DNA of 64,000 bases from contig NZ_CP092431.1 in assembly GCF_022385335.1 (NCBI RefSeq), positions 3,844,001 to 3,908,000 of the forward strand, in the 5' to 3' direction. This document shows, one piece after another, positions 1 to 64,000 of this stretch (the stretch's first letter is position 1; each line of letters begins with the position of its first letter). The notes below the pieces were generated by a model. It was not told the DNA's origin. It was given only the letters and a program-made list of their open reading frames with translations, and did not search any database. Made by a program: the position numbers and the translations under genes. The DNA is from Streptomyces deccanensis. Its GTDB lineage: Bacteria > Actinomycetota > Actinomycetes > Streptomycetales > Streptomycetaceae.

Positions 1-112
1 CGATCAGGGAGGTCGCGGCCAGCGCGGTGAGGGAGGTGAGCATGGCCGCTGTACTGCGCAGCACGGGCGCCCGGTCGCCCAGGAGGTCTTTCCAGGGGAG
101 CGGACGCTGCAC
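1..112 (-). CDS. N-terminal fragment of a probable membrane protein (cut by the window edge)
   Basis: Reading leftward from a GTG at 112-110 gives an open frame that runs off the window edge (about 37 codons). A GGAGG-like ribosome site lies a few bases upstream of the GTG. The visible protein starts with a short polar stretch containing PWKDLLGDRAPVLRSTAAM and then turns into an uninterrupted hydrophobic run (LTSLTALAATSLI), which looks like the first membrane segment or a signal anchor. It is divergent from cdgA across about 400 bases. No family can be named from so little sequence. The start choice is inferred from the Shine-Dalgarno match. Confidence 0.45.
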   Translation of the reverse strand, partial: MQRPLPWKDLLGDRAPVLRSTAAMLTSLTALAATSLI

Positions 113-509
113 GGGGACCTCCGGACGTGGATCTTGGGAACGCCGCGTCCAGATTTTCGGAATTCGTAGTACTTTGCCCTGTTTGTCTGCACCAGAAGGG
201 TGAGGGGCGACCGTTCGACCCCGCTCGCCCGCGTCCCGGGGCACGCCCGCCGACACCCCGCGCGCTCACGGAACGTCACAAGCGATCCGCGGAAAGGGGA
301 AGCCGTTCAGCTCGGGGCAGAAACGATCTGTCAGATCAGGTCGTTGTTCAGGGAGACTGGAGAGTGGCTGGAAGGCCCTGGGGTCAGCCTCTATGATCGG
401 CACACTTTCCTGCACGGACACGGCTTGAGCGCCCTTACGTACCTGGTTCGGCCGCTCCGACGAGACATATGAGATCCGTACGAAAACGAGTGCACTGCGG
501 GAGCGAACG
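113..509. other. Divergent intergenic region upstream of cdgA
   Basis: About 400 bases with no credible gene; the open frames here lack ribosome sites and have atypical codon use. It must hold the promoters for the left-edge gene and for cdgA. In S. coelicolor cdgA is reported to be a BldD target, but I could not identify a convincing BldD palindrome here by eye. Confidence 0.4.
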
Positions 510-2471
510 GTGAGCGGAACGTCCCAAGGGCCGGCGCCCGCGGCAGATCTCCTCCGGCCGGCGATTACAGAGCGTCACGCCAATGCGTCAGTTCAGTCGT
601 CTGAGGCGCCCCAGCAACCTCAGTCGCCCCAGTCACCTCAGCCACCTCAGCCGACACAGTCGTCGGAGGAGAGCCCCACGACCCCCGCCGCGTTCTCCCT
701 CGCGCCGCTCGCCATGGCCGTCGTCGACCGGGACGGGCTGGTCGTCACGGCCAACGGGGCGATGGGGACCCTGCTGGGGACGGGCTCCGAGCCGCTCGTG
801 GGCCGGGTCGCCGCCGACCTGGTGGACCTGACCTCGGACACCCGCACCTGGCACGCGTACCGCGAGGTGCTGCGCGGGCGGCAGGCCCGGCTGCGCTGTA
901 CACGACGGCTGAAACAGCCGGACGGGACCTGGCTGTGGGTCCAGGTCTCGGTGGCACCGCTGCCCGAGGAGGAGCGGGCGGTCCTGCTCTCGGTCACCGA
1001 CATCAGCGCGAACCGTCAGCTTCAGGCCAGGCTCCGTCATCTGCAGATGCACGACCCGGTGACCCGCCTCCCCAACCGCACCCTGTTCTTCGAACAGCTC
1101 TCCGCCGCCCTCGAACGGGAGGCGTACGACGAGGCCGGCACCGGCCGCATCGGCCTGGTCTACCTGGACCTGGACGGGTTCAAGGCGGTCAACGACACCC
1201 TCGGACACCGCGTCGGCGACCGGCTCCTCACGGCCGTCGCCGAGCGGCTCACCCGCTGCGCCGACGAGGCCGCGCGGCTCCGCACGGCGGGAACGGCGGC
1301 CGGGGCACCGCTGGTGGCCAGACTCGGCGGTGACGAGTTCGCGCTGTTGGTCGAGGACTCCACCGGCACGGAGCAACTCGCCGATCTCGCCGACTCGGTC
1401 CTCAAGGCGCTCCAGGCGCCCTTCGACCTGGCCGGGCAGCGACTGTCCGTCTCCGCCTCGATCGGGGTCGTCGAACGGCAGTCGGCGAGCACGACGGCGA
1501 CGGGGCTGATGCAGGCCGCCGACACCACGCTGTACTGGGCGAAGGCCGACGGCAAGGCCCGCTGGACGCTGTTCGACCCCGAGCGCAACGCCCACCGGAT
1601 GACCCGTCAGGCCCTGTCGTCCACGCTGCGGGCGGCCGTCGGACGCGGCGAGTTCGTGCTCGAGTACCAGCCGCTGGTGGGCATGGCGGAGGGCGAGGTG
1701 CGCGGGGTCGAGGCGCTGGTGCGCTGGCATCACCCGCAGTTCGGCCTGTTGACGCCGAATCGGTTCATCTCACTGGCCGAGGAGGACGGCTCGATCGTCC
1801 AGCTCGGACGGTGGATTCTGGCCACCGCCTGCCGGCAGGCCCGTCGCTGGCAGATCGACCACCCCGAGCGGGCCCCGATCTTCGTCAGCGTGAACGTCGC
1901 CGTCCGCCAGGTCTGGGACTCCGACCTGGTCGCCGATGTCGCCGAGATCCTCGCGGAGACCGGCCTCGCCCCGCACCTGCTGCAGCTGGAACTCACCGAG
2001 TCCGCGCTGATGGGCTCCGCCGGCCGCCCCCTCCAGGCGCTCAAGGCCCTGAGCGACATGGGCGTCCGCATCGCCATCGACGACTTCGGCACCGGGTACT
2101 CCAACCTGGCGTACCTCAGCCGGCTGCCGGTGTCGGTGCTGAAGCTGGACGGGGCGTTCGTCCGGGGGTTCCAGTACGAGGACGGGGAGGAGGACGGGGG
2201 TCCGGGCGGAGCCGGGGCCGCCGCCACCGCCGGCGAGGTCGGGGACGCCGGGCAGCCCAACCCCGCCGACGAGATCATCGTCGAGGCCCTCGTGCAGCTC
2301 GCCCACCGGCTCGGGCTGTCCGTCACGGCGGAGGGCGTGGAGACCGACGCGCAGGCCTCGCGGCTGCGCCGGCTCGGCTGCGACACCGGGCAGGGCTGGC
2401 TGTACTCCCGCGCGGTGTCGCCGGAACGGATCGCGGAACTGCTGGGGGCCGCGGCCTGCCCTCAGGCCTGA
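510..2471 (+). CDS. cdgA: PAS-GGDEF-EAL cyclic-di-GMP turnover protein, CdgA-like
   Basis: A 653-residue soluble protein that should make and/or degrade cyclic-di-GMP, the second messenger controlling Streptomyces development through BldD. Domains in order: a proline/glutamine-rich N-terminus (about residues 34-51), a PAS sensor (about 62-168), a GGDEF domain with an intact GGDEF at 273-277, and an EAL domain with EALVRW at 401-406 and a later DDFGTGYS. Both catalytic signatures look intact. No RxxD inhibitory site precedes GGDEF. An odd acidic, glycine-rich insert of about 35 residues interrupts the EAL domain after the VLKLDGAFVRGF segment. The start is GTG with GGGAG nine bases upstream. 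The symbol rests on domain order and on lpmP/cslA/glxA synteny as I remember it from S. coelicolor (SCO2817). The 3' end overlaps the convergent oxidoreductase gene by 10 bases. Confidence 0.85.
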   Translation: MSGTSQGPAPAADLLRPAITERHANASVQSSEAPQQPQSPQSPQPPQPTQSSEESPTTPAAFSLAPLAMAVVDRDGLVVTANGAMGTLLGTGSEPLVGRVAADLVDLTSDTRTWHAYREVLRGRQARLRCTRRLKQPDGTWLWVQVSVAPLPEEERAVLLSVTDISANRQLQARLRHLQMHDPVTRLPNRTLFFEQLSAALEREAYDEAGTGRIGLVYLDLDGFKAVNDTLGHRVGDRLLTAVAERLTRCADEAARLRTAGTAAGAPLVARLGGDEFALLVEDSTGTEQLADLADSVLKALQAPFDLAGQRLSVSASIGVVERQSASTTATGLMQAADTTLYWAKADGKARWTLFDPERNAHRMTRQALSSTLRAAVGRGEFVLEYQPLVGMAEGEVRGVEALVRWHHPQFGLLTPNRFISLAEEDGSIVQLGRWILATACRQARRWQIDHPERAPIFVSVNVAVRQVWDSDLVADVAEILAETGLAPHLLQLELTESALMGSAGRPLQALKALSDMGVRIAIDDFGTGYSNLAYLSRLPVSVLKLDGAFVRGFQYEDGEEDGGPGGAGAAATAGEVGDAGQPNPADEIIVEALVQLAHRLGLSVTAEGVETDAQASRLRRLGCDTGQGWLYSRAVSPERIAELLGAAACPQA

Positions 2472-3577
2472 GGGGCGCCCTCCGCGGGAGGAAGGCGCGG
2501 CAGGTCGTAGGCGTCCGCGATGAGGTCGTACGAGCGCAGGCGTACGTCGGCGCTGTGGGCGTGAGTGGTGAGCATCAACTCGTCGGCGCCCGTGCGCTTG
2601 TGGAGGTCGTCGAGGCGGGTGCGGACCTCGTCGACGGTGCCGTGGACGACATCCGCGTTCCAGGAATCGATGAAGTCCTGTTCGACCACGCTGAACGCGT
2701 ACGCCTCCGCCTCCTCCGGTGTCGGGACGAGACCGGGGCGGCCGGTGCGCAGCCGGACCATGTTGAGCGCGGCGGCCCTGACCTGGCGGCGGGCCTCCTT
2801 CTCCTCGTCGGCGGCGAGGGCGGAGACGCCGATCAGCGCGTACGGGGCGTCCAGGACCGCCGAGGGGCGGAACGACTCGCGGTACAGGTCGAGCGCGGGG
2901 ATCGTGTTGCGCGCGGAGAAGTGGTGGGCGAAGGCGAAGGGGAGGCCGAGGGAGCCGGCCAGGCGGGCGCTGAAGCCGGAGGAGCCGAGCAGCCAGATCG
3001 GGGGGCGGTGCGGGGACTGGACACCGCCGGGTGAGGTGCTCTGGATCGGGCCCGGGACCGCGTGGATACGGCGGTAGGGGTGGCCGTCGGGGAAGTCGTC
3101 GTCCAGGAAGCGGGTCAGCTCCGCGAGCTGCTCGGGGAAGTCGTCGGCGCCCTCGTTGAGGCGGGCCGAGCGGCGGAGGGCGGCGGCGGTGGCGCCGTCC
3201 GTGCCGGGGGCGCGGCCGAGGCCGAGGTCGACGCGGCCGGGGGCCATGGCTTCGAGCGTGCCGAACTGCTCCGCGATGACCAGGGGGGCGTGGTTGGGGA
3301 GCATCACGCCGCCCGAGCCGAGGCGGATGCGGGTGGTGTGGGCGGCGAGGTGGGCGAGGATCACGGCCGGGGAGGAGGAGGCCACGCCGGGCATGGAGTG
3401 GTGTTCGGCGACCCAGTAGCGGTGGAATCCGCGTTGTTCGGTCTGGCGGGCGAGGGTGACGCTGGTGCGGAGGGCGTCTGTGGCGGTGCGGCCGGCGCCG
3501 ACGGTGACCAGGTCGAGGACGGAGAGGGGGAACTGGGCTGTGCCCTTGGTTTCGCCTCGTATCTCGGCTGTGGTCAC
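2462..3577 (-). CDS. LLM-class (luciferase-like) flavin-dependent oxidoreductase
   Basis: A 371-residue protein of the bacterial luciferase-like monooxygenase superfamily, predicted to use FMN or F420 as a TIM-barrel oxidoreductase. Recognisable blocks are SVLDLVTVG near the N-terminus, YWVAEHHSMPG (about 55-65), the GSGGVMLPNHAPLVIAEQF block, GRVDLGLGRAPGTDG, and IWLLGSSGFSARLAG in the second half. These are typical of the MsnO8-like LLM subgroup. The substrate cannot be read from the sequence. The gene stands alone, faces cdgA tail to tail with a 10-base overlap, and is followed on its 5' side by a dispersed repeat. The ATG start gives full family length. Confidence 0.85.
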   Translation of the reverse strand: MTTAEIRGETKGTAQFPLSVLDLVTVGAGRTATDALRTSVTLARQTEQRGFHRYWVAEHHSMPGVASSSPAVILAHLAAHTTRIRLGSGGVMLPNHAPLVIAEQFGTLEAMAPGRVDLGLGRAPGTDGATAAALRRSARLNEGADDFPEQLAELTRFLDDDFPDGHPYRRIHAVPGPIQSTSPGGVQSPHRPPIWLLGSSGFSARLAGSLGLPFAFAHHFSARNTIPALDLYRESFRPSAVLDAPYALIGVSALAADEEKEARRQVRAAALNMVRLRTGRPGLVPTPEEAEAYAFSVVEQDFIDSWNADVVHGTVDEVRTRLDDLHKRTGADELMLTTHAHSADVRLRSYDLIADAYDLPRLPPAEGAPQA

Positions 3578-3655
3578 GGTGGGGCCTCCTGGGGGTGCGG
3601 GCGGTGGGTCTTGGGTACGGGGGCGGTAACAGGAGGGTGGCTCCGGTTATTCCCT

Positions 3656-3790
3656 CGCCCCCGCCGCCCCTACCCGTCCCATCCACAGGGGCTACGCCCC
3701 TTCGACCCCCAAGCATCCGTCCGGTGGGGGCTGGTCGCGCAGTTCCCCGCACCCCTGAAAGGCCAGCGGCCATTTCGGGGCGCGGGAGTT
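3656..3790. repeat. Dispersed intergenic repeat, copy A
   Basis: A block reading CGCCCCCGCCGCCCCTACCC ... TTCGACCCCC ... CCGGTGGGGGCT ... CGCGCAGTTCCCCGC closely matches a block at 7931-8135 in the same order. It lies between two genes and contains short GC-rich palindromes able to form hairpins. Partial copies occur at 44352-44386 and 47409-47489. Such repeats are common between Streptomyces genes and may act as terminators. Confidence 0.7.
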
Positions 3791-3798
3791 TGCGGGAG

Positions 3799-4530
3799 TC
3801 ATACCTGCACGATCGGCTCTCGTGTGAACAGGGTGCCGAGTTCCGGAGCGTTGACCCTCCTGTCGGCCAGCCTCAGGGCCTCCCACAGCGTTACCTGGTT
3901 GGCGGTGAGGACCGGTTTGGCCAGTTCCTTTTCCAGGGTGGGGATGTGGGAGGCGGTGTGGAGGGCCGTGTCGGGGAGGAGGAGGGCGTTCGCGTCCGGG
4001 TGGTCGGCGGCGCGGGCGAGGGTGAGGGTCTCGTCGAGGCCCCAGGTGCCGACCTCCGCCGCCGTGATGATGCCGGCGCCCCGGACGGAGAGGACCTCGA
4101 TGCCGGCCGTCGCCAGGAAGTCGACGAAGAGGCGGGCCACGTCGTCGGGGTAGGTCGCGGCCACCGCGACCCGGGTGGCGCCGATCTCGCGCGCCGCGTG
4201 GGCGAACGCGAAGGACGTGGAGGAGGCGGGCAGCCCGGCGGCGTGGGCGAGGGCGCGGACCTGGTCCTGGGCGCCCTCGTAGCCGTGGACGAAGCTGCCG
4301 CTGGTGCAGGCCCAGACGACGGCCTCCGCGCCGGACAGACGGAGGGCCTCGCAGCCGGCGGCCAGCCGTTCGGGGGCGCCCATCTCGCGCAGGGCGTCCA
4401 CGCGGTGGGCGTCCTCGCCGATGTCGGTGTGCACCACGTCCACCCGGATGTCGCTGCCGAGCAGTTGCTCCATGCGCGGATAGTCGTCCTCGGCGGAGTG
4501 GCCCGGGTAGAGGAAACCGAGTGCGGTCAT
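3799..4530 (-). CDS. Asp/Glu racemase / maleate isomerase-like protein B, lacking the second cysteine
   Basis: A 243-residue member of the Asp/Glu/hydantoin racemase superfamily (maleate cis-trans isomerase / arylmalonate decarboxylase branch), predicted cytoplasmic. The first active-site cysteine is present in WACTSGSFVHG. The second-cysteine loop reads LLLPDTALHTASH, so the usual second cysteine is an aspartate. Its neighbour (4527-5336) keeps both. In this family two cysteines normally serve as acid/base for racemisation or isomerisation, while decarboxylases work with one, so a changed reaction is plausible. The ATG at 4530-4528 overlaps the upstream stop as ATGA and follows GGAAGG, so the two are translationally coupled. 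Confidence 0.8.
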   Translation of the reverse strand: MTALGFLYPGHSAEDDYPRMEQLLGSDIRVDVVHTDIGEDAHRVDALREMGAPERLAAGCEALRLSGAEAVVWACTSGSFVHGYEGAQDQVRALAHAAGLPASSTSFAFAHAAREIGATRVAVAATYPDDVARLFVDFLATAGIEVLSVRGAGIITAAEVGTWGLDETLTLARAADHPDANALLLPDTALHTASHIPTLEKELAKPVLTANQVTLWEALRLADRRVNAPELGTLFTREPIVQV

Positions 4531-5336
4531 GCCCAACCTTCCTGTTCTTCCGGCAGTACCGGCGGTGGTGGAACAGGTCCCGCACCGAACGTCTGCCTGG
4601 CCGACTCGTCGAGCAGAGCCTGGTACGGACCCACCGCCCGAGTACCCAGATGACGCAGCGCCGCCCACATCGTCACCTGGTTGGCCGAGATCACCGGCAT
4701 CCGCAGTTCCGCTTCCAGCTGGGGGATGACGTCGTACGTGGGGAGGTTGGTGCAGGAGATGAAGAGCGCGTCCGGTGTGGTCGTCCGGACCGCGCGGTGG
4801 GCCATGGCGACCACGTCGTGGTACGGGACCTTCCAGATGTGCCGGACCAGGCCGAGCGAGGCGCGGCCGGTGACCAGGACGCCCGCCTCGGCGAGGTACT
4901 CCTCCAGGGACTGGGTGACCGAGACGGTGTACGGGGTGACCAGGGCGATGCGGTGCGCGTTCAGCTCGGCCAGGGCGGCGAGCAGCGCGCCGGACGTGGT
5001 GACGGCGTGCGCGGCGCCCGCGCGGGTCATCGCCTCGCCCATCGCGCGCTCCCCCGCGACCCCGCCGACGAAGCTGCCGCTGGTGCAGGCGTAGGCCACG
5101 ACCTCGGGCGCGACCTCGTTCAGCGCCCGGACCGCCTCGTGCAGCGTCTCGTGCTCGGAGACCAGCCGGGCCAGGTCGAGGCTGACCTCGACCGGCACGT
5201 ACGGGGTCCGGGTGAGGTGCAGGGAGACGTCGTCCGGGACCCAGCGCCACAGCTCGCGGTCGAGGGCGAAGTCGAACGGGGCGATGACACCGACGCCGCG
5301 CTGCGGCAGGGGTCCACCGAGGAAGGAGACGTTCAT
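4527..5336 (-). CDS. Asp/Glu racemase / maleate isomerase-like protein A, both cysteines present
   Basis: A 269-residue Asp/Glu racemase superfamily enzyme, nearest in style to maleate cis-trans isomerases and EutA-like proteins of ectoine clusters. Both expected catalytic cysteines are visible: YACTSGSFVGG in the N-terminal half and FISCTNLPTYD in the C-terminal half. The C-terminal tail is proline-rich. It is first of a two-gene operon with its paralogue and is divergent from the dehydrogenase/amidase pair. I chose the ATG at 5336-5334; an in-frame GTG at 5354 would add six residues. Substrate unknown. The adjoining transporter and amidase suggest a small dicarboxylate or amino-acid-derived compound. 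Confidence 0.8.
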   Translation of the reverse strand: MNVSFLGGPLPQRGVGVIAPFDFALDRELWRWVPDDVSLHLTRTPYVPVEVSLDLARLVSEHETLHEAVRALNEVAPEVVAYACTSGSFVGGVAGERAMGEAMTRAGAAHAVTTSGALLAALAELNAHRIALVTPYTVSVTQSLEEYLAEAGVLVTGRASLGLVRHIWKVPYHDVVAMAHRAVRTTTPDALFISCTNLPTYDVIPQLEAELRMPVISANQVTMWAALRHLGTRAVGPYQALLDESARQTFGAGPVPPPPVLPEEQEGWA

Positions 5337-5401
5337 GACAGCCACCGGCCTCACGGAGAGAGATGTGCGGACGACAGAACGTGCGCAAGTCCTTGTTGAC
5401 G

Positions 5402-5430
5402 AAGGTAGGTTCGGGTGCGAGCGTGGTCAA
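5402..5430 (-). promoter_or_regulatory. Putative sigma-70-type promoter for the racemase pair
   Basis: On the minus strand TTGACC (5430-5425) is followed after exactly 17 bases by TACCTT (5407-5402). It lies 66 bases upstream of the racemase A start, in the divergent region before the dehydrogenase gene. Prediction from spacing and consensus only. Confidence 0.5.
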
Positions 5431-5519
5431 TCAGTGCATGTCACACGCATCTCGTGGGGCCGCCAGGGCCGCTTTCTGCCACTAGGGTCGCTTTCGATCG
5501 TGAGGGGTTCCCTTCGCCC

Positions 5520-6485
5520 ATGACCTCGACCTCGACTTCCCGGCCGACGCTCCTCGTCCTCGACGCCGAGCCGCGTCCCCGGCTCGGGCGGCTCACCGGG
5601 CGGGCGACCGTCGAGTACGCCGACGCCTCGACGCTGGCCGCGCGGCTGCCGTACGCCGATGTGCTGCTGGTGTGGGACTTCACCTCCCGCGCGGTGCGGG
5701 AGGCCTGGCCGGGCGGCGGGCCCCGGCCGCGCTGGGTGCACACGGCGAGCGCGGGCGTCGACCATCTGCTCTGTCCCGAACTGGTCGCCGCCGAGGACAC
5801 GGTGGTGACCAACGCGCGCGGGGTGTTCGAGGCGCCGATCGCCGAGTACGTCGCCGCGCTCGTCCTCGCCATGGCCAAGGACCTGCCGCGCAGCTGGGAG
5901 TTGCAGGGGCGGCGGGAGTGGCGGCACCGGGAGGCGCTGCGGGTGGCGGGCGGCCGGGCGTGTGTGGTGGGGTCCGGGCCGATCGGGCGGGCGATCGAGC
6001 GCTGTCTCAAGACGCTCGGCCTGCACACGGCCCTGGTCGGGCGGACCGCGCGGCCCGGGGTGCACGGCCCGGAGGAACTCGACCGGTTGCTGGCCCGCGC
6101 CGACTGGGTGATCGCGGCCGCGCCGCTGACGGAGGCCACGTACGGCATGTTCGACGCCCGGCGGTTCGGGGTCATGCAGCCGTCCGCGCGGTTCGTCAAT
6201 GTGGGGCGCGGACAGCTCGTGGTGGAGGACGCGCTCGTCGAGGCGCTGCGCAAGCGGTGGATCGCGGGGGCGGCGCTGGATGTCTTCGAGCGCGAGCCGC
6301 TCGGCCCGGACGACCCGCTGTGGGACGTCCCCGGGCTGATCGTCTCGCCCCACATGAGCGGGGACACGGTGGGGTGGCGGGACGAACTCGGCGCCCAGTT
6401 CGTGGAGTTGTTCGAGCTGTGGGAGGCGGGCAAACCGCTGCCCAACGTGGTCGACAAGCAGCGCGGGTACGTGCCCGGGCACTGA
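5520..6485 (+). CDS. D-isomer-specific 2-hydroxyacid dehydrogenase
   Basis: A 321-residue NAD(P)-dependent dehydrogenase of the D-2-hydroxyacid family, interconverting a 2-oxo acid and a D-2-hydroxy acid. The Rossmann loop reads VVGSGPIGRAIE. The catalytic triad is visible as Arg in NVGRGQLV, Glu in DVFEREPLG and His in SPHMSGD. Length is normal for the family (about 320). The ATG at 5520 is chosen because upstream in-frame sequence is promoter-like and has no conserved residues. The amidase gene follows after 20 bases, so the two form an operon. It probably handles an intermediate from the amidase/racemase pathway; the substrate is not known. Confidence 0.88.
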   Translation: MTSTSTSRPTLLVLDAEPRPRLGRLTGRATVEYADASTLAARLPYADVLLVWDFTSRAVREAWPGGGPRPRWVHTASAGVDHLLCPELVAAEDTVVTNARGVFEAPIAEYVAALVLAMAKDLPRSWELQGRREWRHREALRVAGGRACVVGSGPIGRAIERCLKTLGLHTALVGRTARPGVHGPEELDRLLARADWVIAAAPLTEATYGMFDARRFGVMQPSARFVNVGRGQLVVEDALVEALRKRWIAGAALDVFEREPLGPDDPLWDVPGLIVSPHMSGDTVGWRDELGAQFVELFELWEAGKPLPNVVDKQRGYVPGH

Positions 6486-6505
6486 ACTCCCCTGGGAGGG
6501 GCCGG

Positions 6506-7924
6506 ATGTCGGAGCTCACGGAACTGACCGCACTGTCCGCCGTACGACTGGTCGAGGGGTACCGCAAGGGCGAGTTCAGCCCCGTGGAGGTGGCGCGGGC
6601 GGTGCTGGAGCGGGCCGAGCGGATCCAGCCGGCCGTGAACGCGTTCGTGCGCGTCGACGCCGAGGCGGCGCTCGCGCAGGCGCGGGAGTCGGAGGGGCGC
6701 TGGCGGCGCGGGGAGCCGGCCGGGGCGGTGGACGGGGTGCCCGTCACCGTGAAGGACATCCTGCTGATGCGGGGCGGGCCGACGCTGAGGGGCTCCAGGA
6801 CGGTTTCGGAGAAGGGGAGTTGGGACGAGGACGCGCCCTCGGTGGCCCGGCTGCGGGAGCACGGGGCGGTGTTCCTGGGGAAGACCACGACGCCCGAGTT
6901 CGGCTGGAAGGGCGTCACGGACTCGCCGCTCAGCGGGGTGACGCGGAACCCGTACGACCTCTCGCGCACGGCCGGGGGGTCCAGCGGGGGCGCGGCGGCG
7001 GCGGTCGCGCTCGGGGCGGGGCCGCTGGCGCTGGGCACCGACGGGGGTGGCAGCGTACGGATCCCGGCCGCCTTCTGCGGGGTGTTCGGGCTGAAGCCGA
7101 CGTACGGGCGGGTGCCGCTGTATCCCGCGAGCGCGTTCGGCACGTTGTCGCACGTGGGGCCGTTGACGCGGGACGCGGCGGACGCGGCGCTGATGCTGGA
7201 CGTGATCTCCGGTCCCGACGCGCGGGACTGGTCGGGGCTGGGGCCGGCCTCCGGGTCCTTCGTGGACGCGCTCGCGGGCGGGGTGCGGGGGGTGCGGGTC
7301 GCGTACTCGGCGTCGCTGGGTGGGCAGGTGGCCGTGCAGCCGGGGGTCGCGCGCGTGGTGCGGCGGGCGGTGGAGGGGCTGGCCGGGCTCGGTGCGTACG
7401 TCAGTGAGGCCGACCCCGACTTCTGTGATCCCGTGGAGGCGTTCCACACGCTGTGGTTCAGCGGGGCGGCGCGGGTGACGCAGCGGTTGGGGGCGGTGGG
7501 GCTGGCCGCCCTGGATCCGGGGTTGCGGAAGATTCGGGAGGTGGGGGCTCGGTTGTCCGCGTTGGAGTATCTGGCCGCGGTGGATGTGCGGATGGATCTG
7601 GGGCGGCGGATGGGGGCGTTTCATGAGCGGTACGACGTGCTGGTGACGCCTTCGGTGCCGGTGACGGCGTTCGAGGCGGGGGTGGAGGTGCCGGGGGGAT
7701 CCGGGTATCGGCGGTGGACGGGGTGGACGCCGTTCACGTATCCGTTCAACCTGACGCAGCAGCCGGCGGGGAGTGTGCCGGTGGGGGTGGATGAGGGGGG
7801 ACTGCCGGTGGGGTTGCAGGTGGTGGCGGCTCGGCATCGGGATGATCTGGTGTTGCGGGTGTCGCATGCGTTGTACGAGGCGGGGGTTGCGGGGGTGGCT
7901 GCGCCGGGCGGGGGCGTCTCCTGA
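6506..7924 (+). CDS. Amidase signature family hydrolase
   Basis: A 472-residue amidase-signature enzyme that hydrolyses a carboxamide. The Ser-cisSer-Lys triad is visible: lysine in PVTVKDI, the cis-serine in the GGSSGGAAAA block, and the nucleophilic serine in DGGGSVRIPAAFCG. Length is typical. The ATG at 6506 follows GGGAGGGG. It is probably co-transcribed with the dehydrogenase and opposite the racemase operon. In this setting it may release ammonia from an imported amide before the dehydrogenase or racemase steps, which is inference. The last third of the gene is markedly G-rich on the plus strand but stays open to the end. Confidence 0.88.
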   Translation: MSELTELTALSAVRLVEGYRKGEFSPVEVARAVLERAERIQPAVNAFVRVDAEAALAQARESEGRWRRGEPAGAVDGVPVTVKDILLMRGGPTLRGSRTVSEKGSWDEDAPSVARLREHGAVFLGKTTTPEFGWKGVTDSPLSGVTRNPYDLSRTAGGSSGGAAAAVALGAGPLALGTDGGGSVRIPAAFCGVFGLKPTYGRVPLYPASAFGTLSHVGPLTRDAADAALMLDVISGPDARDWSGLGPASGSFVDALAGGVRGVRVAYSASLGGQVAVQPGVARVVRRAVEGLAGLGAYVSEADPDFCDPVEAFHTLWFSGAARVTQRLGAVGLAALDPGLRKIREVGARLSALEYLAAVDVRMDLGRRMGAFHERYDVLVTPSVPVTAFEAGVEVPGGSGYRRWTGWTPFTYPFNLTQQPAGSVPVGVDEGGLPVGLQVVAARHRDDLVLRVSHALYEAGVAGVAAPGGGVS

Positions 7925-7930
7925 GTTTGT

Positions 7931-8135
7931 TCGCCCCCGCCGCCCCTACCCGTCCCATCCCAGGGGCGCCGCCCCTTCGACCCCGGGGGGTGGGGGTGGG
8001 CAGAGGTGCGTTGTCGGGTGCGGGTCCGGTGGGGGCTTCTCGCGCAGTTCCCCGCGCCCCTAAAAGACCAGGCCCTGCGGGCCTGAAAAGCACGGGGCGC
8101 AGCCCCTGGTTTTCAGGGGCGCGGGGAACTGCGCG
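7931..8135. repeat. Dispersed intergenic repeat, copy B, with a 28-30 bp inverted repeat
   Basis: The first half repeats copy A at 3656-3790. The second half contains a large near-perfect inverted repeat: 8041-8070 (GCGCAGTTCCCCGCGCCCCT, then AAAAGACCA) pairs with 8107-8135. The loop contains a smaller GGCCCTGCGGGCC palindrome. It lies between the ends of the convergent amidase and DUF3830 genes and could act as a bidirectional terminator. Confidence 0.75.
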
Positions 8136-8194
8136 AGACGCCCCACGCACCCGCAGTCGCCCACGAACCCGCACCCCCGAGCTGCCAGGCGCCC

Positions 8195-8698
8195 TCACGC
8201 TCTCCGGAACCGGAGGGTTTCACCCGCCGCCCCCGTCCGCCACAGGTCGTTGCACGCGGCGGCCATCTCGTCCAGCCCCGACACCACCTGGCCCCAGACG
8301 ATGCCCGGCACCCACCCCACGTCCCCGTTGAGCAGCAGGTTGTTGCGTTCGTAGAAGAGGGCGAGGTCCACGACGGTGGTGTCGGGGCGGACCTCCCGGT
8401 CGTAGCCGTAGGCGTTCGTGGCGAGTTCCGTGCCGGCGAAGGAGAAGTAGCAGAGGTCGCCGGGGATGGGGGTGACGGTGGGGTTCTCCAGGGGTGGTTC
8501 CCGGTCGGCGAAGGGTGGGAAGAGGGCGTAGATCTCGTTGCGGGCGTACTTCGCGTGGTAGACGTCCCCGGCCAGCGGCAGGGCGTCCCAGACGGCGGCG
8601 CACGTACGCGGCGCGAGGTCGTCCAGGAGCTTCGCCCGGCACACGACCTGGCGCTTGAGCAGGGAGATCTCCAGATGGCGGTCCGTCCTGTCACTCAT
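8195..8698 (-). CDS. DUF3830 family protein (cyclophilin-like fold)
   Basis: A 167-residue protein recognised as DUF3830 from AKLLDDLAPRTCAAVWDALP near the N-terminus and YARNEIYALFPPF with GDLCYFSF later. The family is predicted to have a cyclophilin-like barrel and has no assigned reaction. It recurs beside amino-acid-type ABC transporters and maleate-isomerase-like enzymes in actinobacteria and proteobacteria (recalled, not searched). It is convergent with the amidase and divergent from the transporter operon. An ATG three codons upstream (8707) is an alternative start. The neighbours argue for a role in the same catabolic pathway. Confidence 0.75.
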   Translation of the reverse strand: MSDRTDRHLEISLLKRQVVCRAKLLDDLAPRTCAAVWDALPLAGDVYHAKYARNEIYALFPPFADREPPLENPTVTPIPGDLCYFSFAGTELATNAYGYDREVRPDTTVVDLALFYERNNLLLNGDVGWVPGIVWGQVVSGLDEMAAACNDLWRTGAAGETLRFRRA

Positions 8699-8809
8699 GT
8701 CTTCCATGGTGCCGCCGGGGTCAAGGGCGCCTCGCGGGTGTGTGCGGGGGTCGTGAAGGGCGCCGTGGTGGCGTGAATACATCGCATCGGGTCGGGTAGC
8801 CGCGCGCCC

Positions 8810-9733
8810 ATGGCTCCAGCAACGAACACCTCCGGGAGAACCGGGAAGACACGCGACCCCAGCCGCCGCTCCCTCCTCGTCGGCGCCTCCGCGCTCGCCA
8901 CGGCGGGCGCGCTGGGCGCCGCCGGGTGCAGCAGGGTGGCCACGGCCTCCGGCACGAAGGGGGGTGAGCTGCTGGACCGGCTGCGCGCGCAGGGCGTCGT
9001 ACGGCTCGGTATCGCGGGTGAGATCCCCTTCGGCTACATCGACACCGACGGCAAGCTGACCGGCGAGGGGCCCGAAGTGGCCCGGGTCGTCTTCAAGCGG
9101 CTGGGCGTGGAACGGGTCCAGCCCGTGCCCACCGAGTTCGGGTCGCTCATACCCGGGCTGAACTCCCAGCAGTTTGATGTCGTCTCCGCCGGGATGTACA
9201 TCAACCCCGAGCGCTGTGCGGAGGTCATCTTCTCCGAGCCCGACCACGAGATGCTGGACGCGTTCGTGGTGAAGAAGGGCAATCCGAAAGGGCTGAACGA
9301 CTACGCGGACGTCATCCGCGCCAAGGCCCGGTTCGCCACCGGGTCGGGGTACGCGCAGATCGCGCATGCCGTCGAGGCCGGGTACAAGGAGAGCGACATC
9401 GTCATCGTGCCCGACCAGGTGGCCGGGATGAACGCCGTGGAGGCGGGCCGGGTCGACGTGTTCGCGGGCACGTCGCTGACCACCCGCGAGGTGGTCAAGA
9501 AGTCCCGTACGACGGAGGCGACGAAGCCGTTCGCCGCGCTGGTCGACGGCAAGCCCCGGGTGGACGGCGCGGGCTTCGCGTTCCGGCCGGCCGAGACGCG
9601 GCTGCGGGACGCCTTCAACGTCGAGCTGCGGAAGATGAAGGAGAGCGGCGAACTGCTGCGGGTGCTGCGGCCCTTCGGGTTCACCCAGGTCGAGATGACC
9701 GACCTGACCACGAAGGAGCTCTGTCGCGCATGA
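8810..9733 (+). CDS. Amino-acid-type ABC transporter substrate-binding lipoprotein (EhuB-like)
   Basis: A 307-residue extracellular binding protein of the polar amino acid (family 3) class. The N-terminus carries a twin-arginine motif (DPSRRSLL), a hydrophobic stretch and a lipobox ending GAAGC with cysteine 40, so it should be Tat-exported and lipid-anchored. Two binding lobes follow, starting about residue 60 with VVRLGIAGEIPFGYID. The stop overlaps the first permease start by four bases. It is first of a four-gene operon. The gene order and the amidase/isomerase neighbours match clusters annotated as ectoine/hydroxyectoine importers. The real ligand is untested, and the ectoine hydrolase and deacetylase genes are absent here. 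Confidence 0.85.
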   Translation: MAPATNTSGRTGKTRDPSRRSLLVGASALATAGALGAAGCSRVATASGTKGGELLDRLRAQGVVRLGIAGEIPFGYIDTDGKLTGEGPEVARVVFKRLGVERVQPVPTEFGSLIPGLNSQQFDVVSAGMYINPERCAEVIFSEPDHEMLDAFVVKKGNPKGLNDYADVIRAKARFATGSGYAQIAHAVEAGYKESDIVIVPDQVAGMNAVEAGRVDVFAGTSLTTREVVKKSRTTEATKPFAALVDGKPRVDGAGFAFRPAETRLRDAFNVELRKMKESGELLRVLRPFGFTQVEMTDLTTKELCRA

Positions 9734-10446
9734 CACCGGGCCTCTGGGAACTCGTACTGCGCGGCGTCTGGGTCACCCTCCAACTGCTGGTGTTCGGCGC
9801 GCTGTTGGCCACGGTCGTCTCGTTCGTGGTCGGGGTCGCGCGCACCCACCGGCGGTGGATCGTCCGCTTCGTCGCGGGCCTCTACACCGAGGTGTTCCGC
9901 GGGACCTCCGCGCTGATCATGATCTTCTGGGTGTACTTCGTGCTGCCGCTGGCCTTCGGCTGGCAGCTCGTCCCGATGTGGGCGGGCGTCCTCGCCCTCG
10001 GACTGACGTACGGGGCGTACGGCGCCGAGATCGTGCGCGGCGCCCTGACCGCCGTGGATCCGGCGCAGCGCGAGGGCGGTATCGCGCTGAGCTTCACCCC
10101 GTGGCAGCGGATGCGGCTGATCCTGCTGCCGCAGGCCGTTCCGGAGATGATCCCGCCCTTCGCCAACCTGGTGGTCGAACTGCTCAAGGGCACGGCGCTG
10201 GTGTCGGTCATGGGCATGGGCGACCTGGCGTTCAGCGGCAGTCTGGTGCGGCTGGCGCTCCAGGAGAGCGTGGAGATCTACGCGTATCTGCTGGTCATCT
10301 ACTTCGTGATCGCCTTCCTGCTGACCCGCGCCATGCGGGTGCTGGAGCGGCGGCTGAAGGCCGGGCTGGGCAAGGCCCCGGCACGGAAGGCGGCCGTGCC
10401 GCCGGCGCGTGTCCCCGAGGGCGCGGGCGCGGGAGGTGCTGCCTGA
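9730..10446 (+). CDS. ABC transporter permease, HisM/GlnP family (EhuC-like)
   Basis: A 238-residue inner-membrane permease. Hydrophobic segments begin near residues 15, 60 and 85, with more toward the end. The cytoplasmic EAA-type loop is visible around VDPAQREGGIALSFTPWQRM, followed by ILLPQAVPEMIPPF. Its ATG overlaps the binding-protein stop (ATGA), and its stop overlaps the next permease start (TGATG), so translation is coupled along the operon. The C-terminal tail is rich in Ala, Pro and Lys. It should pair with the next permease to form the channel. Confidence 0.88.
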   Translation: MTPGLWELVLRGVWVTLQLLVFGALLATVVSFVVGVARTHRRWIVRFVAGLYTEVFRGTSALIMIFWVYFVLPLAFGWQLVPMWAGVLALGLTYGAYGAEIVRGALTAVDPAQREGGIALSFTPWQRMRLILLPQAVPEMIPPFANLVVELLKGTALVSVMGMGDLAFSGSLVRLALQESVEIYAYLLVIYFVIAFLLTRAMRVLERRLKAGLGKAPARKAAVPPARVPEGAGAGGAA

Positions 10447-11096
10447 TGAACTGGGACTGGAACGCGGTCACCGACTTCCTGCCGCACTTCTACGACGGCC
10501 TGCTGGTCACCTTGCAGGCGCTGGCCCTGGGCTCGGTCGTCTCTTTCCTGCTCGGGCTGGTGTGGGCACTGCTGGTGCGGACGCCGACCCGCTGGGTGTC
10601 CTGGCCGGTGGGTGTGGTCACGGAGTTCATCCGGAACACCCCCCTGCTGGTCCAGCTGTTCTTCCTCTTCTACGTGCTGCCGGAGTGGGGGCTGACCTTC
10701 TCGGCGCTGACCACGGGCGTCTTCGCGATCGGGCTGCACTACTCGACGTACACGATGCAGGTCTACCGGGCCGGTATCGAGGCGGTGCCGGCGGGCCAGT
10801 GGGAGGCGGCCACGGCGTTGAACCTGCCGGTGCGGCGCACCTGGACGGTGGTGATCCTGCCGCAGGCGGTCCGCCGGGTGGTGCCCGCGCTGGGCAACTA
10901 CGTGATCTCGATGCTCAAGGACACACCGATCCTGATGGTGATCACGGTCCCGGAGATGCTGAGCGAGGCACGGCTCTACGCCCAGGAGACCTTCCGTTTC
11001 ACCGAGCCCCTGACCGTCATCGGGGTGGCCTTCATCCTCATCTCCTACCTGGCCTCCCTGCTTCTGCGAACCCTGGAGCGACGCCTTGTCCGCTGA
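10446..11096 (+). CDS. ABC transporter permease, HisM/GlnP family (EhuD-like)
   Basis: A 216-residue permease, the partner of the preceding one. It shows the family pattern: NAVTDFLPHFYDGLLVTL at the start, EFIRNTPLLVQLFFLFYVLP, and the EAA loop in the middle. QLFFLFYVLP and NYVISMLKDTPI are typical HisMQ/GlnP blocks. It begins one base inside the previous stop and overlaps the ATPase gene by 11 bases at its end. Confidence 0.88.
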   Translation: MNWDWNAVTDFLPHFYDGLLVTLQALALGSVVSFLLGLVWALLVRTPTRWVSWPVGVVTEFIRNTPLLVQLFFLFYVLPEWGLTFSALTTGVFAIGLHYSTYTMQVYRAGIEAVPAGQWEAATALNLPVRRTWTVVILPQAVRRVVPALGNYVISMLKDTPILMVITVPEMLSEARLYAQETFRFTEPLTVIGVAFILISYLASLLLRTLERRLVR

Positions 11097-11883
11097 CACC
11101 CCGCTGATGAAAGAGCCCGACGCCCCGGCGAACCAGCCCGTCGACCGCAGCGAGCTGATCCGCTTCGAGAACGTGACCAAACGCTTCGGCAGCAACACCG
11201 TCCTGGACCGGCTGGACTTCTCGGTCGACGCGGGCAAGCACGTCACGCTGATCGGCCCGTCCGGCTCCGGCAAGACGACGATCCTGCGGCTGCTGATGAC
11301 CCTGACCAAGCCCGACGAGGGCACGATCACCGTCGGCGGGCAGCGGCTGTTCCCCGCGAGCGAGAAGCAGTGCCGTGAGGTGCGCAAGAACATCGGGATG
11401 GTGTTCCAGCAGTTCAACCTCTTCCCCAACATGAAGGTGCTGCGGAACATCACCGAGGCGCCCGTCACCGTCCTCGGGCTCTCCAAGGACGAGGCCGAGG
11501 CGCGCGCCCGTGAACTGCTCGACATGGTCGGCCTCGCCGACAAGTGCGACGCCTATCCGACCCAGCTCTCCGGCGGACAGCAGCAGCGGGTGGCCATCGC
11601 GCGCGCCCTGGCGATGCGCCCGCAGGTGCTGCTCCTCGACGAGGTGACGTCGGCGCTCGACCCCGAACTGGTCGCGGGCGTGCTCGACCTGCTCAGGGAC
11701 ATCGCCCGCACCACCGACATCACGATGCTCTGTGTGACCCACGAGATGAACTTCGCCCGGGACATCTCGGACCAAGTTCTGATGTTCGATTCTGGCCAGG
11801 TGATCGAGTCGGGCAGCCCGGAGAAGATCTTCGGCGATCCGTCGCACGAACGTACGCGGGAATTCCTCGGCGCGGTCATCTGA
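11086..11883 (+). CDS. Amino-acid-type ABC transporter ATP-binding protein (EhuA-like)
   Basis: A 265-residue cytoplasmic ATPase that powers the two permeases. Walker A reads GPSGSGKTT, the ABC signature LSGGQQQRVAIARAL, Walker B VLLLDEVTSALDPE, and the switch histidine lies in CVTHEM. The start is taken as TTG at 11086, preceded by GGAG and overlapping the permease by 11 bases. An internal ATG at 11107 is possible but has no ribosome site. It is last gene of the operon; about 215 bases separate it from the regulator gene. Confidence 0.88.
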   Translation: MSADTPLMKEPDAPANQPVDRSELIRFENVTKRFGSNTVLDRLDFSVDAGKHVTLIGPSGSGKTTILRLLMTLTKPDEGTITVGGQRLFPASEKQCREVRKNIGMVFQQFNLFPNMKVLRNITEAPVTVLGLSKDEAEARARELLDMVGLADKCDAYPTQLSGGQQQRVAIARALAMRPQVLLLDEVTSALDPELVAGVLDLLRDIARTTDITMLCVTHEMNFARDISDQVLMFDSGQVIESGSPEKIFGDPSHERTREFLGAVI

Positions 11884-12097
11884 TCACGGTCAGTGAACGG
11901 CCGGACGCGTGGGAACGTGCGAGGTCCGCCTGCCGGGCCATGCCCTCGGCATATGCCAGAGTGCTGGTCCGGCAGTTGGGAGGCCTGCGGGTGCGGGGAT
12001 TTTCTCGCGAACAACCCCTGCACGTACGGCTCTTGGGCCGTATCGTGGGACACGGCAAGCTGTCCGAAAAACGGCCCGAGAAGCGCAGGGGGAAACC

Positions 12098-12856
12098 GTG
12101 GCGCTCAAGCACGAGCCGACCGCGCCGTACCACTCGGCCCAGGACGCCCTGCGCGTCCTGGAGACGGTGGCGCGGCACGCAGGTGGCGTCACCGACGCCG
12201 AGATCGCCCGTCGCACCGGCGTCGACAGTGAGCGGTTGACCGCGCTCCTGCGGATGCTGCGTCGCGAGGGGTATGTGGAGCAGACCACCGACGGCGCCTA
12301 CGTCACCGGTGCCGCACTCGCCCGGCTGGGCTCCGCCCAGGGTCATGACCAGGCCCTGCGCGAGCAGCTCCGGCACACGCTCGACCGGCTCCGCGACTCC
12401 GTGGGCGCCGCCGTCTATGTCACCCGCTATCTGGACGGGGAGATCCAGGTCACCGGCTGGGCCGACAGCCCGGCCATGCCCGCCGTGCACGAGTGGGTCG
12501 ACTTCCGCTCCTCCGCCCATGCCACCGCGTTCGGCAAGGGCCTGCTGGCTCAACTCGACCTCAACGGCCGCCGCGACCACCTCTCGCGGCACCGCCCGGC
12601 CCGGCTCACCGCCCGCACGATCACCAACGAGAAGGTGCTGCTGAGCAAACTCGACGCCCAGACCCCCACGGTCCCGGTCCTCGACCTCCAGGAGTACGCG
12701 CCGGGCACGGTCTGCGCAGCCGTCCCCCTCACCGCGGGCTCCGCCGTCGGCTGCCTCGCGCTGTCGCTGCCGCTGCGGCACGCGCACCGGCTCCGTGCGG
12801 CGGCGCACACCCTGAACCGGGAGGCCGCTCCGGTGCTGCTGTCGTTGGCGATCTAG
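12098..12856 (+). CDS. IclR-family transcriptional regulator
   Basis: A 252-residue DNA-binding regulator. An N-terminal winged helix (about residues 10-70, with AQDALRVLETVARHAGGVTD and AEIARRTGVDSERLTALLRM) is followed by a C-terminal IclR effector domain, recognised by HATAFGKGLLAQLD and YAPGTVCAAVPLT. IclR proteins usually control nearby catabolic operons and bind a small acid or aromatic effector. It sits just downstream of the importer in the same orientation and is the obvious candidate regulator of the cluster. The GTG start at 12098 follows AGGGGGAAACC; longer frames upstream lack conservation. Confidence 0.85.
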   Translation: MALKHEPTAPYHSAQDALRVLETVARHAGGVTDAEIARRTGVDSERLTALLRMLRREGYVEQTTDGAYVTGAALARLGSAQGHDQALREQLRHTLDRLRDSVGAAVYVTRYLDGEIQVTGWADSPAMPAVHEWVDFRSSAHATAFGKGLLAQLDLNGRRDHLSRHRPARLTARTITNEKVLLSKLDAQTPTVPVLDLQEYAPGTVCAAVPLTAGSAVGCLALSLPLRHAHRLRAAAHTLNREAAPVLLSLAI

Positions 12857-12970
12857 CGGCCGCCCGTTCCACAGAGATCCAGGTCACGTTTAACTGGTCG
12901 AAGGCACCCGTCCGGACCAGGTAGTATTTTCTCTGTCGCCAGCCGCGAGAGCGGAAGAGCGACAGAGTCT

Positions 12971-13044
12971 GCGCCGCTAGCTCAGTTGGTTAGAGCAGCT
13001 GACTCTTAATCAGCGGGTCCGGGGTTCGAGTCCCTGGCGGCGCA
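12971..13044 (+). tRNA. tRNA-Lys (anticodon CTT)
   Basis: The 74-base sequence folds as a cloverleaf with a perfect 7-bp acceptor stem (GCGCCGC/GCGGCGC), an anticodon loop containing CTCTTAA with anticodon CTT, and a GGTTCGAGTCC T-arm. The 3' CCA is not encoded. An identical gene lies at 22517-22590. A possible -10 (TAGTAT at 12922-12927) is upstream. Confidence 0.97.
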
Positions 13045-13050
13045 CGCAAA

Positions 13051-13080
13051 GAAGGCCCCTCGCTCCGGCGAGGGGCCTTC
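13051..13080. terminator. Bidirectional hairpin terminator
   Basis: A perfect 13-bp stem (GAAGGCCCCTCGC / GCGAGGGGCCTTC) with a 4-base loop lies between the tRNA-Lys gene and the stop of the convergent response regulator. It can serve both transcripts. Confidence 0.85.
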
Positions 13081-13083
13081 TGC

Positions 13084-13737
13084 TTACGCGCGCAGGTAGG
13101 CGAGCACGGCCAGCACCCGGCGATGGGTGTCCTCCGCCGGGGGCAGGTCCAGCTTTCCCAGGATGTTGCCGATGTGCTTGCCGACGGCCGCCTCGGTGAC
13201 GACCAGCTCCCGGGCGACCGCCCCGTTCGACTTCCCCTCGGCGACCAGCGCGAGCACCTCCCGCTCGCGCGGGGTGAGCGCCGCCAGCGGATCACGCCGG
13301 CGCCGCAGCAGCTGCCGTACGACCTCGGGGTCGACGACCGTGCCCCCGGCCGCGACCCGCTCCACCGCCTCCGCGAACTGCTCGACCTGACCGATGCGGT
13401 CCTTGAGGAGATAGCCGACCCCGGTGCCGTCGCCGGTGTCCAACAGATCGGCGGCGTAGGCGCGTTGGACGTACTGGCTGAGGACGAGGACCGGCAGGGC
13501 GGGGTTCGCCGCGCGGAGTTCGAGCGCGGCCCGCAGGCCCTCGTCGGTGAGGCCGGGCGGCATGCGGACGTCGGTGACGACGAGGTCGGGGGCGTACGAC
13601 CGCACGGCCGCGATCAGCGACTCCGCGTCCCCGACCGCCGCGACGACCTCGTGGCCGAAGCGGGTCAGGACGCCGATGAGCCCTTCCCGCAGCAGCACGC
13701 TGTCCTCGGCGAGCACGATCTTCAGCGCTGCGGGCAC
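13084..13737 (-). CDS. NarL/LuxR-type response regulator
   Basis: A 217-residue two-component regulator. The receiver domain (about 1-120) has the acidic pair in VLAEDSVLLREG, the phospho-acceptor aspartate in VVTDVRMPP and the lysine in YLLKDRI. The C-terminal LuxR helix-turn-helix is LTPREREVLALVAEGKSN followed by VGKHIGNILGKLDL. The GTG start at 13737 follows GGAG and lies 16 bases inside the histidine kinase gene, so the two are coupled and encode a cognate pair. Target genes and stimulus are unknown. Confidence 0.92.
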   Translation of the reverse strand: MPAALKIVLAEDSVLLREGLIGVLTRFGHEVVAAVGDAESLIAAVRSYAPDLVVTDVRMPPGLTDEGLRAALELRAANPALPVLVLSQYVQRAYAADLLDTGDGTGVGYLLKDRIGQVEQFAEAVERVAAGGTVVDPEVVRQLLRRRRDPLAALTPREREVLALVAEGKSNGAVARELVVTEAAVGKHIGNILGKLDLPPAEDTHRRVLAVLAYLRA

Positions 13738-14969
13738 GGGATCTCCAGGGACAGGACGGTCGGCCCGCCGGCCGGGCTGTGGACGGACAGTGTCCCATCG
13801 AGCACCGCGAGCCGGTCGGCGAGGCCGGTGAGACCCGTGCCGCGCGCGGGATCGGCGCCGCCCGTACCGTCGTCGCGCACCTCCACCCGCAGCCGTCCGC
13901 CGGTGTACCGCCCGGCGATCCACGCCCGCTGCGCACCGCTGTGCCGGCCGATGTTCGCCAGCGCCTCCCGGACCGCGAAGTAGGCCGCCGCCTCCACGGA
14001 CTCGGCGAACCGGGGAAGGTCCACGTCCAGCTCCACCGGTACGACGGACCGGTCGGCCGCGTCGGCGAGGGCGTCCGCGAGGCCGTAGTCGGCGAGGACC
14101 TGGGGATGGATGCCGTGGATCAACTCCCGCAGCTCCCCCAGGACTTGATCGGCCTCGCGGTGGGCGGCGGCGAGCCGGTCGGCCAGTGCGGGCGGGGCGT
14201 CGAGCCGGGCCAGGCCCAGGGCCATGCTCAGGGACACCAGGCGCTGCTGGGCCCCGTCGTGCAGATCGCGTTCGATCCGGCGCCGTTCCGCCTCGAAGGC
14301 GGCCACCAGCCGGGCCCGCGACCGGGTCACCTCGTCGAGGCGCCGTTCCGCCTCGGCCTCGCTCGGCGCGAGCAGCAGCCGGGCGAGCGCGGCACGGGCC
14401 CGCGCGTACCGGACGAGGGGCCACAGCAGCGCGAGGAGGAGGACGATCCCGGCGACCGTGCACAGCAGGGCCTGGCCGTAGGAGTCGATCAGCCAGAGCT
14501 TGGCGATCCGCGCGTCACCGCTGGCGCTGCTCGTCGTCGCCAGCTGCACGGGCGCTCCGATCATCGCGCCGGGCACGACCAGCGCGACGAACAGCACGGT
14601 CACGTCCAGCGGCCACAGCGCGAACGTGAGCAGGACGGTGTACGCCAGCTCCCGCCACGTCGCCCGCTCGGTCAGCCGCAGCCGGGCCCAGGCGGCGAGA
14701 CCGGGCTCGGCCGGGGTGGCGTGCGGGTCGGGCGGCGGCGGGGTACGGGTGAGGGTCAGCCGTCGCCGTTCGAGGGCGCCGACGGGGAGGCCCGACAGGA
14801 CGGCCAGCGCGAGCAGCGGCAGGCCCACCAGGACCGGGGCCAGGGCGAGTCCGAGGATGCCCACGACCAGCAGCACCACCAGCAGGGGGGCGCCGACGAG
14901 GACACCGCTCAGCAGGTAGGCCACCGCGCGCGGCAACTCCCGTACGACCGTTCGGATCATGAGGGTCAC
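13722..14969 (-). CDS. Membrane sensor histidine kinase (HisKA_3 type)
   Basis: A 415-residue sensor kinase. Two hydrophobic hairpins lie in the N-terminal half: about residues 15-55, and a second set around 110-185 containing LCTVAGIVLLLALLWPLV. The HisKA_3 dimerisation helix follows with the phosphorylatable histidine in IERDLHDGAQQRLV. The HATPase domain has AVREALANIGRHSG (N box), VRDDGTGG and GTGLTGLADRL (G boxes). It partners the overlapping response regulator. The start is uncertain: GTG at 14969 or ATG at 14960, neither with a clear ribosome site. Confidence 0.9.
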   Translation of the reverse strand: MTLMIRTVVRELPRAVAYLLSGVLVGAPLLVVLLVVGILGLALAPVLVGLPLLALAVLSGLPVGALERRRLTLTRTPPPPDPHATPAEPGLAAWARLRLTERATWRELAYTVLLTFALWPLDVTVLFVALVVPGAMIGAPVQLATTSSASGDARIAKLWLIDSYGQALLCTVAGIVLLLALLWPLVRYARARAALARLLLAPSEAEAERRLDEVTRSRARLVAAFEAERRRIERDLHDGAQQRLVSLSMALGLARLDAPPALADRLAAAHREADQVLGELRELIHGIHPQVLADYGLADALADAADRSVVPVELDVDLPRFAESVEAAAYFAVREALANIGRHSGAQRAWIAGRYTGGRLRVEVRDDGTGGADPARGTGLTGLADRLAVLDGTLSVHSPAGGPTVLSLEIPCPQR

Positions 14970-15040
14970 GGTAGGCGGGGGCGGTCGGCGGCGGCCATAC
15001 GCGCAGCCGGTGTACGGAAGGTGGGCCCAGCCCTACCCCG

Positions 15041-16688
15041 TCACCTCGTCAGCAACTCCTCCCGCCCGCGCGCCCGGTACTCCGTCACCAGCCGCGCCAG
15101 GTCCACCGCCGAGAACTTGCGGTACGCCCACTTCCCCGGCGGGCGCCACCAGACCGGGTCGGCGCAGCGGAAGCCCTCGCGGCGGAGGGTGGCGCGCTGG
15201 ATCTTGTTGGTGGCGGTGACGGGCATGGACCGGACGACCCGTACGAAGCGCGGGGCCATCTTCGTGCCCAGGTCGGGCTGGTCCAGCAGGAACTCGGCGA
15301 AGCGGCAGGGGTCGAAGGTGCCGGCGACGGTCGCCATGACCTGGTCCCCGGCGACCGGATCGGGGACCGCGTACACGGCGACGGCCTCGGCGCCCTCGTA
15401 GCGGGCGAGGATGTTCTCGATGACGGCGGCGGCGAGGTTCTCGCTGTCGACGCGGAGGCGGTCGTCGGTGCGGCCGGCGAAGTAGAGGAAGCCGTCGGTG
15501 TCGCGGTAGAAGAGGTCGCCGGTCCAGTACCAGCCGTCGCGGCGGCGGGCGGCGTCCGCCTCCGGGTTCCGCCAGTAGCCCTCGAAGGGGTTGGGGCCCC
15601 GGTTGACCAACTCTCCTATCGCCTCGGTGCCGTTGAGGAGTCGTCCGTCCTCGTCGAAGGCGGCCGGCGGGCGCTCCTTGCCGGTCTCCGGATCGACCAC
15701 GGCGAGGTCGTCGCCGGGTGCCGCCCGTCCGATCGCGCCGGGTGGCGTCCCGGGCGTGCGCTGGATCGCCGCCCCGCCCTCGGAGGACCCGTACCCCTCC
15801 ACGAGCCGCACCCCGAAGCGTTCCTCGAACGCCGCCGCGTCCACCGCGCCGGCCTCCGTGCCGAAGCCCATGCGCAGCGGGGTGTCGCGGTCGTCGGGGC
15901 GGGGCTCGGTGGCGAGGAGGTACTGCACGGCCCGGCCCACGTAGGTGAAGTACGTGGCCCGGTAGGCCCGTACGTCGTCCAGGAACGCGGAGGCCCGAGA
16001 ACCGGCGGCGCAGGGCGACGCCGGCTCCCGCGACCAGGGCGGGGGCCCAGTCGGCGATGACCGCGTTGCCGTGGAACATCGGCATGCAGACGTAGTGCAC
16101 GTCGTCCCGCCGCACCCCGAAGCGGTCCACCAGGGCCCGCCCCGCCGCCGCGAGCCGCCCCTGGGAGCAGATCGCGGCCTTGGGCGCGCCGGTGGAGCCG
16201 GAGGTGAAGTAGAGCAGGAGGCGGTCGGCGGGGGTGGCCCGGGTGGGGTCGGGCACGGCGCCCGCGTACGGGGCGAGGAGGTCGGCGTACGGCCGGGTGC
16301 CGGTGACCAGGACGCGGACGCCGGGGAGTTCGAGGCCGTCGAGGAGCGGGAGGTGGGCCTCCTCGGTGATCAGCACCCGGCACTCGGTGTGCAGGATGTC
16401 GCGGGCCAGTTCGGGACCGCGCCGGGTGGGGTTGACGCCTACGACGGCCGCGCCCGTGAGGGCCGCCGCGCTCAACCACAAGGGAAATTCCGGGGTGTTG
16501 TCGAGGAGGACACCGAAATGCGGGTGGGCCTCCGGCGGCAGGAGGTCGGCGAGCAGGGCCGCGCGGGCGGCGGCCCCGGCGGCGACCTCGTGGTGGGTCA
16601 GGACCTGTTCCTCGAACCACAGCCCGGGCCGGTGGTCGCCCCACCGGTCGGCGACGAGCTGTGCGACCGTGCGCCTGATGGACTCCAT
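15041..16688 (-). pseudogene. Frameshifted AMP-binding acyl-CoA ligase (FadD-like)
   Basis: Two frames together encode one acyl-CoA/fatty-acid ligase of about 548 residues. The first part (16688 to about 15996) starts MESIRRTVAQLVADRWGD and contains the AMP-binding loop YFTSGSTGAPKAAICS. The second part continues in another frame with TYFTYVGRAVQYLL, MGFGTEAGAVD, EGYGSSEGG, YWTGDLFYRDTDGFLYFAGR and the C-terminal TATNKIQRATLRREG lysine motif. Removing one base from the CCC at 15994-15996 restores a continuous reading frame (RRRFSASAFLDDVRAYRATY). No other damage is visible. It is therefore either a fresh +1 mutation or an assembly or sequencing error. If functional it would activate a fatty or other carboxylic acid with CoA. 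Confidence 0.8.
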
Positions 16689-16728
16689 GTCGGCGCACGG
16701 TAGTTGACGTGCCGTCAGTTGAGGAGGG

Positions 16729-17199
16729 TCACGGCGTCGGGAACGACGGGTCGGTGGAGAACTGGTGGTAGGTGACCATGAAGAAGACGCAGAACGCGAA
16801 GGCGACTCCGAGGAAGGTCAGGATGCCGAGACCGGCCGCGGCATGCTTGACCCGCTCGCCGGGGGCGTGGGCCGTCGCGACCACGTTCGGGCCGTCGGTG
16901 TAGTGGACGGTGACGAAGTCGCCCTCGACGGTCGTCATCGGCCCGCCCTCCTCCTCGAAGCGGATGGAACGCCCGTCCCGGGTCGTGAACTCGTAGACGT
17001 GGTGGATCGTCGTGCTCACGCGGCTGTGCCCGCCGCCGCTGTCGCTGACCGTGGTGAACGTCCTCAGGCAGCGGGCCTCGGCCGTCAGGCCGCTGCTCCA
17101 GGCCCTTCGGACCCGCAGCCAGCGCGTCAGCAGCCGGTACGCCATGAAGCCGATGAAGGCCATCATGACCGTAGGGATGAGGTAGAAGAAGACGTCCAT
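16729..17199 (-). CDS. DUF3592 membrane protein
   Basis: A 156-residue protein with a membrane segment at each end (about residues 3-23 and 122-147) and a soluble middle. The middle has TIHHVYEFTTRDGRSIRFEE and VTVHYTDGPNVV, typical of DUF3592 domains. Function is unknown for the family. The ATG at 17199 follows GGGGGAA. It stands alone between the acyl-CoA ligase and lpmP. Confidence 0.8.
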   Translation of the reverse strand: MDVFFYLIPTVMMAFIGFMAYRLLTRWLRVRRAWSSGLTAEARCLRTFTTVSDSGGGHSRVSTTIHHVYEFTTRDGRSIRFEEEGGPMTTVEGDFVTVHYTDGPNVVATAHAPGERVKHAAAGLGILTFLGVAFAFCVFFMVTYHQFSTDPSFPTP

Positions 17200-17318
17200 G
17201 GTGTTCCCCCGAGTTCGGCCCGCCGCCCTGGTCGGCGGCGTGAGGGGAACGTACCCGTGCGACGGCCCCGCGCAGCTCAAGGGAGCCTCAGAACTGGCGG
17301 GGCCGCATGGCGAGTTGC

Positions 17319-17936
17319 TCAGAACGTGACGTCCGAGCAGGCGTAGAACGCGTTCGTGGTGTCGGCGATCGTCCAGACGGCGACGATCACGTGGTGGCCG
17401 CTCAGCCCGGACGGCAGGCGTCCGGTGTGGGAGAGCGTGGACGGTGGGCGCTGGCCGTTGTAGGGGACGGTGAAGAACGGGGTCAGGTTGAGGTCGGAGC
17501 GGGCGAGGGCGTGGTTCTGGTTCCAACCCGCCCTGGTGACGTAGTACTTGAAGTCGGTGGTGGCGTGCATGGCGGTGAACTGCCAGCGGAACGTGTAGTT
17601 CTGACCGCCCGTCACCCGGGTGGTGGGCCAGGCACCGCCGCCCGGCTTCGTGGACGCGTTGAGCTGGTTGAACCTGCTGTTGCCGCCGGAGCAGATCTGG
17701 CCGTCAGCCGGCCCTGAGCCCGGGAAGCCCTTCGGTCCCTCGACGCTCTGCGGTTCCCACTGGATGTCGCCGCAGTTGGTCACGGTGCCGTTCTGACAGA
17801 GCTTCTGTCGGCTGACGGGAAGATCGGTGTAGCCGTGGCCGGAGGCGCCACCACTGGAGAGGACGAGCGCTCCGGTGGTGGCGAGGCCGACGCCGGCGGC
17901 ATACCACTTGGTCCTGTGACGCGTGTGCTTGCGCAT
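17319..17936 (-). CDS. lpmP: AA10 lytic polysaccharide monooxygenase, LpmP/Chb-like
   Basis: A 205-residue secreted copper monooxygenase that cleaves chitin or a related beta-glycan oxidatively. A signal peptide ends after residue 33, leaving His34 as mature residue 1 (GASG|HGYTDLP). With His124 (TAMHATTD) this forms the histidine brace. Cysteine pairs and the conserved end WTIADTTNAFYACSDVTF are visible; there is no extra carbohydrate-binding module. Position near cslA-glxA matches SCO2833 (LpmP) of S. coelicolor as I remember it, where it acts with CslA and GlxA on the hyphal-tip glycan. The ATG follows GGGAG. A strong DasR/chitinase-type operator lies upstream. Confidence 0.9.
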   Translation of the reverse strand: MRKHTRHRTKWYAAGVGLATTGALVLSSGGASGHGYTDLPVSRQKLCQNGTVTNCGDIQWEPQSVEGPKGFPGSGPADGQICSGGNSRFNQLNASTKPGGGAWPTTRVTGGQNYTFRWQFTAMHATTDFKYYVTRAGWNQNHALARSDLNLTPFFTVPYNGQRPPSTLSHTGRLPSGLSGHHVIVAVWTIADTTNAFYACSDVTF

Positions 17937-17968
17937 GCTGCCGCTCCCTGGAGGACGTGGGGGTGTTT

Positions 17969-17984
17969 CCAGGTCTAGACCAAG
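17969..17984 (-). promoter_or_regulatory. DasR-like (dre) / chitin-response operator upstream of lpmP
   Basis: The plus-strand sequence CCAGGTCTAGACCAAG contains the palindrome GGTCTAGACC, the core of the Streptomyces DasR responsive element (consensus ACTGGTCTAGACCAGT) and of chitinase-promoter repeats. It lies 33 bases upstream of the lpmP start. A possible -10 (CATAAT on the minus strand, 17996-17991) sits immediately before it, so a bound repressor would cover the transcription start. Confidence 0.75.
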
Positions 17985-18032
17985 TCCCAGATTATGGGTG
18001 CGGCTTGAACATGTCCATACCAATCCCCGGGT

Positions 18033-19178
18033 TCACGGGGACACTTCGCGGCGCCCTGTATAGAACGCCACGGTCAGGTCCTTCACCAGCGCCTTGCGCT
18101 CGTAGTCGTCGAGTTCGACCAGGCCGCGCATGGTCAGCCGGGTCACCGTGTCCTCCACGGAGTCGACGACCGAGGTGAGCACGGTGTCCCGGTGCTGGGC
18201 GTCGAGCGCGGCGATCCGGCGGCGCTGCATCACGGCGGCCACCTCGGGCGCGTACTCGATCCGGACCGGCTGGACCGAGAACACCTCCATCCCGACCGGC
18301 GCCGCGTCCGCCGCCACCAGCCGGGTCAGCGCCTCCCCCACCGCCTCCGTGTTGCGCAGCGTCGAGTCCCGCACCAGCGCTCCCGGCGCCACGTCCGCCG
18401 GCAGCTGCGACAGCACCCGGGAGACCGCCGCCTCCACGCACTCGCGCAAGTACCGCTCATGGTCCTCGATCCCGAGCAGGGCCTTCGCGGTGTCCCTCAC
18501 CCGCCACGCCACCAGGACGACGACCCGCAGCGCCACCCCGTTCGCGTCGACGGCCGCCATCGGCTCGCTCCGCCAGTGCCGCAACCGCACGTCGACGCGA
18601 CGGCGCAGCACGAACGGGTTCACCCAGAGCAGTCCGCTGCGGCGGACCGTCCCCCGGTAGCGCCCGAACAGCCCCAGCACCCAGGCCCGTCCGGTCCGCC
18701 CGCGCGCCAGCCCGCCGAACCCGAACATCGTCAGCGCCCCGGCCCCCGCGTACGCGGCCCACTGCGCCGGTCCGAGCCCGGCGCCCGCGTACGCCGTCGG
18801 CAGCCCGAGCGCCCGGACCGCGAGCCCCGGCAACACCCCGGCCCACCAGGAGGTGAGCACGCATCCGGCCACCCCGCACGCCCCGCCCAGCACCCCCACC
18901 ACCCCGGGCACCACCCGCGCCGGCCGCTCGACGATCTCGGGGTCGACCTCGACCGCGGGGCGCGGCTTCATCGAGGCGGGCCCCTGCCTGATGCGTGGCT
19001 GCTCGCCGGTGCCGCGCCGCCGGCCCACGACGGCGGGGGTGACCGGGACGGAGACCGGGGCGGGGTCGTCCCGGAACAGCAGATGGACGGGGATCTCGGT
19101 GGTCGTCTCGTTCTGGATGAGCCGAGCGGGCCGCGCGGCCCCCTCGGGCTCCGGGGTGTGTGAGGTGGTCGTACTCAT
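18033..19178 (-). CDS. SPFH/Band-7 (stomatin-like) membrane protein
   Basis: A 381-residue protein. A polar N-terminus of about 90 residues precedes two hydrophobic stretches (about 92-130 and 139-155), then an SPFH domain with GLLWVNPFVLRRRVDVRLRH, VALRVVVLVAWRVRDTAKA and VEVFSV-type blocks. The region around AVMQRRRIAALDAQHRDTVL is the usual helical segment after Band 7. Such proteins organise membrane microdomains or chaperone membrane proteases. It lies between lpmP and the cell-wall protein gene, all on the minus strand, in a block matching the S. coelicolor neighbourhood of cslA as I recall it. The exact role is unknown. Confidence 0.82.
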   Translation of the reverse strand: MSTTTSHTPEPEGAARPARLIQNETTTEIPVHLLFRDDPAPVSVPVTPAVVGRRRGTGEQPRIRQGPASMKPRPAVEVDPEIVERPARVVPGVVGVLGGACGVAGCVLTSWWAGVLPGLAVRALGLPTAYAGAGLGPAQWAAYAGAGALTMFGFGGLARGRTGRAWVLGLFGRYRGTVRRSGLLWVNPFVLRRRVDVRLRHWRSEPMAAVDANGVALRVVVLVAWRVRDTAKALLGIEDHERYLRECVEAAVSRVLSQLPADVAPGALVRDSTLRNTEAVGEALTRLVAADAAPVGMEVFSVQPVRIEYAPEVAAVMQRRRIAALDAQHRDTVLTSVVDSVEDTVTRLTMRGLVELDDYERKALVKDLTVAFYTGRREVSP

Positions 19179-19288
19179 ACGTGCCTCCGTGCCTCCGCGC
19201 AGGAAGAGCCGTGGTGAGAGTCGGTGAGGGCGTGAGGGGGTGAGCGAGCGGTCAGGAGCCGGTGGTGAAGGAGCGAGCGGTGAAGACG

Positions 19289-20953
19289 TCAGGCGAACAG
19301 GCGGCGCCAGGTCTCAGGGCCCGGGTAGCCGTCCGCCGCGCCGCCGCGCCACCCCTGGGCCCGCTGGAACGCCTCCACGTTCCGCCGGTCCGACTCGCCC
19401 CAACGCGGCCCCGGACCCGAGGTGTAGTACTTGCCGAAGCCCTTCTCGATCAGCCGCTTCCCCAGCCGGGTGACGAACGCGTTCTCCGCGCCCGGCCGGA
19501 ACATGCCGCGCCCCGGATAGCCGAGGACACCGTGCGAGGCGGGTGTCACGGCGGCCGGGGACTTCGGGGCCGCGGGGCCGCCCGGCCTGACGGGCGCCGG
19601 CCTTCCCGTCGGGCGGTGCACGACCGGAGGTCTGTGCGACTCCGCCGACGCGCCCCTGGGGCCGTGGCTCACGTTCGGTGCCGGCGGGATGTCCCTGCCC
19701 CTCCCGGTGACCAGGTACGACCAGGTCAGCGGGCCCGGAATCCCGTCGGCGTGACGGCCTGACCAGCCCTGCGCCCGCTGGAACGCCCGGGTGGCCCTGC
19801 GGTCGGCGTCCGACCAGATCGGCCCCGGGCCACCCGGGTAGAAACGGGCCCCGCCGCGCGTCACCAGCATCTGCCCCAGCCGGACGATGTGCTGGTTCCG
19901 CGCCCCGGGCCCGAAGGCCGCGGCACCGGGGAAGCGGTCGCCACGCGACGGCCCGGCGGGCCCTTTCGCGCCGGCCCCGTCCGCCGGGGCGACCGGCGCG
20001 GCGGCGCCTTCGAAACCGCCGGAGCTGTCACCGGTAGCGCCCTCGACGAAGCCCTCGGAGCCCTTGGTGAAGCCTCCGGAACCGTTGGTGAAGCCGTCGG
20101 AGCCACCGGTCGAGCCGTCGGTGAGGCCGCCGGAACCGTTGGCGGCGTCGTCGGAACCCTCGGAGGTGTCCGTCCCGTCGCCGGGAGAGCCCGTGCCGTC
20201 CGGGATCAGCCCCTTGTAGCGGTACGGCACATAGCGGTTCGCGTTGTTCCAGTACGCGTACGGGGTGGCCTGCCTGCGGGCGTACGGGCGGGCCGACTCG
20301 TAGGCGATGTAGCGGGTCCGGGTGTGGTCCGTCCAGCCTCCGAAGAGGACGACGTGCGAACCCTGGCGCGGGTTCTTCGGATTGTGGAAGAGCAGCATGT
20401 CGCCGGGTTCCAGCCGGTCCTTGGAAATGCGCTGCGCGAACTTGTCGAGGCTGCCCGTCCATTCGTTTCCGGGGAGGTTCCAGGCCATCGAGACGAACCC
20501 CGAGCAGTCCTGGCGATAACCGTCGGACCAATACTCGCGCATGCTGTACGGCACCTCGTCGGCGATCCACTTCTTGGCCCGTCCGATGATCTCGGCGCGG
20601 GTGGTGGGCGGTGTCCTCACCCCCTTCGACGGCTTGCCCCCGCCCGCCGGGCGCCCGCCGGGGCCGTGCAGCGGAGCCTTCTTCCCCTGGGGGGTCCTGG
20701 GCCCCTCATCTGCGGGAACGGCACCGGGGCTGCTCGGGCCGTGGGCCGCGGCGACCGCCGGTACGGCAGGCGCGACGCCGAGGGCGGCACCGGCGGCGGA
20801 GACCACGACGAGGGCGTTCCTGGCGGTCCTCGCCGCCGGATGACTCAGATGGGCGTACCGGGTCGAGTACGGCATGACCCGCCGCCAGTGGACACAGCCG
20901 GGGCATTCGCAATCGGCCCCCGGATCGATCTCCTCGAATACCGGAGTCTCCAT
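19289..20953 (-). CDS. Secreted cell-wall protein: CHAP/NlpC-type domain plus two repeated peptidoglycan-binding domains
   Basis: A 554-residue protein. The N-terminal 30 residues carry CECPGCVHWRR; a hydrophobic export or anchor segment lies about 45-70. A cysteine hydrolase-like domain follows (about 115-270) with Cys150 in YRQDCSGFVSMAW and His200 in QGSHVVLFGGW, as in NlpC/P60 or CHAP enzymes. A Gly/Ser/Thr linker with repeating GSGG/GSEG units separates it from two related C-terminal domains, each containing a FQRAQGW block. The repeats look like actinobacterial peptidoglycan-binding modules. The ATG follows GAGGGGAA. Position suggests an envelope role next to the CslA/GlxA glycan machinery. 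Confidence 0.78.
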   Translation of the reverse strand: METPVFEEIDPGADCECPGCVHWRRVMPYSTRYAHLSHPAARTARNALVVVSAAGAALGVAPAVPAVAAAHGPSSPGAVPADEGPRTPQGKKAPLHGPGGRPAGGGKPSKGVRTPPTTRAEIIGRAKKWIADEVPYSMREYWSDGYRQDCSGFVSMAWNLPGNEWTGSLDKFAQRISKDRLEPGDMLLFHNPKNPRQGSHVVLFGGWTDHTRTRYIAYESARPYARRQATPYAYWNNANRYVPYRYKGLIPDGTGSPGDGTDTSEGSDDAANGSGGLTDGSTGGSDGFTNGSGGFTKGSEGFVEGATGDSSGGFEGAAAPVAPADGAGAKGPAGPSRGDRFPGAAAFGPGARNQHIVRLGQMLVTRGGARFYPGGPGPIWSDADRRATRAFQRAQGWSGRHADGIPGPLTWSYLVTGRGRDIPPAPNVSHGPRGASAESHRPPVVHRPTGRPAPVRPGGPAAPKSPAAVTPASHGVLGYPGRGMFRPGAENAFVTRLGKRLIEKGFGKYYTSGPGPRWGESDRRNVEAFQRAQGWRGGAADGYPGPETWRRLFA

Positions 20954-21792
20954 ACGATTCCCCTCGCGAACCGACCGAAGAATTCCACGCTTCTGCACGC
21001 CCGTCAGTTTCTCAACTGTCATCCGGTGTCGCATGCTGACGGTCCAAATGACGTAACGGTTCCGCCGGGCCCTGAGAGGCCCCCTCGCCGGCCCCGCGAG
21101 GTCCGGGCCCACTCCCGTCGGCGTCGCGCAGCTGCTCCCGCCTGTACTGACGGCCCGTCAGGAAAGGTGAAGTCCCCCTGTCGCGCGCTGAGTTGGCGAG
21201 CGGCTCACCCGTGACAGAAAGTTACTATCCGGTAGAGTTACGTTCATTGAGTCCGGTCACCCGTGTTCTTGACGACGGAACCCACCGGTTGCATGATCAG
21301 CGCTGAACCAGAGCCGCGTCACCACGAAGAAGTTCCCCCACGGGTCTTGACCAGTCCCGATGACTTCTTCACATGAAGAGCGGGGCACGGGGGTTTCGGG
21401 CAGGCACTCCAAAAGTGCTACCCGCCCCTCGATGTCGCGCTTCTTCCGCCGTCGCCTTCCGCGCATACACGGACCCACCCCTAGAGACCTGCCACCTTTC
21501 TTCGGGAGCCGTTTCACCCCCCACCCGAACCCGCCCCCTTTGCGTCCCCTCCTTCCCTTTTCGTGACCCCTTTCCTTGCCTCCTGCCTTTTTTCGGCAGG
21601 CGCCGAAAGGGGTATTCAAGCCTGCCCGAAAAACGCATTCCCAGCACACTCCTTGAAATCTCATCGAAACTGTTCGGTAGCGTTGACGACGTAAATGGCG
21701 AGTGCCATATTCATCCCGTCGGAAGGCATCGCCCCTCGAATACGAGGCCCCGGCGGCGCCCTCCTGTCCACGTGATTTCTGAGAGGACGAGA
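20954..21792. other. Long intergenic region with a polypyrimidine tract
   Basis: About 840 bases without a convincing gene. From about 21480 to 21600 the plus strand is strongly C/T-rich, ending in a hairpin CCTGCC-TTTTTTC-GGCAGG (21582-21600). Frames here are purine- or Arg/Lys-rich on the minus strand and look non-coding. The last 150 bases hold the promoter and GAGAGGACGAG ribosome site of the next gene. Confidence 0.5.
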
Positions 21793-22449
21793 ATGAACAA
21801 GAAGAAGTGGACCCGTCCACTTGTCACGGCTCCGTTCCTGGCCACCGTGGTCCTTTTCTCGGCGGACCCCGCCCACGCGGTGGGTGGGTGCCTCCGTGAC
21901 GGGGACACGGACCAGGTGAAAATCGCTCCGAAGGCTGCTTCATTCAAGGAGCAGGCCAGGGCCGTGGCGCGGCAGCAAGACCGGAACAGCTGGCAGGACG
22001 TGGTCTGGAGAGGGACCGAAAAGAAGTGCGCATCCAATTCTCCGGGCAACTGCAATTACTCCTGGGCCGTGAACAAGACCACGAACTTCGGTTGGGCCGT
22101 AGGTGGTCAGGTCAGCCTCGGTAACGCCAGTTCGCCGAGCAAGAAGTGGTACAACTTCGTCCTCTCTCTCATCCCCTCGATCCAGAAGTCGTCCACGATC
22201 AGCACCACGGAGACGTTCGAGCAGCCGGTCCCGCCGGGAGGGTTCGGTCAGCCGTGGCAGGTGGTCCAGCGGCGATGGAAGAGCGGCGACTACGTGGGCG
22301 GCTGGGTCAACCAGAACAGGGCATGCACCTTCGGCCTCAACCAGGCCGGCCACGTGTACACCTGGGACCCGAACGTGCGATGGGGCTACTGGCAGGCCAA
22401 CATCCGGGAGCGCGAGTACGACGGGATCGCGGTGAACGGAAAGCTCTGA
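21793..22449 (+). CDS. Small secreted protein of unknown function
   Basis: A 218-residue protein with a classical signal peptide (MNKKKWTRP, hydrophobic core, ADPAHA|VGG). The mature part has four cysteines and is rich in Ser, Thr, Asn, Gln and Trp. An alternating Ser/Thr stretch (SSTISTTETFEQPVPPGGF) is followed by WQVVQRRWKSGDYVGGWVN. That pattern recalls the amphipathic strand region of aerolysin/ETX-type pore-forming proteins, but the likeness is weak and was not searched. Codon use is less GC-biased than its neighbours. The ATG follows GAGAGGACGAG. It is monocistronic with its own terminator. Confidence 0.7.
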   Translation: MNKKKWTRPLVTAPFLATVVLFSADPAHAVGGCLRDGDTDQVKIAPKAASFKEQARAVARQQDRNSWQDVVWRGTEKKCASNSPGNCNYSWAVNKTTNFGWAVGGQVSLGNASSPSKKWYNFVLSLIPSIQKSSTISTTETFEQPVPPGGFGQPWQVVQRRWKSGDYVGGWVNQNRACTFGLNQAGHVYTWDPNVRWGYWQANIREREYDGIAVNGKL

Positions 22450-22461
22450 CCTCACGCTCGG

Positions 22462-22492
22462 CGGGGGTGCTCCGTGGTCGGGAGCACCCCCG
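22462..22492 (+). terminator. Hairpin terminator of the small secreted protein gene
   Basis: A perfect 12-bp stem (CGGGGGTGCTCC / GGAGCACCCCCG) with a 7-base loop lies 13 bases after the stop codon. Confidence 0.8.
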
Positions 22493-22516
22493 TCGCTCCG
22501 GTAAAGTTCTTCTCGC

Positions 22517-22590
22517 GCGCCGCTAGCTCAGTTGGTTAGAGCAGCTGACTCTTAATCAGCGGGTCCGGGGTTCGAGTCCCTGGCGGCGCA
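22517..22590 (+). tRNA. tRNA-Lys (anticodon CTT), second identical copy
   Basis: Identical over all 74 bases to the tRNA at 12971-13044. Here the discriminator base is followed by CCA (22591-22593), so the 3' end is genomically encoded or coincidentally matches. A terminator hairpin follows at once. Confidence 0.97.
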
Positions 22591-22595
22591 CCATC

Positions 22596-22636
22596 CGGAG
22601 AGGCCCCTCGCGAGCGCATCGCGAGGGGCCTCTCCG
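22596..22636 (+). terminator. Hairpin terminator after tRNA-Lys
   Basis: A perfect 18-bp stem (CGGAGAGGCCCCTCGCGA and its complement) with a 5-base loop starts six bases after the tRNA. Confidence 0.85.
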
Positions 22637-23090
22637 CGTGTGCGCCTCGCTCCGCATGTGCGCATCACCCCGCCCACTCCCCCGGGCCCCGCGCACTCCC
22701 TCCTCACTCCCCACGAATCCTCCACGGATGCCCCATTAACCGCGTATGACCGGTAAACGACGTGTTTCGCATCTTGCGATCAAGATGAACACCATAGAAC
22801 CCTGGGCCGTAAGAGACTGCGGATACACGGCGGTTGGGGGGCCTTGGGCGGTTTGCGCCCTGGGGATGGGGATCCGGGGCCCTCGACGAGGCACGCGACG
22901 TACGCGCTCAGGAACAAAAGATGCCGAGGGGGCATCAATGCAACCGGATGGGCGCCGTCCCGTGTCTCCATGGTGTAGATCACATGGTGACGATGACCCA
23001 CTGATGCGTCCGTAACGGTCGAGGGGGACCGATTCGGACGAAAGACCGACGAACACACACTCGACGAAGTGTGTGCGGGGGGAATGACTC
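22637..23090 (+). promoter_or_regulatory. Upstream region of cslA with a 5' leader hairpin
   Basis: No credible gene in about 450 bases; an 89-codon frame at 22746 has no ribosome site or typical codon use. Immediately before cslA, CACACACT (23054-23061) pairs with AGTGTGTG (23068-23075) around a 6-base loop, followed by GGGGGGAATGACTC and the ATG at 23091. The hairpin ends just before the ribosome site and could modulate initiation. Confidence 0.5.
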
Positions 23091-25088
23091 ATGACGTCGA
23101 CGCCGACGGGCGGCCGGCATTACAACGACCCATCCGAAACGACCCGGCTGAAGGTGCCGTCACACCGCACAGGAGCCTTTCGCAAGCTCAAGAAGAACCT
23201 TCCGAGATACGACTACGAGCACTACAGCCGCCTCGCCGGCCCGCTCACCCAGCCCGACCCGACCAAGCCGTACACGGTGCAGTACCGGTCGCTGATCTCG
23301 CAGGAGCCGCACCGCCTCAGGGTCGCCCTGATGCTGGCCGCCGCGCCGCTGCTCTCCCTGGTCCTGCTGGCCTGGCTGCTGCAGCAGGAGCACTGGACCG
23401 AACGCGACTACGTCGAGTACGAGTTCCTGCCCGCCCTCGACATGGTCATGCTGGTCTCGATCGGCCTGATCGAGTTCTTCCGCTGCATGAACGTGCTGTC
23501 GAACGCGCACGCCACCCTGGTCGCCCGCGACCCGGTCCCGGTGGTGCCCGAGACCGGCACCAGAGTCGCCTTCCTCACCTCCTTCGTGCCCGGCAAGGAA
23601 CCGCTGGAGATGGTGACGAAGACCCTGGAGGCCGCGGTGAAGCTCCGTCACCGCGGGCTGCTGCACGTGTGGCTGCTCGACGAGGGCGACGACGCGGACG
23701 TGAAGGCGGTCTGCGCGCGCCTGGGCGTGCACCACTTCTCCCGCAAGGGCATCGCGAAGTGGAACCAGCCCAAGGGCCCGCACCGCGCCAAGACCAAGCA
23801 CGGCAACTACAACGCCTGGCTCGACGCGCACGGCGACGACTACGACTTCTTCGCCTCGGTCGACACCGACCACATCCCGCTGCCCAACTACCTGGAGCGG
23901 ATGCTCGGTTTCTTCCGGGACCCGAACATCGGCTTCGTCATCGGCCCGCAGGTGTACGGCAACTACGACAACTTCGTCACCAAGGCCGCCGAGTCCCAGC
24001 AGTTCCTGTTCCACGCGCTGATCCAGCGCGCCGGCAACAGGTACGGGGCGCCCATGTTCGTCGGCACCTCCAACGCCGTACGCATCAAGGCGCTCAAGCA
24101 GATCGGCGGGCTGTACGACTCGATCACCGAGGACATGGCCACCGGTTTCGAGATCCACCGTCACAAGAACCCGGCGACGGGCAAGAAGTGGCGCTCGGTC
24201 TACACCCCGGACGTGCTCGCGGTCGGTGAGGGGCCGAGCGCCTGGACGGACTTCTTCACCCAGCAGATGCGCTGGTCGCGCGGGACGTACGAGACGATCC
24301 TCACGCAGTACTGGAAGGGCTGGTACTCGCTGCCGCCGACCAAGCTCTTCAACTACACGATGATGATCATCTTCTACCCGATGTCGGCGCTCAACTGGAT
24401 CCTGGCGGCGCTGAGTTGTGCCCTGTTCCTGGGTCTCGGCGCCTCGGGTGTGAACATCGACCCGGTGGTGTGGCTGATGCTCTACGGCAACGCCTCCGCG
24501 CTCCAGATAGGCCTGTACGTCTGGAACCGCCGGCACAACGTCTCCCCGCACGAGCCGGAGGGCTCCGGCGGTGTGGCCGGCATGGTGATGTCCGCGCTCT
24601 CCGCGCCGCTCTACGCCAAGGCGCTGATCGACTCGGCGCTGCGCCGCAAGAGCAAGTTCGTGGTGACGCCCAAGGGTGATTCGGCGAGCCCCGACCGGTG
24701 GTTCGGCACCTTCCGGTACCACTGGTACTTCATCGTCATCTTCGGTGCCTCGATCGCCGCCGGGTTCGTCTTCGGCAACGCGCACCCCGCGATGATCATC
24801 TGGGCCGTCTTCGCCATGATGATCACCGCCCTCCCCATCGTCGCCTGGCGCTACATGCTGCGGCAGGACCGGAAGAAGGCCGCCGCCGCGGCCGCACTGC
24901 AGGGGTCCATGGTGGCGCCGCCCGAGGCGGCTCCCGCACCGTTCGCGCCACCCCACGCACCGCACGCCCCACCCGCGCCCCACGCTCCCCAGCACAAGCC
25001 GAGCTGGGCCGCGTCCGGGTCGGGCGGCGGGGGTAGCGACCAGACCATGCAGATCGCCCTGGGCGGACTTGGGGGACGTAAGGAATGA
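23091..25088 (+). CDS. cslA: Cellulose-synthase-like glycosyltransferase CslA
   Basis: A 665-residue GT2 membrane glycosyltransferase, predicted to polymerise a beta-glucan at hyphal tips. Two membrane segments lie at about 78-98 and 115-130. The catalytic domain has DEGDD (197-201), the metal-binding DTD (258-260), TED (346-348) and the QxxRW motif QQMRW (391-395). More membrane helices follow (about 409-460 and 555-600), then a Pro/Ala/His-rich cytoplasmic tail. This matches CslA of S. coelicolor/S. lividans (SCO2836), which is needed for tip glycan deposition and aerial growth. The stop overlaps glxA by four bases (ATGA), so the two are coupled. Confidence 0.95.
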   Translation: MTSTPTGGRHYNDPSETTRLKVPSHRTGAFRKLKKNLPRYDYEHYSRLAGPLTQPDPTKPYTVQYRSLISQEPHRLRVALMLAAAPLLSLVLLAWLLQQEHWTERDYVEYEFLPALDMVMLVSIGLIEFFRCMNVLSNAHATLVARDPVPVVPETGTRVAFLTSFVPGKEPLEMVTKTLEAAVKLRHRGLLHVWLLDEGDDADVKAVCARLGVHHFSRKGIAKWNQPKGPHRAKTKHGNYNAWLDAHGDDYDFFASVDTDHIPLPNYLERMLGFFRDPNIGFVIGPQVYGNYDNFVTKAAESQQFLFHALIQRAGNRYGAPMFVGTSNAVRIKALKQIGGLYDSITEDMATGFEIHRHKNPATGKKWRSVYTPDVLAVGEGPSAWTDFFTQQMRWSRGTYETILTQYWKGWYSLPPTKLFNYTMMIIFYPMSALNWILAALSCALFLGLGASGVNIDPVVWLMLYGNASALQIGLYVWNRRHNVSPHEPEGSGGVAGMVMSALSAPLYAKALIDSALRRKSKFVVTPKGDSASPDRWFGTFRYHWYFIVIFGASIAAGFVFGNAHPAMIIWAVFAMMITALPIVAWRYMLRQDRKKAAAAAALQGSMVAPPEAAPAPFAPPHAPHAPPAPHAPQHKPSWAASGSGGGGSDQTMQIALGGLGGRKE

Positions 25089-27022
25089 AGGACCGTGCAG
25101 GCCGCCGCCGCGCCCGTCGCCTCGCGATCGGCTCGGCGGTGGTCCTCGCGCTCGCCGGGATGAACGGGCCGTGGGTGTACCGCTTCAGTACCGAGAAGTA
25201 CCACGAGTACAAGATCAACAGACCCGAGTACAAGGCGGACAACGGGCACTGGCAGATCGTGGAGTTCCCGGAGAAGTACCGGCAGAACACCATCCACGCC
25301 GCACTGCTGCACACCGGCAAGATCTTGCTGATCGCGGGCTCGGGGAACGACGCCGAGAACTTCGACAGGAAGAAGTTCGACACCCGCCTCTGGGACCCGG
25401 TCAAGCAGACGATCAAGCGGGTGCCGACCCCGGCCGACCTGTTCTGCACCGGGCACACCCAGCTGTCCAACGGCAATCTGCTGATCGCGGGCGGCACCAA
25501 GCGCTACGAGAAGCTGAAGGGGGATGTCACCAAGGCCGGGGGCCTGATGATCATCCACAACGAGAACCCCGACAAGGGCATGCGACTGAAGGCGGGGACC
25601 AGGTTCGTCGGCAAGGCGAACGGCAAGACGTTCGTCCTCAAGGACACCGTCGAACTCAAGAAGGCCGTCAAGACCTTCGACCCGGACACCGGGAAGTTCA
25701 CCGGCAACAAGCCGGGCATCGCCCGCGCCTACGTCGAGGCCGAGCGCAGCGGCAAACGGTACGAGACGGGGACGGAGGACAACTACAAGGTCGTCGGCCT
25801 GAAGGGCGAGGACGCGCGGAACACGTACGGCATCGCGCAGAAACTCGCCCTCGACAAGAAGGACTTCCAGGGGATCAAGGACGCCTACGAATTCGATCCG
25901 GTCGCCGAGAAGTACATCAAGGTCGACCCGATGAACGAGGCACGCTGGTACCCGACACTGACGACGCTGACGGACGGCACGGTCCTGTCGCTGTCCGGGC
26001 TCGACGAGATCGGACAGCTCGTCCCGGGCAAGAACGAGATCTACGACCCCGAGACGAAGAAGTGGACGTACACCAAGGACGAGCAGCAGTTCCCGACGTA
26101 CCCGGCGATCTCCCTGATGCAGAACGGCAAGTTGTTCTACTCGGGCGCCAACGCGGGGTACGGGCCGGACGACATCGGGCGCGACCCCGGCATCTGGGAC
26201 CTGAAGACGAACAAGTTCACCAAGGTCCCCGGCATGAGCGACAGCAAGCTCCTGGAGACCGCCGGGACCGTGCTGCTGCCCCCGGCGCAGGACGAGACGT
26301 ACATGGTCATCGGCGGGGGCGGGGTCGGTGAGTCGGAGCGGTCCAGCAAGCGGACCCGGGTGATCGATCTGCTGGCCGACCGGCCGCGGTTCGTGGACGG
26401 GCCGCGGCTGGCGAAGGGCACCCGGTACCCGCAGGCCTCGATCCTGCCCGACGACACCGTCCTCATCTCCGGCGGCTCCGAGGACTACCGGGGGCGCGGC
26501 GACTCCAACATCCTCGAAGCGCGGCTGTACGACGCGAGGACGGGCGAGATGCGGAGGGTGGCCGACCCGCTGGTGGGCCGGAACTACCACTCCGGGTCGA
26601 TCCTGCTGCCGGACGGACGGGTCGTGTTCTTCGGGTCGGACTCCCTGTACGCCGACAAGGCCAACACCAAGCCGGGGGAGTTCGAGCAGCGGATCGAGAT
26701 CTACACGCCGCCGTACCTCTTCCAGGACGCCCGGCCCACGTTGACCGGGGAGAAGAAGACGGTCGCGCGGGGCGGGAAGGCGACGTTCGGCACGAGGCAC
26801 GGGTCGTCGATCGCGTCGGCGCGGCTGATCCGGCCGAGTGCGTCGACGCATGTGACCGATGTGGACCAGAAGTCGATCGAGGTGGACTTCGAGGTGACCG
26901 GGGACGAGATCACGGTGACCGTGCCGAAGAACCGGAATCTGGTGCAGTCGGGCTGGTACATGCTGTTCGTGACGGACGACGCGGGGACGCCGAGCGAGGC
27001 TCGGTGGGTGAAGGTCCCCTAG
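25085..27022 (+). CDS. glxA: Copper radical oxidase GlxA (galactose-oxidase-like)
   Basis: A 645-residue membrane-anchored copper radical oxidase. An N-terminal signal anchor lies about residues 12-28. A Kelch-type propeller follows, with Cys121 (LFCTGHTQL), Trp288 and Tyr289 (EARWYPTLTTL). These are the residues that in S. lividans GlxA form the Tyr-Cys cofactor and stacking tryptophan, at the same numbers as I recall them. Copper ligands are likely Tyr501-His502 (GRNYHSGSILL) and His589 (SASTHVTDVD). The C-terminal domain is DUF1929-like. It acts with CslA on the tip glycan and needs copper delivery. A strong terminator follows. Confidence 0.95.
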   Translation: MKDRAGRRRARRLAIGSAVVLALAGMNGPWVYRFSTEKYHEYKINRPEYKADNGHWQIVEFPEKYRQNTIHAALLHTGKILLIAGSGNDAENFDRKKFDTRLWDPVKQTIKRVPTPADLFCTGHTQLSNGNLLIAGGTKRYEKLKGDVTKAGGLMIIHNENPDKGMRLKAGTRFVGKANGKTFVLKDTVELKKAVKTFDPDTGKFTGNKPGIARAYVEAERSGKRYETGTEDNYKVVGLKGEDARNTYGIAQKLALDKKDFQGIKDAYEFDPVAEKYIKVDPMNEARWYPTLTTLTDGTVLSLSGLDEIGQLVPGKNEIYDPETKKWTYTKDEQQFPTYPAISLMQNGKLFYSGANAGYGPDDIGRDPGIWDLKTNKFTKVPGMSDSKLLETAGTVLLPPAQDETYMVIGGGGVGESERSSKRTRVIDLLADRPRFVDGPRLAKGTRYPQASILPDDTVLISGGSEDYRGRGDSNILEARLYDARTGEMRRVADPLVGRNYHSGSILLPDGRVVFFGSDSLYADKANTKPGEFEQRIEIYTPPYLFQDARPTLTGEKKTVARGGKATFGTRHGSSIASARLIRPSASTHVTDVDQKSIEVDFEVTGDEITVTVPKNRNLVQSGWYMLFVTDDAGTPSEARWVKVP

Positions 27023-27053
27023 GTCCCCCAGCGTTCGGACGGTGACCGGACGG

Positions 27054-27086
27054 CGAGAACCCCAGGTCATAGACCTGGGGTTCTCG
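27054..27086. terminator. Strong hairpin terminator between glxA and the convergent operon
   Basis: A perfect 14-bp stem (CGAGAACCCCAGGT / ACCTGGGGTTCTCG) with a 5-base loop lies 31 bases after the glxA stop and 22 bases beyond the stop of the convergent dehydrogenase gene. Confidence 0.88.
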
Positions 27087-27108
27087 TGTCGGTCGGCGGG
27101 CCTGAGGC

Positions 27109-28059
27109 TCAGCGCGGGGCGTTCAGGGCCTCGGGGGCCCGTTCGCCGGCGAGGGTCTGCAGGACCGCGCGGACGGCGTCCGTCGCCGCCCGCTCCTGGG
27201 CCTCGCGGGTGCTGGCGCCCAGGTGCGGGGTCACCGTCACCTCGTCGAGGGCGAGGAGCGGGGAGTCGGTGCACGGCTCGTCGACGAAGACGTCCAGGGC
27301 CGCGCCGGCGAGGCGGGACTCCCCCAGGGCGGTGTGGAGGGCCGCCTCGTCCACGATGCCGCCGCGGGAGACGTTGGCGAGATAGGCCGTGGGCTTGACC
27401 AGGCGGAGTTCGGCCTCGCCGATCAGGCCCACGGTCTTCGGCGTCCTCGGTACGTGGACGGTGACGAAGTCGGACCGGGAGAGCAGCTCGTCCAGCGGCA
27501 CCGGCTTGATGCCGTGCTGGTCCGCCGTCTCCGCCGTGGCGTAGGGGTCGTGGCCGAGGACCGTCATGTCGAAGGCGGCCATGCGGCGCGCGACCGCCAG
27601 ACCGATCCGGCCGAGCCCGACGATCCCGAGGGTCTTGCCCGCGAGTTCGGTGCCGACATGGGTGGCGCGCCGCCACACACCGGACCTCAGCTCCCGGCCC
27701 GCCGCCTGGATGTCGCGGGCCGCCGCCAGCAACAGCCCGCACGTCAGCTCGGCGGCGCTGACGACGTTGGCGGCCGGGGCGTTGACCACCACGACGCCGG
27801 CCTCGGTGGCGGCGACGACGTCGATGTTGTCGACCCCCACCCCGGCCCGCCCGACGACGGCGAGGTGGGGGGCCGCCGCCAGGACCTCGGCGTCCACGGT
27901 CGTGGCGCTGCGGACGAGGAGCGCGTGGGCCTCGGTCACCGCGCCCAGCAACTGCGCGCGGTCGGCGCCGTCGCAGTGGCGCACCTCGTACCCGGGGCCG
28001 AGGCGCTCCAGGGCGGCCGCCGGCAGGGGGTCGGCGACCAGGACGACACGGGAAGACAT
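27109..28059 (-). CDS. D-3-phosphoglycerate dehydrogenase-like enzyme without regulatory domains
   Basis: A 316-residue NAD-dependent dehydrogenase of the SerA branch of the D-2-hydroxyacid family. The Rossmann loop is GIVGLGRIGLAVARRM. Catalytic residues are Arg in NVSRGGIVDEAAL, Glu in VFVDEPC and His in VTPHLGAST. It ends after the catalytic core; the intervening and ACT domains of housekeeping actinobacterial SerA (about 530 residues) are missing. Last gene of the SbnA/SbnB operon. SbnA uses O-phosphoserine, so a dedicated, feedback-free supply of 3-phosphohydroxypyruvate would make sense (inference). The ATG follows ACGGAG. Confidence 0.85.
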   Translation of the reverse strand: MSSRVVLVADPLPAAALERLGPGYEVRHCDGADRAQLLGAVTEAHALLVRSATTVDAEVLAAAPHLAVVGRAGVGVDNIDVVAATEAGVVVVNAPAANVVSAAELTCGLLLAAARDIQAAGRELRSGVWRRATHVGTELAGKTLGIVGLGRIGLAVARRMAAFDMTVLGHDPYATAETADQHGIKPVPLDELLSRSDFVTVHVPRTPKTVGLIGEAELRLVKPTAYLANVSRGGIVDEAALHTALGESRLAGAALDVFVDEPCTDSPLLALDEVTVTPHLGASTREAQERAATDAVRAVLQTLAGERAPEALNAPR

Positions 28060-28120
28060 CTGAATCTCCGTAGGGGTGGGGGCGGTTGGGCTGTGCCTCG
28101 GGTGGGGGACGAGCCGCGGC

Positions 28121-28756
28121 TCAGCTCTGGACGGCCATCGCGATACCGAAGGCGATCATGACCGTGCCGGCGGTCGCGTCGACGTTGCGGCGGACCGAAC
28201 GGCGCCGCATCCAGGTGCGCAGGCCGTGGGCGCCGAGGCTGATCAGGCCGTACCAGATGACCGCCTCCAGCGCGTTGACCGCGGCCAGCGCGGTGCCCAT
28301 CAGCGCGGGCGAGACACCTTCGGGGATGAACTGCGGGATCGTGGCGCCGTAGAAGACACCGACCTTCGGGTTGGCCAGGTTGTTGAGCATGCCCCGGCCG
28401 AAGGAGCGCCACAGCGAGGCGGCCTCCGGTTCGAGGTCGGCGTCGCCCTCCTTGGCCGCGCCGATGGCCCGCGCCGAGCGCCACAGCCCGATGCCCAGCC
28501 AGACCATGTAGGCGGCGCCGACGATCCGGAACACGGTGTACGCGGTCTCGGAGGCGGCGAGCAGCGCGCCGACGCCGACCGCGATGGCCGCGCCCCACAG
28601 GACGGCGCCGACGCCGACACCGACGCCGGTGATGAACCCGTGGAGCCGGCCGCGCGCGACGGTGTTGCGGATGACCAGCGCGGTGTCCACGCCCGGCATG
28701 ATCACCAGCAGGGCTGACACCAGGGCGAACGAGACCAGTGCCTGGAGGACCGACAC
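28121..28756 (-). CDS. LysE/RhtB family amino-acid exporter
   Basis: A 211-residue inner-membrane exporter. Typical features are the N-terminal MPGVDTALVIRNTVARGR block (the PGP-like family signature), glycine-rich second helix GVGVGVGAVLWG, and NLANPKVGVFYGATIPQF in the middle, with about six helices overall. It should export an amino acid or a small derivative by proton exchange. The GTG start follows CAGGAG and lies two bases after the acyltransferase stop. In this operon it is the likely exit route for the diaminopropionate-derived product. Confidence 0.88.
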   Translation of the reverse strand: MSVLQALVSFALVSALLVIMPGVDTALVIRNTVARGRLHGFITGVGVGVGAVLWGAAIAVGVGALLAASETAYTVFRIVGAAYMVWLGIGLWRSARAIGAAKEGDADLEPEAASLWRSFGRGMLNNLANPKVGVFYGATIPQFIPEGVSPALMGTALAAVNALEAVIWYGLISLGAHGLRTWMRRRSVRRNVDATAGTVMIAFGIAMAVQS

Positions 28757-28758
28757 GT

Positions 28759-29697
28759 CTACACTCCTGTCTTCTCGGCCGTGACCCCGATGATCTCGGC
28801 CAGGGGGATTCCGTCGCGCGTGAGGCCGCGCAGCCAGTTGCGGTAGAAGATCCGTCCGGGGGCCTGCCAGTTCTCAACGGGCGCGGCGGACGGGTCGTCA
28901 CCTGGGAAGTAGTGGGCGGGGAGGGCGATGTCCGCGCCCTTGGCCGCGTCGCGCCGGTACTGCCGCAGCAGGGTGTCGGGGTCGTACTCCGGGTGCCCGG
29001 AGACGTACAGCTCCCGGCCGTCCCGGCTTGCCGCGATGTGCACCCCGGCCTCCGGCGACTCCACCAGGATCCGCAGGTCCTCGGTCTTCTCGAAGTCGGC
29101 GCGGAGGTTTTCGGTGTGGCGCGACTGCGGGACCGCGATCACCGACTCGATGTCCGCCAGCAGCGGGGACGAGGGGTCGGTGAGCCGGTTGGGGAAGTTC
29201 CCGAACAGCTTGGCGGGCAGCTCGTGCTTGGGGATGCCGTACCGGTGGTACAGCGCGGCCTGCGCGCCCCAGCAGACGTACTGGGCGGAGGTGACGTTCT
29301 CCCGCGCCCAGTCCATGATGCCGCGCAGCTCGTCCCAGTACGTGACCTCCTCGAAGGGGAGGAGTTCGACGGCGGCGCCGGTCACGATCAGGGCGTCGAA
29401 CCGACGGTCGGCGACGTCCTCGTGCGTCAGGTAGTGCTCCTTGAGGTACGCCTCGGGCGTGCTCCTGGAGACGTGGTCCCGGGGGCGCAGCAGGGTGACG
29501 CGTACGGGGAGGCCGGCACCGGACAGCAGCCGCAGCACCTGGGTCTCGGTGACCGGCTTGTCCGGCATCAGGTTGAGGAGCGCCAGTTCGACTGCCGGCG
29601 TCGCGGGCACGGCGTCGCGTGGCTCGACGGTGACGGTGATGCCTTCGGCGGCGAGCCGGTCGACGGCGTCGATCGGGGTGGGGACGATGAGGGTCAC
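28759..29697 (-). CDS. MetA-family O-acyltransferase (probably acetyl-CoA type)
   Basis: A 312-residue homoserine O-succinyl/acetyltransferase family enzyme. The nucleophilic cysteine is in YVCWGAQAALYHRYG, and the catalytic Glu/His region is in VSGHPEYDPDTLL. At the acyl-donor specificity position the sequence reads VTGAAVELLPF; in characterised MetA proteins Glu here goes with acetyl-CoA and Gly with succinyl-CoA, so acetyl transfer is predicted. Homologues usually acylate homoserine. In this operon the acceptor could instead be serine or diaminopropionate, which is speculation. The GTG start overlaps the previous stop (GTGA), so it is coupled to the FAD protein gene. Confidence 0.85.
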   Translation of the reverse strand: MTLIVPTPIDAVDRLAAEGITVTVEPRDAVPATPAVELALLNLMPDKPVTETQVLRLLSGAGLPVRVTLLRPRDHVSRSTPEAYLKEHYLTHEDVADRRFDALIVTGAAVELLPFEEVTYWDELRGIMDWARENVTSAQYVCWGAQAALYHRYGIPKHELPAKLFGNFPNRLTDPSSPLLADIESVIAVPQSRHTENLRADFEKTEDLRILVESPEAGVHIAASRDGRELYVSGHPEYDPDTLLRQYRRDAAKGADIALPAHYFPGDDPSAAPVENWQAPGRIFYRNWLRGLTRDGIPLAEIIGVTAEKTGV

Positions 29698-31718
29698 TGT
29701 GCGGGGCTCCTGGTGATCGCGGTCTCGGTGGCGGTGTCGGTCGCGGTCCCGGTCGCTGTCTTCGCCGCGGTGGTGGCGTCGAGTTCGGCGAGTACGGCGG
29801 TGACACACCGGTCGGCGTCCGCCAGCGCGCGGTTGCGGCCGCCGGGCGACGGGACGTAGTGGTTGTAGAAGGTGGCGCCCTCGCAGAGCGGGCCGAGGAC
29901 GCGGACCTTCCGGTCGGGCCGCCCGTCGGCGGCGACGGGATGCTGGTCCGCCGTGATGTCGACGCCCCGGCTGCTGAGGGCTCCCGGACGGTGCCTGCGG
30001 ATACGTCCGCTCGCCAGGAGGTCGGCCAGCAGCGGGCTGCCGGTCGCCTCGACGTCGGGCTGGCCCGAGGTGGCGTACGCAAGCCAGTCCGCCGGGGCCT
30101 CGTAGCCGGTGCCGAGGCGGGTGGAGGAGATCCGCCACACCGTCCCGTCCCACTCGACGCGCGGCGCGGGACCGAAGGGCACGCTGACGATGCCGGCCTC
30201 CAGCAGGGCGAAGAGTTCCTCGTGCCGGTCGAGCTGCGGGCCGGTCACCGACCGGTTGAGCGTGGCGGTGAAGGAGCCGTAGAACTCGTCGTGGGAGTTC
30301 TCGTCCAGGCCGCCGAAGTCGACGGCGTGGCGGACGACGTCGCGCAGGTCGCGCAGGACTTCGAGGCCCGCCTTGGTGGGGCTGCCGCCGAGGCCCAGCC
30401 GCGCCTCGACCAGGTCCGACCGCAGCCGCTCCTCGTACCACTTGCGGTAGGCGTCGGCGGAGTCGAACGCGGCGCTGTCGGGGAAGAGCAGCTCCTGCGG
30501 GTCGAAGTGCCCGAACCGCTCGGCGTGTTCGACGTCCAGGGCGGTCAGCTCGTCGTCCAGAGTGCCCGCGTCCGCCGCCGCGCGCAGCCGCTCCGTCAGG
30601 GTCCGCTCGGCGTCGGCTCCCCCGGCGAGGGCGGCGCCGAGACGGTGGAAGGCGCTGCGCATCTCGGCGCGGATCAGGGGGAGCAGGTCGCCGTGCAGGT
30701 CCAGGGGGCGGTCTCCCCCGGCGGCCCGGAGGCGGTCCAGGGTCTGCGGCGAGAACACCACCGGCCGGTACGGTCCGCCGGTGCGGTTGTCGGCGGGCCG
30801 GGCCCGGAAGGGGATGCCGGTGCGGGAGAACAGCAGGATGCTCGGTTCCCGTCCGCTGGGCAGATAGCGCAGGCCGCCGTCGACGGCCTCGTAGCGGCCG
30901 CCCCGGCCGACGGTGAGCGAGGCGAGGACGTCCATCGCCGACAGGCCGGTGCCGCCGAGGGCCAGGGTCTGGCCGGCGGTGACGTCCGCGAAGGCGTCGG
31001 CGGGCGGGTAGATCTCGTGGATCCGCCGGGACGCTCCCGGCGCCTGCGGGTCGGGGGCGGCCGGTGGGGTGTGACCGGTGGTGAGGAAGACCGTGTCCAC
31101 CCGCAGGGTCTCGCCGGTGTCCAGGGTGATCAGCCGCGAGTCGTCCGGGCCGGTGGACAGGCTGGTCGCCGTGGCGCGGTGGAACCGTATCTCGACGTTG
31201 CCGGGGACCCGGTCGAGGAGGCGCCGCAGGAACCAGCGGAGGTACTCGCCGAGCACCCGCCGGGGCAGGAAGTCGTCCGGGCGCACGGGACGGCCCTCGG
31301 CGCCGAGGGTGTGACCGTCGTCGGCCACCTTCAGGCCACGGGCTGTCACCCACTCGTAGAGGTTGGGGCCGCGGTCACCGACGGCCGCGCCCACCGTCGC
31401 CTCCTCGGGGAAGAGGCTCACCTGCGCGCAGACGGTGTTGAGCAGCAGGTGGTCGGGCTGGTCCACGGCGTGGATGCCGACGCCGGAGCCGTCGGGGTCG
31501 ACCACCTCGACCACGAGCCGCCGCCCCGCCCGCTCCGGCGACGCGGCGTGGGTGACGAGACGTTCGAGCACGCCGATGCCACGCGAGCCGAGCCCGACGA
31601 TGCCCACGGTGCCGGCGACGGGAGTCCCCTGGACGGAGGAGTCGGGACTCTCCTGGACGGAGGAGTCGGGCTGAACTGCTGCTGCTTGCAAGGCAGTTGT
31701 CCGGGGAGAAGTCGTCAC
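29694..31718 (-). CDS. Large FAD/NAD(P)-binding protein (NAD_binding_9 type)
   Basis: A 674-residue protein with an N-terminal dinucleotide-binding fold (VGIVGLGSRGIGVLERL), an internal VFLTTGHTPP and a second glycine loop LALGGTGLSAMDVLASL. This is the pattern of the FAD-NAD(P)-binding (PF13454-like) family that occurs beside SbnA/SbnB genes. A long helical C-terminal half follows. The tail is Thr/Ala-rich with TGTATDTATETA. The chemistry is unknown; an oxidation or N-hydroxylation of the amino-acid product is possible. The GTG start at 31718 overlaps the SbnB stop as GTGA. A second GTG at 31721 is in frame. Confidence 0.8.
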   Translation of the reverse strand: MTTSPRTTALQAAAVQPDSSVQESPDSSVQGTPVAGTVGIVGLGSRGIGVLERLVTHAASPERAGRRLVVEVVDPDGSGVGIHAVDQPDHLLLNTVCAQVSLFPEEATVGAAVGDRGPNLYEWVTARGLKVADDGHTLGAEGRPVRPDDFLPRRVLGEYLRWFLRRLLDRVPGNVEIRFHRATATSLSTGPDDSRLITLDTGETLRVDTVFLTTGHTPPAAPDPQAPGASRRIHEIYPPADAFADVTAGQTLALGGTGLSAMDVLASLTVGRGGRYEAVDGGLRYLPSGREPSILLFSRTGIPFRARPADNRTGGPYRPVVFSPQTLDRLRAAGGDRPLDLHGDLLPLIRAEMRSAFHRLGAALAGGADAERTLTERLRAAADAGTLDDELTALDVEHAERFGHFDPQELLFPDSAAFDSADAYRKWYEERLRSDLVEARLGLGGSPTKAGLEVLRDLRDVVRHAVDFGGLDENSHDEFYGSFTATLNRSVTGPQLDRHEELFALLEAGIVSVPFGPAPRVEWDGTVWRISSTRLGTGYEAPADWLAYATSGQPDVEATGSPLLADLLASGRIRRHRPGALSSRGVDITADQHPVAADGRPDRKVRVLGPLCEGATFYNHYVPSPGGRNRALADADRCVTAVLAELDATTAAKTATGTATDTATETAITRSPAQ

Positions 31719-32722
31719 CACCGCTCCGTCTCCCCGAAGAAGTCGGCGATGGAGGTGACACGGCCGGACCCGGCGGCCACGCGGTGCACTTCGAGACCCA
31801 CGGCGAGGTCCAGGACGCCCAGGCCGAACGGGGAGAAGATGACCGGCTTGTCCGCGCCGACCGCGGCCTCCCCGTTGATCACCTCGGCGAGGGTGCCGGT
31901 GATGAAGTCCCGGTTGCCGTACTTCTGTTCGGCCAGATGCGGCGAGGTGTCGGCCTTCAGGCAGTGGTCGACGTCGTCCAGCACGTTGTAGGAGTCGGCG
32001 ATGATCTCGGGGCCGATGTCCCGCAGGGAGATGTTGAGGACGATCTGCCCCGGGGCGAACGCGTCGGTGTCCAGGACGTACGGCTCCCCGGCCGTGGTGG
32101 CGAAGACGACCAGGTCGGCGCCGGACACGGCCTCCTGGAGGGTGCCGGCATAGGACGCCGGGTATCCCAGGCGCTCGGTGGCGTGGGTCGCCAGCGCGCT
32201 GCCGTACTCCTGGCTCAGGTCGTGCACCGCGACCTGTTCGAACGACCACTGCTCGGCGTGGAAGAACTCCAGGATGTTGCGGGCGATGATGCCCGCGCCC
32301 ACGACCGCCAGCCGGCCGTCTCTGCGCTCCCCCGCGAGGACGTTCGCCGCGAGGACGGCCGACGCGGCCGTGCGGGCGGCGCTGATCTGCGAGGCCTCCA
32401 GGAGCGCGAAGGGGTAGCCGGTCTCGGCGTCGTTCAGGACGAGCGTGGCCGAGGCCCGGGGTATGCCGCGCTGGATGTTGGCCGGGAAGCTCGCGATCCA
32501 CTTGATGCCGGCGACCTCGCGCTCACCGTCGAGGTAGGCGGGCAGGGCGATGATCCGGTCCCCCGGCTTCTCGGGGAAGCGGAGGAAGTAGCTGTCCGGG
32601 TTCACGGAACGCCCGGCGTGGTGGGCGAGATAGGTGTCGCGCACGACCCGGACGATGTCCTGACGGCTGTCCCGGACGATGTCCTGGACCGTACGGCCGC
32701 CGACGACATCAAATTCGAACAT
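31715..32722 (-). CDS. sbnB: SbnB-like N-(2-amino-2-carboxyethyl)-glutamate dehydrogenase
   Basis: A 335-residue member of the ornithine cyclodeaminase/mu-crystallin family, matching the SbnB branch. SbnB oxidatively hydrolyses N-(2-amino-2-carboxyethyl)-L-glutamate to L-2,3-diaminopropionate and 2-oxoglutarate using NAD. Visible blocks are YFLRFPEKPGDRIIALPAYL, AGIKWIASFPANIQRG, the Rossmann loop LAVVGAGIIARNILEFFH, and IVLNISLRDIGPEII. The ATG follows GAAGGAG. It lies 149 bases downstream of sbnA, and its stop overlaps the next gene. Assignment to SbnB rather than cyclodeaminase rests on pairing with the cysteine-synthase-like SbnA. Confidence 0.9.
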   Translation of the reverse strand: MFEFDVVGGRTVQDIVRDSRQDIVRVVRDTYLAHHAGRSVNPDSYFLRFPEKPGDRIIALPAYLDGEREVAGIKWIASFPANIQRGIPRASATLVLNDAETGYPFALLEASQISAARTAASAVLAANVLAGERRDGRLAVVGAGIIARNILEFFHAEQWSFEQVAVHDLSQEYGSALATHATERLGYPASYAGTLQEAVSGADLVVFATTAGEPYVLDTDAFAPGQIVLNISLRDIGPEIIADSYNVLDDVDHCLKADTSPHLAEQKYGNRDFITGTLAEVINGEAAVGADKPVIFSPFGLGVLDLAVGLEVHRVAAGSGRVTSIADFFGETERW

Positions 32723-32871
32723 GGTGACTCCTTCAACTGCTGCTGGACTGGTCGCGCGATGGGGCGATGGGGCGATGGCACGCTGACGCGATGTCGTGAT
32801 GGGGCCCGGCGCGATGAGAGGTGAGAGGCGAGACGGTGAGGCGCCGGAGGGGTCGTTCGGTGAGGGAGCTG

Positions 32872-33819
32872 TCAGTCGTCGGCGGTGCCGAAGCGCTCGT
32901 CGACCCAGGCGTCGTCGTAGATCGTGTCGAGGTAGCGCTCGCCGAGGTCCGGGCTGATGGCGACCACCGACGCGCCCCGGGGGATCGCGTGGCGCCGGGC
33001 CGCGACGGCGGCGAGCACCGAACCGGTGGAGCCGCCGGCGAGGACGCCCCGCCGGGTCGCCAGCCGCCGGCACATGCGTACCGCCTCGACCTCCGGCACC
33101 ATGACGACCTCGTCGACGAGCCCGTCACGGAAGATCTCCGGACGCCGGCTCGTGCCCAGACCGGGGATGTGCCGGCGGGCGGGCGGCGAGTCGAAGGTGA
33201 CCGAGCCGACCGAGTCGACGGCGACGATCCGGGTCCCGGGCGAGTACTCGCGGAAGTACTCGGCGCAGCCCATGAGCGTGCCGGTGGTGCCGGCGCCCAC
33301 GAAGAGCAGGTCGACCCCGCGCTCCTTGAGCAGGGCCGGGGCGGTGCGCCGGTAATGGGCCCGCGGGTTGGCCTCGTTGGCGTACTGGTTGGGCCACACC
33401 AGCTCGGGGTCCTCGCGCAGCCGGGCGTGGATGTGGTCGATACGGGACTGCAGGAAGCCGCCGTTGGCGTCCCTGCGGTCGACGACGACGACCTCGGCGC
33501 CGTACGCCCGCATCAGACGGAGGCTCATGGACGCGGTGTTGGGGTCAGCGACACAGGTGAACCGGTAGCCGCGGGCCGCGCAGACGGAGCTCAGCGCGAT
33601 ACCGAGGTTGCCGGAGGACGACTCGATGACCCGGCCGCCGGGCTTGAGCACGCCACGGCTCTCCAGGTCCTCCAGCAGGCCCACGGCCGCCTTCAGTTTG
33701 ATGGATCCCGCGGGGTTGAGTCCTTCGATCTTGAGCGTGAGATCGACGTCGCCGATGAAACCGCTCAGGTCGAGAAAGAGATCGTCGAGTACCAGGTCAT
33801 ACGCATGACGAAAGATCAT
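32872..33819 (-). CDS. sbnA: SbnA-like O-phosphoserine:glutamate beta-replacement PLP enzyme
   Basis: A 315-residue PLP enzyme of the cysteine synthase family. The PLP lysine is probably Lys41 in NPAGSIKLKAA; the substrate loop is ESSSGNLGIALS; the phosphate-binding loop is VGAGTTGTLMG; the late loop is AGGSTGSVLAA. Unlike ordinary cysteine synthases it reads SSGNLG rather than TSGNTG, as SbnA-type enzymes do. SbnA joins O-phosphoserine with glutamate to give the precursor that SbnB cleaves to L-2,3-diaminopropionate. It is the first gene of the six-gene operon. The ATG at 33819 follows GAAGGTG; upstream in-frame sequence lacks conservation. Confidence 0.9.
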   Translation of the reverse strand: MIFRHAYDLVLDDLFLDLSGFIGDVDLTLKIEGLNPAGSIKLKAAVGLLEDLESRGVLKPGGRVIESSSGNLGIALSSVCAARGYRFTCVADPNTASMSLRLMRAYGAEVVVVDRRDANGGFLQSRIDHIHARLREDPELVWPNQYANEANPRAHYRRTAPALLKERGVDLLFVGAGTTGTLMGCAEYFREYSPGTRIVAVDSVGSVTFDSPPARRHIPGLGTSRRPEIFRDGLVDEVVMVPEVEAVRMCRRLATRRGVLAGGSTGSVLAAVAARRHAIPRGASVVAISPDLGERYLDTIYDDAWVDERFGTADD

Positions 33820-34550
33820 CGAGCACCTTCGGTAACGGGTCGAACGTGACGGAGGTGGTACGAGTGCGTGCGACGGCGGCCTCCGGCGGCACGACCACGA
33901 CACCCTGGACGCAGTGTCGGCGCGGGTGTGCCCATGAACCATTTTTGGACATGGGCATGCCAAAACTGCGCGCATGGCCGTCGGAGGACGTGACGCGGAG
34001 GTGATCCGGGGTTCGCCGGCGGAGGACGGTGCCGCCCGCGCCACCGGACCGGAGGTCAGAAGGGCGCGGCCTCAGCCGTCGAAGGCGCCCGGCGAACCGG
34101 AGGGCGGCCCGGTGCGACAGGGCCGGAGGTGCGCCGGACATCGCCCGGACGGACAGGAACCGGTCCGGGCGGCGACGCGAGGGCCTTCCCGGACGAGATG
34201 AGTCGCCGACATCGAGCGGTGCGTCAGAGGGACGTCACCGCGACGGAGACGGAGCTCCGCCCACCCTGTCGGCAGGGCGACGGCACGTGTTAAGTGATCG
34301 TCCGTCTGCTCGCGGACCGAGGCCCCCGACGGCCCGGAACGGCATTCCCTCGGCGCGGCGACCGCACGCGTGACATGCACGCCTTTCCCCTTCCCCCGTT
34401 GGCGGCAACCGTGTTGCCCTTGCGTCACGGACCGGCGCTTCGACGCCCATCCGTGATCTTGAAGAAACTTTAGCCCACGATCTGTGACGGGTCTATGACA
34501 GCAGCGTTAAGGGCTGACGTAGGTAACCCTAAGTTCGTGGACGGCCATCG
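33820..34550. other. Intergenic region upstream of the diaminopropionate operon
   Basis: About 730 bases with no convincing gene. Frames present are Arg/Pro-rich shadows without ribosome sites. It contains the operator-like dyad at 33929-33957. The stretch 34440-34550, containing TTGAAGAAACTTTAG, is locally AT-richer. No pathway regulator is encoded here. Confidence 0.5.
33929..33957 (-). promoter_or_regulatory. Inverted-repeat candidate operator upstream of sbnA
   Basis: TGCCCATG (33929-33936) and CATGGGCA (33950-33957) are perfect 8-bp arms, and the centre holds a smaller CCA-TTTT-TGG dyad. It lies about 110 bases upstream of the sbnA start in otherwise unremarkable DNA. It does not match the iron box or the Zur box of Streptomyces as I know them. 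The cognate regulator is unknown. Confidence 0.5.
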
Positions 34551-35573
34551 TCATCCGGACGCTTTGGCCAGATCAAGGGCGTATTCCGGCCACCACTCCC
34601 CCGCCTTCGGCCCGCCTTTGCACTCCCCGTCGGACTCCCCCGGGCGCTTGACCCAGAGATACGCGTCCACGAGCGGATCCGCCGTCTTCGTCGTCGGGGA
34701 CTCCCCGAGGGCCCGCCCCGGCGGATTGCACCAGCGCTCGTCCTCGTCGCCCTCGTCCCAGGGGCCGTTGCCGTTGCGGCTGGTGTCGATGACGAAGGGC
34801 TTGTCCCCGATCTTCGAGGAGAGCTGCTTGCCGTACTCGATGGAGTCCTCGGTGGTGTAGAAGTTCGAGACGTTGACGGCGAAGCCGTCGGCCTGTTCGA
34901 CGCCCGCCCACTTGAGGGGGTCGTAGATCTCCTCGGGGTCGCCCCAGCCCGCGTTGCCCGCGTCGAGGTACACCTTCGTGTTCTTCAGCGCGCCCAGCGT
35001 CTCGATCGCGCCCTTCAGCAGGTCGTACCGCTCCGCGTGGAACTCCTCCGGCGTACAGCCGTCCACCACGTGGAGCACCGCGTCGGGCTCCAGGACGATG
35101 GTGGCCGGACGGTCCCCGATGCCCCGGGCCACGCCGTCGATCCACGCCCGGTACGCGTCGCCGTCGGCCGCGCCGCCGCCGGAGTACTGGCCGCAGTCGC
35201 GGTGCGGGATGTTGTAGAGGACGAGGACGGCGTCCCGGTCGGCCTTCTCCGCGGCCTCGGTGAAGCCCTCGGCCTCCCGCTCCGGGTTCTCCGGGCCGAT
35301 CCACTCACCGGTCGGCTGCTCGGCGATCCTGCGGATCAGCTTGGCGTCCTCGTCCTTGCCGGCCTTCTCGTAGGCGGCCACCTGCGCCGCCGCGTTCCCC
35401 TTCGGATTGACCCAGAACGGGTCCGTGCCGTTCGGCTGTTGGGTGATGCCGGCGCCGGAGTCCCGGCCCTTGTCCCCGTCACCGTCGTCCCCCCCGGAAC
35501 AGCCGGCGAGCAGTAACGCGACCCCCACCACCGCCACGGACGCCCGAACCCCGGCCCCCCTACTGCCGTACAT
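34551..35573 (-). CDS. GH6 endoglucanase-like lipoprotein (possible CslZ counterpart)
   Basis: A 340-residue glycoside hydrolase family 6 protein, predicted to cut beta-1,4-glucan. The N-terminus is a lipoprotein signal with lipobox LLAGC (Cys25) and an acidic linker. Conserved GH6 blocks are VLVLYNIPHRDCGQYS, TIVLEPDAVLHV (Asp as general acid), VYLDAGNAGWG, NVSNFYTTED and the C-terminal DAYLWVKRPGESDGEC. The ATG follows GGGGGAG. In S. coelicolor the GH6 gene cslZ is, as I recall, next to glxA; here a GH6 gene lies 7.5 kb away beyond the diaminopropionate operon. It may be the displaced counterpart. Confidence 0.85.
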   Translation of the reverse strand: MYGSRGAGVRASVAVVGVALLLAGCSGGDDGDGDKGRDSGAGITQQPNGTDPFWVNPKGNAAAQVAAYEKAGKDEDAKLIRRIAEQPTGEWIGPENPEREAEGFTEAAEKADRDAVLVLYNIPHRDCGQYSGGGAADGDAYRAWIDGVARGIGDRPATIVLEPDAVLHVVDGCTPEEFHAERYDLLKGAIETLGALKNTKVYLDAGNAGWGDPEEIYDPLKWAGVEQADGFAVNVSNFYTTEDSIEYGKQLSSKIGDKPFVIDTSRNGNGPWDEGDEDERWCNPPGRALGESPTTKTADPLVDAYLWVKRPGESDGECKGGPKAGEWWPEYALDLAKASG

Positions 35574-36136
35574 CCAACTCCCCCTTGGGTGCACCGTGTC
35601 GTAAGCCCCAATCCTGGCATAAATCCCGCCTCGCCAACGAGGTCGTCGCCACCCACCGGGCGCCCCCGGCACGGGAGGCGTGACGCGAAACCGCCCCGCA
35701 CCGCCGCCACCTGATCCCCTGACAGAGCGTCACGGGCCGTCGACTTGGCGTCAAACAGCCCCTAGCCGGTGACGCCCCCACGCTCTAGGCTCGCAGTCGA
35801 ACGGCCCCCGCCATCGGCCCGTCACACCCCTCTGTGGGCACCGCACACCCAGACCTCCCGCGTCGGCGCCGGGTCACTCGCGCGACCCGAGCACCCGCGG
35901 TCGAGGACCGGCCCGGCCGGCGGCCCCGGGGGGAGCGGGTCGCCGACCGGGCCGGGAGCACGCGGACTTCGCAGGTGCGGGGGTCACGTATCAGGGGCCC
36001 CTTGATGCTGGTCTCTTTCCGGTCAAAGTCCCGCTGTCCGCTGTGACGGTGAGAGTCCCGCTGTCTGCTGTCTGCTGTCTGCCGTCTGCCGTCTGCCGTC
36101 TGCCATCCGCTGTGCCTGCCACGGTCCTGTGCCGGG
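35574..36136. other. Intergenic region with a heptamer tandem repeat
   Basis: No credible gene in about 560 bases. Near its right end (about 36050-36113) the plus strand carries six to seven imperfect copies of a 7-base unit, CTGCTGT or CTGCCGT, preceded by two copies of GTCCCGCTGTC. This is a slippage-prone microsatellite just downstream of the sortase stop. Confidence 0.6.
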
Positions 36137-36847
36137 TCACGGTCCGGTGCCGCTCAGGTAGGCGTTGACGACGACGTTCGCCGAGTATGTGCGGGTCGCC
36201 TTTTCGAACGTGCCGCCGCAGGTGACGAGTCGGAGTTCGGCGCGCCCCGACTGCCGTACGCCGTAGGCCTGTCGGGCGTCGAAATCGTCGCGGCCGATGA
36301 CCTGGACGTCGTCCACGGTGAACTCGGCCATCCGGCCGTCGCTGCGGGCCACCCGGATCTTGTCGCCGACGCGCATCGCGCTCAGCTTGTAGAAGACGGC
36401 CGGCCGGGTCTCGGTGTCGACGTGCCCGACGAACAGCGCGGCGCCCGTCGCCCCGGGCCGCGCACCGCCCGCGTACCAGCCGACGACGCCCGGCTGACCG
36501 TAGGACGGCGGTTCGACCGCCCCGTCCCGGTCGAGGCCGCGCGCCACGACCGGTGCCTGCACGCCCATCGAGGGAATGTCCAGCCGCTGCGGCTTCGCAC
36601 CCTTCAACGGCTCGGCGGCGGGCGGCAGTTCGGCCTGGGCGGGCCGTCCGACGGCCGCCACGTCGCCGGTGGTCGGCGCGGAACTGCCCTGCCGTACGTC
36701 GGTGACCTCGCGGCCCCACAGCCACAGCGCGAGCAGCAGTACGGCCCACGCGACACCGGCGATGAACCGGCCGGTCCCGCCGCCGGACCCTCCCCCGAAC
36801 CCGCCTTCGCCACCACTGCCGTTGTCCGAGTAGTCCCGTCCGGACAT
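36137..36847 (-). CDS. Class F sortase
   Basis: A 236-residue transpeptidase that would link surface proteins to the cell wall. A glycine-rich N-terminus precedes one membrane segment (about 28-46). The catalytic domain shows PQRLDIPSMGVQAPVV, His in FVGHVDTET, Cys in LRLVTCGGTF and Arg in ATRTYSANVVV, the His-Cys-Arg triad of sortases. The short domain and LVTCGG fit class F. Only eight bases separate it from the upstream gene, a cell-wall-type protein with a C-terminal membrane segment and basic tail, its probable substrate. Confidence 0.88.
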   Translation of the reverse strand: MSGRDYSDNGSGGEGGFGGGSGGGTGRFIAGVAWAVLLLALWLWGREVTDVRQGSSAPTTGDVAAVGRPAQAELPPAAEPLKGAKPQRLDIPSMGVQAPVVARGLDRDGAVEPPSYGQPGVVGWYAGGARPGATGAALFVGHVDTETRPAVFYKLSAMRVGDKIRVARSDGRMAEFTVDDVQVIGRDDFDARQAYGVRQSGRAELRLVTCGGTFEKATRTYSANVVVNAYLSGTGP

Positions 36848-36855
36848 GGCGCCCC

Positions 36856-37797
36856 CTACTCCGTGCGGCGACCGCGGCCCCGGCGCGCGCCACGCGCCAC
36901 GACCGCCACCGCCGCGACGCCGGCGAGGACCAGTCCGACCACCGCGTGGCGGGCGCCGGGACCGGTGTGCCGGGCATCGTCCATGGAGTTGGCCGGATCG
37001 GCGGAGGCCCGCGCGCCGACGGGGTCGGCCGCCGCCGCGAGCTGGTCCGCCGCTCCACCGCCGCCCGCACGGACGGGCGCGACCGGCGAGGAGGGCGCGG
37101 AGGGCCGCGGGTCGGAGGACCGCCCGCCGGCGGGGGGCTCGGCTGCCGGGGGTGGTTCGGGCCGGGGCGGGTTGGTTGGCGGGGGGCTGGTGCCAGCGGG
37201 AGGGCTGCTGCCGTTCGGGGAGCTGATGTCTGCCAGGGACCCAACGCCCGTCAAGGACCCGGTGTCCGCCAAGGACCCGGTGTCCGCCAGGGATCCTGTG
37301 TCCCCCAGGGGGCCCTTCTCCGCCAGAGGGTCGGTATCCGCCAGGGACCCGAGGGTCGTCGAGGATCCGGGGCCTGTCGTGGGCCTCCCGGCGCCGGTCG
37401 TGGTCGTGGGCCTCCCGGCGCCGGTCGTGGTCGTGGGCTTCCCGTCGCCGATCCTGATCGTCGCCGTGAGCTTGCCCGGCCTGCCGGCGCAGGTGACGCG
37501 TACCTCGTAGGTGCCGGGAGCGAGCGAGGAGCGGACGCGGGTCTCCCCGGCGAGCGTGCCGAGGGTTTTGCCCGTGAGCTGGGTGAGCTGAGCGTCCGCG
37601 ACGAACGCGGTCGAGGTGGCCGCCCCCGTCTTCCCGCCGCAGCCGCCGGCCCGCACCTGGATGTCGGTGCCGGGGGCCGGTGAGGCCGGCACCACCGAGA
37701 CGTTCCCCGAGTCGGCCGCGTGGGCCGGGGGCGCCGACGCGGCGAGCGCCGTCGCGATCACCGCCCCGGCACAGAGAGTGACTCGCACTGAGCCCAT
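36856..37797 (-). CDS. Secreted surface protein with divergent sorting signal, probable sortase substrate
   Basis: A 313-residue protein with a signal peptide (cleavage near PPAHA|ADSG), an Ig-like folded part with two cysteines in each half (about 30-115), and a long low-complexity linker. The linker has TTTTGAGRP duplicated and several GSLADTG repeats, then a proline-rich stretch. The C-terminus reads ARHTGPGARHAVVGLVLAGV, further hydrophobic residues, then a basic tail RRGRGRR. That is the layout of a cell-wall sorting signal with an unusual pentapeptide. DNA repeats underlie the linker, such as two copies of a 27-base unit at 37384-37437. Adjacent to a class F sortase in one operon. Confidence 0.8.
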   Translation of the reverse strand: MGSVRVTLCAGAVIATALAASAPPAHAADSGNVSVVPASPAPGTDIQVRAGGCGGKTGAATSTAFVADAQLTQLTGKTLGTLAGETRVRSSLAPGTYEVRVTCAGRPGKLTATIRIGDGKPTTTTGAGRPTTTTGAGRPTTGPGSSTTLGSLADTDPLAEKGPLGDTGSLADTGSLADTGSLTGVGSLADISSPNGSSPPAGTSPPPTNPPRPEPPPAAEPPAGGRSSDPRPSAPSSPVAPVRAGGGGAADQLAAAADPVGARASADPANSMDDARHTGPGARHAVVGLVLAGVAAVAVVARGARRGRGRRTE

Positions 37798-38007
37798 GGT
37801 GAACCTCCAGACACCCCCGAGACTCCCCCGCCGTACGCCGGGACGCATCCGGGGAGGCGTCCCGGCTGCTCCGTACGGGTGCCAGGGGGTTTGGAGCTGC
37901 TGCCGTTGGAGTGCGTTCAGAGCATTCGGGTGAGCGGGAGTGAGGGTGGAGGGCGGTGTTGTGTTGGGCAGCCTGCATGTCCGAACTGATGTACGTGCAT
38001 CGATTAT

Positions 38008-39711
38008 GTGACCTTCACGGATAGTGCTCGTTTCTCATGGCGACGGGGCATTCGAGTGAGCCTGGACGGGGGTGGCGGGGTGGGTGAGCTGCGGAGCATC
38101 GCGGCGCCGTTCGTCGCGTCCGGGCCGTCCGGCGCGGCTGTCCGGACCCGGCTCAAGCAGCTGACGCCGGGCGATGAGAAGGTGCTGCGGTTGGTGGGCG
38201 GGCATCTGGGGTCGTTGGCTTCGCGGGATCTCAAAACGCGCTGCCGGGACGCTCTGGAGCACTCCGCTAAGGCGTGGGCGGTCCGTAAGCGGGAGCTGAC
38301 GCCGCTGTCGTCGTCGCGGTGGGCGGGCAGTGTCACCAAGGCCACGCATGACCAGTGGGCGCTGGCCCGCCGCTGTCAGTCGGCGCACATCCAGAACCTG
38401 GAAGCCGGCATCCGCACGATCGAGGCTCGGCTGGCGCTGCCGGTCGGACAGAAGGGGGCGAATAAGGCGCCGGGAGGTTACCGGTCGCGGCGGGAGTGGC
38501 ACGCGAAGGCGCGGCGGCTGCGGGTGCTTCAGGACCGGCTGGCCGCCGTGCGGGCCGACTGGGAGACCGGGATCGTGCACGTCGTACGCGGCGGCAAACA
38601 CCTGGTCCGCGCCCGGCACCACCTGGAGGCGGCCGGGCTGACGGAGCCCGCGTGGCGTGGGCGGTGGGAGGCGCAGCGCTGGTTCTTCCAGGCGGACGGG
38701 GAGTCCGGCAAGCGCTACGGCAACGAGACCATCCGTATCAGCCCCGACGGCGAGGTGAGCATCAAACTGCCCGCGCCGCTCGCGCATCTGGCGAACGCCC
38801 CGCACGGACGGTACGTCCTCACCGGCCGGGTCGCCTTCGCGCACCGGGGCGGTGACTGGGCGGACCGCGTCGCGGCGAACCGGGCGATCGCCTACCGCAT
38901 CCACCTCGATACGGGCCCGGGCCGCTGGTATGTGACCGCGTCCTGGCAGATCCCGCCCACTCCGACCGTCCCGATCGAGGCGGCGCTCGCGCACGGCGTG
39001 ATCGGCGTCGACATGAACGCCGACCACCTCGCCGCCTGGCGCCTGGACATCCACGGCAACCCGGCCGGCAGCCCGCGCCGCTTCTTCTACGACCTGACCG
39101 GCACCGCCGAACATCGTGACGCGCAGGTCCGCCACGCCCTGACCCGCCTCCTGCACTGGGCGAAGACCTGCGGGGTGAAGGCGATCGCGGTCGAGGACCT
39201 GGACTTCGCCACCGAGAAGACCCGGGAGAAGCACGGCCGCCGTAAACGCTTCCGCCAGCTGATCTCCGGCATGCCCACCGGGAAACTCCGCGCACGGCTG
39301 GCCTCGATGTGCGACGCCACGGGGATCGCCGTCATCGCCGTCGACCCGGCCTACACCAGCCGATGGGGTGCCCAGCACTGGCAAAAGCCCCTCACCAGCA
39401 CCACCCGTAAGACCACTCGCCATGAGGCTGCCGCCGTGGCGATCGGAAGGCGCGCCCAGCAACACCCGGTCCGGCGACGGACGGCACCGCCCCCACACGA
39501 CCGGAGTGATCGTGCGGGGCATCGGACCGTCCAGGCCGGATCAGGTGTTGCTGGGCGTGAGGGACCCCGCCCCCGCATTCCCGGACCACGGACACGATCC
39601 GTGCTGCCCGGGTGCGGAGCGAACGCGGGCAACCAGAACGCCCAACACCGTCCGGGGCGTTCGGCCGAGCACGAGACCTGGCAACAGGACTCACTCCCGC
39701 TCAGCCTTTAG
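38008..39711 (+). CDS. TnpB-like RuvC protein (IS200/IS605-associated family)
   Basis: A 567-residue protein with a C-terminal RuvC-like nuclease domain of the TnpB/IS1341 type. Asp335 (GVIGVDMNADH) and Glu396 (AIAVEDLDF) are the first two catalytic acids. At the third position, usually Asp, the sequence reads TTRHEAAAVAIGRRA, giving Glu473. The CxxC zinc finger normally between the last motifs is not visible. The C-terminal 80 residues are Arg/Pro-rich. No TnpA gene or clear terminal repeats are nearby. The start is GTG at 38008 without a clear ribosome site. It may be a solo, possibly domesticated, TnpB relative. Confidence 0.75.
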   Translation: MTFTDSARFSWRRGIRVSLDGGGGVGELRSIAAPFVASGPSGAAVRTRLKQLTPGDEKVLRLVGGHLGSLASRDLKTRCRDALEHSAKAWAVRKRELTPLSSSRWAGSVTKATHDQWALARRCQSAHIQNLEAGIRTIEARLALPVGQKGANKAPGGYRSRREWHAKARRLRVLQDRLAAVRADWETGIVHVVRGGKHLVRARHHLEAAGLTEPAWRGRWEAQRWFFQADGESGKRYGNETIRISPDGEVSIKLPAPLAHLANAPHGRYVLTGRVAFAHRGGDWADRVAANRAIAYRIHLDTGPGRWYVTASWQIPPTPTVPIEAALAHGVIGVDMNADHLAAWRLDIHGNPAGSPRRFFYDLTGTAEHRDAQVRHALTRLLHWAKTCGVKAIAVEDLDFATEKTREKHGRRKRFRQLISGMPTGKLRARLASMCDATGIAVIAVDPAYTSRWGAQHWQKPLTSTTRKTTRHEAAAVAIGRRAQQHPVRRRTAPPPHDRSDRAGHRTVQAGSGVAGREGPRPRIPGPRTRSVLPGCGANAGNQNAQHRPGRSAEHETWQQDSLPLSL

Positions 39712-39773
39712 GAACGGTTTATCCGGGGCCGGGCGCGACTCAGCGACCTCGCCCGAGTGTCGGAGCCCGAGTG

Positions 39774-40553
39774 TCAAAGACGGTCCACGAGGTCCGCGAT
39801 CGAGTTCACGACCGTGGAGGGGCGGTAGGGGAACTTCTCGATCTGCTCGGGGGTGGTCAGACCGGTGAGGACGAGGAAGGTCTCCATCCCGGCCTCGATG
39901 CCCGCGAGGACGTCGGTGTCCATGCGGTCGCCGATCATCGCGCTGGTCTCGGAGTGCGCGCCGATCGCGTTCAGGCCGGTGCGCATCATGAGCGGGTTCG
40001 GCTTGCCGGCGAAGTACGGCTTCTGCCCGGTCGCCTGGGTGATCAGCGCGGCCACGGCGCCGGTCGCGGGCAGCGGGCCCTCGGTGGAGGGGCCGGTCTC
40101 GTCGGGGTTGGTGGCGATGAAGCGGGCGCCGCCGTTGATGAGCCGGACCGCCTTCGTCATGGCCTCGAAGGAGTAGGTGCGGGTCTCACCGAGGACGACG
40201 TAGTCGGGCTGGTGGTCGGTGAGGACGTACCCGATGTCGTGCAGCGCCGTCGTCAGACCGGCCTCTCCGATGACGTACGCCGTGCCGCCGGGCCGCTGGT
40301 CGTCCAGGAACTGGGCGGTCGCGAGGGCGGAGGTCCAGATGTTCTCCACGGGCACGTCGAGGCCCATGCGGGAGAGGCGGGCGTGCAGGTCACGGGCCGT
40401 GTAGATGGAGTTGTTGGTGAGCACGAGGAAGGGACGTCCGGACTCGCGGAGCTTCTTGATGAAGGCGTCGGCGCCGGGGATGGGCACGCCCTCGTGGATG
40501 AGCACCCCGTCCATGTCGGTGAGCCACGACTCGATGGGCTTGCGCTCTGCCAT
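39774..40553 (-). CDS. HAD-IIA family phosphatase (NagD-like)
   Basis: A 259-residue HAD-superfamily hydrolase, subclass IIA. Motif I is WLTDMDGVLIHEG with the nucleophilic and acid Asp residues; motif II is FLVLTNNS; motif III Lys is in YFAGKPNPLMM; motif IV is SAMIGDRMDTDVLAG. NagD relatives dephosphorylate nucleoside monophosphates or sugar phosphates; this protein's substrate is unknown. Length is typical. The ATG at 40553 follows AGGAGAT. Single gene. Confidence 0.9.
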   Translation of the reverse strand: MAERKPIESWLTDMDGVLIHEGVPIPGADAFIKKLRESGRPFLVLTNNSIYTARDLHARLSRMGLDVPVENIWTSALATAQFLDDQRPGGTAYVIGEAGLTTALHDIGYVLTDHQPDYVVLGETRTYSFEAMTKAVRLINGGARFIATNPDETGPSTEGPLPATGAVAALITQATGQKPYFAGKPNPLMMRTGLNAIGAHSETSAMIGDRMDTDVLAGIEAGMETFLVLTGLTTPEQIEKFPYRPSTVVNSIADLVDRL

Positions 40554-40814
40554 GTGCGATCTCCTGCCGGCGTCTGTCGATACCTGCCGTACGTCCGTAC
40601 ATCCGTACGGCCGGGTCCGCCCCAACCCTAGTGAGCCCTGGCCGAAAAGAGGAGGCCGATCTTGGCCGCTGAGACCGGGGTCGCTTCAGGTCAGCGGGGG
40701 TGTGGGGCGGGGCGGGGCCGGTGACGTCATCATCGGCGGGGGCGACGGGGCGGCGCGGGCGACGAGGGTCAAAAGTCGGCGAGGTCGGTGTGGGCGTCGG
40801 GGGTAGCGCGGAGC

Positions 40815-41100
40815 GCCGGGGTCGGCGGCGGCAGCGGCGCGGCGACCATCGATGACGGCGCGGGCAGCGACGGGATTCGTGGGCGTCCGCCGAGCATCGA
40901 CGTCAGCGGCAGCAGCGGCGCGCGGCCATAGACGTCGGCGCGGGCAGCGACGCGGGCGAGGGCGTCCGCCGAGCATCGACGTCGGCGTGCGCGTCAGCGG
41001 CAGCAGCGGCGCGGCGACCATCGACGTCGGCGCGGGCAGCGACGCGAGCGAGGGTGTCCGCCGAGCAGCGACATCGGCGCGCGTCGGCAGCGGCAGCGTG
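40815..41100. repeat. Imperfect GC-rich tandem repeat array
   Basis: Three imperfect units of about 79-92 bases. Units are marked by GCGTCCGCCGAGCATCGAC at 40883 and 40962 and a variant at 41054, each followed by CAGCGGCAGCAGCGGCGCG and by GACGTCGGCGCGGGCAGCGA. It fills most of the 548-base gap between the HAD gene and the surface protein gene. Frames through it are Ala/Arg-rich and look non-coding. Confidence 0.7.
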
Positions 41101-41101
41101 G

Positions 41102-41902
41102 TCAGCGGGCTCGTCTGCGGACCGTTGCTGTCAGGAGGCCGCCGGCGGCCAGGAGCAGGAGGCCGGTCACGTAGGGGAGGGCCTCGCGCATGCCCGACGC
41201 GGCCAGTTCCTCGGGGTACGGCCGTCGCTCGTCCGGTACGGCCGCGCCGCCGCCCTCCTTCGCCGCGCCCCCACCGTCCTGGTCGGCCTCCACCCCCTCC
41301 TCCTCCCCGTCGGTGATCCGGAAGCGGTAGTCGTTCGACTCCCCCACCCACGCGCCGTCGTCACCGCGTCGCTCGACCACGGCCGCGTTCGCCACGACCT
41401 CGTTCGGCACGGCCGCGTCGGAGGTGAGGGAGAGGCGGACCCTGACGGCGACGGTACGGCCGGGCGGCACGGTGAATCCGGTTCCGCCGCCGTCCCCGTC
41501 CCCGCCGAGGACCCCGACCAGTTCGTCCGCGTCGGTCCGCTCGAAGGTCACCGCCCGGGATGTGGTGTCCTCGGCGTCGTCGTAGAACTCCAGCTGCGGC
41601 TGTGTCCGCTTCAGCGTGCGCGCGTCGTCGACCAGGACGACCACGGGGTGGATGTTCGCGCAGGTCCGCGAGGTGGTGTTGGTGAGCTCGACGGCCCAGG
41701 TGTGGAAGCCTCCGCCGGCGACGTACGTGGCGGGGCCGCCGCGGATACGCGTCCGGATGGGGAAGGCGCCGCTGTCGTCACCGACGCAACCGGGCCGCCG
41801 CGCGTCCGACACGGGCACGGACGCGGGCGCCGCCGCCGCAGGACCACTGACGGGCGCGGCTGCGGCGGCGAGGGCAAGGGTCAGGCACGTACACAGTCGC
41901 AT
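41102..41902 (-). CDS. Cell-wall-anchored surface protein with LAASG sorting signal
   Basis: A 266-residue protein with a signal peptide (about residues 1-24), a folded region of two Ig-like halves (about 35-190, cysteines in PGCVGDD and SRTCANIHP), a charged Glu/Gly-rich linker, and a C-terminal sorting signal. The signal is EELAASGMREALPYVTG plus a hydrophobic helix and the basic tail RRRAR. LAASG resembles the LAXTG motif recognised by class E sortases; a class E sortase gene lies 8 kb away at 49876-50529. The function of the displayed domain is unknown. The ATG at 41902 is preferred; a GTG two codons upstream is possible. Confidence 0.8.
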   Translation of the reverse strand: MRLCTCLTLALAAAAAPVSGPAAAAPASVPVSDARRPGCVGDDSGAFPIRTRIRGGPATYVAGGGFHTWAVELTNTTSRTCANIHPVVVLVDDARTLKRTQPQLEFYDDAEDTTSRAVTFERTDADELVGVLGGDGDGGGTGFTVPPGRTVAVRVRLSLTSDAAVPNEVVANAAVVERRGDDGAWVGESNDYRFRITDGEEEGVEADQDGGGAAKEGGGAAVPDERRPYPEELAASGMREALPYVTGLLLLAAGGLLTATVRRRAR

Positions 41903-42071
41903 GAACACATGACCATGCCACCGACCCGCGCGGGAACGCCCCGCCACGCCCCGGCCCCACGGGATCAGCCCGAATCTCCGCTCGATCAGCGGAGCCGCCG
42001 CCCCTCTCCTAGAAAGGGGACCCCAGGGCTGGGGACCGGGAGCTGAGGGCTGGGGACCGTGGACTGCCCAC

Positions 42072-42440
42072 CTACGGGTGGGGTGTGTGCGTGTGCCGGT
42101 GGTGGGCGTAGTCGCCTGTGTGTTGCTCGGCCCAGTCCTGCAGGTGGCGCAGTGCGGTGGTGGCGCCGCGGGCGAGGTCGGTCAGGGCGTACTCCACCGT
42201 CGGTGGACGGCTGGCGTGCACGGTGCGGGTGATCAGTCCGCCGGCTTCGAGCTCGCGCAGCGTCTGCGCGAGCATCTTGTCGCTGACGCCCCCGGCGCGC
42301 CGCCGCAGCTCGGACCAGCGCTGTGGCCCGTCGACGAGATCGACCAGGACCAGGGTGGCCCACCGGGCGGTGACCAGGTCGAACAGCTGCCTGCTCGGGC
42401 AGGCCGGATCACGGACGTTGCCCCGCGCGCTTTCCTGCAC
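42072..42440 (-). CDS. HxlR-family transcriptional regulator
   Basis: A 122-residue winged-helix regulator. The HxlR signature is present: CPSRQLFDLVTARWATLVLVDL, then WSELRRRAGGVSDKMLAQTLREL and LITRTVHASRPPTVEYALT. A cysteine precedes the first helix, as in redox- or aldehyde-sensing members. It is divergent from the metallo-beta-lactamase/SnoaL fusion gene and probably represses it through the inverted repeat between them. Confidence 0.9.
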   Translation of the reverse strand: MQESARGNVRDPACPSRQLFDLVTARWATLVLVDLVDGPQRWSELRRRAGGVSDKMLAQTLRELEAGGLITRTVHASRPPTVEYALTDLARGATTALRHLQDWAEQHTGDYAHHRHTHTPHP

Positions 42441-42458
42441 GTGCTCACCTCACCCAAA

Positions 42459-42486
42459 GGTATGTACTTCCCAGCAGAAAGTACCT
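42459..42486. promoter_or_regulatory. Probable HxlR operator
   Basis: GGTATGTACTT and AAGTACC form an inverted repeat with perfect GTACTT/AAGTAC cores (42464-42469 and 42479-42484) around a 9-base spacer. It is in the 90-base divergent region between the HxlR gene and its target. GTAC-containing dyads are typical of HxlR-type sites. Confidence 0.65.
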
Positions 42487-42530
42487 CGGGGAGAGTGAGT
42501 GGGCCAACCCCTGATCGTCAAGGAGTACCT

Positions 42531-43826
42531 GTGGTTACCGACGATGCCGTGACCCGCGCCGCGAACCCCCTGGCCCGCCCCGCGAACCCCGTGGCCCCCG
42601 CCGCGAACACCGTGACCGTGCTCGGCGGCCCCACCGCGCTGATCCGCCTGGCCGGATGGACGCTGCTGACCGACCCGACCTTCGACGCCGCCGGCACCGA
42701 GTACCAGGACGGCCCGGTCCGACTGCGCAAGACCGCCGACCCGGCACTCGAGCCCGCCCAACTGCCCGCTCTCGACGCCGTCCTGGTCAGCCACACCCAG
42801 CACCGCGACAACCTCGACACCACCGGACGTGCTCTGGCCTCCGGTGCCTCGCAGGTGTTCACCACCGTCGCCGGCGCCACCGACCTCGGAGGCGCAGCCG
42901 TCGGCCTCGAGCCGTGGCAGACGCGTACCCTGTCGATGCCGGGCCGCACGACGCTGAACATCACCGCGGTCCCCGCCCGCCACGGGCCCGCCGGCAGCGA
43001 GGGCCTCACCGGCCCGGTCACCGGCTTTCTCCTGCACACCGACGACGGCTCCGCACCGACGGTGTACGTCTCCGGGGACACCGTCGACCTGGACGCGATG
43101 AGCGCCCTGGCCGACCGGCACCGCGTCGACGTGGCGCTGCTGCACCTGGGCGCCGCCGGCTTCGAGGAACTCGGTGACGTACGGCTGTCGCTGACCGGGG
43201 ACCGGGCCGTCGAGGCCCGCCGCCTGCTCGGTGACCCCCTCGTGGTGGCTGTGCACGCCGAGGGCTGGGCGCACTACACCGAAGACCGCGACCACGCCCG
43301 GCAGGCCTTCGACACCGCCGGTGTCCCCCTGCTCTGGCCCGTCCCGGGCCGGCCCGTCGCCCTGCCCGACCCGCACACCGCCGACACCTCACCCAGCGCC
43401 GCCGGCGCACTGGCCCGCTCCTTCTACGCCGCCGTCGACGCCCGTCCGTTCGCCCCCGAACGCGTGCGGGCCCACCTGGCCGAGAACTTCCACGACCACA
43501 ACCGCCCCACCGGCTTCGGCGACGACGTCGGCGACCGAGACGTCCTCGTCATGCTGCTGACCGCACTGGCGGCGGCGTTTCCCGACGGCCGGCACACCGT
43601 CGAACGACTCACGCCGGTCGGCACCGACGAGGCCCTGCTGTACTGGCGCTTCACCGGCACCCACACCGGCACCGCGTTCCTCGGCGCCCCGGCAGCCGGT
43701 GCCCGCGTGGACTTCGTCGGCACCGACCTGTTCACCGCCGGCGACGGAGTCTTCACCGCCCAACGCCACGTCGAAGACCTCCTCACCCTCACCACCCAAC
43801 TGAGCCCGGACCACACCCCTTCGTGA
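42531..43826 (+). CDS. Metallo-beta-lactamase-fold / SnoaL-like fusion protein
   Basis: A 431-residue two-domain protein. Residues about 18-290 form a UlaG-like metallo-beta-lactamase fold (TVLGGPTALIRLAGWTLLTD, LVSHTQHRDNLD in place of the usual HxHxDH, VYVSGDTVD, VVAVHAEGW). Residues about 300-425 form a SnoaL-like ester-cyclase domain (ARSFYAAVDARPF, HDHNRPTG, YWRFTGTHTGTAFLG). The metal-binding motif is shifted to HTQHRDN, so some ligands are changed but several remain. The GTG start follows AAGGAG. Regulated by the divergent HxlR gene. I do not know this fusion as a characterised enzyme; detoxification of a lactone or aldehyde is one possibility. Confidence 0.8.
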   Translation: MVTDDAVTRAANPLARPANPVAPAANTVTVLGGPTALIRLAGWTLLTDPTFDAAGTEYQDGPVRLRKTADPALEPAQLPALDAVLVSHTQHRDNLDTTGRALASGASQVFTTVAGATDLGGAAVGLEPWQTRTLSMPGRTTLNITAVPARHGPAGSEGLTGPVTGFLLHTDDGSAPTVYVSGDTVDLDAMSALADRHRVDVALLHLGAAGFEELGDVRLSLTGDRAVEARRLLGDPLVVAVHAEGWAHYTEDRDHARQAFDTAGVPLLWPVPGRPVALPDPHTADTSPSAAGALARSFYAAVDARPFAPERVRAHLAENFHDHNRPTGFGDDVGDRDVLVMLLTALAAAFPDGRHTVERLTPVGTDEALLYWRFTGTHTGTAFLGAPAAGARVDFVGTDLFTAGDGVFTAQRHVEDLLTLTTQLSPDHTPS

Positions 43827-43955
43827 CCGCGCCACCGCCCCCGCCGCCGCTGCCGTGACGGGGGCCCCGTCGCCCGACCGAGGTGCACCGGAGCGAAGCA
43901 TTCGTGCACGGCTTCCGGCGTCACGTTCTCTCTTCGTCGCGGGCGGGCGCGTCGG

Positions 43956-44330
43956 CTACAGGCCGATCTGTGTGAGCCATTGGCCGGTGGTGCGCGGCGT
44001 CAGCCCCAGGAGCCGCTGGGCACTGTTGTGCGCGCTGACGGTGTGGTCCGGCACGGTGGCGAGGCCCTCGCACAGTGCGGTGACCGCGGCCGCTCCCGCG
44101 TCTCCGATCAGGGGGACGAGCAGGTGGCCGAACGCCTGGGGCGACAGGGGTTCGTAGGACACGCGCCGACCGAGGTGGTCGGTGAAGGCCTGGGCGAGGT
44201 CGGGCCCCGTGATCCCGGGGTGCTGTCCCACAGCGATCGTGCCGGTGACGTCGGGGCGATCGAACAGCGCGGCGGCGACGTCGGCGTTGTCCAGGTGCGA
44301 GGACCAGCCGTCAGCGCAGCAGGCGTACAC
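43956..44330 (-). pseudogene. C-terminal remnant of an NmrA-like NAD(P)-binding protein
   Basis: A 124-codon open frame resembling the second half of NmrA/atypical SDR proteins (SSHLDNADVAAALFDRPDV, GITGPDLAQAFTDHLGRRVSYE, then a helical end). The glycine-rich NAD(P) loop and the entire N-terminal half are absent. A TAG lies in frame just upstream (about 44336), and within 20 bases dispersed repeat copy C begins. It therefore looks like a decayed gene truncated at the repeat. No ribosome site precedes the GTG. Confidence 0.65.
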
Positions 44331-44351
44331 CTGCTAGCCGAGCGAGCGACA

Positions 44352-44386
44352 GGTTTTCAGGGGCGCGGGGAACTGCGCGAGCAACC
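44352..44386. repeat. Dispersed intergenic repeat, partial copy C
   Basis: GGTTTTCAGGGGCGCGGGGA followed by ACTGCGCGAG is the right arm of the inverted repeat at 8107-8135. It lies between the NmrA remnant and the ROK gene stop. Confidence 0.75.
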
Positions 44387-44512
44387 CCACACAACCCGCA
44401 GCCGCCCACCAACCGATCCCCCACGGCGCCCGCGCGCCCCGTGCACCGGCGTGCACGCACCCCCGCACCCCCACCCCGGCGCACCCCCACGCACCGCCCC
44501 CACCCTCACCCC

Positions 44513-45736
44513 TCACCCATCCTCCCGCCCGAACAACGGCGCCAGCAGCAGCTGAGCCGCCCCCTCCGCCACCGCCGACGCCCCGCCCTCGACGACCCGC
44601 ACGGGCACGGCCGGATCCTCCCCCTGCAGCCGGGCCCACTCGTCGAGCACGAACCCGACCCCCCGCACGAACACCTCGGGTTGGGCCTCGATCGTGCGCC
44701 CGCCCAGCAGCACGACCTCGATGTCGAGGAGCCCCACGAGGTTCGCGGCCCCCGTCCCGAGCACTCGCGCCGCCTCCTCCACGTCCCCCCGCGCCACCGC
44801 CGCGAGGCACAGCGCCTCGACGCAGCCCCGGTTCCCGCACTCGCACATCGGCCCGTCCAACTGGACGACCTGGTGCCCGAACTCCCCGGCCCGGGTCCGG
44901 GCCCCCCGGTGGACGGTCCCGTCGATCACGAGCCCGGCACCCAGCCCCGTACCGAGGTGGAGGTAGGCGAAGGACCCGTGCGAGCCGGCGGCCGCCGCGA
45001 GCCCCAGGGCCGCCGCGTTGGTGTCCTTGTCCACCACCACCGGCACCCCCAGCCGCCGCGCGAGCGCCGCCCGCAGCGGAAAGCCGTCCCACTCCGGGAA
45101 CCCGGTGACCCGGTGCAGCACACCGTGCAGATGATCGAGAGGCCCGGGCAGCGCGACTCCGACGCCGAGCACGGGCAGCGCAGGGGCCGCCTCGCCGGCG
45201 GACGCGGAGGCGGAGGCGACGGCCCCGCGCCCCTCGCTCGCCCCGGCCAACAGCGCCTCCACCTCGCGTGCCGCACCCTCGACCACGTTGTCCGCCCCGG
45301 CCCCCAGGTTCAGCGGGGCCCGTCGGCGCGCGACGACCGCGCCGGTCAGATCGCAGAGCACGGCCCTCAGCTCGTCGCGGTCGAGGTGGAGGCCGACCGC
45401 GTGCCCGGCATCGGGCACGAGCCGCAGGACGGTGCGCGGCTTGCCGCCGGTGGACGCCCGGTACCCCGCCTCCGTCACCAGCCCGTCCGCGCGCAACCGA
45501 GCGGTGATCTTGCTGACGGCCTGCGGGGTGAGTCCGGTCCGCTCGGCCAGCTCCAGCCGGCTTATCCCGGCGGTCCCGGCCCTGCGCAGCAGATCCAGGA
45601 CCAGCGCCCCGTTGTGACTGCGCAACGCGAGCAGGTTCACCCCGGCCACACCGCCGCCCCGCCCGAGGCCACCCCCGTTCGCGCCGCCGTTCCCGTTCCC
45701 GCCGCCGAACCCGTCACCGATCCCGTTGCCGTCCAC
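44513..45736 (-). CDS. ROK-family transcriptional regulator
   Basis: A 407-residue sugar-responsive repressor. A Gly/Asn-rich N-terminus leads into a winged helix (about 35-95: LLALRSHNGALVLDLLRRAG, SRLELAERTGLTPQAVSKI). A ROK kinase-like domain follows with VVVDKDTNAAALG, LHLGTGLGAGLVIDG and the zinc motif CECGNRGCVEALCL. The full ATP/sugar site is partly degenerate, as in regulators. It is divergent from the Gfo/Idh/MocA-UPF0303 operon and likely represses it. The GTG start at 45736 coincides with the predicted transcription start of a minus-strand promoter, consistent with leaderless translation; a later GTG is possible. Confidence 0.85.
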   Translation of the reverse strand: MDGNGIGDGFGGGNGNGGANGGGLGRGGGVAGVNLLALRSHNGALVLDLLRRAGTAGISRLELAERTGLTPQAVSKITARLRADGLVTEAGYRASTGGKPRTVLRLVPDAGHAVGLHLDRDELRAVLCDLTGAVVARRRAPLNLGAGADNVVEGAAREVEALLAGASEGRGAVASASASAGEAAPALPVLGVGVALPGPLDHLHGVLHRVTGFPEWDGFPLRAALARRLGVPVVVDKDTNAAALGLAAAAGSHGSFAYLHLGTGLGAGLVIDGTVHRGARTRAGEFGHQVVQLDGPMCECGNRGCVEALCLAAVARGDVEEAARVLGTGAANLVGLLDIEVVLLGGRTIEAQPEVFVRGVGFVLDEWARLQGEDPAVPVRVVEGGASAVAEGAAQLLLAPLFGREDG

Positions 45737-45742
45737 ACCTCC

Positions 45743-45785
45743 ATTGTCCCTCGCGCTTGCACTTTGGCAACAGCGTTGCTTAAGT
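45743..45785. promoter_or_regulatory. Overlapping divergent promoters with operator dyad
   Basis: Plus strand: TTGCAC (45757-45762), 17-base spacer, TTAAGT (45780-45785), reading toward the ATG at 45793. Minus strand: TTGCCA (45770-45765), 16-base spacer, GACAAT (45748-45743), toward the GTG at 45736. The dyad GCAAC-AGC-GTTGC (45767-45779) overlaps both -35/spacer regions. Both start codons lie about seven bases past the -10, implying leaderless mRNAs. Confidence 0.6.
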
Positions 45786-45792
45786 GGGAGGC

Positions 45793-46878
45793 ATGACAGG
45801 CACCAGCACAGACAGGCCCCTCCGCGTCGCCCTCGTCGGCTACGGCCTCGCCGGCTCCGTCTTCCACGCCCCGCTGATCGCCGCGACGGAGGGCCTGGCC
45901 CTCGACACGGTCGTCACGTCGAACGCGGAGCGCCAGGCGCAGGCCCGCGCCGAGTTCCCGGACGTACGGTTCGCGGCCACGGCGGACGAGCTGTGGGCCC
46001 GGGCGGACGAGCTGGACCTGGTCGTCGTCGCCTCCCCGAACAAGACGCACGTCCCGATCGCCACCGCCGCCCTGGAGGCGGGACTCCCGGTCGTCGTCGA
46101 CAAGCCCGTGGCCGGTACGGCGGCCGAGGCGCGCGAGCTGGCCGCCCTCGCGGAGTCGCGCGGCCTGCTCCTCTCCGTCTTCCAGAACCGCCGCTGGGAC
46201 AACGACTTCCTGACCCTCCGCGCCCTCCTCGCCGACGGCGAACTGGGCGAGGTGCGCCGCTTCGAGTCCCGCTTCGAACGCTGGCGCCCCCAACTCAAGG
46301 GCGGCTGGCGCGAGTCCGGCGACCCCGCAGAGATCGGAGGTCTCCTCTACGACCTGGGCAGCCACGTCGTGGACCAGGCCCTCACCCTCTTCGGCCCCGC
46401 CACCCTGGTGTACGCCGAGTCCGACCTCCGCCGGCCCGGCGCCGAGACGGACGACGACACCTTCATCGCCGTGACGCACGCGAACGGCGTCCGCTCCCAC
46501 TTCTACGCCTCCGCCGTCACCCCCCAACTCGGCCCGCGCTTCCGCGTGCTGGGCTCCGAGGCGGGCTACGTCAAGTACGGCCTCGACCCGCAGGAAGCGG
46601 CCCTCCGCGAGGGCGAGCGCCCCACCCCCGGCGCCGCCTGGGGCCTGGAACCCGAGGACCAGTGGGGCCGCGTGGGCGCCGGCGACTCCCCCCTCACCGG
46701 CGGCGGCCGCCCCGTACCGACCCTCCCCGGCGACTACCCCGCGTACTACACGGCCGTGGCCGCCGCCCTGCGCGGCACCGGCGACAACCCGGTCACGGCG
46801 TACGAGGCCGCAGCCGCACTCGACGTACTGGAAGCGGCCCGGAAGTCGGCCGCCGAGGGCGTGGCGGTGAAGCTGTGA
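45793..46878 (+). CDS. Gfo/Idh/MocA-family oxidoreductase
   Basis: A 361-residue NAD(P)-dependent oxidoreductase. The N-terminal Rossmann fold has VALVGYGLAGSVFHAPLI and VVVASPNKTHVPIA; the catalytic-region EKP-like motif reads VVDKPVAGTAAEA. The C-terminal domain has IGGLLYDLGSHVVDQAL with the usual Asp/His. These enzymes act on sugars, inositols or related polyols. Control by the divergent ROK repressor supports a sugar substrate. The ATG at 45793 has GGGAGG only two bases upstream, too close for normal use, and lies at the predicted +1. The stop overlaps the next gene by four bases. Confidence 0.88.
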   Translation: MTGTSTDRPLRVALVGYGLAGSVFHAPLIAATEGLALDTVVTSNAERQAQARAEFPDVRFAATADELWARADELDLVVVASPNKTHVPIATAALEAGLPVVVDKPVAGTAAEARELAALAESRGLLLSVFQNRRWDNDFLTLRALLADGELGEVRRFESRFERWRPQLKGGWRESGDPAEIGGLLYDLGSHVVDQALTLFGPATLVYAESDLRRPGAETDDDTFIAVTHANGVRSHFYASAVTPQLGPRFRVLGSEAGYVKYGLDPQEAALREGERPTPGAAWGLEPEDQWGRVGAGDSPLTGGGRPVPTLPGDYPAYYTAVAAALRGTGDNPVTAYEAAAALDVLEAARKSAAEGVAVKL

Positions 46879-47399
46879 CGACCGACGACGCCACCCACAC
46901 GAAAAGCGCCGCCCCCACGACGAACGCCACCCCGGCCGCCCCCACCATCGAGGAACTCGAAGCCCAGGAGCGCGACTTGGCGCTCCCCCGCTTCACCCAC
47001 GAGGACGCCTGGACCCTGGGCGCGCTGCTGGTGGAGCTGGCCCGCGAGCGGAACGCCCCTGTCGCCATCGACATCCGCCGCGGCCCCCAACAGCTCTTCC
47101 ACGCCGCCCTCCCCGGCTCGACCCAGGACAACGACGCCTGGATCGACCGCAAACGCCGGGTCGTGGAGCGCTACGCCGCCTCGTCGTACCTCGTCGGCGC
47201 CCGCTTCCGCGCCAAGGGCACGGCCTTCGAGGACTCCTCCCGCCTGGACCCCGACCGGTACGCCGCCCACGGCGGCTCCTTCCCCCTGACGGTCGCGGGA
47301 GCAGGCGTGATCGGCACGGTGACGGTCTCGGGCCTCCCCCAACTGGAGGACCACGCGATGGTGGTGGAGGCCCTGCGACGCTTCAAGAGCGCCATGTGA
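46875..47399 (+). CDS. UPF0303 / heme-degrading-domain family protein
   Basis: A 174-residue protein of the UPF0303 branch of the GlcG/HbpS (DUF336) family. Visible blocks are PRFTHEDAWTLGALLVELAR, VAIDIRRGPQQLFHAALPG, DNDAWIDRKRRVVERY, and a glycine-rich TVAGAGVIGTVTVSGLPQ. Function is not settled; some relatives bind haem. The Thr/Ala-rich N-terminus is probably disordered. The GTG start overlaps the dehydrogenase stop (GTGA), so it is in the ROK-controlled operon. Confidence 0.85.
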   Translation: MTTDDATHTKSAAPTTNATPAAPTIEELEAQERDLALPRFTHEDAWTLGALLVELARERNAPVAIDIRRGPQQLFHAALPGSTQDNDAWIDRKRRVVERYAASSYLVGARFRAKGTAFEDSSRLDPDRYAAHGGSFPLTVAGAGVIGTVTVSGLPQLEDHAMVVEALRRFKSAM

Positions 47400-47408
47400 C
47401 CACCGGCC

Positions 47409-47489
47409 GCCCAAGGGGCGCGGGGAACCGCGCGACAAGCCACGACGGACCCGCGTCGCCGACAAACAGCAGCCCCCCGCCCCTTGGGC
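47409..47489. terminator. Inverted repeat between convergent genes (repeat copy D)
   Basis: GCCCAAGGGGCGCGGGG (47409-47425) pairs with CCCCCCGCCCCTTGGGC (47473-47489), 15 of 17 positions complementary. The left arm shares the GGGGCGCGGGGAAC core of the dispersed repeat family. It separates the convergent UPF0303 and FAH-family genes and probably terminates both. Confidence 0.7.
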
Positions 47490-47510
47490 ACCCGCCCTCA
47501 AGCGGAGCGC

Positions 47511-48368
47511 CTACGCGCCCACAAACTCCTGCCGCTGCCGCCCGAGCCCGTCGATCTCCAGCTCCACCACATCCCCGGCCTTCAGGAACGGCTTCGGCTC
47601 GGGCTCCCCCAGAGCCACCCCCGCCGGCGTCCCCGTGTTGATGACGTCCCCGGGATACAGCGTCATGAACTGACTGACGTACCGCACGACTTCACTCACC
47701 GCGAAGATCTGCTCCCCGGTCGTGCCGTCCTGCTTCAGCTCCCCGTTGACCCACAGCCGAAGCCCCAGCTTCTGCGGATCCGGCACCTCGTCGGCGGTCA
47801 CCAGCCACGGCCCCAACGGGTTGAACGTCTCGCAGTTCTTGCCCTTGTCCCACGTGCCCCCGCGTTCGAGCTGGAACTCCCGCTCGGACACGTCGTGCGA
47901 GACGGCGTACCCGGCGACATGCGCCAGGGCCGCCTCGCGCGACTCGACGTACCGCGCGGTCCGCCCGATGACGATCGCGAGCTCGACCTCCCAGTCGGTC
48001 TTCGTCGACCCGCGCGGCACGAGCACCGTGTCATGGGGCCCGACGACCGTGTCCGCCGCCTTGAAGAAGATCACCGGCTCGGCGGGCGGCTCGGCCCCCG
48101 TCTCGCGGGCGTGGTCGTGGTAGTTGAGCCCGATGCAGACGATCTTGCCGATCCGGGCGAGCGGCGGCCCGATCCGCAGCCCCGCCGCGTCCAGGACGGG
48201 CAGCGCGCCACCGTCGGCGGCCTCCCGCACCCGCCCGAGCGCCGCCTCGTCCGCGAGCAGCGCGCCGTCGATGTCGGGCACGATCCCCGACAGGTCCCGC
48301 AGGACCCCGTCGGCGTCGAGCAGCGCGGGCCGCTCCGCACCCGCCGTACCGACTCGCAGCAGCTTCAT
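47511..48368 (-). CDS. Fumarylacetoacetate hydrolase-family protein
   Basis: A 285-residue FAH-superfamily enzyme, which hydrolyses or decarboxylates beta-dicarbonyl acids with a divalent metal. Typical blocks are KIVCIGLNYHDHARETG, PVIFFKAADTVVGP, DWEVELAIVIGR with metal-binding Glu residues, GYAVSHDVSERE, and MTLYPGDVINTGTPAGVALG. The ATG at 48368 has GAGGGAG nine bases upstream; an ATG three codons earlier overlaps that site. Single gene; substrate unknown. Confidence 0.9.
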   Translation of the reverse strand: MKLLRVGTAGAERPALLDADGVLRDLSGIVPDIDGALLADEAALGRVREAADGGALPVLDAAGLRIGPPLARIGKIVCIGLNYHDHARETGAEPPAEPVIFFKAADTVVGPHDTVLVPRGSTKTDWEVELAIVIGRTARYVESREAALAHVAGYAVSHDVSEREFQLERGGTWDKGKNCETFNPLGPWLVTADEVPDPQKLGLRLWVNGELKQDGTTGEQIFAVSEVVRYVSQFMTLYPGDVINTGTPAGVALGEPEPKPFLKAGDVVELEIDGLGRQRQEFVGA

Positions 48369-48491
48369 GGTCGCCATCTCCCTCGATCGTGCGCCGCGCC
48401 CGACCGATGGGTGCAGCCATCGGAGGACTGGTCGATCGTCCAAGGCGGCGGTCCGCTCCGCAAGACCCGGTTCACGGACTGGACCGGTCGG

Positions 48492-48523
48492 CCGGAGGTG
48501 GGCGGTCGGCCGCCCACCTCCGG
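48492..48523 (-). terminator. Hairpin terminator downstream of the second yidC
   Basis: A perfect 14-bp stem (CCGGAGGTGGGCGG / CCGCCCACCTCCGG) with a TCGG tetraloop ends one base from the yidC stop codon. Confidence 0.85.
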
Positions 48524-48524
48524 C

Positions 48525-49307
48525 TCAGGCCGCCGCCGCCGTAGACGACGACGTACCGGTGGCGGTCCCGGCGGAAGGCAGCGGATAGAGCAACGCCCGC
48601 TCCACCGCACTCCATGTCGTACTGGTCACCACGTACAACGCGGCCGCCAGCGGCACCACCGCCACGCTGACCAGCGTGAAGAAGGACATGAACGGCATGA
48701 ACTTGGCCACGGCCCCCATCCCGGCCGCCATCCCGGGCACCTGCTCGTCCGACACGGCCGGCATGCCCGCCGCACCGGCCGCCATCATCCGCTTCGTACG
48801 CCAGAAGTTGAAGGTCGCGACGGCGGCGACGATCACGAACAGCCCCACGTAGACGAGGCCCTGCGGCCCGAACATCCCGCCCTCGCCCAGCGCGTCGGCC
48901 CAGCGGTCGCCGAGCGGGGCCGCGAAGAGCCGGTGGGTGAGGAGCGCGTTGTCCTCGCCGCCGATCGTGGTGTTGGAGAACAGGTGGTAGAGGAGGAAGA
49001 AGGCCGGCAGCTGGCAGAGGCTCGGCAGGCAGCCGGACAGCGGTGACACCTTCTCCTTCGTGTGCAGCTCCAGCAGCGCCTTCTGCAGCTTCTCGGGGTT
49101 CTTCGCGTGCTTCTTCCGCAGCTCCGCGATCTGCGGCTGCAACGCGACCCGCGCCCGCTGCCCACGCGCCGCCGCCCGCGACAGGGGGTGCACGAGCAGG
49201 CGTACGAGCGCCGTGAACAGGACGATCGCGAAGGCGGTCGCGGAGGCGTGGAACAGCGGCTGGAGCAGATCGGCGAGGTGCGCGACAAGGTCGGCGAAAA
49301 CGGACAT
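48525..49307 (-). CDS. YidC/Oxa1/Alb3-family membrane insertase (second copy type)
   Basis: A 260-residue membrane protein insertase. Helix 1 (FAIVLFTALVRLLVHPL) contains the conserved Arg in the hydrophilic groove. The basic helical hairpin follows (ARVALQPQIAELRKKHAKNPEKLQ), then LSGCLPSLCQLPAFFLLYHLF, and later helices with FWRTKRMM and MPFMSFFTLVSVAVVPLAAALY. The housekeeping YidC is normally beside rnpA/rpmH, so this is a paralogue. The upstream gene encodes a DUF6412-like small membrane protein, a pairing I recall from other Streptomyces. The ATG follows GGAGGG. Confidence 0.9.
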   Translation of the reverse strand: MSVFADLVAHLADLLQPLFHASATAFAIVLFTALVRLLVHPLSRAAARGQRARVALQPQIAELRKKHAKNPEKLQKALLELHTKEKVSPLSGCLPSLCQLPAFFLLYHLFSNTTIGGEDNALLTHRLFAAPLGDRWADALGEGGMFGPQGLVYVGLFVIVAAVATFNFWRTKRMMAAGAAGMPAVSDEQVPGMAAGMGAVAKFMPFMSFFTLVSVAVVPLAAALYVVTSTTWSAVERALLYPLPSAGTATGTSSSTAAAA

Positions 49308-49463
49308 GGGTGTGAGCCCTCCAGGGGTCTCGTCGTGCCGGGGAGCGATGGTCGGATGACCGGACTCGGCGCGACGGCCCGCGTGCGGGGCACAGGTCTC
49401 GGCCAGGGACAACGGGTCCCTGGTCCGGAGGTCTCAGCCGGAGGAAGTGAAGCTCGGCGTGCC

Positions 49464-49784
49464 CTACGCGGTGGCCGTCAGGAGGGCACGTCCGGGCGCG
49501 CGGGGGCGCGTACGCCCGCGTGCGTCGGGATCGCGTTGGGGCAGGAACGCCGTACGGCGCTCACGGTCCCGGATGGCCGTTCGGACGCGCGTACGGGGTA
49601 CGACGGGCGCGCAGCGCGAGGCGATCAGCGCGCAGGCGGCGAACGCGGAGCCGGCCGCGGCGGTCGCGGCGAAGGCGACAGCGGCGGAGAGCGTGCCGGA
49701 GTCGAGGACGGCGACCTCGAAGAGGAGCACCAGCAGCATCGCGGCGGGGCGAAGACTGGCCCAGCGACGGATCACGGCGATCAC
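49464..49784 (-). CDS. Small membrane protein, DUF6412-like
   Basis: A 106-residue protein with two membrane segments (about residues 13-32 and 35-58: MLLVLLFEVAVL and AFAATAAAGSAFAACALIA) and a basic Arg-rich C-terminal tail. It resembles small proteins annotated DUF6412 found directly upstream of a second yidC in streptomycetes. The GTG at 49784 follows GAGAGGAGGAG. The gap to yidC is about 155 bases. It might be an insertase accessory or a substrate; no function is known. Confidence 0.65.
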   Translation of the reverse strand: MIAVIRRWASLRPAAMLLVLLFEVAVLDSGTLSAAVAFAATAAAGSAFAACALIASRCAPVVPRTRVRTAIRDRERRTAFLPQRDPDARGRTRPRAPGRALLTATA

Positions 49785-49800
49785 GGCTCCTCCTCTCGAA

Positions 49801-49860
49801 CGACTCTCGAACGAATCCCGGGCGACTGTCGAACGAATCCCGGGCGACTGTCGAACGCCT
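49801..49860. repeat. 22-base tandem repeat
   Basis: Nearly three copies of CGACTGTCGAACGAATCCCG plus GG (49801-49822, 49823-49844, then a partial copy). It lies between the sortase stop and the DUF6412 gene, just upstream of the latter's start. Each unit contains TCGAACGA. Confidence 0.85.
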
Positions 49861-49875
49861 CTCGCGCACATGCTC

Positions 49876-50529
49876 TCATCTGAGGCGCACGGAGCGCAGC
49901 TTCCCCCAGACCACGAGCCGGTACGTGGAGGTGTACGCGGGCGTGCAGGTGGTGAGCGTGAGGTAGTGGCCGGGCTCGCGATACCCGTACGACGGCCGCA
50001 CGTCGCTGCGCGGGACGGGCCGCAGGACCCCACCGTCGCCGGGCGCGGTCTGCGGGAGCGTGCGGTCGACGACGTACGTGTGGACGGCGTCCCGCGTCTC
50101 GACGCGGACCTCGTCGCCGGGCGCGAGCCGGTCGAGGTGGCGGAAGGGCTCGCCGTGGGTGGTGCGGTGCCCGGCGAGCGCGAGGTTCCCGGGCCGCCCC
50201 GGCCGCGCGGCCCCCGGGTACTGCCCGACGAACCCCTTGTCGAGGACCTCGGCCCGCCCGACCCCCTCGGTGACGGGCGCCCGGAGGTGGATTCGGGGGA
50301 TGACGAGCACGGCGTACGCCTGGGTGCGCGCCGGGCTCTCGACGCCCCCGCGCGCCCACGCCCGCTCCAGCGCGGCCACCTCCCGGGCCGCCCCTTCCTG
50401 GGCCTGCCGATTGGTCCACCACAGCTGATGAGCGACGAAGAGGAGGAGGACGAGCCCGAGGGTGACGGCGCACTCGGCGGCGACCCAGAGCGGACGGACA
50501 CGGCCCGACGCGGACCGGGGGACTTTCAT
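49876..50529 (-). CDS. Class E sortase
   Basis: A 217-residue sortase. One N-terminal membrane segment (about 16-36) is followed by VLVIPRIHLRAPVTEGVG, catalytic His in LALAGHRTTHGEPFRHLD, Cys in YLTLTTCTPAYTS and Arg in STYRLVVWGKL. The TLTTCTP motif and GHRTT block fit class E, which in actinobacteria recognises LAXTG-like signals. The LAASG protein at 41102-41902 is a plausible substrate. No substrate gene is adjacent. Confidence 0.88.
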   Translation of the reverse strand: MKVPRSASGRVRPLWVAAECAVTLGLVLLLFVAHQLWWTNRQAQEGAAREVAALERAWARGGVESPARTQAYAVLVIPRIHLRAPVTEGVGRAEVLDKGFVGQYPGAARPGRPGNLALAGHRTTHGEPFRHLDRLAPGDEVRVETRDAVHTYVVDRTLPQTAPGDGGVLRPVPRSDVRPSYGYREPGHYLTLTTCTPAYTSTYRLVVWGKLRSVRLR

Positions 50530-50700
50530 CTCCCCTTCTCACAACCATTGGAAGAAATCGGAGAAAGCGCTGTCACACCTCTCGACAACATCACCTTTCA
50601 CCCCTGACTCTTCCGATGTCCCCACTCAGCAGTCCGGAAGGCGGCGGATCCCCGTCCGCTTCCTTCCCTCTCCTCGGCACCCGCATCCCCCGGAGCTGAC

Positions 50701-52263
50701 ATGACCGCATCCCCCGATCCCACGAACGAGCGACAGAGACCGACAGCGGAGTCCCCGACCCCCGACAGGACCGCGGGGCACTCGCCCTCCTTCGGCCGCA
50801 GAGCGCTCCTGGCGGCGGCCGGCGGCGCGGTCGTCGGCACCGCCCTAGGCACGGGCACGGCGAGCGCGGACGCGACGATCGCCATCAACCCGGCCACCAA
50901 GTACGGCACCTGGGAGGGCTGGGGCACCTCGCTCGCCTGGTGGGCCAATGTCTTCGGCGCCCGGGACGACTTCGCCGACCTGTGGTTCACCACGAAGACG
51001 ACCACGTACAACGGCACGGCCCTGCCCGGCCTGGGCATGAACATCGCCCGCTACAACCTCGGCGCGTGCAGCTCGAACTCCATCAACGGCGAGTCGATGG
51101 TGAAGTCCCCCAACATCCCCGCCTTCAAGCAGATCGAGGGCTTCTGGCAGGACTACACCAACGAGAACCCGACCTCCTCGGCCTGGAAGTGGACCGCGGA
51201 CACGAACCAGCGCGCGGCCCTGACGAAGGCGGTGGCCCGAGGCGCGACCACCGAGCTCTTCGCGAACTCCCCGATGTGGTGGATGTGTTCCAACCACAAC
51301 CCCTCGGGCGCCTCCGGCGGCGGCAACAACCTCCAGACCTGGAACTACCGCCAGCACGCCTCGCACCTGGCGGCGACGGCCCTGTACGCGAAGAACAACT
51401 GGGGCGTGAACTTCGCGACGGTCGACCCCTTCAACGAACCGGCCGCCTCCTGGTGGACGGCGACCGGCACGCAGGAGGGCTGCCACATGGACCCGGCGGT
51501 CCAGGCGGCCGTACTGCCGTACATGCGCAGCGAGTTGGACGCGCGCGGCCTGACGTCGGTCCGCATCGCGGCCTCCGACGAGACGAACTACGACACGGCC
51601 CGCTCGACCTGGAACTCCTTCAACGCCTCCACGAAAGCCCTGGTCAGCCAGGTGAACGTGCACGGCTACCAGGGCGCGGGCGGCCGCCGCGACCTCCTCT
51701 ACACGGACGTCGTCACCACCGCAGGCAAGAAGCTCTGGAACTCGGAGACGGGCGACAGCGACGGCTCGGGCTGGACCCTCGCCCGCAACCTCTGTTACGA
51801 CTTCCGCTGGCTGCACCCCACGGCCTGGGTCTACTGGCAGGTCATGGACCCGACGGCGGGCTGGGGCATGATCAAGTACGACGCGAACACGCTCCAGCCG
51901 GGCGCGATCGAGACGAAGTACTACGTGATGGCGCAGTTCAGCCGCCACATCCGCCCGGGGATGACGATCCTGGACGCGGGCTCCAGCTACACGGCGGCGG
52001 CGTACGACGCGGCGGCGAGGCGCCTGGTGATCGTGGCGATCAACACCGCGACCACGGCCCAGACCTTCACCTTCAACCTCTCGGGCTTCACGACGGTGAC
52101 CGGCGGCTCGGGCGGCCTGGTCCCCCGCTGGAACACCCACACGTCGGGCGGCACCGACCGCTACCGCGCGTACTCGGACACCCGCCTGAACGGCAAGTCG
52201 GTGGCGGTCCCGTTCGCGGCGGGGGCGGTGCAGACGCTGCAGATCGACGGGGTGACGATCTAG
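50701..52263 (+). CDS. Secreted GH30 glycosidase, probable endo-beta-1,6-galactanase
   Basis: A 520-residue secreted hydrolase. A Tat signal (SFGRRALLAAAGGAVVG, cleavage near TASA|DA) precedes a (beta/alpha)8 domain starting YGTWEGWGTSLAWWANVFG. The acid/base Glu lies in TVDPFNEPAASWW and the nucleophile Glu in KKLWNSETGDSDGSG, as in GH30 clan A enzymes. A C-terminal beta-sandwich follows (about 430-520). The WEGWGTSLAWWA start and MWWMCSNHNPSG block are typical of beta-1,6-galactanases, which attack arabinogalactan side chains. The ATG follows CGGAG. Confidence 0.88.
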   Translation: MTASPDPTNERQRPTAESPTPDRTAGHSPSFGRRALLAAAGGAVVGTALGTGTASADATIAINPATKYGTWEGWGTSLAWWANVFGARDDFADLWFTTKTTTYNGTALPGLGMNIARYNLGACSSNSINGESMVKSPNIPAFKQIEGFWQDYTNENPTSSAWKWTADTNQRAALTKAVARGATTELFANSPMWWMCSNHNPSGASGGGNNLQTWNYRQHASHLAATALYAKNNWGVNFATVDPFNEPAASWWTATGTQEGCHMDPAVQAAVLPYMRSELDARGLTSVRIAASDETNYDTARSTWNSFNASTKALVSQVNVHGYQGAGGRRDLLYTDVVTTAGKKLWNSETGDSDGSGWTLARNLCYDFRWLHPTAWVYWQVMDPTAGWGMIKYDANTLQPGAIETKYYVMAQFSRHIRPGMTILDAGSSYTAAAYDAAARRLVIVAINTATTAQTFTFNLSGFTTVTGGSGGLVPRWNTHTSGGTDRYRAYSDTRLNGKSVAVPFAAGAVQTLQIDGVTI

Positions 52264-52464
52264 GCCGCCCGAAGCCGGACGATCTGGGCCGGCCGAAGCG
52301 GGAGGCCACTGAACGCGGAGGTGGGCCACCGGACGCGAAGGCGCCGGGTGGGCCACCGGACGCGGAGGTGGGAGCGGGCGCGCCCCGGCCCTGCCCCCTC
52401 CCACCTCTCCCCGCGCCTCACCTCCACCCCCATCCCTCCCCCCATCGGCAGTACGGTGTCGTCC

Positions 52465-53478
52465 ATGCGCCCCGACACGCCTGCCGAGAACGTCGACCAC
52501 ACCGCCGAAGCGGCACGCCTGGAGCGGACCGCCGACCTCTACCCGGAGGACGCCGAGCACCTGCTCCTGCAGGCCGCGGCCCACCGGGAACTGGCCGGCG
52601 ACCGCCCCACCGCGACAGCCCTCTACGACCGCCTGCTGTCGTCGTCCGCCCCTCTCGACAACCCCCACCTGGTACGAGCCCTCAAGGCCGCCAACCTCTG
52701 GGAGTACGGCCACGAGGCCGAGGCCCGCGCGATCATCGACGGAGTCCGCGCGGCCGCCCCGCGCGACCCGGCCCCCTGGGTGATCGTGGCGGAGGCCCTG
52801 GAGGCCCACGACGAACTCGAAGCGGCCCAGGACACCTTCACATCGGCCGTGACCCTCCTCCTGACGGACGTCCAGGAGCCCCCGTACGCCACGCGCCCGC
52901 TGCTCTTCGGCCGCCACCGGGTGCGCCGCATGCTGGGCGCGACGCACGACAACTGGGACGCCGTGGCGGACACCCTCCACTCGTCGTCGATCTCCTTGGA
53001 CGAACTCCACGACCCCAAGCGCGTCTGGTCCCTGGGCTCGGACAACCCGGCGGAACTCCAGGCCGAGATCTCCCGCCTACGAGCGGAACTGGGCGCCTAC
53101 CGAGAGGCCCTCTCCCGCCCGTTCCCGGTAGCGGTCCTGCACTGGCCGGCGCCGGAACTGTCGGAACTGGTGTCGGCCTACCCCGGCCTGACCGCCGAAT
53201 ACCCGTCCCACGAGGCCCACCTCGCGACCATAGAGTCCTCCCTACGGGAACTGTCGGCCTCCGGCACCCCGAACCTGGGCATCGTCACGGGCACGGTCCC
53301 CTCCTACGAGGCCTTCGCGGCCTCGGAGGGCTCGTCCCCCGACGACGTAACCCTGCTCCCCCAGTACGCGACGACGCTGGCGGCGCGGGGGTTGGCGGCG
53401 GCTTGGCCGCCTCAGCGGGAAGCGGGATGTTGGTGCGGGTCGGAGCGAGTTTATGGGGAGTGTCACGGCTCCGATTAA
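52465..53478 (+). CDS. TPR-like protein with C-terminal SEC-C zinc motif
   Basis: A 337-residue cytoplasmic protein. The N-terminal half is helical and TPR-like (LYPEDAEHLLLQAAAHREL, ALKAANLWEYGHEAEA, WVIVAEALEAHDELEAAQ). The C-terminus is the SEC-C zinc motif CWCGSERVYGECHG, found in SecA tails and many unrelated proteins. Function unknown. The ATG at 52465 lacks a clear ribosome site, but upstream sequence is repetitive (two copies of GTGGGCCACCGGACGCG at 52321 and 52348) and not protein-like. The restriction endonuclease frame overlaps its last 26 bases; base composition changes sharply here. Confidence 0.82.
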   Translation: MRPDTPAENVDHTAEAARLERTADLYPEDAEHLLLQAAAHRELAGDRPTATALYDRLLSSSAPLDNPHLVRALKAANLWEYGHEAEARAIIDGVRAAAPRDPAPWVIVAEALEAHDELEAAQDTFTSAVTLLLTDVQEPPYATRPLLFGRHRVRRMLGATHDNWDAVADTLHSSSISLDELHDPKRVWSLGSDNPAELQAEISRLRAELGAYREALSRPFPVAVLHWPAPELSELVSAYPGLTAEYPSHEAHLATIESSLRELSASGTPNLGIVTGTVPSYEAFAASEGSSPDDVTLLPQYATTLAARGLAAAWPPQREAGCWCGSERVYGECHGSD

Positions 53479-54478
53479 CAAGGTTCGAACAAGCCTCTCG
53501 CCAAGGAAGCGCGTCTTGGAATATTCCCTGTTCTCACGCGATATCGCAGCCGCCCAAAACATCGCCCAGTCAGCACCCGCAACGGAAGTTGATCCGAAAT
53601 TCCTGGAAGTGCACGAGTGGTTCAAATCACAGCCCAACCTAGAGGATCGCTTCGGTCAGGTAATTCGCCAGTCGATTGATGAGGTACTCGACGGACAAAG
53701 AACCGGCAGGTTCAACATCCGGGACCTCGAAAAGACCGAGAAGACCTACCTCGGCACCAAGGTGGAAATTATCACCCGTGCCGAATTCGGGCTTAACCGC
53801 GGAAAATCCATGGACTTTTCCGTATGCGGCCACGACGTGGATTCGAAGTTCACCATCGGGAGCAACTGGACAATCCCCCGAGAGGCAGATCAGCACATCT
53901 GCCTCCTAATTAAGGCCGACGACCACAGAGGAACCTTCCGGGTCGGACTCCTCCGCATTCGAGATGATCTTATGAATGCCGGGGAGAACAGAGACAGGAA
54001 ACGCTCGCCATCCGCCGCCGGGAGGGCGGCTATAAGGTGGATAGTACCAGACGGGAGGCTCCCCGAGAATATTCTCCTGAGGCTTTCAGAATCCGATAGG
54101 GAGGCGATATTCAAAAATACAAAGAGTGGACAATCGCGCACCAATGAATTGTTTCGCTGCCCTCGCGCACAAGGAAGGATTGTCAACCGGAACACAGTGC
54201 TTACCGTAGCTCGCCAGGATGATAGCCTGAAGCGGGTACGTGACGCACGAAATCAGCTGCGGAGCGCCGGGATCATAATCCTTGGGCACCAGGGACAGCA
54301 TCCACATATCGCCCGCAGCTTGGATCTGCCTGTGCCGAGCAAAGGAACGTGGGTGGCTGTCCGCGTGACAGAGGTAGGCGATCTGCGCCCCAACCGGAAG
54401 TCGGCTCAAATCGCCGACCGCAATTATGCGGTCTGGAGCGAGGGAGACACGCCGAGCGCCGCTCCGCCAAACTACTGA
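53453..54478 (+). CDS. NaeI-type restriction endonuclease
   Basis: A 341-residue protein matching NaeI. Catalytic residues Glu105 (GTKVEIIT), Asp121 (SMDFSV), Asp130 and Lys132 (DVDSKF) reproduce the spacing of NaeI Glu70/Asp86/Asp95/Lys97 (16, 9 and 2) as I recall it. NaeI recognises GCCGGC and needs a second site as effector. A C-terminal winged-helix-like region would bind the effector DNA. Base composition is clearly AT-richer than the flanks, signalling acquisition. The ATG overlaps the SEC-C gene by 26 bases; an in-frame TTG at 53516 after AAGGAA gives 320 residues, nearer the 317 of NaeI, and may be the true start. Confidence 0.85.
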   Translation: MGSVTAPINKVRTSLSPRKRVLEYSLFSRDIAAAQNIAQSAPATEVDPKFLEVHEWFKSQPNLEDRFGQVIRQSIDEVLDGQRTGRFNIRDLEKTEKTYLGTKVEIITRAEFGLNRGKSMDFSVCGHDVDSKFTIGSNWTIPREADQHICLLIKADDHRGTFRVGLLRIRDDLMNAGENRDRKRSPSAAGRAAIRWIVPDGRLPENILLRLSESDREAIFKNTKSGQSRTNELFRCPRAQGRIVNRNTVLTVARQDDSLKRVRDARNQLRSAGIIILGHQGQHPHIARSLDLPVPSKGTWVAVRVTEVGDLRPNRKSAQIADRNYAVWSEGDTPSAAPPNY

Positions 54479-54490
54479 TCGAAAGTCACC

Positions 54491-54967
54491 ATGGAAAACG
54501 AGGAGACAGGTTCTCGGGCCTGGATACCACCTACCGGATCATGGGCATCCTCAGCCGCTCGACGCCGGAATATGCAGGCGATTCGGAGCCGGGACACCAC
54601 ACCGGAGCGCCTGATCCGCCAGCTGGTTCACGCAAAGGGTCTTCGGTACCGGGTAGCGGCGAAGCCACTACCCGGCCTTCGCCGGACTGCTGACATGGTT
54701 TTCCGCCCAACAAGGGTGGCGGTGTTCATCGACGGCTGCTACTGGCATGGCTGCCCAGCGCACTACGTACCGCCGAAAACCAATGCTGGCTATTGGTCAG
54801 ACAAGGTTGCCCGGAACATGGCCCGAGACCGGGACACCGACCAGCGTCTAGCGGAGGCTGGCTGGACGGTGCTCCGGTTCTGGGAACACGAGCCGCCATC
54901 GGAGTGTGCAGCTCAGATCGCAGCCGAAGTTGAAAGTCGCCGTCACTCTACCCGCAAGGCCGAGTAG
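54491..54967 (+). CDS. vsr: Very short patch repair (Vsr) endonuclease
   Basis: A 158-residue mismatch endonuclease. RRRNMQAIRSRDTTPERLIR is the Vsr start; Asp68 (RTADMVF) is the catalytic metal ligand; FIDGCYWHGCPAH holds the zinc/His site; FWEHEP closes the core. Vsr cuts at T:G mismatches made by deamination of 5-methylcytosine, repairing the damage caused by the neighbouring C5 methyltransferase. It is co-oriented with and 12 bases downstream of the NaeI-type gene, and convergent with the methylase (8-base gap). Length equals E. coli Vsr (156). Confidence 0.93.
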   Translation: MENEETGSRAWIPPTGSWASSAARRRNMQAIRSRDTTPERLIRQLVHAKGLRYRVAAKPLPGLRRTADMVFRPTRVAVFIDGCYWHGCPAHYVPPKTNAGYWSDKVARNMARDRDTDQRLAEAGWTVLRFWEHEPPSECAAQIAAEVESRRHSTRKAE

Positions 54968-54975
54968 ATCTATGA

Positions 54976-56196
54976 TCAGCGCTTCTTCTCGTCACGCTCG
55001 CGAGCAGCCTGCAGTACGTCGATGATTGACTCGCCGACTGCCCTAGCCACAGGTGGCGGAAAGGCATTGCCAACCTGCCGGTACTGCGCGGTCTTTCCGC
55101 CGGAGAACTTCCACTCTGGCGGAAAACCCTGAATGATGGCGGCTTGCTGCACCGTGAGCATGGGACCATCCGGTCGGAAAAGATCCCGGTCCTCAGTCTG
55201 CTTCTTCTTGCATGTTGCGATGTCGTTGGCGACACCCACGCCAGAAACACCTAGCAACTTCCAGGCGGCCTTGGCACGGCTAGGCCCAAGGTCCGCGCCA
55301 CCATGCTTTTTCGAACCGCCCACGAGAGTCGGTGCGATGCCACCGCCTTTACCCTTGAGCTCGGCATCACGCTTCCGCGCTTTCGCAAGCCAGCGGTCGT
55401 ACGCTTCGTGCGCGGCCTTCGCATGCACGCCCTCAAAGTACGGCTTGTATCGTTCGAGCATGGACGGTTGAAGGCTTTCGGCGACACTAACAGGGTCCGC
55501 AAGAGTGGCAGTCGGCCACTCGTACTTGGTGTCTTCAATGACGTCGTCACGGAATGCCACGAGGATGGCTCGTGGACGGAGTTGCGGGACTCCGAAGTCA
55601 CTGGCTTCCAGAATATCCCACTTGGACACTGTGTAGCCGAGACCCCGATCGGTCACCAGCTGCCCGCCCTCATCCCGGTACGAACCACCCTGGAGCCGCG
55701 CCTTAATGAAGTCACGGTAGTCCGAGAACTTCGGATCCATGATCCCGCGAACGTTCTCGATCATCACAGCGCGAGGGTTCAAGAGTTCCACGAGTTTCAG
55801 CATCCGAGGGAAGAGGTCCCTCTCATCATCCCTGCCCAGTTGCTTACCCGCGTGTGAGAATGGAGGACAGGGCACCCCGCCCGCCAGAAGATCCAGTCCA
55901 CGCTCCGCTAGCAGCTCGCCGCTCTTCTTCAAATCTTCGGCGGGATCGAAGCGGTTGACGTCAACCGAGAGCAGGTCGCAGTGGTCTCTCTCCCAAGCCC
56001 ACGACCCCTGCTTCTTGAGGTTGGCATCCAGCGTCTCGACCGCATGAGAGTCGATCTCCACAAGGGCCAGATGCCCGAAGCCAGCCTGGTGCAGGCCGAT
56101 GGCCTGGCCACCGGCCCCGGCGCAGATCTCGATCGACGTGTACGCGGGCTCCTTGAGCTTCCCTGACACAGGCGCGGTTTCGTTCATGCGGGTCAT
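54976..56196 (-). CDS. DNA (cytosine-5) methyltransferase of the NaeI-type system
   Basis: A 406-residue C5-cytosine methylase that should protect the host at the NaeI-type site. Motif I is EICAGAGGQAIGLHQAGFG; the catalytic Cys110 is in GGVPCPPFSHAG; motif VI is MIENVRGI; motif VIII is QLRPRAILV; motif X is QVGNAFPPPVARAVGESI. The target-recognition region (about 245-340) is lysine-rich and includes GGGIAPTLVGGSKKHGGAD. The ATG at 56196 follows AAGGAGG. It is convergent with vsr and divergent from the HNH nuclease gene. Confidence 0.95.
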   Translation of the reverse strand: MTRMNETAPVSGKLKEPAYTSIEICAGAGGQAIGLHQAGFGHLALVEIDSHAVETLDANLKKQGSWAWERDHCDLLSVDVNRFDPAEDLKKSGELLAERGLDLLAGGVPCPPFSHAGKQLGRDDERDLFPRMLKLVELLNPRAVMIENVRGIMDPKFSDYRDFIKARLQGGSYRDEGGQLVTDRGLGYTVSKWDILEASDFGVPQLRPRAILVAFRDDVIEDTKYEWPTATLADPVSVAESLQPSMLERYKPYFEGVHAKAAHEAYDRWLAKARKRDAELKGKGGGIAPTLVGGSKKHGGADLGPSRAKAAWKLLGVSGVGVANDIATCKKKQTEDRDLFRPDGPMLTVQQAAIIQGFPPEWKFSGGKTAQYRQVGNAFPPPVARAVGESIIDVLQAARERDEKKR

Positions 56197-56357
56197 GCCC
56201 CCTCCTTGCAGCCGTACAGCGGCAGACACATTTTGCAATCCACCATCACTGAGGGTGACAGACCCCACTGACAACGAGACCAGACCAAGTGTGCAGTACG
56301 CCCCTGGGTTCGCTGAACACACCCTCCGCCACACCGAACACTCATACGATATTGCTC

Positions 56358-57107
56358 ATGCGGAGTCCTGCGTGGATCGAAGATGAACTTGTACTGGCCG
56401 GCGCGCTCGTCGTAAAGAACGGCTGGCGCGAACTGCGGACTGGCGACCGGAGGGTGCAGGAGCTGTCCGAGCTGCTTCGATCGCTGCCGCTGCACAGCCC
56501 GGAAGCCCGCGCGCTGCCCGAATTCCGCTCGCCGGACAGCGTCAGCCGCAAGACCAGTGACTTCGCAACGAACTACGAGCCCTACTCCGGAAAGGGCACC
56601 CGGGGCGGCGAAGCTACCCGCCGGATGATCAAAGCGTTCACTGAGCGTGAAGCTGAGATGCTCCAGGCGGCCGAGGCCATCGAGGAGAGTCTGGGCTCTG
56701 GCGAGCTTCAGCTTCTCCCCCAGCAGCCAGATGAAGTTGACGACGACGGGTTCACCGCCATCGAGGGACGGCTGCTGGTGCGCCGGGCACTCATCCGCGA
56801 GCGAGATCGGAAGCTGCGCAAGCTGAAGATCCAGCAGGTACTCAACAGCGGCAAGCCGCTGAGATGCGAGGTCTGCCGGTTCGACTTCGCCCGTGTCTAC
56901 GGCGGCATCGGCGAGGGCTTCATCGAAGTGCACCATGTCACCCCCCTGTTCATCTCGGGCACCCGAAAGACGAAACTCGACGACCTTGCTTGCCTGTGCG
57001 CCAACTGCCACCGCATGTGCCACACGAGCCGTCCTGGAGAATCTTGGCGCACTCCCGACGACCTTCGGGACGAGATACGGAAGGCCGCACAGCACGGCAG
57101 CCACTAG
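56358..57107 (+). CDS. HNH endonuclease (McrA-like)
   Basis: A 249-residue nuclease. The N-terminal domain (about 1-150) includes a segment resembling the DNA-binding part of HNH restriction enzymes (FRSPDSVSRKTSDFATNYEP). The C-terminal HNH ββα-metal fold has CEVCRFDFARVYG, then IEVHHVTPLF and LDDLACLCANCHRMCH, with two zinc-binding cysteine pairs. It may be a modification-dependent (type IV) nuclease or a second restriction component of the NaeI island. The ATG lies eight bases after a TACGAT -10-like hexamer, so the transcript may be nearly leaderless. The stop overlaps the convergent ATPase gene by four bases. Confidence 0.82.
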   Translation: MRSPAWIEDELVLAGALVVKNGWRELRTGDRRVQELSELLRSLPLHSPEARALPEFRSPDSVSRKTSDFATNYEPYSGKGTRGGEATRRMIKAFTEREAEMLQAAEAIEESLGSGELQLLPQQPDEVDDDGFTAIEGRLLVRRALIRERDRKLRKLKIQQVLNSGKPLRCEVCRFDFARVYGGIGEGFIEVHHVTPLFISGTRKTKLDDLACLCANCHRMCHTSRPGESWRTPDDLRDEIRKAAQHGSH

Positions 57108-57736
57108 GCCGCGTCAACTTCGGCTTCGTAGTGCATCTGGGCGAGATCAAGGATGTCGTCAGGATCGCAGCCGCGAGACGCAGTCCAGTGGAGCAGGTCG
57201 GCGATCAGCTCGACGGCTGACGCCTCAAGTCCAACCGACTCAAGGCCGCCCGGCGCGATGACTCCACCGCGAACTCGCCGATAGTCCGCCAACGCTCCGA
57301 CGGCTCGCGCAATACGACGACACTCACGAGCAGGGTCAAGCAGAACCTCGCACCACACAGCCTTACCTCCGGCCGTCTGGTCCGCCCCCCAGTTCAGAGC
57401 CAGAGCCGCCAGCAGGTGCAGGCCGCGACCGCACTCTTCGTCACAGTCCGCCGTTTTGGGAGACGGGATCACGCGGCTCTGGTCGTGGACCTCTACCCGG
57501 AGCCGTTCACTCCCCGCTTCAAGGATCAAGGTCGCTGACGAACCGTCGCCGACATGCTTGAGGACGTTGGTCGCCAACTCCGTAACGAGCAGCGCTACTT
57601 CCTCGACGTTCCCTGTCATACCCCACTGGCTGAGCTGCGCGGTAGCTGCCTTACGGAGCAGAGATACCTCCGTCGCCTCCGCCTCAAAGGGGAGCACACA
57701 ACGGAGCTGAGGTTCGGTGACTTTGTAGCCAGGCAC
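57104..57736 (-). CDS. RsbW-like ATP-binding protein with C-terminal extension
   Basis: A 210-residue protein whose first 130 residues are a GHKL ATPase of the anti-sigma-factor kinase type: VALLVTELATNVLKHVG (N box), VEVHDQS (G1) and EECGRGLHLLAALA (G2). An extra 70-residue C-terminal segment (ARECRRIARAVGALADYRRV to the acidic end) is not part of the usual RsbW fold. It is divergent from an XRE/DUF5753 regulator followed by a DUF397 gene, the WhiJ/AbaA-type triad of streptomycetes. Start GTG at 57736 after GGGAGGAG; GTG at 57742 is the alternative. Confidence 0.83.
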   Translation of the reverse strand: MPGYKVTEPQLRCVLPFEAEATEVSLLRKAATAQLSQWGMTGNVEEVALLVTELATNVLKHVGDGSSATLILEAGSERLRVEVHDQSRVIPSPKTADCDEECGRGLHLLAALALNWGADQTAGGKAVWCEVLLDPARECRRIARAVGALADYRRVRGGVIAPGGLESVGLEASAVELIADLLHWTASRGCDPDDILDLAQMHYEAEVDAA

Positions 57737-57875
57737 GGCCACTCCTCCCACCCAGGCCACACAGGCACTGCACCAGCCGTACCTGAACGACTGCGCTGCG
57801 TAGCGGTCTGCAAAGAGCATGGCACAGAGAAATCTCTCCATGTAACTTCTCATGAGCATCTATCGAGTGAACCTG

Positions 57876-57905
57876 TTGGCCCTTCAAGTCGTCGCTGCCT
57901 AGCCT
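57876..57905 (+). promoter_or_regulatory. Putative promoter of the XRE/DUF397 operon
   Basis: TTGGCC (57876-57881), 18-base spacer, TAGCCT (57900-57905), 46 bases upstream of the XRE start. Consensus-based prediction. Confidence 0.45.
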
Positions 57906-57951
57906 GCTTGCGTTCCCTGGGCGACCGCCCGAACTCGCGTAGAGGAGAACC

Positions 57952-58797
57952 ATGTCCGTCCGGACCACCACTCGACGCCGCCAACTGGGAGCGATGATGC
58001 GGAAGTTGAGGGCGAGAAAGGGGTTGACTCTTGAGGAGGCAGGACGACTGGTGGGGGTGTCCAAGGCAACGGTCAGCCGGTATGAGACTCAAGCCGGGCC
58101 AGTCCGGTGGATCGTGGTCGAGGCGTTGTGCCGTCAGTACGGGGCCACAGAGGCAGAGCGAAGGGCCATCGTCGACCTTGCCAAGGACGCCAAGCAGCAG
58201 GGCTGGTGGAACTCCTTTGCCGACTCCATTCCCGAGAGCATGAACCTCCTCCTCACCCTTGAGGACGAGGCAGTTCACGAAGATCATTTCTCTTGCGTAT
58301 ACGTCCCCGGACTCCTGCAAACGCGTGCCTACAACACGGCACTTCAGCAGGCCAACGAGGTGCCCCTGAGGCCGGAAGAGATCGAACGGCTCGTGGACAT
58401 CCGCATGAAAAGGCAGGAGATCCTCAGGCGCCCGAAGCCTCCTCGCCTGTGGGCCATCCTCGACGAGTCGGTGATCCGGCGGGTCGTCGGCTCACCGGAG
58501 ACGATGAAGGAGCAGCTCGGTCGGCTGCTCGAAGCGAACGAGTCTCCTCACATCACACTGCAGGTGCTGCCGTTCTCCAAAGGGGCACATGCGGCCGCCC
58601 TCGGAAGTTTCGTGACCTTCGGAGGCAAGGACCCGACACTCGACGTCGTGTACGTGGACCTTCACACCGGCTCCCTCTTTCTGGAGAAGGAGGAGGAGCT
58701 GGAGCGCTATCGACTTGCGTTCGAGTACCTCCGCGCACAAGCGTTGGACATGGAGGCCTCATCATCCCTGATCCACCGAATCCGTAAGGAGCTATGA
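57952..58797 (+). CDS. XRE-type regulator with DUF5753 domain (WhiJ-like)
   Basis: A 281-residue regulator. The N-terminal helix-turn-helix (about 10-65: LGAMMRKLRARKGLTLEEAG, VSKATVSRYE) is followed by a DUF5753 domain with VYVPGLLQTRAYNTALQ, LWAILDESVIRRVVGSPETM, ITLQVLPFSKGAHAA and VYVDLHTGSLFLE. These proteins act with the following DUF397 protein, and often with an adjacent RsbW-like ATPase, as in the WhiJ locus controlling development. The ATG follows GAGGAG. The DUF397 gene starts one base after its stop. The specific target is unknown. Confidence 0.9.
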   Translation: MSVRTTTRRRQLGAMMRKLRARKGLTLEEAGRLVGVSKATVSRYETQAGPVRWIVVEALCRQYGATEAERRAIVDLAKDAKQQGWWNSFADSIPESMNLLLTLEDEAVHEDHFSCVYVPGLLQTRAYNTALQQANEVPLRPEEIERLVDIRMKRQEILRRPKPPRLWAILDESVIRRVVGSPETMKEQLGRLLEANESPHITLQVLPFSKGAHAAALGSFVTFGGKDPTLDVVYVDLHTGSLFLEKEEELERYRLAFEYLRAQALDMEASSSLIHRIRKEL

Positions 58798-58798
58798 A

Positions 58799-58993
58799 TT
58801 GCCAGTCCCCCCGCCCGCCCCAGCCCGCGCATGGTTCAAGTCGTCCTATAGCGGCGCAAACGCCACCGAGTGCCTAGAGGCTGCCATCGTCCCGGCTGGC
58901 GTACTGATACGGGACTCCAACCGGCCAGACTTCGCCCACCTCACTGTGTCGACGAAGGCTTGGGTCCGGTTCGTGGCTGCTGCGATGAAGTGA
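58799..58993 (+). CDS. DUF397 small protein
   Basis: A 64-residue protein with the DUF397 pattern: ARAWFKSSYSGANATECLEA, then VLIRDSNRPDFAHLTVS and a short helical end. It is the invariable partner of DUF5753 regulators and is thought to antagonise them. It starts with TTG at 58799, one base after the regulator stop and with AAGGAG in the preceding codons, so translation is coupled. Confidence 0.88.
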   Translation: MPVPPPAPARAWFKSSYSGANATECLEAAIVPAGVLIRDSNRPDFAHLTVSTKAWVRFVAAAMK

Positions 58994-59390
58994 ACACATT
59001 GTCGCAGCCAGCTGTTCGCTGGCACCGGGCTGTGTGGACGCGAACCTGCCGTAGCCCGGTCTCAGCCCGGCCACCTGAGGCACGACGAGGTACAGGACAC
59101 GGCGACAGACGCTCCGCGTCCCCAAGCACTGCCCTGCTGGAGATCGGCACCCGCCCAGGCATACCCGTTCACTCATGGAGCACGAGAGACCCGAACGCCC
59201 GGGGACAGCATGGTGGTCACAGACACCTTGGATGGGACACCTCACACGCGCTCCTCGCCGCCAGCGTGAACCCATCAATCGGCTTCCCGCCCTGGCGTTC
59301 AGCCACCAGGTTGGCATGCCTGCGCCTGCGCTTCCCTTCGGCCCGTCTGCGGTCACCCCCGCAGAGATCGCTGGCGCCGTCCTCCTGGCC
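58994..59390. other. Left flank of the IS element, possible disrupted frame
   Basis: About 400 bases without a recognisable gene. A frame from 59175 with codons up to the IS target site would, if the IS and one target copy were removed, continue in frame to 60676, giving about 125 residues. The composition is Ala/Pro-rich and matches no family I know, so I do not call it a gene. Confidence 0.35.
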
Positions 59391-59393
59391 TTA

Positions 59394-60520
59394 GAGGTCG
59401 TTTTCTCCCGTTGTTTCATCCAGGAAACTGCTGATTGATGTGCTTTGTCGGGTCACGCCAGGAGATGGTGTTCTCGCTGGTGAGGCGGCGGGCCATGAGG
59501 TCGGTCATGGCGATGTGGATCACGGCTTCGGAGCGGGCGGGGAGGGTTTCGTAGTCGCGGGCCAAGCGGCGGTGCAGCATGAGCCAGCCGTAGGTCCGCT
59601 CGACCGCCCACCGCTTGGGTATCGGGGTGAAACCCCGGGTCCCGGGTGTGCGGGCAGTGATTTCCATGTCGATGCCGAGAACGGCGGCATGCTCGACGAG
59701 GTGCTGACGGTAGCCGCCGTCGACCCATACCTTGCGGATACCGGGATGCTCGGCGGCGACCTGGTCCAGGAGCCGGGCGCCGGCGGTGGAGTCCTGCACG
59801 CTAGCCGCAGTGACCAGCACGGCAAGCAGAAGTCCAAGGGTGTCGGTGACGATGTTCCGCTTCCGCCCGACGATCTTCTTCCCGGCGTCGATGCCCTGGC
59901 CGGCGGCGGGCACGCTGGTGGAGGTCTTGACGCTCTGGGCGTCGATCACGCAGGCCGACGGCTCGCCGTCCCGTCCTTCCTTCTCCCGCAGGAGCTGCCG
60001 GAGCAATCCGTTGAGCTGGGCGAACACGCCCTCGTCCGCCCACTTGGCGAAGTAGCCGTAGACCGTGTTCCAGTGAGGAAAGTCGTGCGGGAGGTAGCGC
60101 CACTGAACCCCGGTCCGGTCCACATACAAGATCGCGTCCATGATGTCGCGCAGGTCATGTTCCGGCGGCCGGCCGAAGTCCAGGGCCCTGCCGCGGCGCT
60201 CGAAGCGCCAGGCCGCAAGCACTGGCTCGACCAACTCCCAGCGGGCATCGGACAGATCGCTCGGATACGGGCGTCGCGTCGGCATGCTCCAGGCGTACCG
60301 CCGCGGGCCGAGTGCGCCCAGGCGCACAGCGACGACAACGGAAGCACGCGGCCGCGAAGGCCGGGCGTCCTGGGATGAGACAGGCACAAGCCACTTCACG
60401 TCTCACCTGCCACCCCGCCTGACCAGCAAGTCCCAACCCGCATCTCCAGCAGCACGAGCACCACAACCCGACGGCCTCAGAATCGCTAGAAACGCGGGCA
60501 GTCCAGGTGAAAACGACCTC
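59394..60520. mobile_element. Complete IS5-family insertion sequence with TTA target duplication
   Basis: The 1127-bp element has perfect 12-bp terminal inverted repeats, GAGGTCGTTTTC at 59394-59405 and GAAAACGACCTC at 60509-60520, extending imperfectly to about 15 bp. TTA flanks it on both sides (59391-59393 and 60521-60523), a 3-bp duplication typical of IS5-family (TNA) targets. It contains one intact transposase gene on the minus strand. The intact repeats and duplication suggest a recent insertion. Confidence 0.9.
59416..60285 (-). CDS. IS5-family DDE transposase
   Basis: A 289-residue transposase. The N-terminal domain reads RRPYPSDLSDARWELVEPVL and GVQWRYLPHDFPHWNTVYGYF, typical of IS5-type elements. 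The DDE residues are Asp115 (CVIDAQSVKTS), Asp189 (KVWVDGGYRQ) and Glu229 (KRWAVERTYGWL), with Y-(2)-R-type context downstream. The frame is intact and fills the element between its inverted repeats, so it may be active. The ATG at 60285 gives the usual family start. Confidence 0.93.
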   Translation of the reverse strand: MPTRRPYPSDLSDARWELVEPVLAAWRFERRGRALDFGRPPEHDLRDIMDAILYVDRTGVQWRYLPHDFPHWNTVYGYFAKWADEGVFAQLNGLLRQLLREKEGRDGEPSACVIDAQSVKTSTSVPAAGQGIDAGKKIVGRKRNIVTDTLGLLLAVLVTAASVQDSTAGARLLDQVAAEHPGIRKVWVDGGYRQHLVEHAAVLGIDMEITARTPGTRGFTPIPKRWAVERTYGWLMLHRRLARDYETLPARSEAVIHIAMTDLMARRLTSENTISWRDPTKHINQQFPG

Positions 60521-60523
60521 TTA

Positions 60524-60818
60524 GCTCCGTCTGCGCCGTCGGCCCCGCCTTGTATGGCATCCGCCGCCGCTATGCGCACTGCCCGGCCCGACGAACACGC
60601 CGTCTACCAAACAACTACGCCAGGTGATGGATCTTGTGCATATGCGTGCTGGCAAGTAGCTTCCGCAGTAGGCTAATTGTCCTGCATAGCACCAAGTGCG
60701 TTCCTTCCGCTTGCCCTGTATCGCGGACAAACAGCTACGCCATCTCCCTCCCGGCGGTTGAGTGCGCGCTCTCCGCCGCAGGCTGGGTAGGCAGATACGG
60801 AGGGGAGCGGTAAGGCTG
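60524..60818. other. Right flank of the IS and leader of the defence operon
   Basis: About 300 bases with no credible gene of its own. It must contain the promoter of the operon starting at 60819. The final 25 bases hold GGAGGGGAGCGGTAAGGCTG before the ATG. Confidence 0.4.
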
Positions 60819-62921
60819 ATGAGAGCGGCGTACAGGCGATGGCACGAAGTGCTCTCTACAGAGTTCTTCGGCGCGGACCACGCGCTACGGAGCACCGTTC
60901 TCTATGTCGATGACGAGATTGAACGGCAGCTCGCCGAGCTCTACGGCATCGAAACAAGTCTGGCCCAGGCCGTGGCCGACGAACTCAACTGGGGCGACCC
61001 GGAAAGACCGCTGTTCACCCATGTCCAGCGCGAGGATGCGCAATGGGTGAACAGCGGAATCGAGGGGCCACCGCCTAGCCTTCCGGTACTCGCCCTGTCC
61101 GTACTGGCCGCTACCCGCATGGCCTCATCCGACGGGATGCTGAGAAGCAACTTCTACAAGCGCTGGTTTCAGGTATTCGACGAACCGTTGTCGGGCTACC
61201 GCGCGAACAAGCTGAGGAGGGCGTTCGAAGACGTCGCTGAAATGTGGGAACAGCTGGACAGCTGGCTGCAGGAAACGGGCGGACTCTTCGGCACCAGCAC
61301 GGTGAGCACTGACGACTTCTACTGGAAGATCGGGTTCCCTATCTCGCAGGCGCTGGTACGCGGTTCGGATCGGCAGGTCCTCACCCGCTTCTTCGCCACG
61401 ACTCGACTGCGGCCGCGCAATCGAACCGAGGTATCGGGCCGAGAGCTCTTGCGGCGGCTCCGGGTCTGGACAGCGGGCCGGGAACGGCACCTGTCCCCCC
61501 GGCTCATGGAGGAACTCTCAAAGGGTGCCGACACTGGAGAGACCCTCATCACCAGTCTTCTCAGACGACTTGCCGATGACTGGGACGGTACCCTCCACGA
61601 GCCGGAGCACGGGCACCGGCGCCGGGCGCTCGGGCTCCGGCTCATGGTCGCCGACCGCGGAAGGCGACTGGACTGGCTGGCCGAGGCTGTCGAAACGACC
61701 CCCGAGACCGAGGTCTGTCTGCCGGGCGGGCGCACTTTCACGCTCCGCAAGGAGTACGGCGACGTCTACGGAGGGTTGGAGTCCCTCCGGCCATCCCCTC
61801 AGCAGTTGGCTCACGGCGTACGTCTCGAGGGTGAGGCATTGGTCCTCGAATGGGTGCCGCAGGAGGTCGTGCTCCTGCGGATGCACCCGTACCTCGGCGA
61901 GTGGGTGAGCACCGAGTACTTCGAGCCCGGCGAACAGCACTGGATCCTTGCCGCCGACTCTGCCGTCGGTGAAGTGCGCTCCATGGTCAATACTCTTGGC
62001 GGCCGGACGGTCCGCGAGACGGCGGCGCCGACAGTGGGTTGGAAGCTGTTCAAAGGCGTCCGTGCAGTCAACGGGGGTGCCTTCGCTAGAACTTTGGATC
62101 GCGGTGGAGCGCATTCCTACGTCCTTGAGCCCCAGATCCGGCACCGCGCCGAGTTGTCTGGCGGGCTCCGCATCGCGACCGAGTACCGGGTGGGTTCCGG
62201 CGTTGCAGGACACTTCCTCCGCGGCGGCGGCCCGGATCTACTGCTGCCCGCGAGTGAATCTCCGGACGGGCTCGTGGAGGTCGTGCTCGACGGCTGCACG
62301 GAGAAGTTGCGTGCAGACCCCCGCATTCCCTTCCCGCTGCGCCTCGTCCCTCTTGACGAGGGGGAGCACGAGGTAGGCACTGCACAGAGCAGCCAGGTCT
62401 TCACCTTGCACGACGGGCTGCACGACGGGCTTCCGCCAGGGACCGGGATGCTCGGGTACGACTGCAACGGCACCGCCCAGCGCAAACTGAGCGAGGTCGG
62501 CGATTCCGGCGCGGCTATCCGAGGTGCTTATGCACCGGACAGCAAGAGGCTGCCGCGCACCGAGCTTGTGCGGAGTGATGTCCTGGAAGCAGTGCTGATC
62601 GATCACCGCGGCAGTGCGCGCAGAGTCAAGCAGCAGTCGGTCCCAGCGTGGATGGTGTCACGGCTGCCGGAAGAGGCCCGCGGCTCCTGCCTCGAGGTCG
62701 AGGTGCCGGAAGGATATGTGTGGCTGGTCTACCGGACGGCTGCCCGGTGGTCCGTCCGGGCACTGGCCGCAGTAGAGGACATTCCCGACCCTGCGCCATC
62801 CCACGACGACTACGCCTGGGCACATGCGATCCTGAGCGCCGCCGAGCGCTCGCACGCCCCGGTCTGGCTCGGGTACGTAGCGGCGGCGGAAGCAATCGCC
62901 GGAAAGCGGGGAGCCTCATGA
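60819..62921 (+). CDS. Unrecognised 700-residue protein of a probable defence operon
   Basis: A 700-residue protein I cannot assign to a family. The N-terminal 270 residues look helical (WHEVLSTEFFGADHALRSTV, SNFYKRWFQVFDEPLSGYRA); the C-terminal 400 are rich in beta-type segments with many Gly and Val residues and no obvious nuclease, helicase or ATPase motif. No signal peptide or membrane segment is seen. The ATG at 60819 has AAGG eight bases upstream; the frame is open for 19 more codons upstream. It overlaps the next gene by four bases (ATGA). The position, two coupled unknown genes before a large helicase-like protein, recalls Druantia-type loci. Confidence 0.75.
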   Translation: MRAAYRRWHEVLSTEFFGADHALRSTVLYVDDEIERQLAELYGIETSLAQAVADELNWGDPERPLFTHVQREDAQWVNSGIEGPPPSLPVLALSVLAATRMASSDGMLRSNFYKRWFQVFDEPLSGYRANKLRRAFEDVAEMWEQLDSWLQETGGLFGTSTVSTDDFYWKIGFPISQALVRGSDRQVLTRFFATTRLRPRNRTEVSGRELLRRLRVWTAGRERHLSPRLMEELSKGADTGETLITSLLRRLADDWDGTLHEPEHGHRRRALGLRLMVADRGRRLDWLAEAVETTPETEVCLPGGRTFTLRKEYGDVYGGLESLRPSPQQLAHGVRLEGEALVLEWVPQEVVLLRMHPYLGEWVSTEYFEPGEQHWILAADSAVGEVRSMVNTLGGRTVRETAAPTVGWKLFKGVRAVNGGAFARTLDRGGAHSYVLEPQIRHRAELSGGLRIATEYRVGSGVAGHFLRGGGPDLLLPASESPDGLVEVVLDGCTEKLRADPRIPFPLRLVPLDEGEHEVGTAQSSQVFTLHDGLHDGLPPGTGMLGYDCNGTAQRKLSEVGDSGAAIRGAYAPDSKRLPRTELVRSDVLEAVLIDHRGSARRVKQQSVPAWMVSRLPEEARGSCLEVEVPEGYVWLVYRTAARWSVRALAAVEDIPDPAPSHDDYAWAHAILSAAERSHAPVWLGYVAAAEAIAGKRGAS

Positions 62922-63865
62922 CCGATCCAGGAGACCTGCTGCTGCGCTGGGTGAGCGAGCGGGGAGCGGGCGCGCTGTCCGACGTCAAGCAGGGCATGTG
63001 GTGGCTCGCATCCACATATTGCCCGGACATTGAGCCGGGTGCGGCGGGCCGCTGGCTGCGCGATGCTGTCTCCCTCGGCCACATGGACATCGACTGGCGC
63101 AACAGGCGCTGGTCCGCGGCACCACCCGTACTGACGCGCCTGCCGCACGCCCGAGGGCTGGCCGTGCTGGCCGGGAGTCGGACGGCTGCTTTCGACGATC
63201 GCCTCGATCAGGCCGTGAAAGATGGCTTGGTGGAGCTCTTCCGGGTGCCCAGTGCGCGTCCGTCTCGGGATATCCCTCTTCCTGTTTCGCTAATCGTCCA
63301 GTTCGACGACGAGGCTGGGCTGGCGCAATGGGCGACCGAGCTTGGAGCCGAGTACACATCCTGCTTCGCTCTTCAGGGCGCTGCCCTGCTTCCACCTCTC
63401 GGACTTGAAGTGCGGACTTCTGCACCGGAGTTCGGGCAACCGCTGGAGCAGTACAACCTGGACCGCCGGGAATACCAGCCTGCAGGCCGTCCCCAGGGGG
63501 ATGGCCTTTACCGGCTCAAGCAGCGCGAAGGCAAGCGCGTATGCCAAGTTCTGCGCAACGGCGAGTGGTACGAGACCAGCCACGAGGAAGGGGTGTATTC
63601 CGTCCTGGAGTCCCGGAACCCGGAAGCTGATGTGCTCCGCTGGCTGCCCGAAAAGGACTGCGGGCGGGAGAGGTTCGGAACCCTTTACGTCGACTGGGGC
63701 TACCCTCTGCCCGACCTGCACCGGCGCGTGGCTGTCATGTGCTCCGGCCTCGCGCCGCGCATCAATGCGCATGCCGAGAACCTGGCGTACGACAACGTGC
63801 CCAAGGCCGTGGCAATCAGGATCGCAGACTCACTCGGACAGCACCTTGGAGAGAATGATGAGTGA
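62918..63865 (+). CDS. Unrecognised 315-residue protein of a probable defence operon
   Basis: A 315-residue protein with no family I recognise. It begins with a helical, possibly winged-helix segment (DLLLRWVSERGAGALSDVKQ, WWLASTYCPDIEPGAAGRWL). The rest is mixed, with EGVYSVLESRNPEADVLRWL and LYVDWGYPLPDLHRRVAVMC later on; the last part mentions LAYDNVPKAVAIRIADSL. No catalytic motif is apparent. It is coupled on both sides: ATGA with the preceding gene, and the next start lies inside its stop region. It probably works in a complex with its neighbours. Confidence 0.75.
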   Translation: MTDPGDLLLRWVSERGAGALSDVKQGMWWLASTYCPDIEPGAAGRWLRDAVSLGHMDIDWRNRRWSAAPPVLTRLPHARGLAVLAGSRTAAFDDRLDQAVKDGLVELFRVPSARPSRDIPLPVSLIVQFDDEAGLAQWATELGAEYTSCFALQGAALLPPLGLEVRTSAPEFGQPLEQYNLDRREYQPAGRPQGDGLYRLKQREGKRVCQVLRNGEWYETSHEEGVYSVLESRNPEADVLRWLPEKDCGRERFGTLYVDWGYPLPDLHRRVAVMCSGLAPRINAHAENLAYDNVPKAVAIRIADSLGQHLGENDE

Positions 63866-64000
63866 CTCCGTCGCGGAACAGCCCCACAGCAGCGGCCGGG
63901 ACGTCGACATCCTGGGGTCGTTCGAACACCTTAGAGAAGCACTCTTCCGCTACTACAACACGCCGTTCGGCCTCGCTGACCAGCACCTGGAAGAGGAACG
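63860..64000 (+). CDS. N-terminus of a large helicase-like defence protein (cut by window edge)
   Basis: Forty-seven codons are visible. They start at ATG 63860, or 63857 immediately before, after GGAGAG and overlapping the previous gene's stop. The block FEHLREALFRYYNTPFGLAD followed by a charged HLEEER is the kind of N-terminus seen in large DEAD/DEAH helicases with a DUF1998 domain (DruE/DrmB-type proteins of Druantia and DISARM), as I recall them. No helicase motif lies inside the window, so the assignment is tentative. Confidence 0.55.

Follow-up and report, generated by a model that had tools for sequence, protein, structure and literature searches.

A six-gene cassette of Streptomyces deccanensis, contained in the 64,000-nucleotide stretch of DNA analysed here (the window), may make and export a capped N-hydroxy amino acid derived from L-2,3-diaminopropionate (Dap), a reading to which we assign a probability of about one half. 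We propose the following hypothetical multistep pathway, in which (i) a phosphoglycerate dehydrogenase (PGDH)-like enzyme would lead 3-phosphoglycerate towards O-phosphoserine together with the host's own transaminase; (ii) SbnA would join O-phosphoserine and glutamate, and SbnB would then free Dap; (iii) a flavoprotein of the CreE family, here called fad, would hydroxylate the beta-nitrogen of Dap to 3-(hydroxyamino)-L-alanine; (iv) a MetA-family enzyme would place an acyl group, probably acetyl, on the hydroxylamine, either on its oxygen or on its nitrogen as a hydroxamate; and (v) an RhtB-like carrier would export the acylated product, whose likely use would be that of an amino-acid antimetabolite. 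We infer the nitrogen that is attacked, the number of oxidations (one or several), the acyl acceptor and the role of the product. This analysis supports the original prediction of a stand-alone Dap pathway that ends in an amino acid which is modified and exported.

Gene content and predicted diaminopropionate supply

The six genes are open and intact, all on the minus strand, at window positions 27109-33819, which confirms the gene content first described, including the SbnA and SbnB homologues, the MetA and LysE families and a PGDH without its regulatory part. Together with an upstream stretch that moves with them (leader/promoter region, 33820..34502, minus strand), they form a cassette of 7.4 kb (27106..34502, minus strand) between genes assigned to the families glxA (25085-27022) and GH6 (34551-35573). 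The genes had been called tightly overlapping, which is true of sbnB/fad and fad/metA (4 bases each) and nearly so of metA and lysE (2 bases apart), but not of sbnA-sbnB and lysE-pgdh, with gaps of 149 and 61 bases. All six genes recur in identical order in three other Streptomyces (L073, L074, L082), in two of which (L073, L074) the cassette occupies a different chromosomal site. DNA similarity with these two spans approximately 34502 to 27106, that is, the six genes and about 680 bases upstream, and starts at 34502 and 34500, respectively. At cassette-free sites, for which four of 36 glxA-matching genomes were inspected, glxA and the GH6 gene are 101, 84 and 72 bases apart (L185, L186 and L188; gene ends from a simple script, as for all gene calls on fetched loci, with approximate start positions). 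With Rfam gathering scores as threshold, the window yielded only two tRNAs and no match in the upstream stretch, and a promoter and terminator scan gave a result no better than shuffled sequence. About 10 kb from the cassette, at window positions 15572-16646, there is a single AMP-binding match, which is divided between two frames. A chance cluster was rejected because of the cassette copies in other Streptomyces and the recurrent linkage of fad to diamino-acid genes.

Comparison with curated protein families identifies a Dap synthase in the cassette. Its PLP-dependent first half, encoded by sbnA (32872..33819; 315 aa), scores 398.7 bits with TIGR03945 (NCBIfam cut-off 349.95), its best PDB relatives being the SbnA entries 5d84-5d87 (E 1e-66), and the oxidative second half, encoded by the adjacent sbnB (31715..32722; 335 aa; best PDB relative 4m54), scores 419.5 bits with TIGR03944 (cut-off 326.9), so that both exceed the equivalog cut-offs. 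In these families, SbnA joins O-phosphoserine to glutamate and SbnB releases L-2,3-diaminopropionate. The PGDH-like protein (27109..28059; 316 aa; PF02826/PF00389) matches positions 2-313 of the 525 positions of TIGR01327 with 398.4 bits and misses the full-length cut-off of 454; it has the catalytic part and lacks the C-terminal regulatory part. The main SerA-type enzyme of the genome (7.20 Mb) covers positions 2-524 of the same model, and its catalytic part shares 59% identity with the PGDH-like protein across 312 residues. This extra PGDH without a regulatory part probably feeds the Dap pathway, with O-phosphoserine supply as its predicted point of entry. The original prediction named as evidence against itself a synthetase cluster for a known Dap product in the same genome that uses this operon, which is not realised as worded: the second sbnB of the genome belongs to an NRPS-type cluster (8.08 Mb) where it is accompanied by a separate sbnA (51% identical), and the cassette was rejected as feeder of that cluster because of the sbnAB genes there. 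Dap supply in trans from the cassette to it may occur.

The flavoprotein and neighbouring 2,3-diamino-acid genes

The protein first described as FAD/NAD(P)-binding is central to the interpretation, since it is related to the L-aspartate N-hydroxylase and is no generic oxidoreductase. The sole PDB match of fad (29694..31718; 674 aa, GTG start; PF13454) is the L-aspartate N-hydroxylase 8cp2/8cp5 (E 6e-62), and over residues 37-643 it belongs to the same flavoprotein family as 8CP2 and retains the equivalents of R13, N62, R266, R409, R412 and R416. The comparison places fad in the CreE family of flavin N-hydroxylases, but its substrate pocket is altered (H83, D460, S624): the aspartate-binding residues are not conserved, since D460 stands at the Asn413 position and S624 at the Arg577 position, and the equivalent of Trp51 is likewise replaced. 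Because of the replaced Asn413 and Arg577 equivalents, fad was classified as a relative of the aspartate N-hydroxylases and not as one of them, and the oxidised product considered originally becomes an N-oxidised one. In the aspartate enzyme, an N413E mutation abolished aspartate hydroxylation (PMC10404684). The fad clade comprises 84 sequences (SH-aLRT 99), all of which carry Asp or Glu at the Asn413 position and Ser or Thr at the Arg577 position, compared with Asn in 14 and Arg in 13 (two gapped) of 15 paralogs. With an acid where the amide was and one arginine fewer, the pocket agrees with a substrate in which an ammonium group replaces a carboxylate. From these comparisons and the gene linkage described next, we conclude that fad would N-oxidise a 2,3-diamino acid.

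Linkage of fad to 2,3-diamino-acid genes is evident from the compared loci. Two peptide patterns of the locus scan were taken from fad itself (near residues 86-94 and 616-623), so that the fetched loci are not an unbiased sample and identity near these residues follows in part from the search itself; residues 83, 460 and 624 fall outside both patterns. In this sample, sbnA and sbnB lie within 6.5 kb of the fad relative in 69 of the 81 distinct loci and 2,3-diaminobutyrate-like genes in another 10 (seven with the full set of lyase, kinase and SbnA-like gene, three partial), while sbnA or sbnB was found at none of the 15 paralog loci. Two loci that were fetched twice (L040 = L103, L041 = L098) count once among the 81 loci and twice among the 84 sequences; L041/L098 has sbnB alone, and L114, with sbnA and sbnB as broken pieces only, is in neither linkage group. 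Twenty fetched stretches were picked high in the match list and are not strictly the top 20; one is the own-genome paralog. A less biased but small survey of 200 Streptomycetaceae genomes yielded the pocket signature in 7 of the best 30 matches. Six of these seven, counting the cassette's own, have sbnB as a neighbour. The seventh, whose short flank contains neither sbnA nor sbnB, was found within a diaminobutyrate-type cluster, a single test of the prediction.

The 2,3-diaminobutyrate subclade is nested within the sbnAB-linked clade as sister to the cassette's group (support 100). The kinase of these clusters has a generic GHMP assignment only, so that the diaminobutyrate reading rests on the set of lyase, SbnA-like and kinase genes and on the review of DabABC (PMC4052310; compare PMC12471526); no paper on a threonine-kinase route was found in the open-licence PMC literature. 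Two such clusters (L089, L197) encode an alanyl-tRNA-editing-like protein, which would make sense if tRNA charging is at risk from the product. Members of the fad clade stand beside Dap- or diaminobutyrate-type genes in Streptomyces, other Actinomycetota, Pseudomonas, Burkholderia, Aeromonas and Photobacterium, as well as in metagenome bins named Methylocystis, Paracoccus and Reyranella.

Linkage of the accessory genes to sbnAB elsewhere, the lack of which had been named as evidence against the original prediction, gave a mixed picture. It holds for fad in two phyla and, apart from the three closest copies, for a PGDH-like gene that follows on the same strand in six distinct loci (L040 = L103, L076, L079, L080, L081 and L119; a weak 37% match in L143), but for metA only in the three closest copies. 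LysE-family genes recur in 2 Burkholderia and 17 Pseudomonas loci, though only distantly alike (25-29% where matched at all). The same trio is preceded by a second N-hydroxylase at 28 loci, 26 of Pseudomonas and 2 of Burkholderia (PF13434 in L140, where the domain was tested). This counts against our main reading, as the two enzymes there may divide the work in more than one way.

Predicted acylation and export, and alternative products

The metA-like gene (28759..29697; 312 aa, GTG start) encodes a member of the homoserine O-acyltransferase family (PF04204, 327.8 bits) that is predicted to acylate the N-hydroxy amino acid. The protein keeps C142, H235, E237, R249 and E111, the first three of which are the catalytic residues of MetA. 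It scores below the curated NCBIfam cut-offs for acetyl (321.3 vs 460.5) and succinyl (287.5 vs 495) transfer, a point against our main reading. In the cassette's MetA group, 29 of 97 near-invariant MetA columns are changed (two of them ties within the group), as judged against matches ranked 12-120 from 7999 scored candidates. The family is present in 4 and absent in 196 of the 200 Streptomycetaceae genomes, for which reason primary methionine synthesis was rejected as an explanation of the gene; in three of the four, own genome included, its neighbours are an N-hydroxylase gene and genes for diamino-acid synthesis. The other two of these three are G075 and G118, where a distant member of the family comes immediately after transaminase and N-hydroxylase genes (TIGR00709 diaminobutyrate transaminase over its cut-off and PF13434 in G075; assigned by likeness in G118). 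The 211-aa exporter (28121..28756) belongs to the LysE/RhtB family (PF01810, 117.9 bits vs a gathering score of 25.6), and its best NCBIfam match is TIGR00949, homoserine/threonine efflux, at 124 bits, under the cut-off of 183.95. The amino acid made by the cassette is likely 3-(hydroxyamino)-L-alanine, in which a nitrogen stands where homoserine has its gamma-carbon. Such an aza-analogue of homoserine would explain both the MetA-family acyltransferase and the RhtB-like exporter.

As the aspartate enzyme oxidises its substrate three times in succession, to nitrosuccinate (PMC10404684), the Dap product could exceed the hydroxylamine level and be a nitroso, oxime or nitro compound, above all in eight actinomycete operons (L075-L081, L119) in which sbnA-sbnB-fad is followed only by an LctP-like permease, with pgdh in five of the eight and no acyl- or carbamoyltransferase in between. 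For the cassette itself, full oxidation of the Dap nitrogen to 3-nitro-L-alanine, an aspartate isostere exported as antimetabolite or nitrite donor, with another role for the MetA-like protein, appears rather doubtful. Here an acyltransferase gene comes after fad, as does a carbamoyltransferase-like gene in L043, L091, L095 and L149, and such enzymes require a hydroxyl or an amine, not a nitro group; moreover, a nitrosuccinate-lyase-type family is absent among the six proteins. The MetA-like protein might also form simple O-acylhomoserine, which would serve methionine synthesis or be a second building block, while the remaining enzymes make N-oxidised Dap separately or for joining. Its catalytic residues are in place, the genome is without a full-length MetX match and holds three cystathionine-synthase-like genes elsewhere, and the closest MetA relative of inspected context that does not belong to the cassette group (L068, 62% identical) shares its stretch, at a contig end, with an aspartokinase gene, which fits true homoserine as acceptor and counts against our main reading. 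However, the absence of the family from most of the Streptomycetaceae genomes surveyed and the altered columns make this explanation unlikely.

An exported hydroxamate metal chelator based on acetylated N-hydroxy-Dap would agree with the exporter and with the usual hydroxamate route, in which N-hydroxylation is followed by acylation. We regard it as quite improbable, since the six proteins include no synthetase, the six NIS-synthetase matches of the genome all lie outside the window, in line with the local absence first reported (nearest about 76 kb away), and no iron box was found in the window with up to three mismatches to the consensus. A siderophore operon was rejected for the lack of a synthetase and an iron box. 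We give very little credence to the idea that fad still converts L-aspartate to nitrosuccinate and that the resulting nitrite is joined to Dap, in analogy to one proposal for alanosine, where the CreE/CreD pair of a cluster is among the suggested sources of nitrogen (PMC11705231). The Asn413 and Arg577 equivalents are replaced throughout the clade, and the N413E mutation cited above kills aspartate hydroxylation. Although fad is related to the aspartate N-hydroxylase and alanosine clusters also hold SbnA/SbnB-type genes, none of the six cassette proteins belongs to PF00206, the superfamily of nitrosuccinate lyase; the nitrosuccinate/alanosine pathway was rejected on the changed pocket and the missing lyase.

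Beyond the acylated N-hydroxy-Dap proposed for the cassette, similar sets of genes in other bacteria point to a class of amino-acid mimics that has been overlooked. We tentatively envisage, with slightly less confidence than even odds, a widespread and hitherto undescribed pathway class for free N-oxygenated 2,3-diamino acids, in which a CreE-family enzyme has exchanged its substrate aspartate for Dap or 2,3-diaminobutyrate and the aza-homoserine-type antimetabolites are then acylated (MetA family), carbamoylated, processed by a cystathionine-synthase-like enzyme, ligated or simply exported. The pocket provides a residue-level reason for assigning a function to a clade named only 'FAD-NAD(P)-binding' (PF13454) in databases. 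If this view is correct, free N-oxidised diamino acids would be a recurrent bacterial product type overlooked by NRPS-centred mining, for which a number of tailoring enzymes and a testable substrate rule (Asp/Glu at the Asn413 position) would be at hand, and the sbnA-sbnB fusions seen in Pseudomonas could be interpreted in the same way.

Comparison with known systems

No paper on this gene set was found in the open-licence PMC literature, in agreement with the original statement that no described system with this set was known. The CreE/FzmM-type L-aspartate N-hydroxylases (8CP2; nitrosuccinate pathway) belong to the same flavoprotein family as fad, whose neighbours, in contrast, make a 2,3-diamino acid, whose cassette has no lyase gene and whose pocket residues are replaced. 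The L-alanosine cluster (aln/ala) likewise has a Dap precursor and a proposed N3-hydroxylation of Dap, but the accounts cited assign this step to an acyl-CoA-dehydrogenase-like flavoenzyme acting on carrier-bound Dap (PMC11705231, PMC7347517), and neither family is present in the cassette. In 17 Pseudomonas loci, sbnA and sbnB form one open frame beside a fad relative (domains tested in L140). PSPTO_2960 of Pseudomonas syringae pv. tomato DC3000, for which Table 4 of PMC3179956 lists an unknown product, likely matches these loci; they differ from the cassette in having a second N-hydroxylase and no MetA-family match. Linked sbnA/sbnB homologues are also described for the staphyloferrin B, zwittermicin, viomycin and dapdiamide loci (PMC3179956). 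The staphyloferrin B-type combination of an NIS synthetase with sbnAB genes does not occur in the window, and, in contrast to all four loci, the cassette has no synthetase and carries N-hydroxylase, MetA-like and LysE-like genes instead.

The six-gene cassette and its genomic sites

The cassette lies on the minus strand, from 33819 to 27109, and comprises six intact genes in the order sbnA-sbnB-fad-metA-lysE-pgdh; the gene set of the original prediction was correct, all six being open and assigned to families. The SbnA and SbnB proteins, the synthase pair for L-2,3-diaminopropionate (Dap), both exceed the curated cut-offs of their families, and the other genes encode a flavoprotein (fad, PF13454), a MetA-family protein (PF04204), a LysE-family protein (PF01810) and a D-2-hydroxyacid dehydrogenase that resembles PGDH but lacks its regulatory part. 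The pairs sbnB/fad and fad/metA overlap by 4 bases, and gaps of 149 and 61 bases follow sbnA and precede pgdh, respectively. All six genes also occur in S. caniscabiei (L082) at the same site as in the window, and in S. capoamus (L073) and Streptomyces sp. NRRL S-1022 (L074) at a different one, with photolyase-like and MeaB-like neighbours (named by eye). The window resembles the two other-site copies from approximately 34502 to 27106, and the cassette is a mobile unit. Its flanks in the S. deccanensis genome are glxA and a GH6 gene. We inspected this site in four of 36 genomes with a glxA match (L185–L188): glxA and GH6 are separated by 101, 84 and 72 bases in L185, L186 and L188, and by another large gene (1403 aa) in L187. 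The cassette is therefore absent from this site in all four, and the site is empty in three; since L187 carries another large gene there, this is possibly a hot spot for insertions. The upstream stretch kept with the cassette at another site (33820–34502) may contain a short leader frame around 34380; compared with Rfam at gathering scores, it gave no match. The window also has a match to an AMP-binding enzyme at 15572–16646, some 10 kb away from the cassette, which is split across two frames.

The flavoprotein pocket and its link to diamino-acid genes

The sole PDB relative of the flavoprotein (8cp2/8cp5; E 6e-62, residues 37–643) is the L-aspartate N-hydroxylase of Streptomyces sp. V2, described as holding aspartate by Arg13, Arg276, Arg416, Arg577 and Asn413; its N413E variant no longer hydroxylates aspartate and still oxidises NADPH (PMC10404684). 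As read off the printed pairwise alignment, R13, N62, R266, R409, R412 and R416 are retained as R46, N94, R307, R456, R459 and R463, whereas Asn413, Arg577 and Trp51 are replaced by D460, S624 and H83; the alignment is ambiguous at Arg276. All 84 sequences of the fad-like clade have Asp/Glu at position 460, Ser/Thr at 624 and His at 83, in contrast to 15 paralogs with Asn (14) or Ala (1), Arg (13) or a gap (2), and Trp (14) or His (1), respectively. Dap carries an amino group in place of one of the carboxylates of aspartate. If its remaining carboxylate binds where the side-chain carboxylate of aspartate does, the beta-nitrogen would sit at the point of oxidation of the aspartate alpha-nitrogen. 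An arginine to bind a second carboxylate would then be dispensable, and an acid near the Asn413 position could hold the alpha-ammonium. These pocket changes suggest a diamino acid substrate, for which this pose predicts hydroxylation at the beta-nitrogen.

Members of the flavoprotein family were found in 173 of 200 sampled Streptomycetaceae genomes, the S. deccanensis genome among them. Twenty matches were picked from high in the family list, excluding the window's own, and 11 to 20 kb around each was read. sbnB adjoins all of the five closest and sbnA four of them, and neither gene occurs in the stretches around the other 15, the paralogs; one of these (L051) has an ArgH-like neighbour (29% identity), a likeness that a nitrosuccinate lyase could also have. 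Among the 30 best family matches, the His/acid/Ser signature is present in seven and absent in 23. Six carriers, including that of S. deccanensis, adjoin sbnB, and no sbnA or sbnB lies in the approximately 1.5 kb flanks of the 23. The short flank of the seventh carrier (L033) has neither gene; a larger stretch (L197) shows a lyase, a kinase, an SbnA-like gene and a methyltransferase directly before fad. The pocket-residue rule passed this single test, and the proposal of a modified, exported Dap derivative, which holds in outline, has gained a mechanism with this sequence rule.

Scanning GTDB contigs with a six-sequence alignment yielded 113 relatives, of which 80, representing 78 loci, were retained; with the five closest these make 83 loci, 81 of them distinct. 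Both sbnA and sbnB lie within 6.5 kb of the fad homologue in 69 of the 81, fused in one open frame in 17 of these, all Pseudomonas (domains tested in L140). Ten loci carry diaminobutyrate-type genes, seven with lyase, kinase and SbnA-like gene and three (L084, L085, L087) with a partial set; of the remaining two, one has sbnB alone and one broken pieces. In a quick, midpoint-rooted tree without bootstrap, the 84 clade members cluster together and are set apart from the 15 paralogs (SH-aLRT 99). Nested within it, a nine-member diaminobutyrate subclade is sister (100) to the cassette group and LctP-permease operons; L109, also diaminobutyrate-type and among the long branches flagged, is placed elsewhere, with an sbnAB-linked row.

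Variable partners of the flavoprotein

The genes downstream of fad vary; their families were assigned by similarity to a small number of examples for which the family had been tested. The metA-lysE-pgdh set follows in the window cassette and its three copies. Eight loci from actinomycetes, five of them also with pgdh, have an LctP-like permease after fad (the L077 stretch ends soon after), as do nine proteobacterial loci. A cystathionine-gamma-synthase-like enzyme with a BenE-type permease follows in 17 fetched loci (16 distinct), and a carbamoyltransferase-like gene in L043, L149, L091 and L095. In 26 Pseudomonas and two Burkholderia loci, the sbnA/sbnB/fad trio has a second N-hydroxylase gene ahead of it, and a LysE-family gene then follows in the 17 Pseudomonas loci with the fused frame (L121, L125, L129, L132–L138, L140, L141, L143–L146, L148), where sbnA-sbnB stands between two different flavin N-hydroxylases.

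The diaminobutyrate-type clusters (L083–L090, L092, L109, L197) combine a fad relative with some or all of an ArgH-like lyase, a GHMP kinase, an SbnA-like enzyme, an amino-acid-ligase-like domain, a methyltransferase and an AzlC-type exporter. L089 encodes a GHMP-type kinase and an ArgH-like lyase that scores 252.7 bits against a cut-off of 279.5. Its SbnA-like domain, likewise short of the cut-off at 248 bits, precedes an ATP-grasp domain resembling L-amino-acid ligases. Both tested clusters, L089 and L197, encode an alanyl-tRNA-editing-like protein. According to a review passage, threonine seems to be the source of 2,3-diaminobutyrate, via DabABC, and DabA resembles cysteine synthases (PMC4052310). 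These clusters may produce a dipeptide of N-oxidised 2,3-diaminobutyrate and provide self-protection against it.

Homoserine likeness, proposed product role and known systems

The favoured product, 3-(hydroxyamino)-L-alanine, has the skeleton of homoserine with the gamma-carbon replaced by nitrogen. The MetA-family acyltransferase, the RhtB-like carrier and the cystathionine-synthase-like enzyme of the sister clusters all come from families handling homoserine or its esters, and on this chemical argument they may be present because the product mimics homoserine. MetA-family genes occur in four of the 200 genomes. One of them, in G096 (62% identical to that of the cassette), has an aspartokinase gene in its stretch, which counts against the mimicry. 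In G075 and G118, the MetA-family gene (31% identical) directly follows transaminase and N-hydroxylase genes, with an NRPS gene near (neighbour families assigned for G075, by likeness for G118). Loci L069 and L070 show an N-hydroxylase, a diaminobutyrate transaminase, a MetA-family gene, an MFS-like carrier and an NRPS in a row, apparently a hydroxamate-type pathway that includes the MetA-family enzyme. The cassette protein has Cys142, His235, Glu237, Arg249 and Glu111, the last of which marks acetyl-CoA users. Of 97 columns with at least 95% invariance among 109 relatives, 29 differ in the commonest residue of the cassette group (two ties). The S. deccanensis genome has no full-length MetX match and its only MetA-family match is that of the cassette, so homoserine activation for methionine is not obvious. 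The same genome holds its main SerA-type enzyme at 7.20 Mb and three cystathionine-synthase-like genes 41–45% identical to the L040 enzyme. It also has another sbnA/sbnB pair, at 8.08 Mb (chromosome positions 8066000–8085900), which likely serves a separate Dap-containing product; an NRPS adenylation-carrier protein, a TauD-type oxygenase and a dehydrogenase of AidB-like type are encoded alongside.

We favour an amino-acid antimetabolite as the role of the product, based on the free-standing operons with exporters and on the alanyl-tRNA-editing-like protein in the diaminobutyrate-type relatives L089 and L197; none of the six cassette proteins is of this type. A search of the open-licence PMC literature found no description of the gene set, and each of its enzymes belongs to an already known family. 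For alanosine, 3-hydroxylation of Dap is proposed in the relevant passages of PMC11705231 and PMC7347517, by an enzyme of a different type from the cassette flavoprotein.
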